Part shown: positions 1-64,000 of the stretch, piece by piece
Position numbering within the stretch: the stretch's first letter is position 1
Layout of the letters: each line of letters opens with the position of its first letter
Assembly: GCA_021808525.1 (NCBI GenBank)
Contig: JAKBBK010000008.1
Span: 1-64,000 of the forward strand
DNA: 64,000 bases
From: Pseudomonadota bacterium
GTDB lineage: Bacteria; Pseudomonadota; Gammaproteobacteria; Burkholderiales; Burkholderiaceae_C
Direction: 5' to 3'
Program-made: the position numbers and the translations under genes
The notes under the pieces: generated by a model
Seen by the model: only the letters and a program-made list of their open reading frames with translations
Databases searched by the model: none
Told to the model about the DNA's origin: nothing

Positions 1-23
1 TCAGGGGCCTGCGACGGACTCAT
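1..23 (-). CDS. 5' end of an unidentified gene, cut by the window edge
   Basis: An ATG at 23..21 overlaps the rsmB stop codon (ATGA overlap), and the seven following codons are open to the window edge (MSPSQAP). The four-base overlap suggests translational coupling to rsmB. In many Burkholderiales rsmB is followed by a DUF4390 gene and a sensor kinase, so DUF4390 is the first guess, but nothing visible here proves it. Confidence 0.35.
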
Positions 24-1348
24 GCGGGGTCATCGGCACGCTTGGCGAACAGGGCGTAGTAGAAGCCGTCGCGCTCTGGCGACCGGTCAGGCAGGATCTG
101 CCCGGGTGCGGCCAATGCTAGCGCATCATCGTGCCGTTCCCGGAAGCTGGCGGCCTGCAGCTCGCCCTCGGCGGGGAACACCGAACAGGTCGCGTACAGC
201 AGGTGCCCCCCGGGGCGCAGCAGCGGCCACAGGGCATCCAGCAGCTCGCGCTGCTGCAGCGCCAGGGCGGGGATGTCCTGTGGCTTGCGCAGCCAGCGAA
301 TGTCGGGGTGGCGTCGGCTGATGCCGCTGGCGCTGCAGGGGGCATCGAGCAGGATGCGATCGAAGCCGCGGCCATCCCACCAGGTTTCGGGATGGGCGGC
401 GTCGGCCACGCGCAGCTCGGCGCCGTGCAGGCGCAGGCGTTGCAGGGTCTGCTCGATGCGAGGCGCGCGCTGTGGGTCGCGTTCCAGCGCCAGCAGTTCG
501 CAGTCGGCAAGCTCCAGCAGGTGCGCGGTCTTGCCGCCCGGGGCGGCACAGGCGTCGAGCACGCGCATGCCCGGTCGAGGGTCCAGCAGCACCGCGGCGA
601 GCTGCGCCGATGCGTCCTGCACGCTGACGGCACCCTGCTCGAACAAGGGAAGGCGGGTGACCGCGACCGCTCGCTCGAGAACCAGGGCCTGCTCCAGGCC
701 CGGCGCATCCGGCGCATGGGCATCGAGCCCGGCTTCGCGCAGCAGCCGCAGGTAGGCCTCGCGCCCGCCCCAGCGGCGATTCACCCGCAGGGTCATGGGG
801 GGCGGAGAAGCGGCCAGGTCGAGCACGCGTTGCCAGTCCTGCGGCCAGGCGCGGCGCAAGGTCTCGATCCACCAGGCGGGATGGTTGTAGCGAGCCTCGG
901 GCAGGGCCAGGACCTGTCCGAGGAGTTCGTCGCGTTGCGCCTGCAGGCGCCGCAGCAGGGCGTTGACCAGGCCGCGCGCGGGCCGGGTGCGCGGTTTCGC
1001 GGCGCAGGCCTGCACGGATTCGAACACCAGGGTGTGGTCGGCGTAGGGGCGCGGCTCGGGCAGGCTGAGCAGGGCCAGCGACACCAGCAACAGGTGCTCC
1101 AGCGCCGCCGGCTGCAGGGCCTTGGGGTGCATGCAAGCCAGCAGCGCGCGGGCGCGGCCCAGGCCGCGCAGGGCTTCGAAACCCAGGGCCTGCGCCGCGC
1201 CGCGCTGCGCGGCATCCTTCGTGCCCAGGCGGGGCAAGGCGGTGGCCAGGGATTCGCCGCGCAGCACGCAGCCGAGCAGCTCGGCCGCCGCGAGCAGGTC
1301 CTGGTGCAGCGCGCGGGGCGCGGCGGGGTTCGGTGCCTGGGCTTTCAA
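20..1348 (-). CDS. rsmB: 16S rRNA m5C967 methyltransferase RsmB
   Basis: A 442-residue protein, the usual length for RsmB/Sun, which methylates C967 of 16S rRNA with SAM. An N-terminal NusB-like helical RNA-binding domain (about 1-150) is followed by a Rossmann methyltransferase domain with the SAM motif DACAAPGGKT and the two catalytic-cysteine motifs DAPCSASG and YATCS. The ORF opens with TTG (LKAQAP); no ATG lies nearby and the N-terminus aligns with the family from this point, so TTG is probably the true start. It begins 8 bp after the DsrE-like gene stop, so the three genes may be co-transcribed. Confidence 0.95.
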   Translation of the reverse strand: MKAQAPNPAAPRALHQDLLAAAELLGCVLRGESLATALPRLGTKDAAQRGAAQALGFEALRGLGRARALLACMHPKALQPAALEHLLLVSLALLSLPEPRPYADHTLVFESVQACAAKPRTRPARGLVNALLRRLQAQRDELLGQVLALPEARYNHPAWWIETLRRAWPQDWQRVLDLAASPPPMTLRVNRRWGGREAYLRLLREAGLDAHAPDAPGLEQALVLERAVAVTRLPLFEQGAVSVQDASAQLAAVLLDPRPGMRVLDACAAPGGKTAHLLELADCELLALERDPQRAPRIEQTLQRLRLHGAELRVADAAHPETWWDGRGFDRILLDAPCSASGISRRHPDIRWLRKPQDIPALALQQRELLDALWPLLRPGGHLLYATCSVFPAEGELQAASFRERHDDALALAAPGQILPDRSPERDGFYYALFAKRADDPA

Positions 1349-1356
1349 CGTCCGTG

Positions 1357-1821
1357 TCAGGGCGAGATGTAGGCGTAGCCTTCGCGGTATTGCAGGGTGG
1401 CGGCCTCGACCACCCCGGAAGGCACCGTGGTGGCGTCCAGCAGCACCTGGTCCTTGGAAATCCTGCGATTGCTCAAGGTGTTCTCGCAGGCGCGGAAGGA
1501 AACGCCGCGACCGGCCAGGTCGCCCACGTTGCCGGAGTATTCGGCGCCGTTGGCATCCTTGGCGCCGTTGAGCAGGAAGTCGATGCCGGCGCCGTTGCCG
1601 ACCACGACGATTTTCGCGCCGGGGTCGGCGGCCAGGTGATTGCGCACGTTGGCCAGCGCGCGCGAGGCCTGGGCATTGCCCTGGGTGATGTGATAGACGA
1701 CGTGCACGGGGCCCTTGGGATCGGTTGCGGCGCGGGCGGCGCTCGCCGCGACCAGCGTGGCGGCGCCGGCGGCGGCCGAGGCGAGCAGCACCTTGCGGCG
1801 CGGGGAAAGGGGGTCGGGCAT
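1357..1821 (-). CDS. exported DsrE-family protein 1 (Tat-type signal)
   Basis: A 154-residue protein with an N-terminal export signal containing a twin arginine (SPRRKVLL) followed by an Ala-rich hydrophobic stretch, suggesting Tat export. The mature part has the DsrE/DsrF/YchN fold pattern: a VVVGNGAGIDFLL strand-helix core, one cysteine in FRACENTL and a C-terminal EGYAYISP. DsrE proteins often handle sulfur through a cysteine; whether this one does is inference. AGGAG lies 7 bp upstream of the ATG. It sits directly downstream of a paralogue of the same architecture. Confidence 0.8.
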   Translation of the reverse strand: MPDPLSPRRKVLLASAAAGAATLVAASAARAATDPKGPVHVVYHITQGNAQASRALANVRNHLAADPGAKIVVVGNGAGIDFLLNGAKDANGAEYSGNVGDLAGRGVSFRACENTLSNRRISKDQVLLDATTVPSGVVEAATLQYREGYAYISP

Positions 1822-1879
1822 GGCGGTCTCCTGAGCGCGGGGTTTCGCGATGCGCCGCGGCGGCGGCGGTAACCTGATG

Positions 1880-2347
1880 TTACGGCTTCAGGTAGTACCA
1901 GCCCTCGGACTGCAGGCGGACGATCTCGTACACCCCCGCGGGCACGGTCGTCGCTTCCAGCACCAGCTCGCTGTCGGGAATCTTCAGGAAGCTCAGGGTG
2001 TTCTGGCAGGCCCGGAACTGCACCCCCTGGTTGGCCAGCGCGCCGATGATGCCCGAGAAGGCCGCCCCGGTGGGCGCCTTGGCCCCGTTGAGCAGGAAGC
2101 GGATGGCCTTGCCGTAGCCCACCACCACGAATTGCATCCTGGGGTCGAGCTCGAGCACGTTCTGGATGTTGATCAGGCCTTCATAGGCCTGCTCCAGGTC
2201 CACGCTGATCTGCATCACCACCTTCCAGGGCTGGCTGGAGATCGGCTTGCCGGGCACGGGGCCCTGTTCCTGGGCGCGGGCCAGGGGCGCGGCGCCGAGG
2301 CCGGCGAGCCCGGCGCCCAGCAGGCGCAGGCGGTCACGTGGATGCAT
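1880..2347 (-). CDS. exported DsrE-family protein 2
   Basis: A 155-residue paralogue of the next gene downstream, with the same layout: export signal ending near LARAQEQ, core VVVGYGKAIRFLLNGAK, single cysteine in FRACQNTL and terminal EGWYYLKP. Unlike its neighbour it has no adjacent arginine pair, so Sec export is more likely. A GAGGAG ribosome-binding site precedes the ATG. The role is unknown; sulfur transfer or redox sensing in the periplasm is inferred only from the family. Confidence 0.8.
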   Translation of the reverse strand: MHPRDRLRLLGAGLAGLGAAPLARAQEQGPVPGKPISSQPWKVVMQISVDLEQAYEGLINIQNVLELDPRMQFVVVGYGKAIRFLLNGAKAPTGAAFSGIIGALANQGVQFRACQNTLSFLKIPDSELVLEATTVPAGVYEIVRLQSEGWYYLKP

Positions 2348-2376
2348 GGGGGCGGATCTCCTCGATGGGCGGGGCG

Positions 2377-2667
2377 CTAGTCCGCCGCCAGCGGATACAC
2401 GCTCAGGCGATGCAGGCCGAAGCGGCGCCGGCGCGCCAGCGCACGGTAGGGCCAGTAGCCCAGCAGCGTGGCGAACATCAGCGCCAAGGCGTTGAACAGC
2501 ACGCCGCTGAGCACCACGCCCAGCGCCTGGCCCAGGCCCAGCTCGTGGCGGTACACGAACAGCGCGACCAGCCCGCTGATGACGCCCATGCCGCTGCCCA
2601 GCGCGGCTCCAAGGCGTAGCAGCGTGGGCAAGGTGAGGATGCCGGCGAGGTGGTCGGGGTGGCGCAT
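2377..2667 (-). CDS. small membrane protein of unknown function
   Basis: A 96-residue protein with two hydrophobic segments (about 10-35 and 45-70), a basic stretch ALARRRRFG after the second, and no recognisable motif. It lies just upstream of the DsrE-like genes on the same strand with a 29 bp gap and may start that transcript. I do not recognise the family. Confidence 0.6.
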   Translation of the reverse strand: MRHPDHLAGILTLPTLLRLGAALGSGMGVISGLVALFVYRHELGLGQALGVVLSGVLFNALALMFATLLGYWPYRALARRRRFGLHRLSVYPLAAD

Positions 2668-2725
2668 GGCGTGGGCGGGCAGGGTACGGGATGCGAGCGA
2701 GGGCGAGGGCGGGCGCGGCGCGGGT

Positions 2726-4018
2726 TCAGCCGCGCACCTGGCCGTCGCCCAGCACCATCCATTTCTGGCTGGTGAGACCTTCCAGGCCGACCGGGCCGCG
2801 GGCGTGGAATTTGTCGGTGGAAATGCCGATCTCCGCGCCCAGGCCGAACTCGAAGCCGTCGCTGAATCGGGTGGAAGCGTTGACCATCACCGCAGCGGAG
2901 TCCACCTCCCGAAGGAAGCGCATCGCGTTGTGGTGCGTGCTGGTCAGGATCGTGTCGGTGTGCTGAGAACCGTAGCGGTTGATGTGCTCGATGGCTTCGT
3001 CGAGGCCTTCCACGACCTTGATGGAGATGATCGGGGCCAGGTATTCGGTGCTCCAGTCGGCTTCGACGGCGTCGCGCAACAGCGCGGCCGCGCCGGGCAC
3101 CGGCTCGAGCAGCGCGCGGCTGCGCGGGCAGCAGCGCATTTCCACGCCCTTGGCCGCGAACACGGCGCCGATGCGCGGCAGGAAGGCCTCGGCGCTGGCG
3201 CGCGCCACCAGCAGGGACTCCGCCGCGTTGCAGGGGCTGTAGCGCTGGGTCTTGGCGTTGTCGGTGACCTTCAGCGCCATGTCCAGGTCCACCCTGTCGT
3301 CCACGTAGACATGGCAATTGCCGTCGAGGTGCTTGATCACGGGCACGCGTGCCTCCGCGCTGATGCGCTCGATCAGGCCCTTGCCGCCGCGGGGAATGAT
3401 CACGTCGACGTACTGGGGCATGGTGATGAGCTCGCCGACGGCGGCCCGGTCGGTCACCGGCACCAATTGCACCGCGTCGGACGGCAGCCCGGCGCCTTGC
3501 AGCGCCTGCCCGACGCAGGCGGCCAGGGCGCGGTTGCTGTGGATGGCTTCCGAGCCGCCACGCAGGATCACCGCGTTGCCGGACTTGATGGCCAGGCCGG
3601 CGGCCTCGATGGTCACGTTCGGCCGGCTCTCGAAAATCATGCCGAACACGCCCAGGGGCACGCGCATGCGCCCGACCGTGATGCCGCTGGGGCGCCGACG
3701 CAGCTCGCTCATCTCGCCGATGGGGTCGGGCAGCGCGGCCACCTGTTCGCAGGACTGCGCCATCTGCTCCAGCACCTTGTCGCTGAGCTGCAGGCGGTCG
3801 ACGAAGGCCGCCTCGAGCCCGGCCTCGCGGGCGGCTCGCAGGTCCTCCTGGTTGGCCTCGCGCAGCGCCGGAGCCTGGGCGCGCAGCAGGGCCGCCAGAT
3901 CGATCAGGGCGCGGTTCTTCTCGGCCGTGCCGGCGCGCGCCATGGCCCTCGAGGCCGTGCGCGCGCGCACGCCCAGGTCGGTCATCAGGAGGTGGATGTT
4001 GCCCGCGGCGCTGTTCAT
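2726..4018 (-). CDS. proA: gamma-glutamyl phosphate reductase ProA
   Basis: A 430-residue cytosolic enzyme that reduces gamma-glutamyl phosphate to glutamate semialdehyde with NADPH, the second step of proline synthesis. Aldehyde-dehydrogenase fold with the catalytic cysteine in DGNCHVYVD and the ProA signatures FESRPNVT and [10 protein letters not shown]. The ORF track extends 25 residues further, but those are basic and unlike the family; the ATG at 4018 (MNSAAGNIH) matches known N-termini. proB is not in the window. Confidence 0.95.
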
Positions 4019-4124
4019 GGAGGGATCCCTGCGTGAATGCGCATTGTCGCAAACTGCCGTCCTCCGGGTGCGGCGCGTGTTGCGCCGCGTCAACGTGGCG
4101 CACGGCGGCGCCCGCCGGCGGGCT

Positions 4125-5324
4125 TCACCAGCTGACTTCGCGCTCCGGGGTGGAGGTGATCTGGTGGATGGACAGGTCGGCGCCGTCGAACTCGGCCTCG
4201 GCGTCCAGGCGCAGCCCCATGGTGCGCTTGAGCACGCCGTACACCACGAAGCCGCCGATCAGCGCCCAGGCCACCGCCGCCAGCGTGCCCACCAGCTGGG
4301 CGCCCAGGCTGACCCCGCCCAGCCCGCCCAGCGCGGTCTGCCCGAAGATGCCGGCCGCGATGCCGCCCCAGGTGCCGCACAGTCCATGCAGGGGCCACAC
4401 GCCCAGCACGTCGTCGATGCGCAGGCGGTTCTGGGTCAGGGTGAACATGCGCACGAACAGCCAGCCGGCCACCGCGCCGGTGATCAGCGCGCCCACCGGG
4501 TGCATGAGGTCCGAGCCCGCGCACACGGCCACCAGGCCGGCCAGCGGTCCGTTGTAGACGAAGCCGGGGTCGTTGCGACCGGCGAGCAGCGCGGCCAGGG
4601 TGCCGCCGACCATGGCCATGAGCGAGTTCACCGCCACCAGCCCGGAGATCTTGGTGACGCTTTGCGCGCTCATGACGTTGAAGCCGAACCAGCCCACGAC
4701 CAGGATCCACGAGCCCAGGGCGAGGAAGGGGATGCTGGAAGGCGGGTGGGGGTTCACGCGGCCGTCGCGGTAGCGTCCCTTGCGCGCGCCCAGCAGCAAG
4801 ACGGCGGGCAGGGCCAGCCAGCCCCCCATCGCATGCACCACGATGGAGCCGGCGAAATCATGGAACTGCGCTCCGAACACCGACTGGAACCAGGCCTGCA
4901 CGCCGAAACGCTGGCCCCACATGGCCCCCTCGAACACCGGATAGACCAGGCCCACGATGAGGGCGGTGGCCAGCAACTGGGGGTAGAACTTGGCGCGCTC
5001 GGCGATGCCGCCCGAGATGATGGCCGGCACGGCCGCCGCGAAGGTCAGCAGGAAAAAGAAGCGGGTCAGGGCCAGTCCGTCGTCCAGGTTGAGCGTGGGC
5101 GCGGGCGACAGGAAGCTGACACCGTAGGCGATGGCGTAGCCCACGAAGTAGTAGGCCAGCGTGGCCACCGAGAAGTCGGTGAGGATTTTCACCAGGGCGT
5201 TGACCTGGTTCTTGCGGCGTACCGTGCCGAGTTCCAGGAAGGCGAATCCGGCGTGCATGAACAGCACCAGGATGGCGCCGAGAAGCAGGAACAGCACGTT
5301 GGCGCTGGTTTGCAGGGCTTGCAT
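4125..5324 (-). CDS. amtB: ammonium transporter AmtB
   Basis: A 399-residue polytopic inner-membrane protein of the Amt/Mep/Rh family with about 11 membrane segments. The two pore histidines are visible in [13 protein letters not shown] and [11 protein letters not shown]. The chosen ATG at 5324 has GGAG about 10 bp upstream; the longer ORF adds 18 non-family residues. glnK, the usual partner, is absent here. The upstream region carries a near-consensus sigma-54 promoter and NtrC-type sites, so expression is probably switched on under nitrogen limitation. Confidence 0.95.
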
Positions 5325-5382
5325 GGGAGGAAGGCTCCGGACGGGTGCGCTGCACCACGATGTGGATGAAAGCCCCACCCTG

Positions 5383-5400
5383 AAGCAAGAAGCGTTCCAA
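5383..5400 (-). promoter_or_regulatory. sigma-54 (-24/-12) promoter of amtB
   Basis: On the minus strand the sequence reads TTGGAACGCTTCTTGCTT. The GG and GC elements are exactly 10 bp apart, and it differs from the sigma-54 consensus TGGCACG-N4-TTGCW at only one conserved position. The predicted transcript start lies near 5373, giving a leader of about 50 nt. rpoN itself is encoded in this window. Confidence 0.7.
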
Positions 5401-5496
5401 AATCGTGCGTGACGCTCCGTTCGAGTGCGTCATGCGAGTCGAGGGCGCCGTGGGAACACCCGAAGCACCAAAGAGGGGATGCCGCGGGGCCCTTGC

Positions 5497-5531
5497 GCAC
5501 CTTTCCCGTACATCGCGCACCAGGATGGTGC
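5497..5531 (-). promoter_or_regulatory. tandem NtrC-type enhancer sites upstream of amtB
   Basis: 5517-5531 is a perfect dyad, GCACC-N5-GGTGC, the core of the NtrC consensus. A second weaker copy, GCACC-N5-CGTAC, lies at 5497-5511. Their centres are 20 bp apart, about two helical turns, and roughly 130-150 bp upstream of the predicted start, the usual distance for NtrC enhancers. They fall between the arginase-family stop codon and amtB. Confidence 0.6.
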
Positions 5532-5536
5532 CCTGT

Positions 5537-6463
5537 TCAGCCCGGATCGCGCAGCAGGGTGGAGCGTCCGAACAGGCTTTGCAGCAATTCCACCAGGGCC
5601 TCGGCGCTGCGGTTGCGCAGGTCCAGCGCCGGGTTGAGTTCGACGACGTCGATCGAGGCCACGCAGCCACGGTCGGCCAGCATTTCCATGCACAACTGGG
5701 CCTCGCGCCAGGTCGGGCCGCCGCGCACGGTGGTGGCGACCCCCGGCGCGGTGTCCGGGTCGAGGAAGTCCACGTCCAGGCTCAGGTGCACGTGGGTGCG
5801 CGCATCGATGCCCTCGAGCATGCGGCGCATCACGGTGCGCATGCCTTGTTCGTCGATGGCGCGCATGTCGTCCACGTGGACCTGATGCTGGCGCAGCAGG
5901 CGGCGTTCCAGCTCGTCCACGCTGCGCACTCCCAGCAGGCGCAACTGCCGGGCTTGCAGCACCGGGCGGGCGGTGCTCAGGCCCAGCAGCTGCTCGGGCC
6001 CCAGGCCGCACAGGCAGGCCAGCGGCATGCCGTGCAGATTGCCGCTGGGCGTGGTCTCGGAGGTGTTGAAGTCGGCGTGGGCGTCCAGCCACAGCACGCG
6101 CAGCTCGCGCCGTTCGGCCTCGCAATGCGCGGCCACGGCGGCGATGGAGCCGAAGGCCAGGCAATGGTCTCCGCCCAGCAGCATCGGAAGCTCGCCCGCG
6201 CGCAGGGCCGCGGCCACCGCATCGCGCACCGCGCGGTTCCATTGCACCACCTGCTCCAGGTGGCGCCAGCCGTCGCGCGCGCTCTCCCAGGGGTTGCCCG
6301 GGCCGGCCAGGTTGCCGGCGTCATGCACCCGCAGCCCCAGCGCTTGCAGCGCCGCTGCCAGGCCCGCCACGCGCAGCGCCTCCGGGCCCATGGAGGCTCC
6401 CCGCACGCCAGCGCCGATGTCGGTGGGGGCACCGATCAGCCGGACGACGCGCTGCAGGCTCAT
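5537..6463 (-). CDS. arginase/ureohydrolase family enzyme
   Basis: A 308-residue ureohydrolase with the complete binuclear manganese motif set: GGDHCLAFGS, WLDAHADFNT and SLDVDFLDP. Length and the N-terminal LIGAPTDIGAGVRGASMGPEA region fit arginase (arginine to ornithine and urea) better than agmatinase, but substrate cannot be settled from motifs. The start MSLQRVV at 6463 is preferred over a 26-residue extension that matches nothing. Its position just upstream of the NtrC-type amtB promoter fits nitrogen scavenging. Confidence 0.85.
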   Translation of the reverse strand: MSLQRVVRLIGAPTDIGAGVRGASMGPEALRVAGLAAALQALGLRVHDAGNLAGPGNPWESARDGWRHLEQVVQWNRAVRDAVAAALRAGELPMLLGGDHCLAFGSIAAVAAHCEAERRELRVLWLDAHADFNTSETTPSGNLHGMPLACLCGLGPEQLLGLSTARPVLQARQLRLLGVRSVDELERRLLRQHQVHVDDMRAIDEQGMRTVMRRMLEGIDARTHVHLSLDVDFLDPDTAPGVATTVRGGPTWREAQLCMEMLADRGCVASIDVVELNPALDLRNRSAEALVELLQSLFGRSTLLRDPG

Positions 6464-6473
6464 GGGATGCGGC

Positions 6474-7133
6474 TCAGCCGGCGCGGTCCGGTTCGCCCAG
6501 CAGATGCTGCAGGTCCAGCGCGAAGCCCTCGAGCTGCGCATCCAGCGCGCGCGCGCGCTTGCCCAGGGCGTTGTAGGCGAGCACCGCGGGGATGGCCACC
6601 GCCAGCCCGGCGGCGGTCATGACCAGGGTGTCGCCCACCGGCCCCGCGATCTTGTCCACCCCCACCTGCTGGAGTGCCGAAATCGTGCCCAGCGCGTGGT
6701 AGATGCCCCAGACCGTGCCGAACAGGCCCACGAAGGGGGCGGTGCTGCCCACGCTGGCCAGCAGCACGTGGCCGGAGTGCAGGCGCCGGCTGGCCGCATC
6801 GAGGGCATCGCGCAATTCGCGGCGCACGCGGTCGGCCTGCGCCTGCCAGGCATGGCCCTCGGGCTGCTCCAGCTGGCGGCTGCGCAGCGCCAGCGCGGCC
6901 GCGGGGCCGTCGGGATCCGCGGCCAGCGCGGCCGCGGCGGCCTGGGCGCGCGAGGGCGCCGCCCAGAACGCGGCGATGGCGCGCGGCACGCTGCGCGCGC
7001 TGCGCCACAGCAGTGCGCTTTTCCAGAAAATGACAAACCAGCTGGCCATCGACATGGCCAGCAGCACCGCGGCCACCGTCTGCATCAGCGCATCGCCCTG
7101 CAGCGCGGAGGTCGGGGCCATGGGCATGGGCAT
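6474..7133 (-). CDS. MotA/TolQ/ExbB-type proton channel protein
   Basis: A 219-residue inner-membrane protein with an N-terminal membrane helix, a cytoplasmic insert, and the two C-terminal helices of the ExbB/TolQ family (VGSTAPFVGLFGTVWGIYHAL and GDTLVMTAAGLAVAIPAVLAYN). These proteins normally pair with an ExbD/TolR partner to use proton flow for energising TonB or Tol. No exbD or tonB is adjacent; instead it follows dapB by 22 bp, an arrangement known in Burkholderiales. The start may be any of three closely spaced ATGs in MPMPM. Confidence 0.85.
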   Translation of the reverse strand: MPMPMAPTSALQGDALMQTVAAVLLAMSMASWFVIFWKSALLWRSARSVPRAIAAFWAAPSRAQAAAAALAADPDGPAAALALRSRQLEQPEGHAWQAQADRVRRELRDALDAASRRLHSGHVLLASVGSTAPFVGLFGTVWGIYHALGTISALQQVGVDKIAGPVGDTLVMTAAGLAVAIPAVLAYNALGKRARALDAQLEGFALDLQHLLGEPDRAG

Positions 7134-7155
7134 GGGTCGCCGGGTCGCGGCGCGT

Positions 7156-7977
7156 TCAGGCCTTCAGCCCGAGCACGTCGTGCATGTCGTACAGGCCCGG
7201 CGCGCGGCCGGCCAGGAAGCGCACCGCGCGCAGGCTGCCTTCGGCGTAGGTGGCGCGGCTGCTGGACTTGTGGGTGATCTCGATGCGCTCGCCGGTGCCG
7301 GCGAACAGCACGGTGTGGTCGCCCACGATGTCGCCCCCGCGCACCACCGAGAATCCGATGGAGCCCGGCTCGCGCTCGCCGGTATGACCATGGCGCGACC
7401 AGACGGCGTCGCGCGCAAGATCGCGCCCGGCGGCGCGTGCCACGGCCTCGCCCATTTTCAGCGCGGTGCCCGAGGGCGCGTCGACCTTGTGCCTGTGGTG
7501 GGCCTCGATGATCTCGATGTCGAAGCCGCTGGACAGCGCGCGCCCGGCCTGCTCCAGCAGCTTGAGCACGACGTTCACGCCCACGCTCATGTTCGGAGAC
7601 AGCACGATGGGAATGCGCGCGGCCGCCCGCTCGATGCGCCGCAGGCCCTCGGCGTCGAATCCGGTGGTGCCGATGACCATGGACAGCCCCATGCTCTCGC
7701 ACACGTCCAGGTGCTCCAGCGTGGCTTGCGGGCGGGTGAAGTCGATCAGGCATCGCGCCTCGCGCAGGCCCTGCCGCGGGTCGGCCTGCACCAGCACACC
7801 GGTGCGCAGGCCCAGCGCCGTGCCGGCGTCCTGCCCGAGCAGCGCCGAGCCGGCGCGAGCCAGCGCCGCGCCGAGCTCGCAATCGGGCGCGGCGGCGATG
7901 GCCTCGAGCAGCGCGCGGCCCATGCGGCCGCCGCAGCCGGCGATGGCCACGCGATGCTTCGGCTGGCCTGCAGTCAT
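7156..7977 (-). CDS. dapB: 4-hydroxy-tetrahydrodipicolinate reductase DapB
   Basis: A 273-residue enzyme of lysine and diaminopimelate synthesis that reduces the product of DapA with NAD(P)H. Rossmann motif [11 protein letters not shown] at the N-terminus and the catalytic motif [16 protein letters not shown]. The ORF track extends upstream without homology; the ATG at 7977 overlaps the bamE stop as ATGA, which fixes the start and suggests coupling with bamE. Confidence 0.95.
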
Positions 7978-8618
7978 GGCGTCTGTTGTCCGGAAGAGCC
8001 GGGCAGCACGCTCTGGTCGGCCTGCCGCGCCAGGCCCTGCAGCTGGTCGATTTCCGACTGCGGCGCCACGACGGTCAGGGGGCCGGCCTCGGAGGCGGCC
8101 TTGGCCGGCGGCCGCTCGGCGAGTTTCTTTTTCGCCGCCGCGACCTCGGCCTGCAATTGTTCGCGGCTCAGCGAGCGCGTCTTGCCACCGTTGTGCAAGG
8201 TGTTGATCTGCGCGACGAACTGGTCTTCCGAGGGCAGCGGGTCGCCCTGCGTGCGCAGGAGATGGCCGTCCTTGTCGAAAAACACCGTGAAGCGTCGCAC
8301 GATCGGTGCGTGGTAGCCCTGGCGCAGGCTGAACACGTATTCCCAGCGGTCGCCGTGGAAGATGTCCTGCAGCAACGGGGTGCCCAGGATCTCGCGCACC
8401 TGCGCCTTGCTCATGCCGGGCTTGAGCTCCGCGGCCATTTCGCGGGACACGAAGTTGCCCTGGATCACGTCGAATCGATAGGGCTTGAACAGGCTGGTGA
8501 GGTCGCGCTGTTGCGTCTGCGTGCTGCAGGCGCCCAGACCCAGCGCGACCAGCAACCCCAGCGCACTTCCCAGCACGCTGCGCGCTGGGCGTTTTTCCAT
8601 CAGGAACGACAGGAGCAT
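7974..8618 (-). CDS. bamE: outer-membrane assembly lipoprotein BamE (SmpA/OmlA)
   Basis: About 214 residues, with a lipoprotein signal whose lipobox is LGLGAC and a BamE domain ([28 protein letters not shown]). BamE is a lipoprotein of the BamABCDE complex that inserts outer-membrane beta-barrels. The C-terminal about 90 residues (Lys/Ala-rich helix, then a Gln/Ser tail) go beyond the E. coli protein. Two ATGs, 8618 and 8600, are possible and neither has a clear Shine-Dalgarno. The gene is divergent from fur. Confidence 0.9.
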
Positions 8619-8665
8619 CGGAGAATGGTCGAGGACGCATGCGCGAGCACGCGGATTCGGCGCAG

Positions 8666-8680
8666 GACCCCCGAGGGGTC
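8666..8680. repeat. short palindrome in the bamE leader
   Basis: GACCCC-CGA-GGGGTC is a perfect 6-bp inverted repeat with a 3-base spacer, located between the divergent bamE and fur starts. It could form a small hairpin in the bamE leader or be a protein site. Its function is not known. Confidence 0.35.
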
Positions 8681-8685
8681 TTGGC

Positions 8686-8714
8686 TTGGGCGCCGGGATG
8701 GGCTGAACTATCAT
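8686..8714 (+). promoter_or_regulatory. likely sigma-70 promoter of fur
   Basis: TTGGGC and TATCAT are separated by exactly 17 bp, placing the transcript start about 20 bp before the fur ATG. This is the best match in the divergent region. I see no convincing Fur box over it. Confidence 0.45.
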
Positions 8715-8740
8715 GCTGATTCTAAACATCCCCCACTTCC

Positions 8741-9208
8741 ATGACGGTCTCGAACGCCCAAGGCCTGCGCAGCACGGGGTTGAAGGTCACCCAGCCGCGC
8801 CTGAAGATCCTGGAAATCTTCCAGAAGGGCGCGATGCGCCACATGACGGCCGAGGACGTGTATCGCGAGCTGCTCAACGACCAGACGCGCGACATCGGCC
8901 TGGCCACGGTCTACCGCGTGCTCACCCAGTTCGAGCAGGCGGGCATCCTGTCGCGCACCCATTTCGAGTCCGGCAAGGCGATGTTCGAGATCAACGAGGG
9001 CAAGCATCACGACCACCTGCTGTGCCTGGACTGCGGCAGGGTCGAGGAATTCGTGGATGCCGAGATCGAGCGCCGCCAGCACAACATCGCGGCCGAACGC
9101 GGCTTCGAGCTGCAGGAGCACTCGCTGGCCCTGTATGCCAGTTGCAGGCGCGAAGCCTGTCCCCATCGCCCGGCGGCAGGCAGCCCCGAGGCCGCGCCGC
9201 AGGGTTGA
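8741..9208 (+). CDS. fur: ferric uptake regulator Fur
   Basis: A 155-residue iron-responsive repressor. N-terminal winged helix with TQPRLKILEIF and the recognition-helix region LATVYRVLTQFEQAGIL, then the metal-binding segment HHDHLLCLDCG and a C-terminal CRREAC cysteine pair, so both regulatory and structural zinc ligands are present. Divergent from bamE-dapB-exbB, a conserved betaproteobacterial arrangement. The C-terminal tail is slightly longer than in E. coli Fur. Confidence 0.95.
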   Translation: MTVSNAQGLRSTGLKVTQPRLKILEIFQKGAMRHMTAEDVYRELLNDQTRDIGLATVYRVLTQFEQAGILSRTHFESGKAMFEINEGKHHDHLLCLDCGRVEEFVDAEIERRQHNIAAERGFELQEHSLALYASCRREACPHRPAAGSPEAAPQG

Positions 9209-9244
9209 GGCGCGGGCCCCCGGGAGCGGGGTCGGGGGGCATGG

Positions 9245-10201
9245 TCAGTCGTCGCCGCCTTCGAGCATGGCCAGGCGCTGGCGGTCCTGGAATTCCTTGA
9301 AGGTATCGATGCCCCGCAGTTGCAGGATGGTGTTGCGCACCGCCGCTTCCACCAGCACAGCGAGGTTGCGCCCGGCCTCCACGGGGATCAGCACCTTGCG
9401 GATGGCCACGCCGAGCACGTCCTGGCGCACGTTGCCGGTGGGAAGTCGCTCGAAATCCTGGTCCTGCGTGTCGCGACGCACCAGGTGCACGATCAGGCGC
9501 AGGCGCATCTTGCGGCGCACCGCCGTCTCGCCGAAGATGGTGCGGATGTCCAGGATTCCGATTCCCCGCACTTCCAGCAGGTTCTGCAGCAGCGGCGGGC
9601 AATGTCCCTCGATGGTGCTCTGGGTCACCCGCGACAGCTCCACGCAGTCGTCGGCCACCAGGCCATGGCCTCGGGAAATCAGCTCCAGGCCGAGTTCGCT
9701 CTTGCCCAGGCCGGACTCCCCGGTGATCAGCACGCCCAGGCCGAGGATGTCCATGAACACCCCGTGCAGGGTCGTGCGGTTGGCGAACAGCTTGGACAGG
9801 TAGGCCCGCAGCACGTCGATGACGAAAGCCGCCGGCTCGTCGGTGACGAACACCGGGATGCCGGCGTCCTCGCAGGTCTTGAGCAGCGCGGGAGGCGCCT
9901 CCTGGCCGTCGGCGATCACCAGGGCCGGCGGGCCCAGGCCGACCACCCTGCGCACCCGTCTGCCGCTGTCGGCCTCGTCGGCGTGCATCAGGTAGTGCAC
10001 CTCGCGCCAGCCGAGGATCTGGACCCGGTAGGGGTGGATGTAGTTGAGATAGCCCACCAGATCCGCGCCCGAGGTGGCGCCCTGCACGGCGGCGTCATCG
10101 AAGCGTCGCTCGGGATTGCGCTGCCCCGCCACCCAGCGCCACTTGAGCAGCGGGGTATTGGCTTCGAACAGGCGGTCGGCGGAAAGGGTCGCGGCTTTCA
10201 A
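9245..10201 (-). CDS. hprK: HPr kinase/phosphorylase HprK
   Basis: A 318-residue bifunctional enzyme that phosphorylates or dephosphorylates HPr on serine. The N-terminal HprK domain is followed by the kinase domain with P-loop GESGLGKS, the following VADDCVEL region and the family signature [15 protein letters not shown]. The ORF opens with TTG ([12 protein letters not shown]); this position fits family N-termini and no ATG is near. It follows ptsN by 20 bp in the conserved hpf-ptsN-hprK order. Confidence 0.93.
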
Positions 10202-10221
10202 GGGAGCTCGGGCGCCGCGGC

Positions 10222-10692
10222 TCAGGCGGCGTTCTGCAAGGTCGCCCAGTCGTGGACCAGGCGGTGCAGCGCGCCGGAGTCCGGCGCGTCGAGCATGCGC
10301 TGGCGGAAGCCGTCGTCGGACAGCATCTCGGCGATCACCGACAGCAGCTCGAGGTGCTTGCCCGAGGCGGCCTCGGGAACCAGAAGGAACACCAGCAGCT
10401 GCACGGGCAGGTTGTCCGGCGCCTCGAAGGGGACCGGGGCGGCCAGGCGCACCAGCGCGGCGCTGGGCTGCTTGAGCCCCTTGATGCGTCCGTGCGGTAT
10501 GGCCACCCCCTGCCCCAGGCCGGTGGAGCCCAGGCGCTCGCGCGCGAACAGGTTGTCGGTGACGACCGAGCGGGCCAGGCCGAGGTGGTTCTCGAACAGC
10601 AGACCCGCGAACTCGAAGGCGCGCTTCTTGCTGCTGGCCTCGACGTTCACCTGAACATGGGCCAGCGGCAGGATCTGGGCCAGGGGATTCAT
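10222..10692 (-). CDS. ptsN: nitrogen PTS enzyme IIA (PtsN)
   Basis: A 156-residue EIIA-Ntr regulatory phosphoprotein. The phosphorylated histidine is in [13 protein letters not shown] and the helical core in [23 protein letters not shown] fits the family. It receives phosphate from NPr/HPr and adjusts potassium, nitrogen and carbon functions rather than transporting sugar. It sits between hpf and hprK; rpoN, its usual neighbour, is 3 kb away because two genes intervene. Confidence 0.95.
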
Positions 10693-10885
10693 GGCATGCG
10701 AACCGATGCGGAGGTGGTTGGGGGCCCCGGGGCCCGGGCGCGCCGCCGTCGCGTGGATCGATCGGCGGCAGGGTGTCCGGGGGCCGGCACGGCCCCGCGA
10801 ATGCGCGAAAGCCGCAGTGTATCGGCTGTGTGAGTGTCTTGGGAAAACCCGATGAGCCGGGTGTGTGTCATGGGAGCGGGGATGC

Positions 10886-10909
10886 GACCCGCGGCGGGCG
10901 CCGCGGGTC
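10886..10909 (-). repeat. strong hairpin just after hpf
   Basis: GACCCGCGGC-GGGC-GCCGCGGGTC is a perfect 10-bp stem with a 4-base loop, starting 10 bp beyond the hpf stop. There is no following T-run, so it is not a standard intrinsic terminator. It may stabilise the hpf 3' end or reduce read-through into ptsN. Confidence 0.45.
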
Positions 10910-10918
10910 GAGGCTGGC

Positions 10919-11254
10919 TCAGGAGGTGGCCAGGTACTTGCCCGGCACGGCCTGGTGGGCCTGGGTGCGGTTCTTGTGCTCGACCACCTGCCGGTCGATC
11001 TTGTCGACGAGCTCGTCGATGGCGGCGTACAGATCCTGGTCCTGGCTCTCGGCGAAGATGTTGCGCCCCTTGAGTTGAAGATTGCACTCGGCCTTCTGGC
11101 GGCGCTCCTTTTCCTTCTGCTTTTCCACCGACAACAGTACGTTGACGCTGATGAGCTGGTCCGAGTGCCGCGTGATGCGGTGCAACTTGGACTCCACGTA
11201 GCTGCGAAGGGCCGGCGTGACTTCCATGTGATGGCCGCTGATGGTCAGGTTCAT
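10919..11254 (-). CDS. hpf: ribosome hibernation promoting factor HPF
   Basis: A 111-residue protein of the HPF/YfiA family, which binds the small subunit A/P sites and inactivates ribosomes in resting cells. Signature parts are [17 protein letters not shown], the central [17 protein letters not shown] and [17 protein letters not shown]. Length fits the short form that promotes 100S dimers with RMF, though RMF is not seen here. The ATG at 11254 has a perfect AGGAGGG Shine-Dalgarno; the ORF-track extension of 49 residues is spurious. Confidence 0.95.
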
Positions 11255-11433
11255 GAATCCCTCCTGATTCGAAGAAACCGTGATTGCTTGCAGGGTTTTA
11301 CCGGGATACGCCGGAAGCGGCATACCCGGCGATGTCAGTGTGCGCCGCTCGCAAACCAAAAGCAAGCCGGCTCCGCAAGTCCTGTTCGCGCCTCTGGACA
11401 AGCCTGCGCGCGGGCCCTGGCGGCGACGCTATC

Positions 11434-11452
11434 TTGCATGCAACGAGCCAGA
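11434..11452 (-). promoter_or_regulatory. possible sigma-54 promoter of hpf
   Basis: The minus strand reads CTGGCTCGTTGCATGCAAG with GG and GC 10 bp apart, as sigma-54 requires. It deviates from consensus at the fourth base and at one T before GC. The predicted start near 11425 would give a leader of about 170 nt. This is a weaker match than the amtB promoter. Confidence 0.3.
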
Positions 11453-11457
11453 AAAAT

Positions 11458-11471
11458 TGATAAAAATCAGA
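11458..11471 (-). promoter_or_regulatory. FNR/Anr-type box upstream of hpf
   Basis: TTGAT-AAAA-ATCAG matches the FNR half-sites TTGAT/ATCAA at 9 of 10 positions. Its centre lies about 41 bp upstream of the start predicted from the adjacent promoter-like sequence, the classic activating position. Oxygen control of ribosome hibernation would be plausible, but this is inference. Confidence 0.4.
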
Positions 11472-11518
11472 GAAAATTCCAATAACTCACGGGCTGGCCC
11501 GATACCTGGAACGCGCGC

Positions 11519-12910
11519 TCAGGCGCCTGGCGCAGCCGGGGTTTCGGCCTCCTCCGTGCTGGGTGCCGACCCCAGCGCCTCCACCTGTTCGCGCAGGCCC
11601 AGCGCTTCCGCGTACACGGAGCGATGGCGCAGCAGGCTGCCCACCACCGAGGCAATGACGCAGGCCGGCATGGCGGCCATGACCACGTTGTAGTTGCGAG
11701 TGACCTCGAAGACCATGATCGCCGACATGGCCGGCGCATGGGTGGTGGCGGCCAGCAGGCTGCCCATGCCCACGAGGGTCCACAGGGCCTGCGAATGGCT
11801 GGCTTCCGGCACCAGAAGCAGGTGCGAGACCATCAGTCCCATCGCTCCGCCCAGCGCCAGCGTGGGAGTGAGCACGCCGCCCGGAATGCCGGCGGCGCTG
11901 GCCGCCGTGACCGCGATCAGGCGCAGCACGAACACCAGGGCGAGCGTGCTCAGCGCCCAGTGGTCCACCAGCATGGATTGCACCATGCTGTAGCCGTTGC
12001 CCCAGACCTCCGGGCGGATCAGCGACAGCGCGCCGATCAACACCCCGGCCAGGCCCATGCGCAGCGGCAGCCAGTTCACCCGCGCCTGCCAGGCACGCCG
12101 CGAGCTGTCGAGCAGCCACAGGAACAGCGGGCCCAGCAGGCCGGCCATGACCCCCAGCAGGGAGGCGTCGAGCAGATCGATGAAGTTCACCGGGGGCACG
12201 GCATGCGCCAGGTACAGCGGGCCGGTGGCGAACAGGCTCTGGGTCGTGAGCTCGCCGATCACCGCGGCCACCAGCACCGCGGCGATCTCGCGCAGTTGCA
12301 GACCGCCCAGGATGATCTCCGCCACGAACAAGGTGCCCGCGATCGGCGCGTGGTAGGCGGCGGCGAAGCCGGCCGCCGCGCCGCAGGCCACCACCAGGCG
12401 CTGGTGCGCGGTGTCGGCCCGGCCGATGCGCCCGATGATCGAGGAGATCAGCGCGGCGAACTGGATCATCGTGCCTTCGCGCCCGATGGTGATGCCGCCG
12501 CTGACGGCCACCAGCGAGCTGGTCGTGCGAACCAGGTTGGGCGCCAGCGGCAGCTGGCCGTTGCCCACGCGCACCGCTTCCATGTATTCCGGTCCGCGCG
12601 GGCGCTTGATCCAGCGCTGGCCGGCCCACATCATCAAGCCGCCCAGCACCGCCGCCACCGGGGGAATCAGGCCTCGCTCCCACACCGGCAGCGAACGCGC
12701 GGCCACCACCAGGTGCTCCGCGTGGTCGCTGTACAGGTTCATGATCAGGTACATGCACTGGCGAAAGCCCTCGACCGCCACCGAGCTGACGGCGCCGACC
12801 ACGGCGGCGATGAGCAGCATCGGAACCATCGGGTCCAGGCCGTTGCGCAGACGCTCGACCAGCACGTGGGCGGTTGCCCGCGGGCGCGGGCTCGGGGAGG
12901 AATCGATCAT
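11519..12910 (-). CDS. ClC-family chloride channel/antiporter
   Basis: A 463-residue polytopic membrane protein of the voltage-gated chloride channel family. Recognisable elements are SGGITIGREGTMIQ (the GxEGP-type anion-binding motif with T for P), AAAGFAAAYHAPIAGTLFVAE and AAGIPGGVLTPTLALGGAMG. It lacks CBS domains, so it resembles bacterial ClcB. The ATG at 12910 (MIDSSPSP) is preferred; the ORF track adds about 147 unrelated residues. It is inserted between rpoN and hpf, which are usually neighbours. Confidence 0.88.
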   Translation of the reverse strand: MIDSSPSPRPRATAHVLVERLRNGLDPMVPMLLIAAVVGAVSSVAVEGFRQCMYLIMNLYSDHAEHLVVAARSLPVWERGLIPPVAAVLGGLMMWAGQRWIKRPRGPEYMEAVRVGNGQLPLAPNLVRTTSSLVAVSGGITIGREGTMIQFAALISSIIGRIGRADTAHQRLVVACGAAAGFAAAYHAPIAGTLFVAEIILGGLQLREIAAVLVAAVIGELTTQSLFATGPLYLAHAVPPVNFIDLLDASLLGVMAGLLGPLFLWLLDSSRRAWQARVNWLPLRMGLAGVLIGALSLIRPEVWGNGYSMVQSMLVDHWALSTLALVFVLRLIAVTAASAAGIPGGVLTPTLALGGAMGLMVSHLLLVPEASHSQALWTLVGMGSLLAATTHAPAMSAIMVFEVTRNYNVVMAAMPACVIASVVGSLLRHRSVYAEALGLREQVEALGSAPSTEEAETPAAPGA

Positions 12911-13051
12911 GGTTTCGAGTGGGCGTGCGGGGGTGCGTCGCGTGAACGTTGTTATATGGTACCTTTTGTTCCATTCGCGACGATTCTTGCCAGGCGGGCC
13001 AGCACGGGCACCGGCAGCCTGCCAGTTTACGAGTCTGCGACAATCCGGCCG

Positions 13052-13567
13052 ATGCCCCAGACCTCCCACCCGGTCCCGACGGATCTCCCCTCCACGCTGC
13101 AGGCGAAGATCTGCCCGCGCAGCCAGGCGGGCGCGGCCATCGCGCGCCTGCCGCGGCCCGTGGTGTTCACCAACGGGGTGTTCGACATCCTGCATCGCGG
13201 CCACGTGAGCTACCTGGCCAGCGCGCGCGCCCTGGGTGCCAGCCTGGTGGTGGGCTTGAACTCCGATGCATCGGCCCGCTCGCTGGGCAAGGGGCCCGAG
13301 CGTCCGCTCAACCCGCAGGACGACCGCGCGGCCGTGCTGGCCGCGCTGCAAAGCGTGGATCTGGTCGTGCTGTTCGAGGAAAGCACGCCGCTGGTGCTGC
13401 TCGCCGAGCTGCGCCCCGACGTGTACGTCAAGGGGGGCGACTACGACATCGAGGGCCTGGCCGAAACCGCGCTGGTGCGCTCCTGGGGGGGGCGTTCGCA
13501 GGCGCTGCCCTTTGTCGAAGGCCGCTCGACCACCTCCCTGGTGCAGCGTATCCGCGGCACGGCCTGA
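13052..13567 (+). CDS. rfaE2: D-glycero-beta-D-manno-heptose 1-phosphate adenylyltransferase
   Basis: A 171-residue single-domain nucleotidyltransferase, equivalent to the C-terminal half of HldE, that makes ADP-heptose for the lipopolysaccharide inner core. The motif VFTNGVFDILHRGHVSYL holds the HxGH signature and VVGLNSDASARSLGKG and PDVYVKGGDY follow. Most of the long plus-strand ORF upstream is antisense to the ClC gene; the true start is the ATG at 13052. It converges on rpoN. Confidence 0.92.
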   Translation: MPQTSHPVPTDLPSTLQAKICPRSQAGAAIARLPRPVVFTNGVFDILHRGHVSYLASARALGASLVVGLNSDASARSLGKGPERPLNPQDDRAAVLAALQSVDLVVLFEESTPLVLLAELRPDVYVKGGDYDIEGLAETALVRSWGGRSQALPFVEGRSTTSLVQRIRGTA

Positions 13568-13591
13568 GCCCGCACGCTCGGCAAGACCCTG

Positions 13592-15211
13592 TCAGACCGC
13601 CTTGCGCTGCGTGGCCGGGGCGATGCGCAGGGCCTCGCGGTACTTCGCCACGGTACGCCGTGCCACGGTGATGCCCTGCGCGGCCAGGCGTTCGGCGATC
13701 TCGCCGTCCGACAGCGGGCTCGCGGGGTTCTCCTGCTGCACCATGCCGCGGATCAGGGCGCGCACCGCGGTGCTCGACGCACTGGCGCCGCTGTCGGTGG
13801 CCAGACCCGAGCCGAAAAAGTACTTGAGCTCGAAAGTTCCATGCGGAGTGAGCAGATACTTCTGCGTGGTCACCCGGGAAATGGTCGATTCATGCAGGCC
13901 GAGCTCGTCGGCGATCTCGCGCAGCACCAGCGGTCGCATGCCGAGTTCGCCGTCGGTGAAAAAGGCCTGCTGACGTTCCACCACCGCCTGCGCGACGCGC
14001 TCGATGGTCTCGAAACGCTGCTGCACGTTGCGCACGAACCATCGCGCCTCCTGCAGCTGACCCGACAGCCCATGGCCGTCGCGCGAGCGGCGCAGCAGCT
14101 CGGCGTACAGCGAATGAATGCGCAGCCTGGGCAGGACCTCCGGGTTCAGCACCGCGCGCCAGCGCTTGCCCGAGCGCTGGGCGATGACGTCGGGCACCAC
14201 GCTTTGCGCGGCCTGGGCGGCGAAGCGTGCTCCCGGCCTGGGGTCGAGTCGGGCGATCAGCTGCTGCGCGGCGCGCAGCGCCGGCTCCTCGGCCTGCAGG
14301 GCCCGTCCCAGGCGCTTCCAGTCGCGCCTGGACAGCCATTCCAGGTGCGTCGGCGTGCACATCGCCAGCGCCAGCTCGCGCGTGTCGTCGGCCGCCAGGC
14401 GCTGCAGCTGCAGGCGCATGCACTCGGCCAGGCAGGAGGCGCCGATGCCGGCGGGGTCGAAGCTCTGCACCAGGCGCAGGCCCACGCGCAGCGCCTCGCC
14501 CAGGGCTTCCAGTTCCTCGGCACCGCTGCGTGGTGACAACTCCGCGGCCAATTGCTCGGGGGACTCGGGAAGGTAGCCGTCGTCGTCCAGGGAGTCGATG
14601 ATCGCCTCGGCCGCGGCGCGATCCTGCGGGGACAGCGCGCGCCCGGCCAGTTGCGCGCGCAGGTGGGCGCGCAGGTCCTGCGCGGCATGGGCCAGGCTCA
14701 GCGGATCGAATTCCTCGTCACTTTCGCCGCTGGTCTGGCGCGGGCCGGCCCCAGGCTCGTCCCAGTCGCCGCCCTCTCCGGGCTCCGGGGCCTCGGGGTT
14801 CTCCGCCGGATCGGCGCTTTGCGCGCCGTCGCGCCAATCCTCGGCATCCAGGCGCAACTCGGCGGCTTCCGGCGCGTTGTCCGCGGAAACGGACGCGGGC
14901 TCCGCGCGCTCGGCCGTTCGATCGGCGGTGCCCGTCGCATCCGCCTCCAGCCCTGTCCGGGCCGCCTCGGTCGCTTGCGCCTGCGCCGACTCGGCATCCG
15001 CGCGCGCCTGTTCGCCCTGCCCCGCCTCGTCCTGGGTCGGCGCGGAATCGGGGTGTTCCTCGTCGGGTTCCAGGAAGGGATTGAGCTCGAGCATCTGCTC
15101 GACTTCCTGCTGCAGCTCCAGCGTGGACAGCTGCAGCAGGCGAATGGATTGCTGCAGCTGCGGGGTGAGCGCCAGATGCTGCGACAGTCTGAGATTCAGC
15201 GACTGCTTCAT
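13592..15211 (-). CDS. rpoN: RNA polymerase sigma-54 factor RpoN
   Basis: A 539-residue sigma factor. The Gln/Leu-rich activator-interacting region I (QHLALTPQLQQSIRLLQLS) is followed by a long acidic, Ala/Glu/Asp-rich linker (about 55-175), the core-binding region, and the DNA-binding end with the RpoN box ARRTVAKYREALRI. The acidic linker is longer than in E. coli. It follows lptB by 10 bp. The amtB promoter upstream in this window is a likely target. Confidence 0.97.
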   Translation of the reverse strand: MKQSLNLRLSQHLALTPQLQQSIRLLQLSTLELQQEVEQMLELNPFLEPDEEHPDSAPTQDEAGQGEQARADAESAQAQATEAARTGLEADATGTADRTAERAEPASVSADNAPEAAELRLDAEDWRDGAQSADPAENPEAPEPGEGGDWDEPGAGPRQTSGESDEEFDPLSLAHAAQDLRAHLRAQLAGRALSPQDRAAAEAIIDSLDDDGYLPESPEQLAAELSPRSGAEELEALGEALRVGLRLVQSFDPAGIGASCLAECMRLQLQRLAADDTRELALAMCTPTHLEWLSRRDWKRLGRALQAEEPALRAAQQLIARLDPRPGARFAAQAAQSVVPDVIAQRSGKRWRAVLNPEVLPRLRIHSLYAELLRRSRDGHGLSGQLQEARWFVRNVQQRFETIERVAQAVVERQQAFFTDGELGMRPLVLREIADELGLHESTISRVTTQKYLLTPHGTFELKYFFGSGLATDSGASASSTAVRALIRGMVQQENPASPLSDGEIAERLAAQGITVARRTVAKYREALRIAPATQRKAV

Positions 15212-15221
15212 GGCTGTGCTC

Positions 15222-16013
15222 TCAGAGCCGGAAACTTTCGCCCAGGTACACCTTGCGCACCGCGGGGTTCTCGACGATTTCCTGCGGCTGGCCGACGGCC
15301 AGCACGCTGCCCTCGCTGATGATGCAGGCGTGATCGCAGATGCCCAGGGTCTCGCGCACGTTGTGGTCGGTGATCAGTACGCCGATGCCCCGGGACTTGA
15401 GGAATTGCACGATGCGCTGGATCTCGATCACGGCGATGGGATCCACTCCGGCGAACGGCTCGTCGAGCAGGATGAACTGGGGGTCGGTGGCGAGTGCGCG
15501 CGCGATTTCCACCCGCCGGCGCTCGCCGCCGGACAAGGCCGGCGCCGGCGTGTCCGCCAGGTGTTCGACGTGCAGTTCGCGCAGCAGTTGTCCCAGTCGC
15601 TGCTCGATGGCCTCGCGGCTGGGGGGACGGTCCTTGGCGTCGCGTTGCAGTTCCAGCACCGCGCGCACGTTCTCGGCCACCGTCAGCCCGCGAAAGATCG
15701 AGGCCTCCTGCGGCAGGTACGACAGTCCCAGTCGGGCTCGGCGGTACATGGGCAGTTGCGAGATGTCCCTCCCGTCCAGGTGGATCTCGCCCGCGTCGGC
15801 GCGCACCAGGCCGACGATCATGTAGAAGGAGGTCGTCTTGCCCGCCCCGTTGGGGCCGAGCAGGCCCACCACCTGACCGCTGCGCACCTCGAAACTGACG
15901 TCGCGCACCACGGTGCGGCCGCCGTAGCGCTTTTGCAGCTGGCGCACACTGAGCAGTCCCGCGCGCGCGGAGGCCGGCGGCGCCGTCGGGCGCTGGTCGG
16001 ACGTGCCGGCCAT
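15222..16013 (-). CDS. lptB: LPS export ABC transporter ATPase LptB
   Basis: A 263-residue cytoplasmic ATPase that drives the Lpt bridge moving lipopolysaccharide to the outer membrane. Walker A GPNGAGKT, signature LSGGERRRVEIARAL, Walker B FILLDEPFAGVDP. Its ATG overlaps the lptA stop (TGATG), indicating coupling. lptC, lptF and lptG are not in the window. Confidence 0.97.
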   Translation of the reverse strand: MAGTSDQRPTAPPASARAGLLSVRQLQKRYGGRTVVRDVSFEVRSGQVVGLLGPNGAGKTTSFYMIVGLVRADAGEIHLDGRDISQLPMYRRARLGLSYLPQEASIFRGLTVAENVRAVLELQRDAKDRPPSREAIEQRLGQLLRELHVEHLADTPAPALSGGERRRVEIARALATDPQFILLDEPFAGVDPIAVIEIQRIVQFLKSRGIGVLITDHNVRETLGICDHACIISEGSVLAVGQPQEIVENPAVRKVYLGESFRL

Positions 16014-16669
16014 CAGTGCGGCTCCAGTGCCGGCGAGGGGCGCAGCCCGGGGGTGCTGGCCGCCGCCGTCGCCGCCGAAGCCGGGGCGCGCGGCGACAAC
16101 ATCACCCGTACCCGTCCGTGGGGGTTGGAGGCGTCCACGCCGGCAGGGCCGGAGCGCACCGTGAACACATCGGTGAGGTCGTTGTAGATGATGACGGCGC
16201 CCTGCGCGCGATCGCTCAGGTGTCCGTCCAGCGAGCGCTCGAGCACGGCGCGCCCGGTCAGGGTGATCACGTCGCTGCGTCCGTCATAGTGCAGCGTCAG
16301 CGCCCGGCCGTGCACCGTGGGCCGCGGCTGCCCGGGCGCGGCGTCCAGGGTCTGCTCGAAGGTGGCGGGCTGGCTGGCGCTGCCGTAGGCGGTGGCATCG
16401 TCGTAGCCGTCGGCGCGCTGGTGCACCTGCACGCGCGCGGCGTGCAGCACCAGTGTGCCCTTGGTGACCACCACATCGCCGGTGAACACGGTGGCCTGCG
16501 CCACATTGTCATAGTGCATCGAGCCGGCGTTGACCAGCAGCGACTGGGCGGCATCCGAGCGCAGCGCCCATGCGCTGGGCAGGCCGGCGCACAGCAGCAC
16601 GATCGCGGCCATCGCCAGCCTGCGCGGCACCGAGTCGGCGCGCAGCATCGGCACGAAGTTTGCTTTCAT
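16013..16669 (-). CDS. lptA: LPS transport periplasmic protein LptA
   Basis: A 218-residue periplasmic protein with a signal peptide (VLLCAGLPSAWA) and an OstA-like beta-jellyroll domain: INAGSMHYDN-type start, ATVFTGDVVVTKGTLVLHAARVQV, and DVITLTGRAVLERSLDGH. It forms the periplasmic part of the Lpt bridge. The C-terminus is an Ala/Pro-rich tail. The ATG at 16669 (MKANFV) is chosen over a longer ORF that runs into dsbA. Confidence 0.92.
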   Translation of the reverse strand: MKANFVPMLRADSVPRRLAMAAIVLLCAGLPSAWALRSDAAQSLLVNAGSMHYDNVAQATVFTGDVVVTKGTLVLHAARVQVHQRADGYDDATAYGSASQPATFEQTLDAAPGQPRPTVHGRALTLHYDGRSDVITLTGRAVLERSLDGHLSDRAQGAVIIYNDLTDVFTVRSGPAGVDASNPHGRVRVMLSPRAPASAATAAASTPGLRPSPALEPH

Positions 16670-16743
16670 GGTGCGCATTGTAGGCATGCCGGCCTGCCAG
16701 CCCACGATCCGGCCCGGCGGTCCGCGAGCGGACCGCCGCCGGC

Positions 16744-17391
16744 TCAGGGTTTCATGCCCGCGCGGACCTTGGCGATCATCTGGTCCACGCCTTGCAGCAC
16801 CTGCGGGTTGTCGGGCGTCTGCGGCATCGAGGCCGACAATGCGTAGGTTCCCTGCACGACCAGCGTGGGCACGCCCGAGATCTGGTAATCGGTGACCATC
16901 TGCGTCGCCCGCTTGGCGTCCATCTGCACGCCGAAGGAGTTGAAGGCGTTCAGGAAGCTCTGCCTGGGCACACCGTGGGCGGCCAGCCAGTCGGCCATCT
17001 GCTGCGGATTCATCAGCACCACATGCTGCTGGTGAATGGCGGTGAAGATCGACCCCTGCAGGGCATCCACCTTGCCCAGCGCCTTGAGCGCGTAGTAAAG
17101 CTTCTGCTGGTTCTCGAATTGCGGCGCGAAGGCCACCGGCACGCGCTCGAGCACCACGTCGGACGGAAGTTTCTTCGCCCAGGCGTCCAGCAGCGGCTCC
17201 ATCGCCGCGCAGTGCGGGCAGTTGTACCAGAAGAACTCCGTCACCACGATCTTGCCCTTGGGGCTCACCGGCTGCGGTGTCGCCAGGCGTTCGTAGCCCT
17301 GGCCCTGCACCAGTTGCGCGGGCGCGGCGTACGCCCCCGCCGAGCCAGCCAGCAGCAACGCGGCCGCCAGGCGCATCCACCAACGCTTCAT
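16744..17391 (-). CDS. dsbA: thiol:disulfide interchange protein DsbA
   Basis: A 215-residue periplasmic oxidase that introduces disulfides into exported proteins. Signal peptide ending at AGAYA, thioredoxin active site FFWYNCPHCAAMEP (CPHC as in E. coli DsbA), inserted helical domain, and the cis-proline loop SGVPTLVVQG. Sits in the argS-SPOR-dsbA order typical of Burkholderiales, with lptA downstream. Confidence 0.95.
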   Translation of the reverse strand: MKRWWMRLAAALLLAGSAGAYAAPAQLVQGQGYERLATPQPVSPKGKIVVTEFFWYNCPHCAAMEPLLDAWAKKLPSDVVLERVPVAFAPQFENQQKLYYALKALGKVDALQGSIFTAIHQQHVVLMNPQQMADWLAAHGVPRQSFLNAFNSFGVQMDAKRATQMVTDYQISGVPTLVVQGTYALSASMPQTPDNPQVLQGVDQMIAKVRAGMKP

Positions 17392-17407
17392 GTCGTTTCC
17401 TTTCGAT

Positions 17408-18064
17408 TCAGGGGCCGACGCGCACGACCGCGGATCCGATTCCGCTGTCGTTCAGGGTCTTCTGGGCCGCGTCCGCCTGCTGGGCGGTGGGGTAGGGGCC
17501 CACGCGCACGCGCCACAGCGTGCGTCCGCCCACCGAGCGCTCGTCGAGATGGGCTTCCAGGCCCGTCAGCGCGACCTTGGCGCGCTGCGCATCGGCGTCG
17601 CCGCGGTGACTGTAGGCGCCGATCTGCACGATGTACTGCACGCCCGGAGTGGCCGCGGCGCTGGCGACCGCCGGCGCCGCGGGCGCCGCCTGGGGCGCCC
17701 TGCCCCCCGAGGTCGAGCCCTGGGCGCCGAGCACGCCGCTGGCCGGCGCGCCGAGCGACTCGATGGCATGGGCCGACAGGGGCGCGCTGGCCACCTTGCC
17801 GGCCTGGCCGGCGCCGGCCACCGCCGCCGGCGGCGCCGTCGTGCCGCTGAGGCCGGCGTTGGGCTTCCAGTTCGCGGCCGCCGAGGCGGCGCTGGTGGGG
17901 CGCTGCTGGTAACGATTCATGAAGGGCAGCGAGGCCCGGTTCATGTAGACGGCCGAGGCCAGTGCGATGGCCAGGCCCAGCACCAGGCCGATGATCAGGC
18001 CGAGCAGGGTGCCGCCGCGCTGTCGCGGGCTCTGGCTGCGGGAGGTGCGGGAGGAACGGGGCAT
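17408..18064 (-). CDS. SPOR-domain cell-division protein (FtsN-like)
   Basis: A 218-residue bitopic protein: basic cytoplasmic N-terminus, one membrane helix (LLGLIIGLVLGLAIALASAVYM), Ala/Pro/Gly-rich periplasmic linker, and a C-terminal SPOR domain (about 140-215; VQYIVQIGAYSHRGDADAQRAKV, LWRVRVGPY). SPOR domains bind denuded septal glycan. The layout is FtsN-like but the sequence does not prove it is FtsN. Lies 16 bp upstream of dsbA. Confidence 0.85.
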   Translation of the reverse strand: MPRSSRTSRSQSPRQRGGTLLGLIIGLVLGLAIALASAVYMNRASLPFMNRYQQRPTSAASAAANWKPNAGLSGTTAPPAAVAGAGQAGKVASAPLSAHAIESLGAPASGVLGAQGSTSGGRAPQAAPAAPAVASAAATPGVQYIVQIGAYSHRGDADAQRAKVALTGLEAHLDERSVGGRTLWRVRVGPYPTAQQADAAQKTLNDSGIGSAVVRVGP

Positions 18065-18114
18065 GGTGTGTCGTGTAGGGCTCGAGGACTCGCGCCGGCG
18101 GGCGCTGGGCGCTT

Positions 18115-19869
18115 TCACATGCGCTGCGGGCTGCTCACCCCCAGCACGCTCAGGGCATTGTGCAACACCTGGCGCACGGCCAGCAGGAGTGCGAGGCGGG
18201 CGTGCTTGAGCGCCGGCTCGTCGACCAGCACGCGTTCGGCGTTGTAGTAGCTGTGCACGCTGCCCGCGAGCTGGCGCAGGTAGAAGGCGACATCGTGCGG
18301 GCTGAGGTCGGCGGCGGCCTGGCGCAGCATATCCGGGTATTGCGCGAGCAGCATCAGCAGCTCCATCTCGCGCGGGCCGTTCAGCGGGCCCAGGTCGCAG
18401 TCCAGGAGTTGCTCCTCGCGGCCGCCGTCGCGCTCGGCCCATTGGGCCAGTACCGAGCAGATGCGCGCGTGCGCGTACTGCACGTAATACACGGGGTTGT
18501 CGTCGCTTTGCGCCAGCGCGAGGTCGACGTCGAACACGAATTCGGTGTCGGCCTTGCGCGAGACCAGGAAAAAGCGCACGGCGTCACGTCCGCGGCGCAG
18601 CGCCGCCTCGCGCTCCGCGGGCGAAAGGCCGTCGCGCACGCCGCCCGACCACTCGATGAGGTCACGCAGGGTCACGTAGCTGCCGGCGCGCTTGGAGATC
18701 TTCACCTCCTGCCCGCCGCGCATCACCGTGACCATCTTGTGCAGCAGATATTGGGGATAGGCCTCGGGGATCTGCGGGTCGGCGCCCCGCAGCCCTGCGC
18801 GCACCCGGGCGATGGTGCCATGGTGGTCCGAGCCCTGGATGTTGATGGCATGGTGGAAGCCGCGCTCCCATTTGGCCAGGTGGTAGGCCACGTCGGGCAC
18901 GAAATAGGTGTAGCTGCCGTCGGACTTGCGCATCACGCGGTCCTTGTCGTCGCCGAAATCCGTGCTGCGCAGCCACAGCGCGCCGTCGGCCTCGTAGGTG
19001 TGGCCGGCGGTCACCAGCGCGTGCACGGCCTCCTGCACCCTGCCGTCGGAGTACAGGCTGGACTCCAGGTAGTAGTTGTCGAAGGCGATGCCGAAGGCCT
19101 TCAGGTCGATGTCCTGTTCACGCCGCAGGTAGGCCACGGCGAAGGCGCGGATGGCCTCCAGGTCCCCGGCGTCGCCGGCGCCGCGCACGGCCTGGCCGTC
19201 GGCCGCCTGCACGGTGGCGCCCGCAAGGTAGTCGCGCGCGATGTCGGCGATGTATTCGCCGTTGTAGGCCGACTCCGGCCAGCCGGGCTGGCCCGGGGCC
19301 AGCCCCTGCGCGCGGGCCTGCACCGACAAGGCCAGGTTGCCGATCTGCACCCCGGCGTCGTTGTAGTAGAACTCGCGGCTGACCGCCCAGCCCTGCGTGG
19401 CCATGAGTTCGGCCAGCGTGTCGCCCAGGGCGCCCTGGCGCCCGTGGCCCACGTGCAGCGGCCCCGTCGGGTTGGCCGACACGAATTCCACCAGCACCCG
19501 CCGCGCGGGATCCACCGCGGCGCGGCCGTAGGCCTCGCCCTCGTCGAGCACCTGGCGCAGCACCTGGTGCTTGAGTTCCGGGACGAGGGTGAAGTTGACG
19601 AAGCCGGGGCCGGCGAGGGAGGCGGACTGCAGCCCCGCGGCCAGGGCCGGATCGGCCCGCACCGCGTCCAGCAGCCATTGGCCGATGTCGCGCGGGTTGC
19701 GCCCGACGCGCCGCGCCAGCTGCAGTGCCAGGGTGCAGGAGTAGTCGCCGTGACCGGCGGCCTTGGGGCGCTCGAGCAGCGCGGCCGCGCCCAGGCTCTC
19801 GCCGGGCGCGAGCAGCCTTGTGGCGGCGGCGGCCAGGGTCTCGTGGAGCCGTTGGAGGTAGTCGCGCAT
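18115..19869 (-). CDS. argS: arginyl-tRNA synthetase
   Basis: A 584-residue class I synthetase that charges tRNA-Arg. The N-terminal additional domain is followed by the HIGH-type motif [12 protein letters not shown] and the KMSKS-type motif [12 protein letters not shown], then the DALR anticodon-binding domain with YVQYAHARI. Length is normal. It heads the minus-strand cluster through SPOR, dsbA, lptA, lptB and rpoN. Confidence 0.97.
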
Positions 19870-20013
19870 GATGGGCTGGTGTTCGGGGGAAATGCCCCGG
19901 GCGGCGGCGCTCCTTCGGGATCACCGCGGCCGGCAGGGGAAAAACCCGACATTCTAAGATGCGCCCCCTGTATCCGCGGCGCGGGCACACCCTGGGCAAG
20001 GAGCCACGACAGC

Positions 20014-20370
20014 ATGAGTCTACGGGGGCGCGGCTCCGATCTCCGGTCCCTGGCGCTGGCGGCGGCCTGTCGGGCCGCGGTGGTCGCGGCGCTGCTCGCG
20101 GGCGTGCTCCCGCAGCCAGCGCGCGCAGCCGTGCACCCGGTGATTCCGCGCCCTGGCTGCGAGCAGGCACCGCCGCAAGACCTGGCACGGGCGAAGCGCC
20201 TGGGGCCGGATTGCCGGGGGCCGCTGGCCGGCGCGCGTGCCGCGCCGCGGCACCTGCCCGGGCGCCAGCAACAGCGCATGCGCCGGTGCAACGCCCAGGC
20301 GCGGCTGCACCAGCTGCGCGGCGAGCCACGCCAGGAGTTCATGCGGCGCTGCCTGCACCGCGGCGGCTGA
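20014..20370 (+). CDS. small exported protein with a PsiF-type repeat
   Basis: A 118-residue protein with a signal peptide (AALLAGVLPQPARAA) and one PsiF-like repeat near the C-terminus: RMRRCNAQAR followed by GEPRQEFMRRCL, matching the family's C-N-x-x-A and F-M-x-x-C-L pattern. PsiF was described as phosphate-starvation inducible; its function is unknown. Divergent from argS. The long plus-strand ORF upstream is antisense to argS. Confidence 0.65.
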   Translation: MSLRGRGSDLRSLALAAACRAAVVAALLAGVLPQPARAAVHPVIPRPGCEQAPPQDLARAKRLGPDCRGPLAGARAAPRHLPGRQQQRMRRCNAQARLHQLRGEPRQEFMRRCLHRGG

Positions 20371-20457
20371 GGCGAGCCGCGGCGGGCTGGGGCGGGCTGG
20401 GGCGGGTTGGGGCCGTCAGGGGCTGGCGGCTGGCACCGGGCGTGCCTTCGCGCCCCG

Positions 20458-21786
20458 CTATTGCTGCACGAAGGTGTAGTTGCGCAGGCCCAGGCGGGCC
20501 AGGTGGTCGCGCAGTGCACCCTCCTGCGCGTTGCGCGGCAGGGGGCCGATCTGCACCTTGTACCAGGTGCGCCCGTGGACATAGCCCGGAACCACCTCCA
20601 CCGGCCCCAGACCGGCGCGCTCCAGGCGCCGCGCCTCCTGGCGCGCGTTGTCCTCGATGGTGAAGGCGCCGGTCTGCACGTAGGGCTGGGTCGAGCCCGA
20701 GGGCATCGGCGCCCGCGCCGGCTCGGTGGCCGGCAGGGCTTCGCCTTGGGCCGAGGAGGCGACGGCCGATCGCGGCGCGGCGGCACCCGCCACGATGCCT
20801 CCAGGCGCCGACGGCGTCGCCTGGGCGGTGGGCGGCACCGGCGCAGGGGCCGAGGGCTGCGAGGCGGTGTTCGCCGAAGGGGAGGCGGCCGCGGGCGCCG
20901 AGGGCGTGGAGCCTGAAGTGGCCGACGCGATCAGCGCGCCCAGCGCGTCGCTGGCTGCCGGGGCGGCCGAGGCGGTGAGCAGCGGCGTGGCGGGGGAAGC
21001 GAAGGCGGAAGCGGAGGTGGCAGAAGCGGAGGTGGCAGAAGCGGAGGTGGCGGAAGCGGAGGTGGCGGAGGTTGGCGCCTGCGCGCTCTGCGCCTGCAGG
21101 GGGCGGAGCTTGGTCACCTGCAAGGACTGGCCGGCGCCTGCCTGGGTGCCCGGGCCCGCGAGCTCGACGGCCTGCGCCGGCGGCGTCAGAGGCATGGGAG
21201 CAAAGGTTTCGGCGGCACCCGGCGGGCCGGCCTGCGCGGGGGCGGGCAGAGGCGGCGCCGCGGTGTCGGATGCGTTCGACTGCAGGACTCCGGGCGCCAG
21301 GGCCACGATGCGTACCGGCGCGGTCCCGCTGGCCGTGATCCCGAGGGCCCTGGCCGCGCCGTAGGACAGGTCCATGACCCGGCTGTCGACGAAGGGGCCA
21401 CGGTCATCGACCAGCACCAGCACGCTGCGCCCATTGCGCAGGTTGGTCACTTCCACGCAGGTCGGCAGGGGCAGCACGCGGCTGGCCGCCGTGAAGGCGC
21501 GGGGGTTGAAGTACGTGCCCATGGCCGTGGTCCGTCCCGACTCCCAGCCGTACCAGGAGGCCGTGCCGTCCACGTCGTAGCCGGAGGCGCTGCGCAGGGG
21601 CGCGTAGCTGCGTCCGAGCACCCTGTAATCGCGGTTGTAGGCCGCGTGGAGGTTGGGGGCCGGCGCGTAGCAACTGCTGGATATGTCCACCGGCACCTGC
21701 ATGCCACCGCCCGAACGCTGCGTCGGATTGCCCGCGCAACCCGCCAGAGCCAGCGCTGCGGCCAGCGGCGCCAGGCGGGCACGCAT
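20458..21786 (-). CDS. rlpA: RlpA-family septal lipoprotein with SPOR domain
   Basis: A 442-residue lipoprotein (lipobox LALAGC). RlpA double-psi barrel about 75-165 (GTASWYGWESGRTTAMG, VLVDDRGPFVDSRVMDLSYGAARALG), a long Ala/Ser/Pro linker with four ATSAS repeats, and a C-terminal SPOR domain (about 365-442). RlpA of Pseudomonas is a lytic transglycosylase on denuded septal glycan. Here the usual GE and AAH positions read GTYF and TAAS, so two residues reported as catalytic appear changed. The ATG at 21786 gives the lipoprotein start. Confidence 0.9.
   Translation of the reverse strand: MRARLAPLAAALALAGCAGNPTQRSGGGMQVPVDISSSCYAPAPNLHAAYNRDYRVLGRSYAPLRSASGYDVDGTASWYGWESGRTTAMGTYFNPRAFTAASRVLPLPTCVEVTNLRNGRSVLVLVDDRGPFVDSRVMDLSYGAARALGITASGTAPVRIVALAPGVLQSNASDTAAPPLPAPAQAGPPGAAETFAPMPLTPPAQAVELAGPGTQAGAGQSLQVTKLRPLQAQSAQAPTSATSASATSASATSASATSASAFASPATPLLTASAAPAASDALGALIASATSGSTPSAPAAASPSANTASQPSAPAPVPPTAQATPSAPGGIVAGAAAPRSAVASSAQGEALPATEPARAPMPSGSTQPYVQTGAFTIEDNARQEARRLERAGLGPVEVVPGYVHGRTWYKVQIGPLPRNAQEGALRDHLARLGLRNYTFVQQ
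21006..21065. repeat. four tandem 15-bp repeats inside rlpA
   Basis: Four consecutive 15-bp units (CRGAAGCGGAGGTGG on the plus strand) encode four ATSAS repeats of the linker. Near-identity at DNA level suggests slippage and possible length variation between strains. Confidence 0.85.
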
Positions 21787-22096
21787 GGCGCCGCGGCGCT
21801 TGCGTGGCGGGCGGGCGAGGCAGGTGGGCTTGGGCGTGGACATGGGCGAAGCCGGACTGGGGCACGGGCATGATGCTACACAGCCCGCGCGCCGGCGCCC
21901 AGGCCCGAACCGGCGTGCGCAGCACCGCCGCGCGCGCTGCGTTGGCGGGCGCGGACCGGCTGAATCCGGGCGCCTCGCGGGGGAAGCGGGCTTCGGCCAA
22001 GCCGGGCTTGACGCCCCGCAAATGCCCGCGCACCCTCCCCCGCACCCCCCCGCGCAAGCTCCGGCAATCGCACAGCAAACGCCGGCGCGACGGAGC
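21787..22096. other. non-coding stretch between rlpA and the atp terminator
   Basis: About 310 bp upstream of rlpA with no convincing gene on either strand; ORFs here are only extensions of rlpA or shadows. It presumably holds the rlpA promoter, but I see no clear -35/-10 pair. The sequence is rich in C-runs. Confidence 0.5.
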
Positions 22097-22125
22097 AAAA
22101 AAAAGCCACACCGATCGGTGTGGCT
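22097..22125 (-). terminator. intrinsic terminator of the atp operon
   Basis: The perfect palindrome AGCCACACCGATCGGTGTGGCT (stem up to 11 bp) is followed on the minus strand by eight T residues. It lies 46 bp beyond the atpC stop. Confidence 0.92.
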
Positions 22126-22171
22126 TCGCCGCGCGGGCGCCGCGCGGAGGCGGCGGCCCGGCCCGGAGGCT

Positions 22172-22600
22172 TCAGTGCACGCGTCCGCGCAGGCGGCGGA
22201 TCGCCGCCAGCTGGGCGGCCAGCATCGCCAGTTCGCCCTCGACCACCGCGATGTCCTGCGTGTCCTTGGCGTGGGCGCGGTTCTCCTCGGCCTGCTTCAG
22301 GGCCTCCTGGGCCTTCGCCTCGTCGAGATCCTTGCCGCGGATGGCGGTGTCGGCCAGCACGGTCACATGCCCCGGCTGCACCTCGAGCACGCCGCCGGCC
22401 ACGAACACGAAGTCTTCCTCGTTGCTCGCGCCGTCGGGACGCTCGATGCGCACCGCGCCGGGCTTGATGCGGGTGATCAGCGGGGTATGCCCGGCGAGGA
22501 TGCCGAGCTCGCCGGCTTCTCCAGGAAGTGCGACGAAGCGCGCTTCACCGGAATAGATCAGCTCTTCGGCACTGACCACATCGATATGAAAGGTTTTCAT
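22172..22600 (-). CDS. atpC: ATP synthase epsilon subunit
   Basis: A 142-residue F1 epsilon subunit that couples rotation and inhibits ATP hydrolysis. N-terminal beta-barrel ([31 protein letters not shown]) and C-terminal helical hairpin with the conserved QAEENRAHA region. The start MKTFHIDV at 22600 is preferred over a 12-residue extension. Last gene of the operon. Confidence 0.96.
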
Positions 22601-22661
22601 GACCACTCCGAAAGGCCGGAAACGGGCCGCGCGCACCTGGCCGCGGCCCCGCGAACCCTGC

Positions 22662-25011
<2,350 letters not shown>

Positions 25012-25064
25012 GCAGACTCTCCGTTGCCTTCGCTCATGTGTCCTTCCTCCCCGAGGCGGCGACC

Positions 25065-25192
25065 CGAATCGACGCAGGGCCGTCCCAAGTCGACTCGACC
25101 CCCTCGAGGGGCAGGCCGGGCAAGCCCGGCCGCCGGGGGCTGTCTCCAGGAATCGCAGGGCCGTCCCAGGATTCCTGGACCCCCTCGGGGGC
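25065..25192. repeat. duplicated hairpin element between atpA and atpG
   Basis: Two copies of a unit lie in the atpA-atpG gap. Copy 1 has arms CGAATCGAC/GTCGACTCG, copy 2 CCAGGAATC/GATTCCTGG; both enclose an almost identical 15-base loop GCAGGGCCGTCCCAR. Each is followed by GACCCCCTCG and a short CCCC/GGGG palindrome. Arms differ between copies yet stay complementary, while the loop is conserved. A further GCCGGGCAAGCCCGGC hairpin separates them. Confidence 0.8.
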
Positions 25193-25198
25193 CGTCCA

Positions 25199-26740
<1,542 letters not shown>

Positions 26741-26778
26741 GGGGAGCCTCGGTATTCATGGGCGAATGGGGTGTGGCC

Positions 26779-27324
26779 TCAAGCCGTGAGCGCGTTGCGC
26801 ATCGACTCCAGGCGGGCGCGTACCGAGGTGTCCAGCACCTCGTCGCCGACGGCCACGCGCACGCCGCCGATCAGCCCCGGGTCGACCTCGACGCGCGCGT
26901 ACAGCTTGCGTCCGAAGCGCCGCTCCAGGGCCGGCAGCAGCTCGTCGAGCTGGCGCTGGTCCATCGGGAAGGCGCTGGTGACCTGGACCTCGGCGCGCTG
27001 CTGCGCGTCGTCCTTCAGTCGGTGGAACTGCTCGGCGATGGCCGGCAGCGCCGCCAGGCGGTGGTTCTCGAGCACCACGCGCAGCAGGTTGCGCACCGCG
27101 GCGCCGGGCTGCCTGGGCAGCGCCGACAGCATCAGCTCGCCGAGGGCCTCGGCGCCCAGCTGCGGATCGCCGACCAGCTGGCGCAGGCCCGCGTCGCGCG
27201 CGACCACGGCCAGCGCGTCGAGCTGTTCGGCCACCTGGTCCAGGGATTCGGCGGCCGCCGCGCCCTGCGCGGCCTGGAACATCGCTTCGGCATAGGGCCG
27301 CGCGACGGTTGCGAGTTCAGCCAT
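26779..27324 (-). CDS. atpH: ATP synthase delta subunit
   Basis: A 181-residue peripheral stalk protein linking F1 to subunit b. The N-terminal helical domain starts MAELATVARPYAEAMF and the C-terminus has the conserved DPGLIGGVRVAVGDEVLDTSVRARL. Fits the family throughout. Confidence 0.95.
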   Translation of the reverse strand: MAELATVARPYAEAMFQAAQGAAAAESLDQVAEQLDALAVVARDAGLRQLVGDPQLGAEALGELMLSALPRQPGAAVRNLLRVVLENHRLAALPAIAEQFHRLKDDAQQRAEVQVTSAFPMDQRQLDELLPALERRFGRKLYARVEVDPGLIGGVRVAVGDEVLDTSVRARLESMRNALTA

Positions 27325-27339
27325 CGGGGATCCTTTCGC

Positions 27340-27810
27340 TCAGAGCTCGGCCTTGAGCTGCTGCAGCAGCTCGGCGTGGGCCTGCGCGTTGACCTCGCGG
27401 CGCAGGATCGCCTCGGCGCCCTGGACCGCCAGCGCGGCGACCTGGTCGCGCAAGGCCTCGCGGGCCTTGACCACCTGCTGCTGCGCCTCGGCATGCGCCT
27501 GGGCCACGATGGCCTCGGCGGTTTCCTCGGCCTTGCGGCGGGCTTCCTCGATCATCGCCATGGCGCGGCGCTCGGCGTCGTGCAGGCGTTGCGCGCTCTC
27601 CTCGTGCGAACGAGCGAGCTCACGCGCGACTTCCTGGTTCGCCGAGGCCAGCTCGGCCTTGGCTCGATCGGCCGCGGCGAGGCCGTCGGCGACTTTCTTT
27701 GCGCGCTCGTCCAGCGCCTTGGTGATCGGCGGCCACACATACTTGGCCGTGAACGCCGCCAGCAGCAGGAACACGATGAGCTGCGCAAACAGTGTTGCGT
27801 CCAAATGCAT
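27340..27810 (-). CDS. atpF: ATP synthase subunit b
   Basis: A 156-residue stator subunit: one N-terminal membrane helix ([23 protein letters not shown]) and a long charged, Ala-rich coiled coil that dimerises and reaches F1. Normal length; 15 bp upstream of atpH. Confidence 0.96.
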
Positions 27811-27874
27811 GGCGCTAACCCTTGCGTAGTTTCGGGGACATGAGGTGTGCAGACCGACCAGGCGGTCGGCACGA

Positions 27875-28204
<330 letters not shown>

Positions 28205-29065
28205 TCAGTGATGGTCGTGCGCCTGGCCGATGTAGACCAGGGTCAGCATCATGAAAATGAAGCCTTGCAGCACGATGATCAGCATGCTGAAGATCGACCA
28301 GGCCAGCCCGGCGGCGATGTTCCCGAAGAACAGCGCCCAACCGGACAGGCTGCCCAGACCCGCCGCGCCCATCAGCGCGATGATCATGAACAGGATTTCC
28401 TCGGCGTACAGGTTGCCGAACAGTCGCATGCCGTGCGACAGGGTCTTGGCCAGGTACTCGAGCAGCTGCATGGCGAAGTTCAGCGGCCACAGCAGCGGGT
28501 GATTGCCGAAGGGCGCGGTGAACAGCTCGTGCAGCCAGCCACCCAGGCCCTTGACCCGCACGCCGTAGTACAGGCTGAGCAGCAGCACGGTGATCGACAT
28601 GCCCAGCGCCACCGAGAGGTCGGCCGTGGCCACCACGCGCAGGTAGGCATGCTGCGGGTCGTGCCCGGTGGCGGCGGCGGCGCCTTCCCACAGGCGCGGC
28701 AGCAGGTCCACGGGCAGCAGGTCCATGGCGTTCATCAGCACGATCCAGATGAAGGCGATGAAGGCCAGGGGGGTGACGAACTCGCGGGACTTGGCGTTGC
28801 GCACGATGCCGCGCGCCTGCTCGTCGACGAACTCGGCCAGGAATTCCACCGCCGCCTGCAGGCGCCCAGGCACCCCGCTGGTCATCGAGCGGGCCACGCG
28901 CCACAGCACGAAAAAGGCCAGCGCGCCCAGCAGCACCGTCATGATCAGCGAGTCGATGTCGATGACGTGGAAGTCCACCACGCCCGTGCGCGGGCCGCTG
29001 GTCCACTGGGTCAGGTGGTGGATGATGTATTCGCCTGCGGTGATCGTCGGTTCCGGAGCGGACAT
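28205..29065 (-). CDS. atpB: ATP synthase subunit a
   Basis: A 286-residue membrane subunit forming the proton half-channels next to the c-ring. The key helix with the essential arginine is LSHGMRLFGNLYAEEILF, and the C-terminal helix contains GFIFMMLTLVYIGQA. N-terminus contains the usual amphipathic leader. Confidence 0.97.
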   Translation of the reverse strand: MSAPEPTITAGEYIIHHLTQWTSGPRTGVVDFHVIDIDSLIMTVLLGALAFFVLWRVARSMTSGVPGRLQAAVEFLAEFVDEQARGIVRNAKSREFVTPLAFIAFIWIVLMNAMDLLPVDLLPRLWEGAAAATGHDPQHAYLRVVATADLSVALGMSITVLLLSLYYGVRVKGLGGWLHELFTAPFGNHPLLWPLNFAMQLLEYLAKTLSHGMRLFGNLYAEEILFMIIALMGAAGLGSLSGWALFFGNIAAGLAWSIFSMLIIVLQGFIFMMLTLVYIGQAHDHH

Positions 29066-29108
29066 GGCAGCTTGGGCAGAAGGTTTCGGTCGCGTGGTGT
29101 GCGCGGAC

Positions 29109-29582
29109 TCAGGCTTGTTTCCCGTTGCCGCGCGACTTGCCGCGCAGCAACAGGGCGATCCAGTACACCTGCAGCGTGGCCACCAGCCCGAGCAGCAGCG
29201 CGGGCCAGCTCAGGGCGGGCAGAAGGCGCGGGGCCAGCAGCAGGAACATCACGGTGAAGGCGATCTTGAGCAATTCGCCGAAGGCGAAGCCGAACAATGC
29301 GTAGGCGGGCGGCAGGCGCACCAGCCAGCGGCGCATGACCCCGGCGAACAGGGCTGCCGGCAGCAGCACCACCGCGCCGCCCCACAGCGCCGACAGCGCC
29401 GCCGCGGGCCCGCCCAGCAGCCAGCCCGCCAAGCCGGCCAGCAGGGTCACCGCCAGTTGCAGCGCGACCACGCGCAGCGGCGAAACGCCCGGCTTGGCGC
29501 GCAGCAGGGCCTGCGCCTGCTCGCGGCTGAGCGGCTCGCGCGGCGTGTCGTCTTCGTCCTGCCAGGTGTCCAAGGCTTGCAC
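29109..29582 (-). CDS. atpI: ATP synthase-associated protein I
   Basis: About 157 residues with four predicted membrane helices in the C-terminal two thirds and a charged N-terminus (LDTWQDEDDTPREPLS). AtpI is thought to help c-ring assembly and is the usual first gene of atp operons. The ORF is open far upstream with no good ATG; a GTG at 29582 gives a family-sized protein and is my choice. Confidence 0.8.
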   Translation of the reverse strand: MQALDTWQDEDDTPREPLSREQAQALLRAKPGVSPLRVVALQLAVTLLAGLAGWLLGGPAAALSALWGGAVVLLPAALFAGVMRRWLVRLPPAYALFGFAFGELLKIAFTVMFLLLAPRLLPALSWPALLLGLVATLQVYWIALLLRGKSRGNGKQA

Positions 29583-29991
29583 GGTTCTTGCTAGATTCGC
29601 TGCTGAGTTTGGCGGAGTTGCTGGGGGATCGGTTGCTTGCCCGTGCCACCGCGGACCAGCCGGCGCACCGTCACGGTGCGCCGTGCATCCTGCTGCTGCG
29701 GTCGTGGCACGCGGGCTTCGCGCGCTGGGCCCTGTCGGAGTGCGCGGCCGCACGAGCCAACGAGCGCACCACCCCGGGGACCATCATCCAGTCAACATGC
29801 CGGCCGCGCGTGTAACAAATCCCTCGCGGCCAAACGGCGGAAGTATACGTAAACCCCTAGGCAGCAAGCCAGCATTTTCGTAGTCGGCAGCGAGGTTGTC
29901 TTGCGCCAGAGCAAGGCGCCTCGCAGTGGCCGGGGGCGCCTCCAGGGGGAAGGCACACGGTTTGGGCTATGCTCGGCGCCAGGGGGTTGCC
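29583..29991. other. intergenic region upstream of the atp operon
   Basis: About 400 bp between divergent atpI and the CopD-like gene. It must hold the atp promoter. The only clear structure is a 21-bp palindrome at 29662-29682. A 75-codon plus-strand ORF (29588-29815) has no recognisable product and I do not call it. The usual gidAB-parAB genes are not upstream. Confidence 0.5.
29662..29682. promoter_or_regulatory. 21-bp perfect dyad upstream of atpI
   Basis: GGCGCACCGT-C-ACGGTGCGCC is a 10-bp inverted repeat with a single central base. The tight spacing suits a dimeric DNA-binding protein better than an RNA hairpin. It lies about 80-100 bp upstream of the atpI start. Confidence 0.4.
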
Positions 29992-30435
29992 GTGAACAAA
30001 TTGTTGCTTTTCATACACTTGATCGGTGCGATCGTGTGGATGGGCGGGATGAGCCTGGTGCTTCTCGCCCTGCGTCCAGCCGCTCTTCGCGTGCTGCAGC
30101 CGCCCTTGCGCCAGCAGTTGCTGTTGCAGGTGCTGCGGGGCTTCTTTCCGCTGGTCTGGCTGAGCATCGCGCTGCTGCTGGGCAGTGGTGCCTGGGCGCT
30201 GGCCCGCGTGGGCATGGCCGCCGCGCCCCCGGGCTGGCATGCCATGCTGGGCATCGGCCTGGTGATGACGGCCGTGTTCGCCCACATCTATTTCGCCCCC
30301 TATCGGCGCGCCTGCCGAGCCGCGCGGGAAGCGCAGTGGCCGGCGGTGGGCGCCGCGCTGCAGCGCATCCACCGCCTGGTGCAACTCAATTTCGCGCTGG
30401 GCTGGCTGGCGATCGCGTTGGTCCTGCTGCTGTAG
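29992..30435 (+). CDS. CopD-like four-helix membrane protein
   Basis: A 147-residue membrane protein with four predicted helices. The first helix, LLLFIHLIGAIVWMGGMSLVLL, carries the His-x(n)-W-x-G-G motif of the CopD/HemJ-like group, with additional histidines in HIYFAPY and RIHRLVQ. Function is uncertain; heme or copper binding is possible. GTG start with AGGGGG five bases upstream; a TATGCT element lies just before. It converges on hemB. Confidence 0.7.
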   Translation: MNKLLLFIHLIGAIVWMGGMSLVLLALRPAALRVLQPPLRQQLLLQVLRGFFPLVWLSIALLLGSGAWALARVGMAAAPPGWHAMLGIGLVMTAVFAHIYFAPYRRACRAAREAQWPAVGAALQRIHRLVQLNFALGWLAIALVLLL

Positions 30436-30453
30436 GCGCGGCGCCCCGAGGCT

Positions 30454-32168
<1,715 letters not shown>

Positions 32169-32209
32169 ACACGCGAACCCTCGAGCACGCGCGCAACGCC
32201 CCGCATCCC

Positions 32210-32536
32210 ATGAGCCATTACCAGTACCACGTGTTCTTCTGCCTGAACCAGCGCGACGGCCCACGCCCCTGCTGCGCGGCGCAGGGCGCCGAGGCGGCCT
32301 TCGAACATTGCAAGAAGGCCGTCAAGCAGGCCGGCCTGGCCGGCCCCGGCAAGGTGCGGGTGAACCGCGCCGGCTGCATGGAGCGCTGCGAACAGGGGCC
32401 CGTGTGCGTGGTCTACCCGCAGGGCATCTGGTACACCTACGTGGACCAGCAGGACATCGACGAAATCGTCGAGCGCCACCTCCAGCGCGGCGAGATCGTC
32501 GAGCGCCTGCGGGTGCCCGAGGAGCCGGCATCATGA
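32210..32536 (+). CDS. [2Fe-2S] ferredoxin-like thioredoxin-fold protein
   Basis: A 108-residue protein of the small ferredoxin-like family related to the NuoE/NADP-reducing hydrogenase fold. Cysteines in HVFFCLNQRDGPRPCC and AGCMERCEQGPVC can bind a [2Fe-2S] cluster, and CVVYPQGIWYTYV is the family C-terminal strand. Partner unknown. Its stop overlaps the next ATG (ATGA), so it is coupled to the hydrolase, as in many Burkholderiales. Confidence 0.85.
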   Translation: MSHYQYHVFFCLNQRDGPRPCCAAQGAEAAFEHCKKAVKQAGLAGPGKVRVNRAGCMERCEQGPVCVVYPQGIWYTYVDQQDIDEIVERHLQRGEIVERLRVPEEPAS

Positions 32537-33198
32537 ACCGTTCCACCCGGCGCGAGCGCATCCCGGGCCCGGCCGGCAGCCTGGAGCTGGCCATCGACCT
32601 GCCGGCGCAGGCGCCACGCGGCCTGGCCCTGGTCGCCCATCCCCACCCGCTGCAGGGCGGCACCCTGGACAACAAGGTGGCGCAGACCCTCGCGCGCGCC
32701 TGGGTGCAGCTCGGTTTCGCCGCGGTGCGGCCGAATTTCCGCGGGGTGGGCGCCAGCGAGGGCAGCTACACCGAAGGCCTGGGCGAGACCGAGGACCTGC
32801 GCGCCGCGATGCACCACGCCCAGCGCGAGCTGGGCCTGGCCGATGACGTGCCCCTGGCCATTTCCGGCTTTTCCTTCGGCGGCTTCGTCGCCGCCCGCCT
32901 GTGCGCCCAGCTGCGCGAGCAGGGGCGTGACGTGCATCACCTGTGCCTGGTCGCGCCGGCCGTGGCCAGTTTCGCGGTTCCGGTGCTGCGTGACGACTCC
33001 GGCACCACCCTGGCGAGGCGCATGCTGGTCGTGCACGGCGAGGCCGACGAGGTCGTACCCCTGGGCGCCACGATGGACTGGGCGCGTCCGCAGGCGCAAC
33101 CGGTGCTGGTGGTGCCCGGCGCCGGCCACTTTTTCCACGGCATGCTGACGCCCCTCAAGCAATGGGTGTGCGCCTGGCATGCGACCCTCCCGGAGTGA
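32533..33198 (+). CDS. alpha/beta hydrolase (dienelactone-hydrolase-like small hydrolase)
   Basis: A 221-residue hydrolase of the COG2945 type. The N-terminal HPHPLQGGTLDNKV motif, FNFRGVG-type oxyanion turn (PNFRGVGASEG), nucleophile elbow GFSFGG, acid in HGEADEVVP and histidine in GAGHFFHG form a complete triad. Substrate unknown. Translationally coupled to the ferredoxin-like gene. Confidence 0.85.
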   Translation: MNRSTRRERIPGPAGSLELAIDLPAQAPRGLALVAHPHPLQGGTLDNKVAQTLARAWVQLGFAAVRPNFRGVGASEGSYTEGLGETEDLRAAMHHAQRELGLADDVPLAISGFSFGGFVAARLCAQLREQGRDVHHLCLVAPAVASFAVPVLRDDSGTTLARRMLVVHGEADEVVPLGATMDWARPQAQPVLVVPGAGHFFHGMLTPLKQWVCAWHATLPE

Positions 33199-33356
33199 GC
33201 CGGGCCGCGCCCGGCAGGTTTCGGGGCCCCGCGAAACCTGAGGAAACAACAAGCCCCTCGCGCGCTGCTATGGTGCGCAGGGTTGTGCGTCCCGAAGCGT
33301 GGGGCGCAGGCATCCGCCGGCGCGAAGCCGGCTTCCCAGCATTGTCCGAATCGTCC

Positions 33357-34619
33357 ATGTTCCCGTCCGAATTCCGCTCCTCGCGCCGCCGGGTCGCCGG
33401 CGCGCTCGTCCTGTCCCTCGTCTTCGGCGCGCTGCCCGCCGCCAGCGCGGCCGCCGCGCCCGTGCCCACGGCCTCGGCGCCGATGGCCGCGGTCGGCCCC
33501 GGCAACCTGCCCGACGGGCCGACCGCCGCGCTGCTGCAGACCGTCACGCCCCCCAACCTGGACGCGCGCAGCTGGCTGGTGCTCGACCTCACCAGCAACC
33601 AGATCCTGGCCCAGCACGACGCGCACCAGGTCGAGGCGCCGGCCTCGCTCACCAAGCTGATGACCGCCTACCTGACCTTCAAGGCGATCAAGGACGGCAC
33701 CATCAAGCGCGACCAGATGGTGCACGAGAGCGTGAAGGCCTGGCGCACCGGCGGCTCGCGCATGTTCATCGACCCGCGCGTGCCGGTGTCGGTGGACGAC
33801 CTGCTGATGGGCATGATCGTGCAGTCGGGCAACGACGCCGCGATGACCCTGGCGCAGACGGTGGCCGGTTCCGAGGCCACTTTCGTGTCCATGATGAACA
33901 GCCAGGCCCAGCAGTGGGGCCTGCACGACACCCATTTCATGGACCCCACCGGCCTGCCCGATCCCGGGCACCACAGCAGCGCGCATGACCTGGCGGTGAT
34001 CGCCACCCACATCATCCGCGACTTCCCCGGCGACTTCGCCCGCTACTTCAAGGTCAAGGAATTCACCTACAACCACATCACGCAGCCCAACCGCGTGAGC
34101 CTGCTGTTCACCGACCCCTCGGTGGACGGCATGAAGACCGGCTACACCGAGCATGCCGGCTACTGCATGATCACCACCGCGTTGCGCAAGACCCCCACCG
34201 GCCCGCGCCGCGTGCTGACCGTGGTCATGGGCACGCCCAGCGAGCACGCGCGCGTGGCCGAAAGCGCCGTGCTGCTGAACTGGGCCTACCAGAATTTCGA
34301 CGACGTGCACCTGCTGCAGGCCGGCAAGGCCCTGGTGCAGGCGCCCGTGTGGAAGGGCGCGGCTTCCACCGTCGCCCTGGGCAGCCTGCAGGACGTGGTG
34401 GTCTCGGTGCCGCGCGGCGACGCCGCGCGCATCCAGACCGCCATTCAGCGCAACGACCCGCTGGTGGCGCCGCTCGCGCTCGGCCAGCGCGTGGGCTCGC
34501 TGAACGTCTCGCTGGCGGGCAAGCTGATGGGAAGCTACCCGCTGCAGGTGCTGGCGCCGGTGCGCCAGGCCGGCCTGTTCAAGCGCATGTGGGACGCCCT
34601 GCGCCTGGCCATCCAGTAA
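33357..34619 (+). CDS. D-alanyl-D-alanine carboxypeptidase (DacA/DacC type)
   Basis: A 420-residue periplasmic penicillin-binding protein that trims peptidoglycan pentapeptides. Signal peptide (LVLSLVFGALPAASA), serine-protease-like S11 motifs SLTK, SGN and KTG in order, and a C-terminal PBP5-type beta domain plus amphipathic anchor (LFKRMWDALRLAIQ). The ATG at 33357 is chosen because the signal peptide starts there. Confidence 0.93.
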   Translation: MFPSEFRSSRRRVAGALVLSLVFGALPAASAAAAPVPTASAPMAAVGPGNLPDGPTAALLQTVTPPNLDARSWLVLDLTSNQILAQHDAHQVEAPASLTKLMTAYLTFKAIKDGTIKRDQMVHESVKAWRTGGSRMFIDPRVPVSVDDLLMGMIVQSGNDAAMTLAQTVAGSEATFVSMMNSQAQQWGLHDTHFMDPTGLPDPGHHSSAHDLAVIATHIIRDFPGDFARYFKVKEFTYNHITQPNRVSLLFTDPSVDGMKTGYTEHAGYCMITTALRKTPTGPRRVLTVVMGTPSEHARVAESAVLLNWAYQNFDDVHLLQAGKALVQAPVWKGAASTVALGSLQDVVVSVPRGDAARIQTAIQRNDPLVAPLALGQRVGSLNVSLAGKLMGSYPLQVLAPVRQAGLFKRMWDALRLAIQ

Positions 34620-34629
34620 CCCGGGCACT

Positions 34630-34652
34630 CCGGCTCGCGCGGCGCGAGCCGG
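34630..34652. terminator. symmetric hairpin between convergent dacA-type gene and miaB
   Basis: CCGGCTCGCG-CGG-CGCGAGCCGG is a perfect 10-bp stem with a 3-base loop, 10 bp after the carboxypeptidase stop. No T-run follows on either strand, so it is at best a weak or Rho-assisted bidirectional terminator. Confidence 0.4.
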
Positions 34653-34704
34653 GCCGTGGGCCCCGCGGCCCCGGCCGATGGCAGGCGACTGAAGCGGGCT
34701 GCCG

Positions 34705-36051
34705 CTACCGCCCCGGCTCCTGGGCCGCTGGCGACGAGGCCAGCTCGCCGCGCAGCGAGTGCGGGTAGGCGGCCGCGATGCGCATGTCCACCATGCGGCC
34801 GACCAGCTCGCGTGGCCCCTCGAAGTGCACCATGCGGTTGTTCTCGGTGCGCCCCTGCAGTTCCTCGGGGTTGCGCCGGCTCGGCCCTTCGACCAGCACG
34901 CGCTGGGTGGTGCCGACCATGGCCTCGGAGATGTCCCGCGCGAAACTCTCCAGGCGCGCCTGCAGGCGCTGCAGACGCTGCAGCTTGACCTCCTGCGGGG
35001 TGTCGTCCTGCAGGGCGGCGGCCGGAGTCCCCGGGCGGGCGCTGAACACGAAGCTGAAGCTGGCATCGAAACGCACATCCTCGACCAGCTTCATCAATTG
35101 CTCGAAGTCGGCCTCGGTCTCGCCGGGGAAGCCCACGATGAAGTCCGAGCCGATGCTGATGCCCGGGCGCGCCGCCCGCAGCTTGCGCACGATCTGCTTG
35201 AACTGCAGGGCCGTGTAGCCCCGCTTCATGGCCGCCAGCACGCGGTCCGAGCCGTGCTGCACCGGCAGGTGCACATGGGCGACCAGCTGGGCAATGCGCG
35301 CATGCGCATCGATCAGGCGCTGGGTGAACTCGTTGGGGTGGCTGGTGGTGTAGCGGATGCGCTCGATGCCGGGAATCTCCGCCACGTACTCCAGCAGGAG
35401 CGCGAAATCCCCCGGCTCGCCGTCGACCTCGGCGCGCCATGCGTTGACGTTCTGGCCCAGCAGCGTGACCTCGCGCACCCCCTGCGAGGCCAGTTCCGCG
35501 ACTTCGGTGAGCACGTCCTCCAGCGGGCGCGAGACCTCCTCGCCGCGGGTGTAGGGAACCACGCAATAGCTGCAGTACTTGCTGCAGCCCTCCATGATGG
35601 ACACGAAGGCGGTGGGCCCTTCAGCGCGCGCGGCCGGCAGGTGGTCGAATTTCTCGATCTCCGGAAAGCTCACGTCCACCTGCGAGCGGCCGGTGCGCTC
35701 GCGGGCTTCCAGGAGCTCGGGCAGCCGGTGCAGGGTCTGCGGGCCGAAGACCAGGTCGACGAAGGGCACGCGCTCGACGATGGCAGCGCCCTCCTGGCTG
35801 GCCACGCAGCCGGCCACGCCGATGCGCAGCCCCGGGCGTTCCATTTTCAGCAGGCGCAGTCGCCCGAGGTCGCTGAACACCTTTTCCTGCGCCTTCTCGC
35901 GGATGGAGCAGGTGTTGAGCAGCACCAGGTCGGCGTCCTCCGGGGTGTCGGTGGGCTGCCAGGGCTGCGAGGCGCCGAGCACGTCGGCCATCTTGGCCGA
36001 GTCGTACTCGTTCATCTGGCAGCCGAAGGTCTTGATGTAGAGCTTTTTCAT
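34705..36051 (-). CDS. miaB: tRNA-2-methylthio-N6-dimethylallyladenosine synthase MiaB
   Basis: A 448-residue radical-SAM methylthiotransferase acting on A37 of tRNAs. N-terminal UPF0004 domain with cluster cysteines in [22 protein letters not shown] and VAGCVASQ; radical-SAM motif [10 protein letters not shown]-terminal TRAM domain. The ATG at 36051 ([10 protein letters not shown]) is certain by homology; the upstream ORF is unrelated. Confidence 0.97.
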
Positions 36052-36116
36052 GATCGGGGCGTCGGGGCCCGCGCGCCGGCGCGGGGCTGGTACCCGCCCG
36101 GGGGCGGGCAGGGCCT

Positions 36117-36497
36117 TCAGAATTGCCGGAACAGGCAGCTGTTGGGGGCGGCCGTCACACCGCTGACCACCTGGTTGGCGCGCAGCATCCACACCCTGAA
36201 CACATTGCCCATGGAGTCGCGCTGGAACACCACCGGGCCCTGGAGCCCCGGCAACTGGCCCAGCAGGATCACGCGCTGCTGGGTGTTCTCCACGCGCAGG
36301 CCCGGGCCCAGCGGGTAGCTCACGCAGTTCACGCTCAGCGTGGGGCCGGGGCCGAAGGTGGCGTAGCCCGTCAGGCTGCCCATGGGGTACACGCGCGCCG
36401 GTCCGGGCGGCAGAACCTGCGCCGTCGCGCATGCGCTGGCCAGGGCCAGCGCGGCGGCCAGACTCGGGCGCAGCAGGTTCGGAGCGGCCACACGCAT
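36117..36497 (-). CDS. exported protein of unknown function
   Basis: A 126-residue protein with a clear signal peptide ([14 protein letters not shown]). The mature part has two cysteines ([15 protein letters not shown]) that could form a disulfide, and no family I recognise. An SAC in the signal could be mistaken for a lipobox, but Sec cleavage after ATA is more likely. It lies between rmlC and miaB on the same strand. Confidence 0.65.
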
Positions 36498-36589
36498 GCG
36501 CGGGTTCCTGGAGGGGTGGGAAGCTGGCGCCGATTGTAGTGGCCGCGCGGGCTCGCCGCGTGGCGCGGCGGGCTCCCGGAGCAGCCGCC

Positions 36590-37144
36590 TCACTCGAAGC
36601 ATTCGGCCTGGTCCAGGCCAGGCGCCGCCGCGTCCTTCGCGGCCAGCGCCGGCTGCAGCCCCTGCAGGGGCCAGGCGATGCCCAGGCGCGCATCGTTCCA
36701 CGATACGCAGCGCTCGTGCTCGGCAAACCAGTAGTCCGTGGTCTTGTAGAGGAATTCCGCGCCCTCGGACAGGCTCAGGAAGCCATGCGCGAAGCCCGGG
36801 GGAATCCACAGCTGGCGCCGGTTGTCCGCGGAAAGCTCCACGCCGGCCCATTGGCCGAAGCGCGGCGAGCCGCGGCGCAGGTCCACCGCCACGTCCCACA
36901 CGCGTCCGGCCACCACGCGCACCAGTTTTCCCTGCGGGTGGCGGATCTGGTAGTGCAGGCCGCGCAGCACCCCCAGCGCGGAGCGGGAATGGTTGTCCTG
37001 CACGAACTCGGTGTCGATACCCGTGGCGGCGGCGAAGTCGCGGCGGTTGTAGCTCTCGAAAAACCAGCCCCGCGCGTCGCCGTAGGCCTTGGGCTCGAGT
37101 ACCAGCACCTCGGGCAGCGCGGTGGGTGTGACGGTGTAGGGCAT
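36590..37144 (-). CDS. rfbC: dTDP-4-dehydrorhamnose 3,5-epimerase
   Basis: A 184-residue cupin enzyme (RmlC) of dTDP-L-rhamnose synthesis. Signatures VLRGLHYQ (catalytic His region), [26 protein letters not shown] and TTDYW. Complete. Nine bases separate it from rfbA; rfbB and rfbD are not in the window. Confidence 0.95.
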
Positions 37145-37153
37145 GGCGCGGCC

Positions 37154-38047
37154 TCAGATCCCTGGCGAGGCGAGCAGGCGCAGCAGGTACTGGCCGTAGC
37201 CGTTCTTGCGCATGGGCTCGGCCAGGCGTTGCAATTGCGCGGCGTCGATCCAGCCCTGGCGCCAGGCGATCTCCTCCGGGCAGGACACCTTGAGGCCCTG
37301 GCGCTTTTCCAGCGTGGCGATGAACTGCCCGGCGTCCAGCAGGCTCTCGTGGGTGCCGGTGTCCAGCCAGGCATAGCCGCGGCCCAGCGTGCTCACCTGC
37401 AGCTGCCCACGCTCCAGGTAGATGCGGTTCAGATCCGTGATCTCCAGCTCGCCCCGGGCGGAGGGCCGCAGCGAGGCGGCGATGTCGCTGGCCTGTCCGT
37501 CGTAGAAATACAGCCCCGTGACGGCGAAGCTGCTCTTGGGTCGCGCCGGCTTTTCCTCGATGCTCACGGCGCGCCCTTGCGCGTCGAACTCCACCACCCC
37601 GTAGCGCTCGGGGTCCAGCACGTGGTAGGCGAACACCGTGGCGGCCTGCGTGCGCGCGTTGGCCTGCTCCAGCAGGGGCTGCAGGTCGTGGCCCCAGAAC
37701 AGGTTGTCCCCCAGCACCAGCGAACTCGGCGCGCCGGCCAGGAATTCGCGCCCGATGAGGAAGGCCTGCGCCAGCCCGTCCGGGCTGGGCTGCACCGCGT
37801 AATGCAGGTTCAGGCCCCACTGGCTGCCGTCGCCCAGCAATTGCTGGAAACGCGGCGTGTCCTGCGGCGTGGAAATCAGCAGCACCTCGCGGATGCCGGC
37901 CAGCATCAGGGTCGACAACGGGTAGTACACCATCGGCTTGTCGTACACCGGCAGCAGCTGCTTGCTCACCGCCTGGGTCACCGGGTACAGCCGGGTGCCG
38001 GAGCCACCGGCGAGGAGGATGCCCTTGCGGGCGACAGGTCGGGTCAT
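37154..38047 (-). CDS. rfbA: glucose-1-phosphate thymidylyltransferase
   Basis: A 297-residue RmlA, the first enzyme of dTDP-rhamnose synthesis. Nucleotidyltransferase signature [32 protein letters not shown], and [11 protein letters not shown]. Complete and of normal length. First of the rfbA-rfbC pair. Confidence 0.97.
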
Positions 38048-38152
38048 CGAAAGCCGCGCTTGAGCGCCAGGGTCGTGTCAGAGGGCATGATACGCAGGCC
38101 GTGCCGGACCGGGCTCGATCGGGCCTTCCCCGGTCGACCGCCCTCGGGAAGC

Positions 38153-38183
38153 AAAAAGCCCCGGAGTCTTGCGACTTCGGGGC
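38153..38183 (-). terminator. intrinsic terminator after tRNA-Met
   Basis: On the minus strand GCCCCGAAGTC-GCAA-GACTCCGGGGC forms a stem of 11 positions (one mismatch) followed by TTTTT. It lies 10 bp beyond the tRNA 3' end. Confidence 0.88.
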
Positions 38184-38193
38184 CTCGGAAAAC

Positions 38194-38270
<77 letters not shown>

Positions 38271-38355
38271 AAAAGCAGACCATTATACGCGAGCCCGCCT
38301 GGCGCTCAAGCCCCCGCCCTGGCGGGGGGCATCCGGGAGACTCCTGGGCGACAGC

Positions 38356-39132
38356 TCAGCGGTTCTCGAACTTCGGGCTGCGCTTTTCCAGGAAGGCGGC
38401 CATGCCCTCGCGCTGGTCATGGGTGCCGAACAGGCTGTGGAACACCCGGCGCTCGTACATCAGCCCGTCGGCCAGAGGGGTCTCGAAGGCCCGGTTCACG
38501 CAGTCCTTGGTCAGCATCACGGTCTGGCGCGGGAAGGCGCAGATGGTGCGGGCCGCTTCCAGGGCCTCGTCCAGCAGGCGCGCCGCGGGCACCACGCGCG
38601 AGACCAGCCCGGCGCGCTCGGCCTCCGCCGCGTCCATCAGGCGCGCGGTCAGCGCCAGGTCCATGGCCTTGCTCTTGCCCACGGCGCGCGGCAGGCGCTG
38701 CGTGCCCCCGGCGCCGGGGATGATGCCGATGCGGATTTCCGGCTGGCCGAAGCGGGCGTCGTCGGCGGCGATGATGAAATCGCACATCATCGCCAGCTCG
38801 CAGCCGCCACCCAGCGCGTAGCCCGCCACCGCCGCGATCACCGGCTTGCGGATGCTGCGCATGCGCTCCCAGTTGCGGGTGATGAAGTCCTCGCGATAGG
38901 CCTGCATGTAGTCCTTCGTGGCCATGGCCGCGATGTCCGCGCCGGCCGCGAAGGCCTTCTCGCTGCCGGTGAGCACGATGCAGCCGATGGCGTCGTCGGC
39001 CTCGTACATGGCCAGGGCCTGGCCGAGCTCGTCCATCAGCGCATCGTTCAGCGCATTGAGTTGCTTGGGCCGGTGCAGCCGGATCAGCGCCACCTGGTCG
39101 TGGACTTCGAGCAGCAGGTTCTCGGGGTTCAT
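38356..39132 (-). CDS. enoyl-CoA hydratase
   Basis: A 258-residue crotonase-fold enzyme hydrating 2-enoyl-CoA in fatty-acid oxidation. Oxyanion residues in FAAGADIAAM, and both catalytic glutamates in GGGCELAMMCD and PEIRIGIIPGAGG, so true hydratase activity is likely. Of two ATGs, the one at 39132 (MNPEN) is favoured because AGGAG touches the first ATG but sits six bases before the second. Confidence 0.9.
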   Translation of the reverse strand: MNPENLLLEVHDQVALIRLHRPKQLNALNDALMDELGQALAMYEADDAIGCIVLTGSEKAFAAGADIAAMATKDYMQAYREDFITRNWERMRSIRKPVIAAVAGYALGGGCELAMMCDFIIAADDARFGQPEIRIGIIPGAGGTQRLPRAVGKSKAMDLALTARLMDAAEAERAGLVSRVVPAARLLDEALEAARTICAFPRQTVMLTKDCVNRAFETPLADGLMYERRVFHSLFGTHDQREGMAAFLEKRSPKFENR

Positions 39133-39185
39133 GGTCATCTCCTGGCAGGCTTACTGGGATGGATGGGCGGGAATCGGGTGGGGGC

Positions 39186-41033
39186 TCAGCCGCCCAGCCA
39201 GGCGCGGCGCAGGCGCAGCGCGGCGGGCGAGGGCCGAGCGGCCAGTTGCAACTGCACGGGGCCGGGCGCCGGCTGGGGCAGGGGCGCGCCAAGCTGCAGC
39301 AGGCGGCCGTCGCGCATCGCGTGCACGCTCCAGCTCTGTCCCGGCCGGGCGCGGCGCCACTGGCGCGCCAGGTTCGCGGTGCCGGCCTGTTGCTCGTTGA
39401 TCGCCACCAGCATGTCGCCCGCGCACAGACCCGCCTGTTCGGCCCAGGATCCGCTGCGCACGTAGCGCACCATCGGCCAGCTGGCGGCGCCATCCAGGCG
39501 CAGCCCCAGGGCGTCCACCGGCTCCGGCGAGCCATGGCTCAGCTCGATGCCGAAACCGGCCAGCAGGCGTTGCAGCGGCAGCTCCTCGCGCCCCTGCACA
39601 TGGCGCGCGAACCAGCTGCGCACGTCCGCGCCACAGGCCTCGCGCACCAGCGCGGGCAGGGCATCCTCGGGCACGCCCTGCCCGCGCAGCGGCGCGTCGG
39701 CGCGCCCGTAGCGCTGCCACAGCAGGCGCATCACGTCGTCCAGGCAGCCCTTGCCGCGGCTGCGCAGATGCAGGTCCAGCGCCAGCGCGAACAAGCCGCC
39801 CAGGGTGTAGTAGCTCACGGTGGCGTTGGGCGTGTTCTCGTCGGGCCGGTAGAACTTGATCCAGGCGTCGAAACTCGCCTGCTCCAGGCTCTGCAGATGC
39901 CGCCCCGGAGTGGCCTGCACGGCGCGCATGGCCTCGGCCAGCAGTTGCAGGTACTGCTGGGGGCTGACCAGGCCGGTGCGGCGCAGCACGAGGTCGTCGT
40001 AGTAGGAGGTGAAACCCTCGAACAGCCACAGCATGCCGGTGAGGTTCTCACGCTCCAGGTCGATGGGGGTCAGCGCCTGCGGACGGATGCGCTTGACGTT
40101 CCAGGCGTGGAAGTACTCGTGGCTGCACAGGCCCAGCAGGCGCCGGTAGCCGGCGCCGGGGTCGGCGCCGTCGCGCGGGTGCGGCAGGTCCGCCTCGGCA
40201 CAGATCAGCGCGCTGCTGTCGGCGTGCTCCAGGCCCCCCCAGCCGGTGGGAGACGGCGCCAGCAGGAAGGCGTAGCGCCGGAAGGGCGCGCGCGGCGCCT
40301 CGGGCTCGAACAGGGCGATCTGCGCCTCGCAGATGCGCCGCAGGTCGGCCGCCAGGCGGCGCTGGTCGACCTGATCGCGCAGGCGCGAACCATGCTCCAG
40401 GACCATTTCATGCGGCGTGCCGCAGGCGCGAAAGGCGATGCGCAGATGGTCGCCGCAGGCCACGGGGTGATCCACCAGATGCTCGTAGTCGCGCGCCGCG
40501 TAGGTGCCGAAGCCGCGCTCGTCCACGCTGCGCGCCGGCAGCGTGGTGGCCACGCTCCAGGGCAGCGCGGGCGGCGGCTCCAGGCTGAGCTGGTGTTCGA
40601 CATGCTCGAAGCCCGCGGCCGCCGGCAGCAGGCTGCTGGCGTTGAAAAAACCTCGCGACGGATCCAGCCAGGCCGCGCGCACCGAGGCGTCGTGCGCGTA
40701 CACGCTGAGCTGCACCCGCAGGGGCCCCTCGCAGGCCTCGACGCGCCAGCGGTTCTTCGCCGTCTTGCGCAGCCCCAGTTCCCGGCGTCCGCAAAAGGCG
40801 CGCATGTCCAGCACATGGCGTGCGAACTCGCGCACCAGGTAGCTGCCAGGAACCCACACCGGAAGCCACAGTTCCTGGCCCGCCGGGTCGGGGCGCTCGA
40901 GTTCGAGCTCGACGTCGAACACATGCGCGTGCAGCTTGAGCATGCGCACGCGGTAGCGGGGCCCGATGCTCGGGGACGGGGCGGCCGTGGCGCGCTTGCG
41001 CGCGGCGGGCGAGGCCTTGGCGGATGCTGGCAT
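39186..41033 (-). CDS. M61-family glycyl aminopeptidase-like protease with PDZ domain
   Basis: A 615-residue protein. The N-terminal beta domain (ELWLPVWVPGSYLVREFARHV) is followed by the zinc-peptidase domain with CSHEYFHAWNVKRIRP (HExxH) and the downstream glutamate in LFEGFTSYYDD, then a C-terminal PDZ domain (about 505-600). No signal peptide is seen, so it appears cytoplasmic. Some annotators would call it a PDZ-containing peptidase. Confidence 0.9.
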   Translation of the reverse strand: MPASAKASPAARKRATAAPSPSIGPRYRVRMLKLHAHVFDVELELERPDPAGQELWLPVWVPGSYLVREFARHVLDMRAFCGRRELGLRKTAKNRWRVEACEGPLRVQLSVYAHDASVRAAWLDPSRGFFNASSLLPAAAGFEHVEHQLSLEPPPALPWSVATTLPARSVDERGFGTYAARDYEHLVDHPVACGDHLRIAFRACGTPHEMVLEHGSRLRDQVDQRRLAADLRRICEAQIALFEPEAPRAPFRRYAFLLAPSPTGWGGLEHADSSALICAEADLPHPRDGADPGAGYRRLLGLCSHEYFHAWNVKRIRPQALTPIDLERENLTGMLWLFEGFTSYYDDLVLRRTGLVSPQQYLQLLAEAMRAVQATPGRHLQSLEQASFDAWIKFYRPDENTPNATVSYYTLGGLFALALDLHLRSRGKGCLDDVMRLLWQRYGRADAPLRGQGVPEDALPALVREACGADVRSWFARHVQGREELPLQRLLAGFGIELSHGSPEPVDALGLRLDGAASWPMVRYVRSGSWAEQAGLCAGDMLVAINEQQAGTANLARQWRRARPGQSWSVHAMRDGRLLQLGAPLPQPAPGPVQLQLAARPSPAALRLRRAWLGG

Positions 41034-41060
41034 GGCGTCGGTACGGTGAAATCGGGCTTC

Positions 41061-41921
41061 ATGCTAATCTGCCCAGCCGCGCGCCGGGTGGGCCGGTGCG
41101 CCTGGCCCTTCCAGGAAATTCTCGCGAGATCGGTCGTGGAACGAGACGTGTTCAGCGAAATCGCGGTGCATACCGGCTCCGGTTCTCCATCGCTGGTGTA
41201 CTTGCCGCAGGTGCGTTACCCGAGCGGCGAGGTCACGGGCCTGGAGGCCTTGTTCCGCTGGCGCGCCGACACGGCGCCGCGGCGCCATTCCCCGCTGGCC
41301 TTCCTGCCGCGCCTGTCGGTGTCGCAGACCAGCGAGCTGTTCTTCTGGGTGGTCGACACCGCGGTGGCCGAGGCGCGCGTGCTGTCGAGCTGGACCGGCT
41401 GGGAGGGCCTGGTGGGGGTCAACGTGGAAGCCGACCAGCTCGGCGACCCGGAGCTGGTGCCCCATATCCAGCGCGTGCTGTCGGAGAACCGCTGGCCGGC
41501 GCAGCGGCTGGCGCTGGAAGTGACCGAGCGGCGCCAGATTCCCGTCTACCCCAGCGTGATGCGCAACATCCAGGCGCTGCAGCAGGCCGGCGTGATGCTG
41601 GCCATGGACGATTTCGGCGAAGGCTACGCCTCCTTCGAATACCTCAAGCGCCTGAGCCCGGCGCTGATCAAGCTGCCGGCCGGTTTCACCGGAGGCCTGG
41701 AACGCGATCCGCGCAACCGCGAGATCGTGCGCAGCGTCACCGCGCTGGCCCAGCGCCTGGGCGTGCAGGTGGTGGCCGAGGCGGTGGAGCGCCCCGAGGA
41801 CGCGCAGGCACTGCGCGAACTCGGGCTGCAGGTGATGCAGGGCTATCTGTTCGGCGAGCCCCGCCAGCTCGAGGACTGGGCCGAGGTGCTCAACCACGGC
41901 GGGCGCCTGCGGGCCATCTAG
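41061..41921 (+). CDS. EAL-domain cyclic-di-GMP phosphodiesterase
   Basis: Up to 286 residues, essentially a stand-alone EAL domain. EALFRW, NVEADQL, EVTER, MDDFGEGYASFEYLKRL, IKLPAGF, VAEAVE and QGYLFGEP retain the metal and catalytic residues, so activity is likely. No sensor domain is present. The start is uncertain: ATG 41061 leaves only 27 bp to the divergent peptidase start, while GTG 41136 gives 261 residues. Confidence 0.85.
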   Translation: MLICPAARRVGRCAWPFQEILARSVVERDVFSEIAVHTGSGSPSLVYLPQVRYPSGEVTGLEALFRWRADTAPRRHSPLAFLPRLSVSQTSELFFWVVDTAVAEARVLSSWTGWEGLVGVNVEADQLGDPELVPHIQRVLSENRWPAQRLALEVTERRQIPVYPSVMRNIQALQQAGVMLAMDDFGEGYASFEYLKRLSPALIKLPAGFTGGLERDPRNREIVRSVTALAQRLGVQVVAEAVERPEDAQALRELGLQVMQGYLFGEPRQLEDWAEVLNHGGRLRAI

Positions 41922-41989
41922 TCCACTGCGTCGACCTGCCGGCAGGCGCCCGGGCGCGGGCGGCAGGGTGCCGCCCGCAAGGCTGGGGC

Positions 41990-42652
41990 TCAGCCCACGT
42001 GCCGGGCCAGGAAGGCCAGCGAGCGCTCCATCGCCAGCTTGGCCGACGCCGTGTCGTAGCTGCCGCGGGCGTCGCAGTTGAAGCCGTGGTCGGCGTCGTA
42101 GACATGGAACTCGGCGGTCGGGTTGGCCTTGCGCACCGCTTCGCGGTCGGCCTCGCTGATGTGCGCGTCCTTGAGCCCGTAATGGAACATCAGCGGCGCC
42201 TTGGCCTGCTCGCCCACGAACTGCACATTGCGCCCGCCGTAGTAGCTGATCGCGGGCAGGCCCAGGCGAATGGCCGACAGGTAGCTCACCGTGCCGCCCC
42301 AGCAGTAGCCCACCGCGGCCACCTTGCCGGCGCGCCGCACTTCCTGGGCCGCGGCCTCCACGCCGGCCAGCGCGCGGTCGAAGCCGAGCTTGCCGACGTA
42401 TTCCAGGCCCTTGGTCATGCCTTCCTGGTCATAGCCCAGTTCCACGCCGGGCTGCACGGGGTCGAACAGCGCCGGCGCGATGGCCAGGTAGCCCTGGGCC
42501 GCGTAGCGGTCGGCCACGCTGCGGATGTGGGCGTTCACGCCGAAGATCTCCTGCACCACGACCAGGCCCGCCTTGGGCGTGCCTGCCGGCTCGGCCAGAT
42601 AGGCGCCGATGCGGGTTCCATCCTTGAGTTGCAACGAAAGGGTCTTGCCCAT
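41990..42652 (-). CDS. dienelactone hydrolase family protein
   Basis: A 220-residue alpha/beta hydrolase. Catalytic triad: cysteine in VGYCWGG, aspartate in YGLKDAHI and histidine in DADHGFNC, typical of dienelactone hydrolase. VVVQEIFGVNAHIRSVADR is the family N-terminal motif. Substrate is not predictable. GGAG eight bases before the ATG at 42652 supports the start. Confidence 0.9.
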   Translation of the reverse strand: MGKTLSLQLKDGTRIGAYLAEPAGTPKAGLVVVQEIFGVNAHIRSVADRYAAQGYLAIAPALFDPVQPGVELGYDQEGMTKGLEYVGKLGFDRALAGVEAAAQEVRRAGKVAAVGYCWGGTVSYLSAIRLGLPAISYYGGRNVQFVGEQAKAPLMFHYGLKDAHISEADREAVRKANPTAEFHVYDADHGFNCDARGSYDTASAKLAMERSLAFLARHVG

Positions 42653-42905
42653 GACAAGTTCTCCGTAGGGTTGTACGTGGTCGTTCTCGGAAGGGCGTGG
42701 CGCGCGGCGCGCGGGCGCCACCGCCAGGGCCGTGCGAGTGCTTGAGGTGCACGGGGAACGCACGACCGGCTCAGGTGCCGCCGCGGGGCGGCACGTGATG
42801 CACCCAATGGTACAAGTGGAAGGCTCAGGTCCGCTGGCGCCGCTTCGGCCGGCCGCCCGCGCCTTCAGGCCCCCGGCTCCCGACCCTCGGCCGCCGGTCC
42901 CGGGG

Positions 42906-45791
<2,886 letters not shown>

Positions 45792-45982
45792 GGCGGTTTG
45801 GGGCGCAACATGCAACTATAAGGCCCCGGGCGCCCCGATGCGCCCCCCGGCGGTGCCGCCGATTCCGGACGCCCGGCGGGGCCGCGACGGCGTGCCGGAC
45901 CGCGAGGCCTTCCCTTCGCGCTATTCTTCGCGTTCATGCCCGGGCGCCGCGGGAAGCCGCGCCCCTTTCACCAGGACAATTC

Positions 45983-46492
45983 ATGGCCTCCGTCAACAAA
46001 GTCATTCTGATGGGCAACCTCGGGCGCGACCCCGAGGTGCGCTACGCCCCCTCGGGCGCCGCCGTCTGCAACGTCTCCATCGCCACCACCCGCCAGTGGA
46101 AGGACAAATCGGGGGAGCGCAAGGAAGAAACCGAGTGGCACCGGGTGGTGTTCTACGACCGCCTGGCCGAGATCGCCGGCGAGTACCTGAAAAAGGGCCG
46201 CCCGGTGTACGTGGAAGGCCGCCTCAAGTACGGCAAGTACACCGACAAGGAAGGCGTGGAGCGCTACACCACCGACATCATCGCCACGGAAATGCAGCTG
46301 CTGGGCTCGCGTGACGGCGGCGGCGACGACGAAGGCGGCGGCTACAGCCGCAGCCGGGAATCCTCGCGGCCGGAACCGCGCGAAAGCCGCGAAAGCCGGG
46401 ATTCCGCGCCGCGCGGGGGATCCCGAAGCCAGGCGCCCGCGAAGCCGGCGGCGGGTGATTTTGATGATATGGATGACGATATTCCGTTCTGA
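45983..46492 (+). CDS. ssb: single-stranded DNA-binding protein
   Basis: A 169-residue tetrameric SSB. OB-fold start [24 protein letters not shown]-contact region [21 protein letters not shown], a Gly/Arg/Ser-rich linker, and the acidic protein-interaction tip [11 protein letters not shown]. Divergent from uvrA, as in many proteobacteria. Confidence 0.97.
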
Positions 46493-46526
46493 GGACGGGA
46501 GCGTCGTTCGGAGCAGAAGCAAGAAT

Positions 46527-46548
46527 GCCCGCGTTCAGCGGGCTTTTT
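46527..46548 (+). terminator. intrinsic terminator of ssb
   Basis: GCCCGC-GTTCA-GCGGGC followed by TTTTT, 34 bp after the ssb stop. Confidence 0.9.
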
Positions 46549-46554
46549 GTTGGT

Positions 46555-46842
46555 CAGATTAGGAAACGGCGTGCGCAGGCGCAGGCCCAGCCAGGGTGAT
46601 GGCGCCCGCAAGTACCAGTCGCCGGCGGAGTCCGCCCGGGCCTTGACCTCGGCGAGCTCGATCGTCGAGTTCGCCGGACGTGCCAAGGACTCCGGCACGA
46701 AGTTGGTGACCACGCACAGCCCCTGGCGATAGGCCCACGGCCAGACGCGCCAGATGCCGATGCATTCGGCGACGCCGTACAACCACGACAGGGCCGCGAC
46801 CACCCACGCCACCAGGAAGAGCGTGAAGGGGAACCAGTGCAT
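46555..46842 (-). pseudogene. truncated small membrane protein ORF
   Basis: An ORF starting MHWFPFTLFLVAWVVAALSWLYGVAE has one clear membrane helix and protein-like sequence to about codon 95. It then runs through the ssb terminator and antisense to the ssb tail, where the translation (LTNKKPAERGHS) is plainly not protein. The true 3' end seems to be lost. I do not recognise the family. Confidence 0.4.
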
Positions 46843-46983
46843 GGGGTGTCCAGGAAGCCGCGACGTTGCGAGGACCGGCGCCAGGGCGCGCCGCGGGTCA
46901 ATGTATCGCAAGGTCCTGCAGTGGGGTCAAGCGAGCGGACGGGCACGCCTTCCAGTTCGATGGGGGCGAGGCCTGCGTCGGGT

Positions 46984-47353
46984 TCAGAGATTGGCAAAGG
47001 CCAGTGCACCACCGAGGGCCACCAGCACCGCGCCGATGGCGCGATCGAAGAGTCGCGGCGGACTGGTCGATGTCCCGCGGGGCCTGATTCGTCGCCGTCT
47101 TCACGCCGATGTGGACCAGGTAGCCGGCGCCGATCAGCTTCACCGCCAGAATCCATGACGGCGAATGCTGCAGGAACACGCTGACTCCCAGCAAGGTGTA
47201 GGCGACGTGCACCTGGACCCCGAGCGCGATGCCCGCGGCGGTCAACAAGCCCGCCGTGCGCCCGAACAGGTAGCTGTTACGGGTGACCATCGCGAAGTCC
47301 GGCCCGGGGCCGAGCACGGCCAGGCTCGGCGTGGCCATGGCCTCGGCCTTCAT
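46984..47353 (-). pseudogene. broken LysE/RhtB-family amino-acid exporter
   Basis: The N-terminal half reads as LysE family: LGPGPDFAMVTRNSYLFGR, then GIALGVQVHVAYTLLGVSVFL and LIGAGYLVHIGVKTA. After about 90 codons the reading frame changes and the middle of the protein is missing. A second frame then gives the typical C-terminus RLFDRAIGAVLVALGGALAFANL and a stop at 46984. The first residues also look lost. An internal deletion with frameshift has inactivated it. Confidence 0.7.
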
Positions 47354-47410
47354 GGTCGATCGGGACATCGCCGAGCAGCGCCTGCGGGCACCCTTCGGTT
47401 TCAAGCGCGA
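47316..47410 (+). pseudogene. fragment resembling a LysR-type regulator C-terminus
   Basis: The plus strand reads LGVAMASAFMVDRDIAEQRLRAPFGF, which resembles the end of the LysR/GcvA co-inducer domain (GVA-AS---V-DDIA-GRLV-PFG). Only about 30 residues are recognisable. It overlaps the start of the LysE remnant on the other strand, suggesting a deletion joined two neighbouring genes. Confidence 0.35.
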
Positions 47411-47523
47411 CGGGTCGCGTGGCCTGCCAGGGCTGGCCGTCGCCGAGTACGGCGGCAGCTCGGCTCGGGCCAGCACCAGGCTGGCTCGTCATGAAGGCAT
47501 CTGCGGGCGCCGATGCTTCCGGC

Positions 47524-47577
47524 TTGACTGGATGGGTAATTGTAGCTATATTCAGCTCCGAATACGGAGCTGAATAT
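47524..47577 (+). promoter_or_regulatory. promoter and palindromic operator of the toxin-antitoxin operon
   Basis: TTGACT and TATATT are exactly 17 bp apart, a strong sigma-70 promoter. The -10 overlaps a perfect 13-bp inverted repeat, ATATTCAGCTCCG-AATA-CGGAGCTGAATAT (47548-47577). The right arm contains the GGAG ribosome-binding site and the first two bases of the antitoxin ATG. This fits autoregulation by the antitoxin. Confidence 0.8.
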
Positions 47578-47827
47578 GGAAACCATCCTCGCTGAAGTCG
47601 CCGTAAGCATGTCCGAGTTCAAAAAGAACCCTGCCGCCGTGCTTCGGGAGGCCAACAACCGCCCTGTCGCAGTGCTCAACCACAACCGGGCCGCCTTCTA
47701 CATGGTCGAGCCTCGCTTGTTCGAAGCCATGCTGGAGGAGCTGGCGGACCAGGACCTGTACCGCAAGGCCGCCAGTCGCCTCGCGGAGAAGGCCCGTGCC
47801 ATCGAGGTGGACATTGACGACCTCTGA
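47576..47827 (+). CDS. antitoxin of the Phd/YefM (StbD/RelB-like) type
   Basis: An 83-residue protein: N-terminal EVAVSMSEFKKNPAAVLREANNRPVAVLNHNRAAFYMV is the Phd/YefM DNA-binding fold, and the C-terminal helical part (LFEAMLEELADQDL and beyond) would wrap the toxin. It should neutralise the downstream RelE-like toxin and repress the operon through the palindrome at its start codon. Confidence 0.88.
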   Translation: METILAEVAVSMSEFKKNPAAVLREANNRPVAVLNHNRAAFYMVEPRLFEAMLEELADQDLYRKAASRLAEKARAIEVDIDDL

Positions 47828-48179
47828 AGGTCAGGCGAAGCACAAGTACAAGCTTCGCTTCATGCCGGAGGCACTCGACGAATGGCGAAGTCTGGACGGC
47901 TCTGTTCAGGCTCCTCTCAAGAAGCTTCTTGCCAAAAGGCTGGACAATCCTCGCGTTCCCGGTGGTGAACTCCACGGAGCGCTTGCAGGATGCTACAAAA
48001 TCAAGCTGCGCCAGCAAGGCGGTCGGTTGGTCTATTCGGTGGAAGACGACCACTTGTTGGTCACGGTCATTGCGGTCGACAAGCGCGAGGACGGGGTGGT
48101 CTACGAGTCTGCCATTGAGCGCTTATCCGCTGCAGCCGCAGCGCTTACCCATGCGCTGCGGGACAAACTCAAGAAGTAG
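47814..48179 (+). CDS. RelE/StbE-family toxin
   Basis: About 121 residues. KYKLRFMPEALDEWRSLD, LHGALAGCYKIKLRQQGGRLVYSV and VIAVDKREDGVVY match the RelE/ParE fold of mRNA-cleaving or gyrase toxins; the StbE subgroup fits best. Overlaps the antitoxin gene. A TTG at 47814 after GAGGTGG gives a family-like N-terminus; a GTG at 47796 with GGAG is also possible. A 20-residue Ala-rich helix extends the C-terminus. Confidence 0.88.
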   Translation: MTTSEGQAKHKYKLRFMPEALDEWRSLDGSVQAPLKKLLAKRLDNPRVPGGELHGALAGCYKIKLRQQGGRLVYSVEDDHLLVTVIAVDKREDGVVYESAIERLSAAAAALTHALRDKLKK

Positions 48180-48300
48180 CCGGGGGACGACGAGTCGTTC
48201 TCCGGGGAATCGTTGCTGGAGGCGCATCGGCAGGCGCTGGAGTGGATCGTCGCCGATGGATGCGTCGACCGAGTCAGGCAGACGGACGCGGGTCGGTGAC
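48180..48300 (+). pseudogene. coding-like remnant following the toxin gene
   Basis: Directly after the toxin stop, in the same frame, 39 open codons (PGDDESFSGESLLEAHRQALEWIVADG...) end at a TGA. Composition is protein-like but there is no start codon. It may be the tail of a lost gene or a longer form of the toxin after a stop mutation. Confidence 0.25.
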
Positions 48301-48332
48301 CGCGTGTCCGTCTGGTCGTGCCGCGCGGCGAT

Positions 48333-48815
48333 TCAAAGGCTTTCGCCCGGCGGGGTGGGGTGGATGTAGGCCCAGCCTTCGGATTCGCGCAGGGTGATCT
48401 CGCCCATGCCCGAGGGGACGATGCTGATGAAGGGGTAGAGGTCCTTGCGGTCGACCTTGAGCTCGCGCAGGGTGTTCGCGCACTGGGCGAGGATCACCCC
48501 TTGCTTTTGCAGCGCCTTGAGCTTGTCCTCGAAGCCGTTGTTCTTCACGTAGATGTCGAAGCCCTGGGCGTTGGCGATCAGCTCGACCGTGAGCTTGCCC
48601 TTGAGCCGCGGGTCGTGCAGCAGGTTCTCGATGTTGTTCAGGGTCTTCTTGATGGCACCCTGACCGCCGGCGTCGATCTGGAAGATCGCGCCGTAATGGT
48701 CGTGCGTGGCCTGGGCTCCGGCGAAGCCTTCGGCGGCTTGCGCGCCGCCGGCCAGGCCGAGGGCCAGCGCCAGTGTGGCCAGCATCCTGCCGGCGGTGGG
48801 TTTGCGGGTTTGCAT
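48333..48815 (-). CDS. exported DsrE-family protein 3
   Basis: A 160-residue protein with a Sec-type signal (LALALGLAGGAQAA) and the same core as the two proteins at the start of the window: a short strand-helix N-terminus, single cysteine in LAQCANTL and a terminal EGWAYIHP. AGGAGGAG precedes the ATG. More divergent than the tandem pair. Function unknown; periplasmic sulfur or redox chemistry is a family-based guess. Confidence 0.8.
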   Translation of the reverse strand: MQTRKPTAGRMLATLALALGLAGGAQAAEGFAGAQATHDHYGAIFQIDAGGQGAIKKTLNNIENLLHDPRLKGKLTVELIANAQGFDIYVKNNGFEDKLKALQKQGVILAQCANTLRELKVDRKDLYPFISIVPSGMGEITLRESEGWAYIHPTPPGESL

Positions 48816-49110
48816 TCTGTCTCCTCCTGGGGTTGGACCCGCGAGGCTCGCGGGCGATACGGCCCCCTGTGTCGGAAGCTCGTAACCGCGAGTATCCCGG
48901 CAGGGCGCCGGGGGACGAAACTCAATTTTTGAATAGGTCCGACCAGTTGAATCGGTCGATGGGTTCCGGCAGCCGCGGCGCGTGCCCGGGAATTCGACCG
49001 AATGTTGCGATGCCTTAGGCATTTCCTGCGATAGCTGTCGTCGCAACCGCGCCCCCGGCGTTGAAATGGCAGGAATTCAGCGAAGTCCATCCAGGAAGGA
49101 GTATCCGCTC

Positions 49111-49452
49111 ATGCGTTCCCTCGTGGTTTCAGCGACCTTGGTGTCGGCCGGCCTGCTGGCGGGCGGCTTGTTGACCGGGTGCGTGGTGGCGCCAGCCCCC
49201 TACGCGACGCCCTATCCGGGCTACGTGGTGGTGCCCGGCCCGCCCCCCGCGCCGCGCGTGGACGTGGTGGGCGTGGCGCCGGTGCCGGGATATATCTGGA
49301 TTTCCGGATATTGGGGCTGGGGCGGCGCCAGCTACGTGTGGCACCCGGGGCGCTGGTCGGCGCCGCGTCCGGGCTACAACTGGGTGGCGCCGCGCTGGGA
49401 GCCGCACGGCGGAGCCTGGCGCGAGCGCCCCGGGCACTGGCAGCGGCGCTGA
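49111..49452 (+). CDS. YXWGXW-repeat lipoprotein
   Basis: A 113-residue lipoprotein (lipobox LLTGC) with a Pro/Tyr/Val-rich N-terminal part and aromatic repeats YIWISGYWGWGG, YVWHPGRW, YNWVAPRWE and RPGHW, the YXWGXW pattern. Such proteins are outer-membrane or periplasmic and of unknown function. AGGAAGGAG precedes the ATG. The 295 bp upstream shows no other gene. Confidence 0.85.
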   Translation: MRSLVVSATLVSAGLLAGGLLTGCVVAPAPYATPYPGYVVVPGPPPAPRVDVVGVAPVPGYIWISGYWGWGGASYVWHPGRWSAPRPGYNWVAPRWEPHGGAWRERPGHWQRR

Positions 49453-49463
49453 GCGACGCTGCC

Positions 49464-50123
49464 TCAGGCGGGCTTGCGGGCCACCGCGTCGAGCAGGCCC
49501 GAGCGTCCCACGTGGGCGCTTCCCTCGGCGATTTCGTCCTCGTATTCGCGCAGCAGCAGCCACTGCGCCTCGGGCAGCAGACCGCGCAGCAAGTCGGCCG
49601 TGTAGAGGTGCTCGAGCTTGCCGGGGCCTCCGGTGCGGAACTCCAGCTGGCGCGGGGTGTAGCCCTGCACCAGCAGCAGGCCGCCGGGGGCCAGGGATTT
49701 CCACATGCCCTCGAACATGCGTCGGCGCATCGGCGGGTCGGCGAACTGCACGAACACGGCCACCACGGCGTCCCAGGGACTGTCGTCCCAGTTCCACGCG
49801 TCCACCGAGCTGACATGCCAGTCGACCTGCAGCTCGCGCTGTTCGCCCAGCGCGCGCGCCTTGGCCACGGCCACCGGAGAAATGTCGAAAGCCGTGACCT
49901 GATGCCCCAGCGAGGCCAGGTAAAGAGCGTTGCGGCCCTCGCCGTCGGCCACGCTGAGCACGCGGGAATGGCCGGGCAGGCGGGGCGCCTCGCGCTCGAG
50001 GAAGCGGTTGGGCTGTTCGCCGAACAGCAGCCCGGGGCGAGAGAAGCGCTGGTCCCAATGGGCCTGCGGGTCGTCGAAGCCGCCGGAAGCGGGCGCGGTC
50101 TTGCCGGTCTCGGAGCTCATCAT
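49464..50123 (-). CDS. SAM-dependent methyltransferase (TehB-like)
   Basis: A 219-residue class I methyltransferase. Motif I LSVADGEGRNALYLASLG and acidic FDIS for SAM, PWDAVVAVFVQFADP for motif IV, and LAPGGLLLVQGYTPRQL for motif VI. TehB and thiopurine methyltransferase-like proteins share this layout; the substrate is not predictable. Its ATG overlaps the osmC-type stop (ATGA). Confidence 0.85.
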   Translation of the reverse strand: MMSSETGKTAPASGGFDDPQAHWDQRFSRPGLLFGEQPNRFLEREAPRLPGHSRVLSVADGEGRNALYLASLGHQVTAFDISPVAVAKARALGEQRELQVDWHVSSVDAWNWDDSPWDAVVAVFVQFADPPMRRRMFEGMWKSLAPGGLLLVQGYTPRQLEFRTGGPGKLEHLYTADLLRGLLPEAQWLLLREYEDEIAEGSAHVGRSGLLDAVARKPA

Positions 50124-50578
50124 GCCCCCTGGTGCAGCCGCGTGCCGTCGGCGTCGTACACCGAGACTTCCGTGGGAATGCCGGCGCGCACGCTTTCCCC
50201 GACGGTGCAGAAGGCCTCGAAACTGCCGAGAATGCGCTCCAGATGCTGCAGCTCGGCGGCGGGCCTGCCCAGGTGCAGGTGCACTTCCATGCGCAGCACC
50301 CGCAGCCTTCCGGCCTCGTTGCGCCCGACATGGGCATGGGCCTCGGTGGTGATGGTGCCGGGGTCGTTCTTGAACTTGCGCAGCGCGAACAGCAGGCTGG
50401 AGCTCATGCAGTCGCCCACGGCTCCCAGCAGCAGGTGTACGGGCGAGGGGCCCGCGCCCTCGCCCAGGGGCGGCGGCTCGTCGGCCAGCAGCGCCGGCCG
50501 GCCGCCTCCGAAATCGATCTCGAACTGGTAATCGCGACGCTGGCGCAGCGTGATCCGGTGTTCTGCCTGGTCGGACAT
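50120..50578 (-). CDS. OsmC/Ohr-family peroxidase-like protein
   Basis: A 152-residue OsmC-fold protein. The two redox cysteines appear in GAVGDCMSSSLLFAL and EAFCTVGESV. These proteins reduce organic hydroperoxides, though YhfA-type members are less certain. MSDQAEHR at 50578 is chosen because the 14-residue extension is not conserved. Coupled with the methyltransferase gene. Confidence 0.85.
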   Translation of the reverse strand: MSDQAEHRITLRQRRDYQFEIDFGGGRPALLADEPPPLGEGAGPSPVHLLLGAVGDCMSSSLLFALRKFKNDPGTITTEAHAHVGRNEAGRLRVLRMEVHLHLGRPAAELQHLERILGSFEAFCTVGESVRAGIPTEVSVYDADGTRLHQGA

Positions 50579-50721
50579 GGTGTTCCTCGCGGTTGCGGTT
50601 GCGCGGGACATCGCGCGCACCTATCGCTGCGCAGTCTAGGACCTCGGCATCGGCCGTGCTCGCCCGGGCGCGCTCAGGACTTGTCGCGGGGCAAGGAAGC
50701 TGCCGGCGCGCCGCGGTCGGC

Positions 50722-50985
50722 TCAGGGGCGGGCGCGGTTGCGGGGGGGCTTCGCGCCGAGCCTGCCGCGGGCCGCCTCCTGGGCGTCCAGCCACGCCAGC
50801 GCCGCGGCGCTGACCAGCACGATCATCGCCGTGCCCACGATCCAGGCGAAATACCACGACGCGTAGTCGCCGAGGATCACCCCCAGGGCCACCAGCAGGC
50901 CACCGAGCAGCAGCAGGGCGGAGAATTGCAGCAGGCTTCGCAGGGGGCCGGTGGCGCTGCGGCCCTGGGGGCATTCAGTAGGCAT
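50722..50985 (-). CDS. small two-helix membrane protein of the cyd operon
   Basis: An 87-residue protein with two membrane helices (LLQFSALLLLGGLLVALGVIL and FAWIVGTAMIVLVSAAALAWL) and a basic C-terminus. It starts inside the end of cydB (11 bp overlap), so it is co-translated with the oxidase. Position resembles CydX/YbgE in E. coli, but it is larger than CydX and I see no clear homology. Confidence 0.65.
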   Translation of the reverse strand: MPTECPQGRSATGPLRSLLQFSALLLLGGLLVALGVILGDYASWYFAWIVGTAMIVLVSAAALAWLDAQEAARGRLGAKPPRNRARP

Positions 50986-52117
50986 GGTCGCTGGATTCGA
51001 TTTCGTCCATGCGCACCTTGCCGCGCATGACCCGGAAGCACCAGCGGGTGTACAGCACGACGGTGGGCAGCAGCACCAGCGTGAAGGCGCTCATCCACAG
51101 CAGGGTGTCAGGGCTGGAGGCGGCATTCCACACCGTCAGGCTGTGCGACGGCGCGGTGCGCGAGGGCAGCAGGAAGGGAAACAGGCTGGCCCCGGCGGTG
51201 CCCAGCACGCCCAGCCAGGCCAGCGCGCCCAGGCGCCACGTGGCCTGGCCCCGGCGCGCGCGCGCCGCCGCCAGCGCGCCGAGCAGGCCCAGCAGGGCCA
51301 GCGCCGGCAGCAGCCACAGCGTGGGATGGCGCGCGAAGGCCGCCTGCCAGGCGCCGGGACGCAGCGCCACGAGTTGCTGCAGGGGGGTCTGCACCACGCC
51401 CGGGCCGGGGTGGCTCAGCAGTTCCCAGCCCTCGAGTCGCGAGGCCCAGAAGCTGGCGGCGGCGAACAGGACCAGTGCGGCGGCCGCCGCGGCCATCGCA
51501 CAGTTGCGCGCCCGCTCGGCCACCGTGGCCTCGCAGCGCTGCATGAGCAGGGCGGCCCCCTGCAGCGAGGCCAGCGCCAGCGCCAGCCCGCCGCACAGCA
51601 GCGCGAAGGGCCGCAGCAGACCGCCGGCGTTGCCGGCATAGCTCGAGCGCAGGGTCGGGTCCAGATCGAAGCCCACGCCCAGCAGCAGTTGTCCGAAGGC
51701 GCAGCCGAACATCAGCATGGGAAGCCCACCGCCGAGCACCAGGGCCCAGTCCCAGGTCTCGCGCCAGGCTCGCTGGGGCAGCTTGCTGCGGTATTCGAAA
51801 CCCACGGGGCGCAGCAGCATGGACCACAGCATCAGCAGCATCAGCAGGTACAAGGCGGAGAACGCGGTGGCGTACAGCAGGGGGAAGGCGGCGAAGCTGG
51901 CCCCGCCGGCCAGCACGAACCAGGTCTGGTTGCCTTCCCAGTGCGGGCCGATGGCATTGAGGCAGGCGCGGCGCTGCGGGTCGCTGCGCGCGACCAGGCG
52001 CAGCAGCGCACCCACGCCCATATCGCCGCCCATGAGCACGGCGGTGCCGCTCAGCACGATGCCGAGCACGGCCCACCAGCCGAGTTGCAGCGCAGCGTAG
52101 AGTTCGGACGGTTCCAT
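50975..52117 (-). CDS. cydB: cytochrome bd ubiquinol oxidase subunit II
   Basis: A 380-residue polytopic membrane protein. Conserved parts are GPHWEGNQTWFVLAGGASFAAFP and the C-terminal WNAASSPDTLLWMS. It forms the heterodimer with CydA. Subunit II stabilises the heme site. Follows cydA by 57 bp. Confidence 0.95.
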   Translation of the reverse strand: MEPSELYAALQLGWWAVLGIVLSGTAVLMGGDMGVGALLRLVARSDPQRRACLNAIGPHWEGNQTWFVLAGGASFAAFPLLYATAFSALYLLMLLMLWSMLLRPVGFEYRSKLPQRAWRETWDWALVLGGGLPMLMFGCAFGQLLLGVGFDLDPTLRSSYAGNAGGLLRPFALLCGGLALALASLQGAALLMQRCEATVAERARNCAMAAAAAALVLFAAASFWASRLEGWELLSHPGPGVVQTPLQQLVALRPGAWQAAFARHPTLWLLPALALLGLLGALAAARARRGQATWRLGALAWLGVLGTAGASLFPFLLPSRTAPSHSLTVWNAASSPDTLLWMSAFTLVLLPTVVLYTRWCFRVMRGKVRMDEIESSDHAY

Positions 52118-52174
52118 GGTGGTCGGCAGCTCGATGGCCTGGCGTCGCGCCCTGTTTGCACCTTGCTTGCGTCC

Positions 52175-53731
52175 TCAGTGCGCGCCGCGCAGCGGCGTGG
52201 CCCGGTCAGCCTCGCGAGGGCCGCCGCGCACCAGGCGCAGTTGCAGCGCCACATCGATCACCAGGAAGACGGTGTACAGCGCCGCGAACACGGCCAGGGA
52301 AAAGGCCAGCTCGCCCACGCCGTGCCCCGAGGCGCTCATCCACGTGGGCAGGAGCTCGTACACGGTCCAGGGCTGGCGTCCCAGCTCGGCGGTGAGCCAG
52401 CCGCATTCGCTGGCCAGGAAGGGCAGCGGGATCAGGCAGGGTGCCAGGCGCAGGAACCAGCGCCGCCGGTGCACCTGGTCGCGCAGCGTGTACACCAGCG
52501 CCAGCATGAAATAGGTGAACAGGCCCAGCGCGATGGCGACCATGAGTCGGAAGCTCCAGAACACCGCGAACACGTCGGGCAGGCTGTCGAGCGCGGCCTG
52601 GTGCAGTTCGGCCTCGCCCAGGCGCGCGGGGTCGCCGTCGGCGGCGTAGCGCTGGGCGAGCAGGCCGAAGCCCAGGTTGCGCTGGTGCTGCTCGAAGGTC
52701 GCGCGCGCGCGGGCGTCGTGGGGGTCGGCGGCCAGTCTGCGCAGTGCGCCGACCGCCAGCAGGCCGTCGCGCACGCGCTGCTCGTTGATCGCGACCAGCT
52801 CGCGCGCGCCGGCTACCGGCTGGTGCAGCGTGTGGGTGACCAGCGGGGTGAGCAGGAAGGGGATGCGCAGCGCGTAGCGGTTGTCCTGGCGCGCCTGGTC
52901 GGGCCAGGCGACGACGTTGAAGGCGGCCGGCGCGGGCTCGGTGGACCAGGCCGCTTCCATCGCGGCCAGCTTGGCGGGCTGGGCGTGGCCGCCGACGTAG
53001 CCCAGCGCGTCGCCCAGGGTGATGACCCCGGCGCAGGACAGCAGGCCGAACAAGGTGGCCACGCGAAACGAGCGCCGGGCCAGCGCCAGGTGGCGACCGC
53101 GCAGCATGTACCAGGCGCTGATGCCCATCACGTACACCGCGGCGGTGACGTAGCCGGCCAGGCTGGTGTGCACGAACTTGGCCTGTGCTTCCTCGCTGAA
53201 CAGCAGCGCCGGCAGGCTGGCCAGTTCCATGCGCAGGGTCAGCGGGTCGAAATGCGCGCCCCGCGGGTCCTGCATGAAGGCGTTGGCGACCAGGATCCAC
53301 AAGGCCGACAGGTTGGCCCCCAGCGCCACCAGGTAGGTGATCACCAGGTGCTGCATGCGGCTCAGGCGCTTCCAGCCGAACACCATGAGCCCGATCAAGG
53401 TGGATTCCAGGAAAAAGGCCATCAGCGCCTCGATGGCCAGCGGAGCGCCGAAGACGTCGCCGACGAAGGTGGAATAGAAGGCCCAGTTGGTGCCGAACTC
53501 GAATTCCAGGGTCAGCCCGGTCGCCACGCCCAGCGCGAAGTTCACCAGGAACAGCTTGCTCCAGAACTCGACCATGCGCCGGTGCAGCTCGCGCCCGCCG
53601 AGCACGTAGACGGTCTCCATGGCGGCGAGCAGGAAGCCCAGCCCCAGCGTGAGGGGCACGAACAGGAAGTGGTACAGCGCGGTGGCCGCGAATTGCCAGC
53701 GCGAGAGCAGGACCACGAGGGGATCGATCAT
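52175..53731 (-). CDS. cydA: cytochrome bd ubiquinol oxidase subunit I
   Basis: A 518-residue membrane protein carrying hemes b558, b595 and d. LLSRWQFAATALYHFLFVPLT holds the axial His19, and the long quinol loop includes QPAKLAAMEAAW and a segment matching the E. coli extended Q-loop, so it is the long-loop class. The ATG at 53731 fits the family; the ORF track is longer without homology. High-affinity oxygen respiration. Confidence 0.96.
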   Translation of the reverse strand: MIDPLVVLLSRWQFAATALYHFLFVPLTLGLGFLLAAMETVYVLGGRELHRRMVEFWSKLFLVNFALGVATGLTLEFEFGTNWAFYSTFVGDVFGAPLAIEALMAFFLESTLIGLMVFGWKRLSRMQHLVITYLVALGANLSALWILVANAFMQDPRGAHFDPLTLRMELASLPALLFSEEAQAKFVHTSLAGYVTAAVYVMGISAWYMLRGRHLALARRSFRVATLFGLLSCAGVITLGDALGYVGGHAQPAKLAAMEAAWSTEPAPAAFNVVAWPDQARQDNRYALRIPFLLTPLVTHTLHQPVAGARELVAINEQRVRDGLLAVGALRRLAADPHDARARATFEQHQRNLGFGLLAQRYAADGDPARLGEAELHQAALDSLPDVFAVFWSFRLMVAIALGLFTYFMLALVYTLRDQVHRRRWFLRLAPCLIPLPFLASECGWLTAELGRQPWTVYELLPTWMSASGHGVGELAFSLAVFAALYTVFLVIDVALQLRLVRGGPREADRATPLRGAH

Positions 53732-53972
53732 CGGTGGGGCCAGGGATCGGCGGGGCGGGGTTGGGGTTGCCTGGGGCGGGCACATGCCCTGGGTGCACCT
53801 TAGGGCGGATCGGGCACGCCGGCAGCGCGGCGTGCGGGATCCCTGGTTCCCGACCGGGATGCGTGGGCAAGGAGCCGTGCCGCGTGCCCGGGTTGGCGGC
53901 GATGGTGGCCGGGGCGCAAGGCCTATATGCTGCGCACATGCCTTCCCAGCCGCGGCGGTGCCGCTTCGAGCC

Positions 53973-54284
53973 ATGATGTACAAGTTTCGTTCCCGAGCCG
54001 ATTCCGACCTGTTCATGAACCAGGGGCCCGCCGAGCGCATCCTGGGCATCATCGGCAAGGCGCCGGGCCCGCAGGGCATCATCGAGCCGGGCGACATGGC
54101 GCGAGCCATCGCCGCCCTGCAGGCGGCGGTGGACGAGGACGAAGCCGCGCGTGGCGGCGGTGCCACCGAGGGCGCTGCGCCGGCGTCGGGTCAGGCCGTC
54201 ACGCTGCGCCAGCGCGCCTGGCCCTTCGTGCAACTGCTCAAGCGCAGCCTGGAAGCCGACACTCCGGTGGTGTGGGGCGTTTGA
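53973..54284 (+). CDS. DUF1840 domain protein
   Basis: A 103-residue cytosolic protein matching the betaproteobacterial DUF1840 family: MYKFRSRADSDLFMNQGPAERILGIIGK and GIIEPGDMARAIAALQAAV, with a C-terminal WPFVQLLKRS. Function unknown. Either of two adjacent ATGs (53973, 53976) may be used. TATATG lies about 50 bp upstream. Divergent from cydA. Confidence 0.85.
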   Translation: MMYKFRSRADSDLFMNQGPAERILGIIGKAPGPQGIIEPGDMARAIAALQAAVDEDEAARGGGATEGAAPASGQAVTLRQRAWPFVQLLKRSLEADTPVVWGV

Positions 54285-55948
54285 ATCCCTCCCCGTCCCC
54301 GCCGTCGCCCGCGCCGGCTGCGCTGAGCCCGGAGCAGCGCCGCGTGCTCGTGGCCTCGGCGCTGGGCACGGTGTTCGAGTGGTACGACTTCTATCTCTAC
54401 GGCTCCCTGGCCGGGATCATCGGCGAGGAGTTCTTCGCCGGGCTGGACCGGGGTTCGGCCTTCATCTTCGCGCTGCTGGCCTTCGCCTCGGGTTTCCTGG
54501 TGCGCCCCTTCGGCGCGCTGCTGTTCGGCAGGCTGGGCGACCTCATCGGGCGCAAGTACACCTTTCTGGTGACCATCCTGTTGATGGGCCTGTCGACCTT
54601 CATCGCGGGCCTGCTGCCCGGCTATGCCAGCATCGGCGTGGCAGCGCCCATGATCCTGGTGGCGCTGCGCCTGCTGCAGGGCCTGGCGCTGGGCGGGGAG
54701 TACGGCGGGGCCGCCACCTACGTGGGGGAATACGCGCCGCGCCAGTCCCGCGGGGCCTACACCTCGTGGCTGCAGACCACTGCCACGCTGGGCCTGCTGT
54801 TCTCCCTGCTGGTCAACGTGGGGCTGCGCCGTCTGCTGGGGGACCAGGCCTTCGCCGCCTGGGGCTGGCGCCTGCCTTTCCTGGCCTCCAGCGCGCTGCT
54901 GGCGGTGTCGGTCTGGATGCGTCTGCGCCTGAACGAGTCACCCGCCTTCGTGCGCATCCGGCGCGCGGGGCGCACGTCCAAGGCGCCGTTGTCGGAGGCC
55001 CTGGGGCGCGGACCCAATTTCCGGCGGGTGATGGTGGCGCTGTTCGGCATGACGGCGGGCCAGGGGGTGATCTGGTACACGGGGCAGTTCTATGTGCTGG
55101 TGTTCCTGACCCACACGCTCAAGGTCGACGGCGGACTGGCCGGCGTGCTCATCGGCATCTCGCTGGTGCTGGCGATCCCGCTGTTCTGGCTGTTCGGGCG
55201 ACTGTCGGATCGCGTGGGCCGGCGTCCGGTGATGCTGTCGGGCTGCCTGCTGGCGGCGCTGGGCTACTTTCCGATGTTCCACGCCCTCACGGCCGCCGCC
55301 AACCCCATGCTGGCGCGGGCCATGGCCAGTCACCCGGTGGTGCTGCTGGCCGATCCCGCCGATTGCTCCTTTCCCCTGCGCTCCGAGGGGGGCAGGCCCT
55401 TCACCCATTCCTGCGACATCGCCAAGCAGGCGCTGAGCGACGTGGCGGTCGATTACCGGCGGCGCGACGCGCGGGGCACGGCGCGCATCGAGGTCGGCGG
55501 GCGCAGCGTGGCCTCCTTCAACGCGAGCGGCATGTCCGAGGTCGAACTGGCGCAGCGCCAGCAAGCCCTGCGACAGGCCTTGCGCCAGGCGGTGAGCGCC
55601 GCCGGCTACCCGCGACAGGCCGACCCGGGGCAGGTGAACCGCCCGCTGGTGGTGCTGATCCTGACCCTGCTGGTGGCCGACGTGGCGCTGGTCTACGGGC
55701 CCATCGCGGCCAGCCTGGTGGAGCTGTTTCCCACCCGCATCCGCTACACCTCGATGGGCCTGCCGTACAACCTGGGGAACGGTTGGTTCGGAGGCCTGGT
55801 GCCGACGGTGGCCTTCGCGCTGGTGGCGCACGACGGTGGGATCTACCACGGCCTGTGGTATCCGGTGATCGTGGCCGCGGGGAGTTTCCTGGTCGGCGTG
55901 CTGCTGCTGCCCGAGACCCGTGGCACCGACCTGTGCGCTGGCGACTGA
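54281..55948 (+). CDS. MFS transporter, metabolite:H+ symporter type
   Basis: About 555 residues with 12 predicted helices. TVFEWYDFYLYG and GRLGDLIGRKYTF are MHS-family signatures; the second half has GRLSDRVGRRPVML. A roughly 115-residue soluble insert (about 338-452) between the mid C-half helices carries two cysteines (DPADCSFP, HSCDIAK). TTG start at 54281 overlaps the DUF1840 stop (TTGA), but GTG further in is possible. Substrate unknown. Confidence 0.85.
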   Translation: MNPSPSPPSPAPAALSPEQRRVLVASALGTVFEWYDFYLYGSLAGIIGEEFFAGLDRGSAFIFALLAFASGFLVRPFGALLFGRLGDLIGRKYTFLVTILLMGLSTFIAGLLPGYASIGVAAPMILVALRLLQGLALGGEYGGAATYVGEYAPRQSRGAYTSWLQTTATLGLLFSLLVNVGLRRLLGDQAFAAWGWRLPFLASSALLAVSVWMRLRLNESPAFVRIRRAGRTSKAPLSEALGRGPNFRRVMVALFGMTAGQGVIWYTGQFYVLVFLTHTLKVDGGLAGVLIGISLVLAIPLFWLFGRLSDRVGRRPVMLSGCLLAALGYFPMFHALTAAANPMLARAMASHPVVLLADPADCSFPLRSEGGRPFTHSCDIAKQALSDVAVDYRRRDARGTARIEVGGRSVASFNASGMSEVELAQRQQALRQALRQAVSAAGYPRQADPGQVNRPLVVLILTLLVADVALVYGPIAASLVELFPTRIRYTSMGLPYNLGNGWFGGLVPTVAFALVAHDGGIYHGLWYPVIVAAGSFLVGVLLLPETRGTDLCAGD

Positions 55949-56038
55949 GTGGCGCTGGCGCCCCCGGGTGCGGGCTTGCTTGCTTATGATGGCCGGGATG
56001 TCCTTGGCCTGGCCGCTCGCCGCGGCGCCCGCTCCGAC

Positions 56039-56839
56039 GTGAGTTCCCTCCAGTCCCGATTTTCCGTGTCCACGCCGCGCCGCGCCCTGTTCGTGGCCGC
56101 GCTGGGCCTGGCGGCGCTGGCCACGCTGGCCCTGCCGTTCGCGGGCCTGGTGCTGAGCACGCCCTGGCCAGGCCTGCATCTGCAGCCTGGAGACGGCGCG
56201 GCCGTCAGCACTTCGCTGGCCTACACGGCGCTGGCCATGGTGATGGTGGCGCTGCTGGGCACGCCGGCGGCCTGGCTGCTGGCGCGGCGCGAGTTCGCCG
56301 GCAAGTGGATCTGCGACATCCTGGTGCTGTTGCCGCTGCTGACGCCTCCGCTGGCCATGGGCCTGTTGTTGAGCATCAGTTTCGGCCCCTACGGCTGGCT
56401 GGGGCGCCCGCTGGGCCACGCGGGGCTGGTGCTGACCAATACGCCGGCGGCCTTCGTGCTGGCGCAGGTCTACGCCAGCGCTCCGTATTTCATCGTGGCG
56501 GCGCGCGCGGCCTTCGAGGGGGTGCCGCGGGAGCTGGAGCAGATGTCGCTGAGCCTGGGCCAGTCGGCGAGCCGTACCTTCGTGCGCATCACCCTGCCGC
56601 TGGCCGGGCTGGGCCTGGGCGCGGCACTGGCGCTGGCGTGGGTGCGCGCGCTGGGCGAGTTCGGCGTGGTGCTGATCGTGGCCTACTACCCCCAGGGCAT
56701 CCCGGTTCGGCTGTGGGTGAACCTGCAGGACACGGGCATGTCGGCGGTGTACCCGCTGCTTTGGCTGTTCTTCGCCGTGGGCCTGCCGCTGCCGCTGCTG
56801 GGCGGGCTCTGGTCACGCCGCGCCGGGGGCCGGGCGTGA
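56039..56839 (+). CDS. modB: molybdate-type ABC transporter permease
   Basis: A 266-residue permease with six predicted helices. The EAA-type loop RELEQMSLSLGQSASRTFVRITLPLA and the family ending with GVVLIVAYYPQGIPVRLWV match ModB/TupB-like permeases. The start is GTG at 56039; upstream ATG/GTG choices lack support. Its stop overlaps the next GTG (GTGA). Confidence 0.82.
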   Translation: MSSLQSRFSVSTPRRALFVAALGLAALATLALPFAGLVLSTPWPGLHLQPGDGAAVSTSLAYTALAMVMVALLGTPAAWLLARREFAGKWICDILVLLPLLTPPLAMGLLLSISFGPYGWLGRPLGHAGLVLTNTPAAFVLAQVYASAPYFIVAARAAFEGVPRELEQMSLSLGQSASRTFVRITLPLAGLGLGAALALAWVRALGEFGVVLIVAYYPQGIPVRLWVNLQDTGMSAVYPLLWLFFAVGLPLPLLGGLWSRRAGGRA

Positions 56840-57903
56840 AGGTGGATCTGGAGATTCGCCAGCCCCTGGCGCTGCGCCTGGCCTTCGAGCTGCGCGGCTT
56901 CACGGCGCTGCTGGGCGCCAGCGGCGAGGGCAAGAGCACCACCCTGAAGGCGCTGGCCGGGCTGGTGCCCAGCCGCGGCGAGCCCTTCGGCTCGCTGCCC
57001 CCGCAGCACCGTCCGGTGGGCTACCTGCCGCAGGGCTACGCATTGTTTCCCCATCTGCGCGCCTGGGAGAACGTGGCCTATGCGCTGGGCGGCTCGATGC
57101 GAGCACAACGCGCGCAGGCGATCGAACTGCTCGATGCGGTGGGCCTGGCGGAATGGGCCCAGCGCAGGCCCGGACAGCTGTCGGGCGGGCAGCAGCAGCG
57201 CGTGGCGCTGGCGCGGGCGCTGGCGCGCCGGCCGCGCCTGCTGTTGCTGGACGAGCCCACGTCGGCGCTGGACGCGGCCACGCGCGAGGAGGTGCTGGCC
57301 GAGCTGGTGGCCCGCATGCATGCGCTGGACATGCCCGCGCTGGCGGCCACGCATGACGCGCATGTCGCGGCCATGGCCGACTGGGTGGTGCTGCTGGGCG
57401 GGCGCAGGGTCTTGCAGCAAGGGCCGCCGCGGGAAGTCTTCGCGCGGCCGGCGAGTCTGGGTGCGGCCGCGCTGCTCGGCCTGCGCAACCGCTTCCACGC
57501 GCGGGTGCAGGCGGGGCCGGGCGCCGACGGCATCGGCTTGCTCGACTGGGAGCAGGGGGGCAGCCAGCTGCGCGCCGCCCTGCCCGTGGGAACGCGGCCG
57601 GGCGAGGTGGTGGACTGGGCGGTGGGCGCGCAGAGTCTGCGCCTGGCCGAGGCCCCGTCCGAGGGCGAAGGCAGGAGCCCGCAGGCACATGGCGCCGCCC
57701 AGCTGCTGCCCGGCACCGTCGAGCAGCTCATCACGCAGGCCGGGCACGCGCAGCTGGGCGTGCGATGCGGCCAGGCCCTGCTGTGGCTGGGGGCGAGCTG
57801 GAGCGAGGTCGAGGCCCGCGCGCTCGGCCCCGGCGCATCCGTGCGGCTGCGTCTTGCCGAGCGCGACGTGCTGGCCTGGACGCGCGCCGCGCAGTCGGGC
57901 TGA
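56836..57903 (+). CDS. modC: molybdate-type ABC transporter ATPase with TOBE domain
   Basis: A 355-residue ATPase. Walker A GASGEGKST, signature QLSGGQQQRVALARALARRP, Walker B LLLLDEPTSALD, and a C-terminal TOBE/MOP-like region (about 230-350) that binds oxyanions in ModC. Walker A has E for the usual G. GTG start overlaps the modB stop. No modA is in the window. Confidence 0.85.
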   Translation: MKVDLEIRQPLALRLAFELRGFTALLGASGEGKSTTLKALAGLVPSRGEPFGSLPPQHRPVGYLPQGYALFPHLRAWENVAYALGGSMRAQRAQAIELLDAVGLAEWAQRRPGQLSGGQQQRVALARALARRPRLLLLDEPTSALDAATREEVLAELVARMHALDMPALAATHDAHVAAMADWVVLLGGRRVLQQGPPREVFARPASLGAAALLGLRNRFHARVQAGPGADGIGLLDWEQGGSQLRAALPVGTRPGEVVDWAVGAQSLRLAEAPSEGEGRSPQAHGAAQLLPGTVEQLITQAGHAQLGVRCGQALLWLGASWSEVEARALGPGASVRLRLAERDVLAWTRAAQSG

Positions 57904-57933
57904 GTCGGCGCGCCACCGCGCCATGGCGCGGGC

Positions 57934-59151
57934 TCAGGGAGCGATGGCGTTCAGGGGGCCGGTGCCCGCGCTGCTGGACATCCCATTGAACACGTAGGCG
58001 ATGGTCTTGCCGAAGAAGAAGGGCAGCCCCAGGTCCACCGTGGTGGTGCTGGGCGAGTAGATGCCGATATCGTTGAAGGCCACCAGGTTCGGGCTGAGGT
58101 TCAGCGAGGTGGGGGACGCCAGCTCCACCGACGAGCTGTAGGAGCCGCTGCTGCCTGTTCCGTTGCCCGTCAGCACGATGGGAAGCTGCTGCGCCGAGCT
58201 GGGCGAGAAGTAGTCGGTCGAGCTGTTGTAGGAGACGTTGAAGGGTGCCACGTACAGGCTCGAGCCGCTGTCGAGGTAGGAGGCCGCGTAGCTGGTGCCG
58301 CCGACCTGCACCGTCAGGTGGCCCAGGCTGTCGAGCGGAAGGACCGTATAGCCGCTGATCGAGTTGTCGGTTTGCGTGCCGACGCCGAAGGTGACGGTGC
58401 CCGAAGCCGTGGCCGCGCCGCTGGCCGGAACCGCCGGAAGCTGGAACACGATGCCGTTGGTGTCGGAACTGGTGAAGAAGGCCACCGGGTTGGACACCAT
58501 CGCCGAGGCGGCCGGCTCCGAGCTCAGCTGGGTGCAGGTGCTCGAGCTGCAGCTGAAATAGGCCCCGTTGTCGGCGACCATGGGACCGATGCCCAGGATC
58601 CCATTCGAGTGGAGCACCGAGACGCTGCCTGCGTCGGTGGGATCCTTGGAGGTGCAGGCCGACGGAGCCGAGGGCAGCCCCGTGGCGTCGATGATCTCGA
58701 TGGGAATCGAGGAGGTGGTTTCCCCGGCCAGCTTGACCACGGCATGGGCGACGCCGCCCCAGGTGTAGCCGCTGCCGAATACCGCGCATTCCGCCAGGTC
58801 CTGGCCGGACGAGGTGGTGTCCAGGGGCAGGTTCACCGAGCTGAGTGCGCTTTGCAGCAGGCGCAGGCCGTAGGAGCCGGTGTCCACGGTGACATGGGAG
58901 ATGGTCTGGCAGTTGTTCGAGGCGTCGCACACGGTCACGGTGGCGTAGGGAACGTCGGTCGTCACCAGGGTGGGGTCGATGGCGGTCACGTCGGGGTTCT
59001 GCTCCACCGTGATGGCCAACTGGTTGCCCGTGGTCGTGGCGCTGCTGGTGGACGAGGTGGAGCCACCTCCGCCTCCGCAGGCGGCCAGGAGCAGTGGCAA
59101 GCCCAGCAAGGTCGTGTACAGGAAGCTGCGGATGCACGGGGAGGAATTCAT
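57934..59151 (-). CDS. DUF3443 lipoprotein, pepsin-like two-lobe aspartic peptidase candidate
   Basis: A 405-residue lipoprotein (lipobox LLAAC) of the DUF3443 family, with a Ser/Thr/Gly linker and seven cysteines. It contains TVDTGSYGLRL at about 88-98 and YLDSGSSLYVAP at about 292-303, like the two active-site motifs of pepsins, plus FGSGYTWGG (flap-like), GILGIGP and LGLPFFFGKTIAYVF. I infer a bilobal aspartic protease fold; function is otherwise unknown. Its neighbour is DUF2844. Confidence 0.85.
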   Translation of the reverse strand: MNSSPCIRSFLYTTLLGLPLLLAACGGGGGSTSSTSSATTTGNQLAITVEQNPDVTAIDPTLVTTDVPYATVTVCDASNNCQTISHVTVDTGSYGLRLLQSALSSVNLPLDTTSSGQDLAECAVFGSGYTWGGVAHAVVKLAGETTSSIPIEIIDATGLPSAPSACTSKDPTDAGSVSVLHSNGILGIGPMVADNGAYFSCSSSTCTQLSSEPAASAMVSNPVAFFTSSDTNGIVFQLPAVPASGAATASGTVTFGVGTQTDNSISGYTVLPLDSLGHLTVQVGGTSYAASYLDSGSSLYVAPFNVSYNSSTDYFSPSSAQQLPIVLTGNGTGSSGSYSSSVELASPTSLNLSPNLVAFNDIGIYSPSTTTVDLGLPFFFGKTIAYVFNGMSSSAGTGPLNAIAP

Positions 59152-59317
59152 GAGTGGACTCGTTCAGCGTGGGCCCGCGCCGCCGCGGCGAGGCCTCGGC
59201 GGGCGTGCTGGGTCGGCGGACGCCTCGGCGCGTGGCCCGGTGCGAGGGGGGCTGTCGTCGCGGCGTACCGCGGGGGCGACCAGCGTGTCCGGGCGGGCGA
59301 AGGCGCTCGGGCTGGGA

Positions 59318-59827
59318 TCAGGGGGTGACGTTCAGACGGGCCAGCTCGACGCCGGCAGGAACCAGTGCCGGCACATAGGCCGAGCCCGCGAATGCGCGCA
59401 TATGCCCGCCCAGGTACGCCACGATGCTCGAGCTGCGAACCTCGACCGGGGCATCGAGCGACAGCGAGGGATGGGTCTGCCTCCAGGCCACGTAGGCCGG
59501 GAAATAGTCCGCGTAGAGCCTTTGCAGGTCGGGGACCATCGGCCCGCTCCAGGAAACGGCAAAGATCCTGCCGGAAGCCCCGGAGTACTCGTGCACCAGT
59601 ACCTGGCCCGGCGTGAGCACCACCGTGTCGGTGACCCTGGCGCCGCTGCCCACTGCGGCGGCCACGCGCGCCTGGGATTTCCAGGCACCGTCGCGCAGCG
59701 CGGTGGAGGTCGAGCCGCCGAGCGATGCCCAGGCGCAGGGCGCGAGAGGCACCGCGGCGGCCAGGGCGAACACGGCGCCGAGCCAGACGCGCGCTCGCAG
59801 GGGGGGTGGGGCGGTGAGCGGATGCAT
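59318..59827 (-). CDS. DUF2844 exported protein
   Basis: A 169-residue protein with a signal peptide (FALAAAVPLAPCAWA) and the DUF2844 pattern SLGGSTSTALRDG, VHEYSGASGRIFAVSWSGPMVPDLQRL and SSIVAYLGGHMRAF. DUF2844 and DUF3443 genes occur together in Burkholderiales, as here with a 166 bp gap. AGGAG precedes the ATG. Function unknown. Confidence 0.85.
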   Translation of the reverse strand: MHPLTAPPPLRARVWLGAVFALAAAVPLAPCAWASLGGSTSTALRDGAWKSQARVAAAVGSGARVTDTVVLTPGQVLVHEYSGASGRIFAVSWSGPMVPDLQRLYADYFPAYVAWRQTHPSLSLDAPVEVRSSSIVAYLGGHMRAFAGSAYVPALVPAGVELARLNVTP

Positions 59828-59871
59828 GACAACTCCTTGGGAATGGGGCAGACTCTAGACCCAATCCGGGC

Positions 59872-59912
59872 GGAATTTTCGGCCGTTTATAGAAAAAACA
59901 GCCGAATAATCA
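59872..59912 (-). promoter_or_regulatory. AT-rich promoter-like tract upstream of DUF2844
   Basis: A sharply AT-rich block in otherwise GC-rich DNA. On the minus strand it reads TTATTCGGCTGTTTTTTC followed by TATAAAC, giving a good -10 (TATAAA) but only a weak -35. It lies about 50 bp upstream of the DUF2844 start. Confidence 0.4.
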
Positions 59913-59946
59913 TGCAGTTACGAGCGTTGCGGCCTTGCTTTATGCG

Positions 59947-61125
59947 TCAATGATTCCCGGTTTCGATGGCGCGCAGCAGGCGGCGCACATCGTCGGCCTC
60001 ATGCGCGGCCGACAGGCTCAGGCGCAATCGGGCGCTGCCCTCCGGCACGGTGGGCGGGCGGATCGCCGGCACCCACAGGCCCTGGTCCCACAGTCTGCGC
60101 ATGGCCTCCAGCGCGGCCTGGTTGGAGCCCAGAAGGACCGGCTGCACGGGGGTGGTGGAATCGCCCAGGCGCCATGACGGCGGCCAATGCCCGTGCGCGC
60201 GGACCATGCGCACCAGTTCCCGCAAGCGCTCCCGCCGCCACGACTCCTCGGCGATCACGCGCAGGCTGGCGCGCAGGGTTTCGGCGATCATCGCCGGCGC
60301 GGCGGTCGCGAAGATGTAGCTGCGCGTGCGCTGCATGAGGAATTCGACGGCGTCCTCGGAACCGGCGACGAAGGCTCCGGCCACGCCGGCGGCCTTGCCC
60401 AGGGTGGCCATGTACAGCAGGCGCGGGCTGCGCAGGCCGAACTCGGCCGCGCTGCCCGCGCCGCCAGGGCCCAGCACGCCGAATCCGTGCGCGTCGTCCA
60501 CCAGCAGCAGCGCATCGAAGCGCTCCGCCAGTTCCAGCAACTCGCGCAAAGGGGCCACGTTGCCGTCCATGCTGAACACGGCGTCGGTGGTGATCAGGCG
60601 TCGGCGGGCGCGACTGGCCTGCAGCCGGCGCGCCAGGTCATCGACGTCGCGGTGCGCGTACACCTGGATCTCGGCACGCGAGAGCCGCGCGCCGTCGATC
60701 AGGCAGGCGTGGTTCAGCGCGTCGGAGAACACCGCGTCGCCGCGCCCGACCAGGGCCGGCACCAGGCCTGCGTTGGCGGGGAAGCCGGCGTAGAAATACA
60801 GGGCGCGGGGCAGGCCGACGAAGGCGGCCAGTTCCTGTTCGAGCAGTTCGTGGGCGCGACTGTGGCCGCACAGCACGGGCGAGGCGGTGGCGCCCACGCC
60901 CCAGCGCCCGGCGGCCTCCCGCGCGGCCTGCACCAAGGCGGGATGCTGCGCCAGCCCCAGGTAATCATTGCTGCAGAAGGAGAGCATGTCGCGCCCGTCG
61001 ATGCGCAGGCGCACGCCGTCGTAGGCGTCGATGACGCGGCGGCGCCGGCGCAGTTGCGCGGCATCCACCGCGCGCAGCTCGGCGGCGAAGTCCCAGGCGC
61101 CCTGTTCGCTGGACGGCCCTGTCAT
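59947..61125 (-). CDS. bioF: 8-amino-7-oxononanoate synthase BioF
   Basis: A 392-residue PLP enzyme joining pimeloyl thioester and alanine in biotin synthesis. [45 protein letters not shown] and the lysine motif [17 protein letters not shown]. The ATG at 61125 overlaps the bioD stop as ATGA. Last gene of bioADF. Confidence 0.95.
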
Positions 61126-61796
61126 GGCGACCACAGCAATTGGCGCGCGGCCGCCGCGGGGTCGGGGCGCTGCATGTGCTCGATCACGCCCAGGCAGGGG
61201 GCGCGCAGGCGCGCTCGCAGCAGTTCGATGTTGTCCTCGGGCGCCAGCATGTCCGGATCGATGCGATTGGCGATCCACCCCGCCAGCGGCAGGCCGCGCG
61301 CGGCGATGGCTTCCTGCGTGAGCAGCGCATGACTGAGGCAGCCCAGGCGCAGCCCGACCACCAGGATCACCGGCAGGCGCAGCAGGCGCGCCAGATCGCC
61401 GCCGTCTTCCTGGGCCGACAGCGGAACGAGCAGCCCGCCGACCCCTTCGACCACCACCGCGTCGGCCTGTTCGCGCAGGCTGCGCACCGACTCGGCGATG
61501 CGCCGCAGGTCGATGCGGGTGCCGGCGCGGCGTGCCGCGGCGTGGGGGGAGATGGGATGCTCCAGCGCATAGGGGTTGTCCAGCTCGGCGGGTACGGCCA
61601 GGCTGCTGGCGGCGCGCAGCCTGGCCACGTCTTCGTTGACTCCATCGCTGCCGGCCCCGGCGGACACGGGCTTGGCGCCGACCACCCGGGCATGCCTTTC
61701 GCGCAGCAGGTGCAACAGCGCGCAGGCCGCCAGGGTCTTGCCGATCTCGGTGTCGGTGCCGGCGACCAGCCAGGCGGGGCAGAGGCTTCGGGACAT
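61122..61796 (-). CDS. bioD: dethiobiotin synthetase BioD
   Basis: A 224-residue ATP-dependent enzyme closing the ureido ring. P-loop-like [19 protein letters not shown] and the C-terminal GWIANRID. Complete. Lies 39 bp after bioA and overlaps bioF. Confidence 0.95.
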
Positions 61797-61835
61797 CGGG
61801 GCCTGCTTGGATCGAGGTGGAAGGGGTTCGTGGCC

Positions 61836-63197
61836 TCAGGCCAGCGCCTGCTCGGCGGGGCCGTCCTGGCGGCCTTCGTGCAAGGTGGCTCGCAGCGCGC
61901 CCAGCGTAGCCTGGAGCAGGTGTTCGCCGGCAGCCTCGTCGATCACGTAGGGCGGCATGAAGTACAGCGTGGACCCGATGGGGCGCAGCAGCACCCCGCG
62001 TTCCAGCGCTTCCAGCCCGAAGCGGCGCGCGAAATCCACGGGCGCGTCCTGCACGTCCCAGGCCCAGATCATGCCGATGTGCCGGCCATGGCGCAGGCGC
62101 GGATGGCGGTACAGCGGCTCGAACACGGCATCGAGGCGCGAGGCCAGCGCGGCATTGGCGGTCATGCGCGCGTCGTCCAGCAGGTCCAGCGTGGCCAGCG
62201 CGGCGGCGCAGGCCAGGGGATTGCCGGTGTAGGAATGCGAGTGCAGGAAGCCGCGCGCGACCTCGTCGTCGTAGAAGGCCTCGTAGATGGCATCGGTGGC
62301 CAGCACCGCGGAAAGGGGCAGGAAACCGCCGGTCAGCCCCTTGCCGAGGCACAGCAGATCCGGTCGCACGCCGGCCTGCTCGCAGGCCGTGAAGGTTCCG
62401 GTGCGCCCCATGCCGACGGCGATTTCGTCGGCCACCAGGTGGACCTCGTGGCGGGTGCAAAGCTCGCGCACGCGCGCCAGGTAGCCGGGGGGGTGGAACA
62501 CGAAGCCGGCCGCGCATTGCACCAGGGGCTCGACGATCAGTGCCGCCGTGCGCGCGGCCTCGCGCTGCAGCCAGGCCTCCAGCGCGCCGCAGGCGCGCTC
62601 CACCTCGGACTGCACCGCGCTCGCGGGCGGCAGGCCGTGCAGCCGCGGCGCGGGCACGGTGGCGGCGATGCGCAGCAGCGGTGCGTAGCTGGAGCGAAAC
62701 AGATCCACGTCGGTCACGCCGAGGGCCCCCGCGGTCTCGCCGTGGTAGCTGCCGCCCAGCGAGATGAAGCGGTTTTTCTCCGGGCGCCCGAGGTTGCGCC
62801 AGTAATGCGCGCTGAGCTTGAGGGCGATTTCGTTGGCGCAGGCCCCGTCGCTGGCGTATTGGGCGTGGCCCAGGCCGGTGCGCGCGGCCAGGCGCTCGGA
62901 CAGGCGCACCACGGTCTCATGGGTGAGCCCGGCCAGCATCACATGTTCCACGCGCTCCATCTGCGCGGCGATGGCCGCCTTGATGCGCGGCTGGCCATGT
63001 CCGAACAGATTGACCCACCAGGAGCTGATGGCGTCCAGCAGTCGCCGGCCCTGCGCGTCGACCAGCCAGGCCCCTTCGCCGCCGACGATCACGCGGGGCG
63101 GCGCGGCCTCGTGGCGCTTCATCTGCGTGCACGGATGCCACACGCTGCGCAGGCTGCGCGCGGCCAGGTCGGAGGCGTTCGGGTCTTGCGGATTCAA
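61836..63197 (-). CDS. bioA: adenosylmethionine-8-amino-7-oxononanoate aminotransferase BioA
   Basis: A 453-residue PLP aminotransferase using SAM as amino donor. [13 protein letters not shown] (N-terminal substrate motif), GDTSWWVN-type [29 protein letters not shown], and the lysine in [15 protein letters not shown]. The start is TTG at 63197, since the WHPCTQ motif must be included and no ATG precedes it. Nineteen bases separate it from tyrS, so read-through is likely. bioB is not in the window. Confidence 0.95.
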
Positions 63198-63215
63198 GGG
63201 ACGGGACCCCGGGAA

Positions 63216-64000
63216 CTAGTCGAGCACCACGCGGGCGAACTTTCGCTTGCCCACCTGCAGCACGTAGGTGCCGGCCTGCAGGCGCAGGTTGCGGTCTTCC
63301 GCGACGGCCCCGTCCACGCGCACCCCGCGCTGCTCGAGCATGCGCAGCGCCTCGGCGGTGGAGGGCACCAGCCCCGCCTGCTTGAGCGCGGCCGGCAAGC
63401 CCAGCCCGCCTTCGGGCAGGCTCATGCGCAGTTCGGCGATGTCCTCGGGCACACCGCCGCGCGCGCGCAGCTCGAAATCGGCCTGGGCCGCGTCGGCGGC
63501 CGCCGCGTCGTGGAAGCGCGTGACGATTTCGCGCGCCAGCAGCACCTTGGCTTCCTTCGGGTTGCGCCCGGATTCCACCTCGGCGCGCAGGCGGGCGATC
63601 TCGTCCAGGGGACGAAAGGACAGCAATTCGAAGTAGCGCCACATCAGCGTGTCGTTGATCGACAGCAACTTGGCGTACATGCTCGCCGGCGCCTCCTGGA
63701 TGCCGATGTAGTTGCCCTTGGACTTGGACATCTTGTCCACGCCATCCAGGCCCTCGAGCAGGGGCATGGTCAGGATGCATTGCGGCTCCTGGCCGTACTC
63801 CTTCTGCAGGTCGCGTCCGACCAGCAGGTTGAATTTCTGGTCGGTTCCCCCGAGTTCCAGGTCGCTTTGCAGCGCCACGGAGTCGTAGCCCTGCATCAGC
63901 GGGTAGAGCAACTCGTGCATGGCGATGGGGATACCGGCGCGGAAGCGCTGGGTGAAATCCTCGCGCTCGAGCAGGCGCGCCAGGGTGTAGCGCGAGGCCA
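63216..64000 (-). CDS. tyrS: tyrosyl-tRNA synthetase, 5' end beyond the window
   Basis: The C-terminal roughly 260 codons of Tyr[26 protein letters not shown], the KMSKS motif ([12 protein letters not shown]), and the C-terminal S4-like RNA-binding domain. The reading frame continues open to position 64000; the HIGH region lies outside. The ORF-track start at MHELLYP is internal. Confidence 0.95.

Follow-up and report, generated by a model that had tools for sequence, protein, structure and literature searches.

Two adjacent genes on the minus strand of the window (the whole stretch of DNA that we analysed, 64,000 nucleotides) encode a DUF2844 protein and, after a gap of 166 bases, a downstream DUF3443 protein (Table 1). 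Both assignments lie well above the curated Pfam cut-offs: the 405-aa product matches PF11925 over residues 41-402 (E 1.9e-83, 280.9 bits against a cut-off of 25), and the 169-aa product matches PF11005 (E 7.9e-28, 97.4 bits against 22.4). The open-access literature that we searched contained no mention of either family; literature matches to "PF11005" proved to be Plasmodium gene numbers and not DUF2844. The same genome carries a second cluster (locus L022, contig C23:28000-46000 of genome G000), where three DUF3443 and two DUF2844 genes stand in tandem on one strand at 5806-10955, and the organism would therefore have four putative enzymes. Elsewhere in the window, at 53927-55948 on the plus strand, lies a gene for an MHS-type MFS transporter with an apparent insertion of ~100 residues between membrane segments.

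A single scan of species genomes gave 458 DUF3443 relatives, of which 80 were taken as loci; the query was a closer set of 7 sequences, less divergent than the 17-sequence alignment. The alignment used for conservation comprises 98 proteins from 399 genomes of the phylum and from the species-genome scan. DUF3443 is carried by 48 of the 399 genomes sampled from the order.

Table 1. Features of the DUF2844 and DUF3443 genes and their products, in window coordinates
Feature	Position	Strand	Evidence
DUF2844, 169 aa, secreted putative partner, gene directly upstream of DUF3443	59318..59827	-	PF11005; adjacency, co-occurrence
DUF2844: conserved L36-G37 after predicted signal-peptidase I site between A34 and S35	59717..59722	-	L in 79/82, G in 80/82
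DUF3443 lipoprotein, predicted pepsin fold, putative aspartic peptidase, 405 aa	57934..59151	-	PF11925, AlphaFold2, Foldseek
Lipobox L22-A-A-C25, Gly at +2	59077..59088	-	Sequence
N-lobe catalytic motif D90-T-G-S93	58873..58884	-	D90 in 97/98; paired by hhalign with pepsin D32
Flap segment F125-GSGYTW-G132	58756..58779	-	Aligned with pepsin flap YGTGSMTG; F125 at the place of pepsin Tyr75
N-lobe psi-loop motif I185-L-G187	58591..58599	-	G187 in 98/98; aligned with pepsin DGILGLA
C-lobe catalytic motif D294-S-G-S297	58261..58272	-	D294 in 98/98; paired with pepsin D215
C-lobe closing segment VDLGLPFFFG (372-381)	58009..58038	-	G375 and G381 in 98/98; equivalent of pepsin WILGDVFIRQYYTVF in a low-confidence hhalign alignment (-mact 0)

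A lipoprotein with a predicted pepsin fold

DUF3443 had been described as a lipoprotein, and its LAAC lipobox, which ends at C25, is a conserved feature of the family. Of 84 DUF3443 relatives, 75 satisfied a strict automatic lipobox rule, with Gly at +2 in 71 of these 75, and six of the nine that failed it have an evident x-x-x-C-G/S lipobox by eye. Under the E. coli Lol rule, Gly after the lipobox Cys leads to sorting to the outer membrane; since DUF3443 has Gly at +2, its lipobox suggests that it is probably anchored there.

AlphaFold2, run on the window protein with 16 relatives, gave a best model of five with pLDDT 87.5 and pTM 0.85, in which only residues 1-39 (signal and linker) fall under pLDDT 50. 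A Foldseek search of the PDB with this model returned 509 matches at E<=1e-3, and the best 50 of the 509 were all family A1 aspartic proteases, each with probability 1.00. The top match was rhizopuspepsin (E 9.8e-13), and plasmepsin II, BACE, pepsin, endothiapepsin and renin were among the matches listed. The alignments extend over ~400 columns and therefore span both lobes. The search is selective, because the DUF2844 model put through the same search gave nothing at E<=1e-3. Against A1 structures the TM-scores, normalised to the target, are moderate at 0.46-0.62 (rmsd 6-10 A); DUF3443 therefore appears divergent, with a different lobe arrangement or insertions. As modelled, DUF3443 very likely has the pepsin fold, and the bilobal pepsin-type architecture that fold prediction was expected to reveal is what the model displays.

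Putative catalytic motifs and distance from family A1

The two Asp-Thr/Ser-Gly-Ser motifs noted near residues 90 and 294 were found as D90TGS and D294SGS. They are the sole D[ST]G[ST] motifs of the 405-aa protein and lie 204 residues apart. FGSGYTWG (125-132), NGILGIG (183-189), GTVTFGVG (251-258) and LGLPFFFGK (374-382) are also present as originally described. Both aspartates, whose conservation across DUF3443 had been named as a check on the idea, are kept almost without exception (Table 1). Around the dyad, S93 is found in 97/98 proteins and G92 and G296 in 96/98 each, while G95, R97 and five cysteines (C75, C81, C122, C201 and C206) are invariant (each 98/98). Within the flap, F125 is present in 95/98 (Tyr in 3/98), W131 in 96/98 and G132 in 98/98. 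The N-lobe contains the hydrophobic-hydrophobic-Gly motif of the psi-loop, I185-L186-G187; the first hydrophobic position before D90 is loose, residue 88 often being Gln or Thr. For the C-lobe, G375 is preceded mostly by Asp-(Trp/Leu), and F379-F380-G381 would fit the hydrophobic-hydrophobic-Gly pattern. Near-invariance of D90, S93 and D294 is what would be expected for an active dyad, unlike the situation in dead homologues.

The window DUF3443 protein has no match to the Pfam profile PF00026 up to E 10, and no PF00026 match was found in three genomes that bear DUF3443 (G000, G003 and G170). Direct searches of the PDB yielded nothing useful: the best match of the window protein by phmmer was a phytase (E 0.7), and that of a 66-member DUF3443 profile was MMP-9 (E 3). 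For comparison of alignments, family A1 was represented by seven sequences, namely pepsin (checked against PDB 1f34), four further sequences and two bacterial ones, all of which match PF00026. Standard hhalign gave 5% probability and placed D90 on D215. A re-run with match columns of less than 50% gaps, and with alternatives allowed, gave a collinear alignment at 20% probability, pairing D90 with D32, F125-GSG with Y75-GTG, NGILGIG with DGILGLA, and D294 with D215. It scores 33.4 (31.4 with one alternative only), and none of 200 column shuffles exceeded 24.6. When blocks were shuffled with DTGS left intact, 3 of 200 runs attained 33.4; the motif therefore carries most of the signal, and similarity outside it is modest. 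Collinearity having appeared only in the re-run, we do not use it as main support; the suggested HMM-HMM comparison with A1 bore out the order of the motifs in the re-run, but weakly.

Judged by sequence, DUF3443 is a distinct family of predicted pepsin fold and not a member of A1. Most of the computed features would have it work as pepsins do, but we do not file it in A1 because it has no PF00026 match and because the flap Tyr75 and Trp39 are both replaced. Of the original prediction of a bilobal A1 peptidase, then, the fold and the order of the dyad stand and the assignment to A1 by sequence falls.

Matches to other aspartic protease profiles are scattered. The aspartyl peptidase-like PE-PGRS_C profile (PF20729) is matched by one of 66 DUF3443 relatives (E 1.5e-4) and not by the window protein, and Asp_protease_2 is weakly matched by a single DUF3443 member (E 5.3e-4). 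A bridge between families is seen at L111, where residues ~640-719 match DUF3443 (E 3.9e-4) and residues 633-727 match Asp_protease_2 above cut-off (E 8.8e-10).

We also observed several other proteins. The L111 product (L111:3-6512, minus strand; genome G137, contig C33) is a very large secreted protein with an open frame of ~4118 aa, in which Asp_protease_2 domains, one of them overlapping the weak DUF3443 match, accompany Ig-like domains and PD40 repeats. L108:1229-3271 and L109:390-2399, both on the plus strand, encode lipoproteins of ~670-680 aa with four D(S/T)G motifs each, which apparently belong to two successive bilobal domains of aspartic-protease-like type; the Pfam matches of these lipoproteins are sub-threshold only, and their third motif is VDTGSVGLRVLES, as in DUF3443. 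The 664-aa lipoprotein of L110:1828-3819 (minus strand) has VDTGSVGLRVLES near its N-terminus and seemingly another domain in its C-terminal part, and matched nothing in Pfam at E 1 or below. L103 and L104 encode PF00026-positive bacterial proteins of the same phylum (E 6e-20 and 1e-18), the latter matching pepsin at E 3e-11.

DUF2844, the probable partner

In the phylum set of 399 genomes, the ten with DUF3443 above cut-off were also the ten with DUF2844 above cut-off. Within the order, DUF2844 occurs in 44 of 399 genomes, and all 44 are among the 48 with DUF3443. The four exceptions comprise two genomes with DUF3443 fragments only (G578 and G662), one with DUF2844 next door (G633), and G471, in which DUF3443 is present and no DUF2844 was found. 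Copy numbers of both families should be read as minima, since the genome scans scored few candidates per genome. An apparent orphan DUF2844 in G322 was rejected, as its genes adjoin DUF3443 genes unscored in the first scan. At 77 of the 81 loci the two genes are neighbours, with DUF2844 almost always immediately upstream and on the same strand, and the pair has no third conserved neighbour across genera, only a genus-level context in the Duganella/Rugamonas group. A mirror-tree correlation between the families (r 0.91, 75 loci), computed without a species-tree control, was set aside as evidence. The partnership first suggested by a single co-location is therefore stronger than that, with near-perfect co-occurrence and adjacency, and the two proteins very probably form a functional pair.

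DUF2844 has a classical signal peptide, and in nearly all relatives AxA immediately precedes (A/T/S)LG. The cleavage site just before the near-invariant LG would therefore fix the mature N-terminus, as expected if that end has a function. In the AlphaFold2 model (pLDDT 82.2, pTM 0.72), a single long helix lies between strands. Fold searches with it gave no match at E<=1e-3 in either the PDB or the viral library BFVD; likenesses to roadblock-like and RseB folds, at E 0.1-1, were rejected as noise.

From genetic linkage, to take DUF2844 for an inhibitor or a chaperone is a guess somewhat better than to take it for a substrate. We think it unlikely that DUF3443 has DUF2844 as its substrate and processes it after export. 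A precedent is the surface aspartic protease PecA of mycobacteria, which cleaves PE_PGRS proteins and itself (PMC6819658), and a one-to-one gene pair would suit a dedicated substrate. The prediction for DUF2844, however, is a compact folded domain whose core residues are conserved all along and which has no evident cleavage linker, and signal peptidase would already produce its conserved mature N-terminus.

Proposed function and comparison with known systems

Taken together, we regard DUF3443 as a likely extracytoplasmic, bilobal, pepsin-fold aspartic endopeptidase with DUF2844 as its dedicated partner, and the conserved dyad makes it quite probable that the peptidase is active. The lipoprotein signal would be cleaved at C25, leaving the protein anchored, most likely in the outer membrane, with a Gly/Ser-rich linker of ~15 residues joining the anchor to the two lobes. 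Each lobe would offer one aspartate (D90 or D294) on a psi-loop, and the pair would activate water so that a peptide bond is cut beneath the hairpin flap F125-G132. For DUF2844, exported by signal peptidase I, the most likely role would be that of a dedicated inhibitor or folding chaperone, and it might act as a zymogen prosegment supplied in trans. The fullest version, in which a separate prosegment-like inhibitor of new fold holds or folds the outer-membrane lipoprotein, with the (A/T/S)LG N-terminus in the cleft, is speculative and rather doubtful; it would make the pair a bacterial branch of the pepsins hidden under a DUF, controlled in trans and without propeptide control of its own.

A DUF3443 protein that kept the pepsin fold without cutting, as a binding or scaffold protein akin to the A1 TAXi xylanase inhibitors or pregnancy-associated glycoproteins, would accommodate the replacement of the flap Tyr75 by Phe125 and of Trp39 by Arg97. 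We consider this quite unlikely, however, given that nearly all 98 relatives retain the two aspartates together with the adjoining Ser/Thr residues, whereas dead A1 homologues lose aspartates. Phe75 is, moreover, a common A1 replacement found in other members, no Phe75 homologue having then been characterised, and a Tyr75Phe mutant was reported as weakened in activity but still active (Rawlings and Bateman, PMC2761423). It is very improbable that DUF3443 is of the single-lobe, dimeric retropepsin type, as in RimB/RloA: a few members weakly match Asp_protease_2 and gag-asp_proteas, but both motifs lie 204 residues apart on one chain, the model matches full-length bilobal A1 chains, and the prediction strongly disfavours this rival. 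That the motifs arose by chance in a lipoprotein of a different fold, rich in Ser, Gly and Thr, is scarcely credible. Although the low-complexity composition yields at least two D[ST]G[ST] motifs in 145 of 20,000 shuffles, and the paired motifs judged in one DUF3443 sequence by itself are no more than suggestive, chance is excluded because the aspartates are kept across 98 relatives, and together with the fold match this refutes it at the level of prediction.

If DUF3443 is indeed a pepsin-fold peptidase paired with DUF2844, the bacterial range of pepsin-type proteases would be much wider and would reach the cell envelope, and DUF3443 would bear on the question of an ancient origin of bilobal pepsins as against their acquisition from eukaryotes. 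Two unstudied domain families would gain a concrete, testable function and each other as partner.

DUF3443 resembles family A1 (pepsin, rhizopuspepsin, plasmepsin, BACE; PF00026) in its predicted bilobal fold, in the order of its two D[ST]G[ST] motifs, in a flap hairpin, a GILG segment and a closing segment at the C-terminus that can be aligned, and in disulphide-type cysteines and a predicted place outside the cytoplasm. It differs from A1 in that its cysteines lie elsewhere, it has a lipoprotein anchor, and it has a separate partner gene instead of a recognised prosegment. Where pepsin reads D32-T-G-S-S-N-L-W39, DUF3443 reads D90-T-G-S-Y-G-L-R97, with an invariant Arg in place of Trp39, and the usual flap Tyr75 is Phe125. 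Bacterial A1 homologues have Asp at the Thr218 position (PMC2761423, PMC4814920), whereas DUF3443 has Ser297.

Long held to be eukaryotic, pepsin-type proteases were later described in seven bacterial species, where they are reported to be cytoplasmic (PMC2761423). Like shewasins A and D, DUF3443 is bacterial and, as predicted, pepsin-type. The shewasins lack a signal peptide, shewasin D is mainly cytoplasmic, and activity needs an intact Asp dyad (PMC2761423, PMC4814920); unlike them, DUF3443 is a lipoprotein with several conserved cysteines and a DUF2844 partner.

The C-terminal domain of PecA/PE_PGRS35 and PE_PGRS16 (PF20729; PDB 4EHC) is similar to DUF3443 in its surface association, its aspartic protease fold and its DTG and DSG motifs. 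PecA, however, belongs to another phylum, and its export uses type VII secretion and a PE domain where DUF3443 has a lipoprotein signal; we know of no DUF2844 partner for it. Proteases of the retropepsin type, such as RimB and RloA, carry one catalytic motif per chain, whereas the DUF3443 chain carries two. DUF3443, as predicted, nevertheless shares with RimB/RloA (PMC12239564) the character of a bacterial aspartic protease type, and RloA, too, has a signal peptide.
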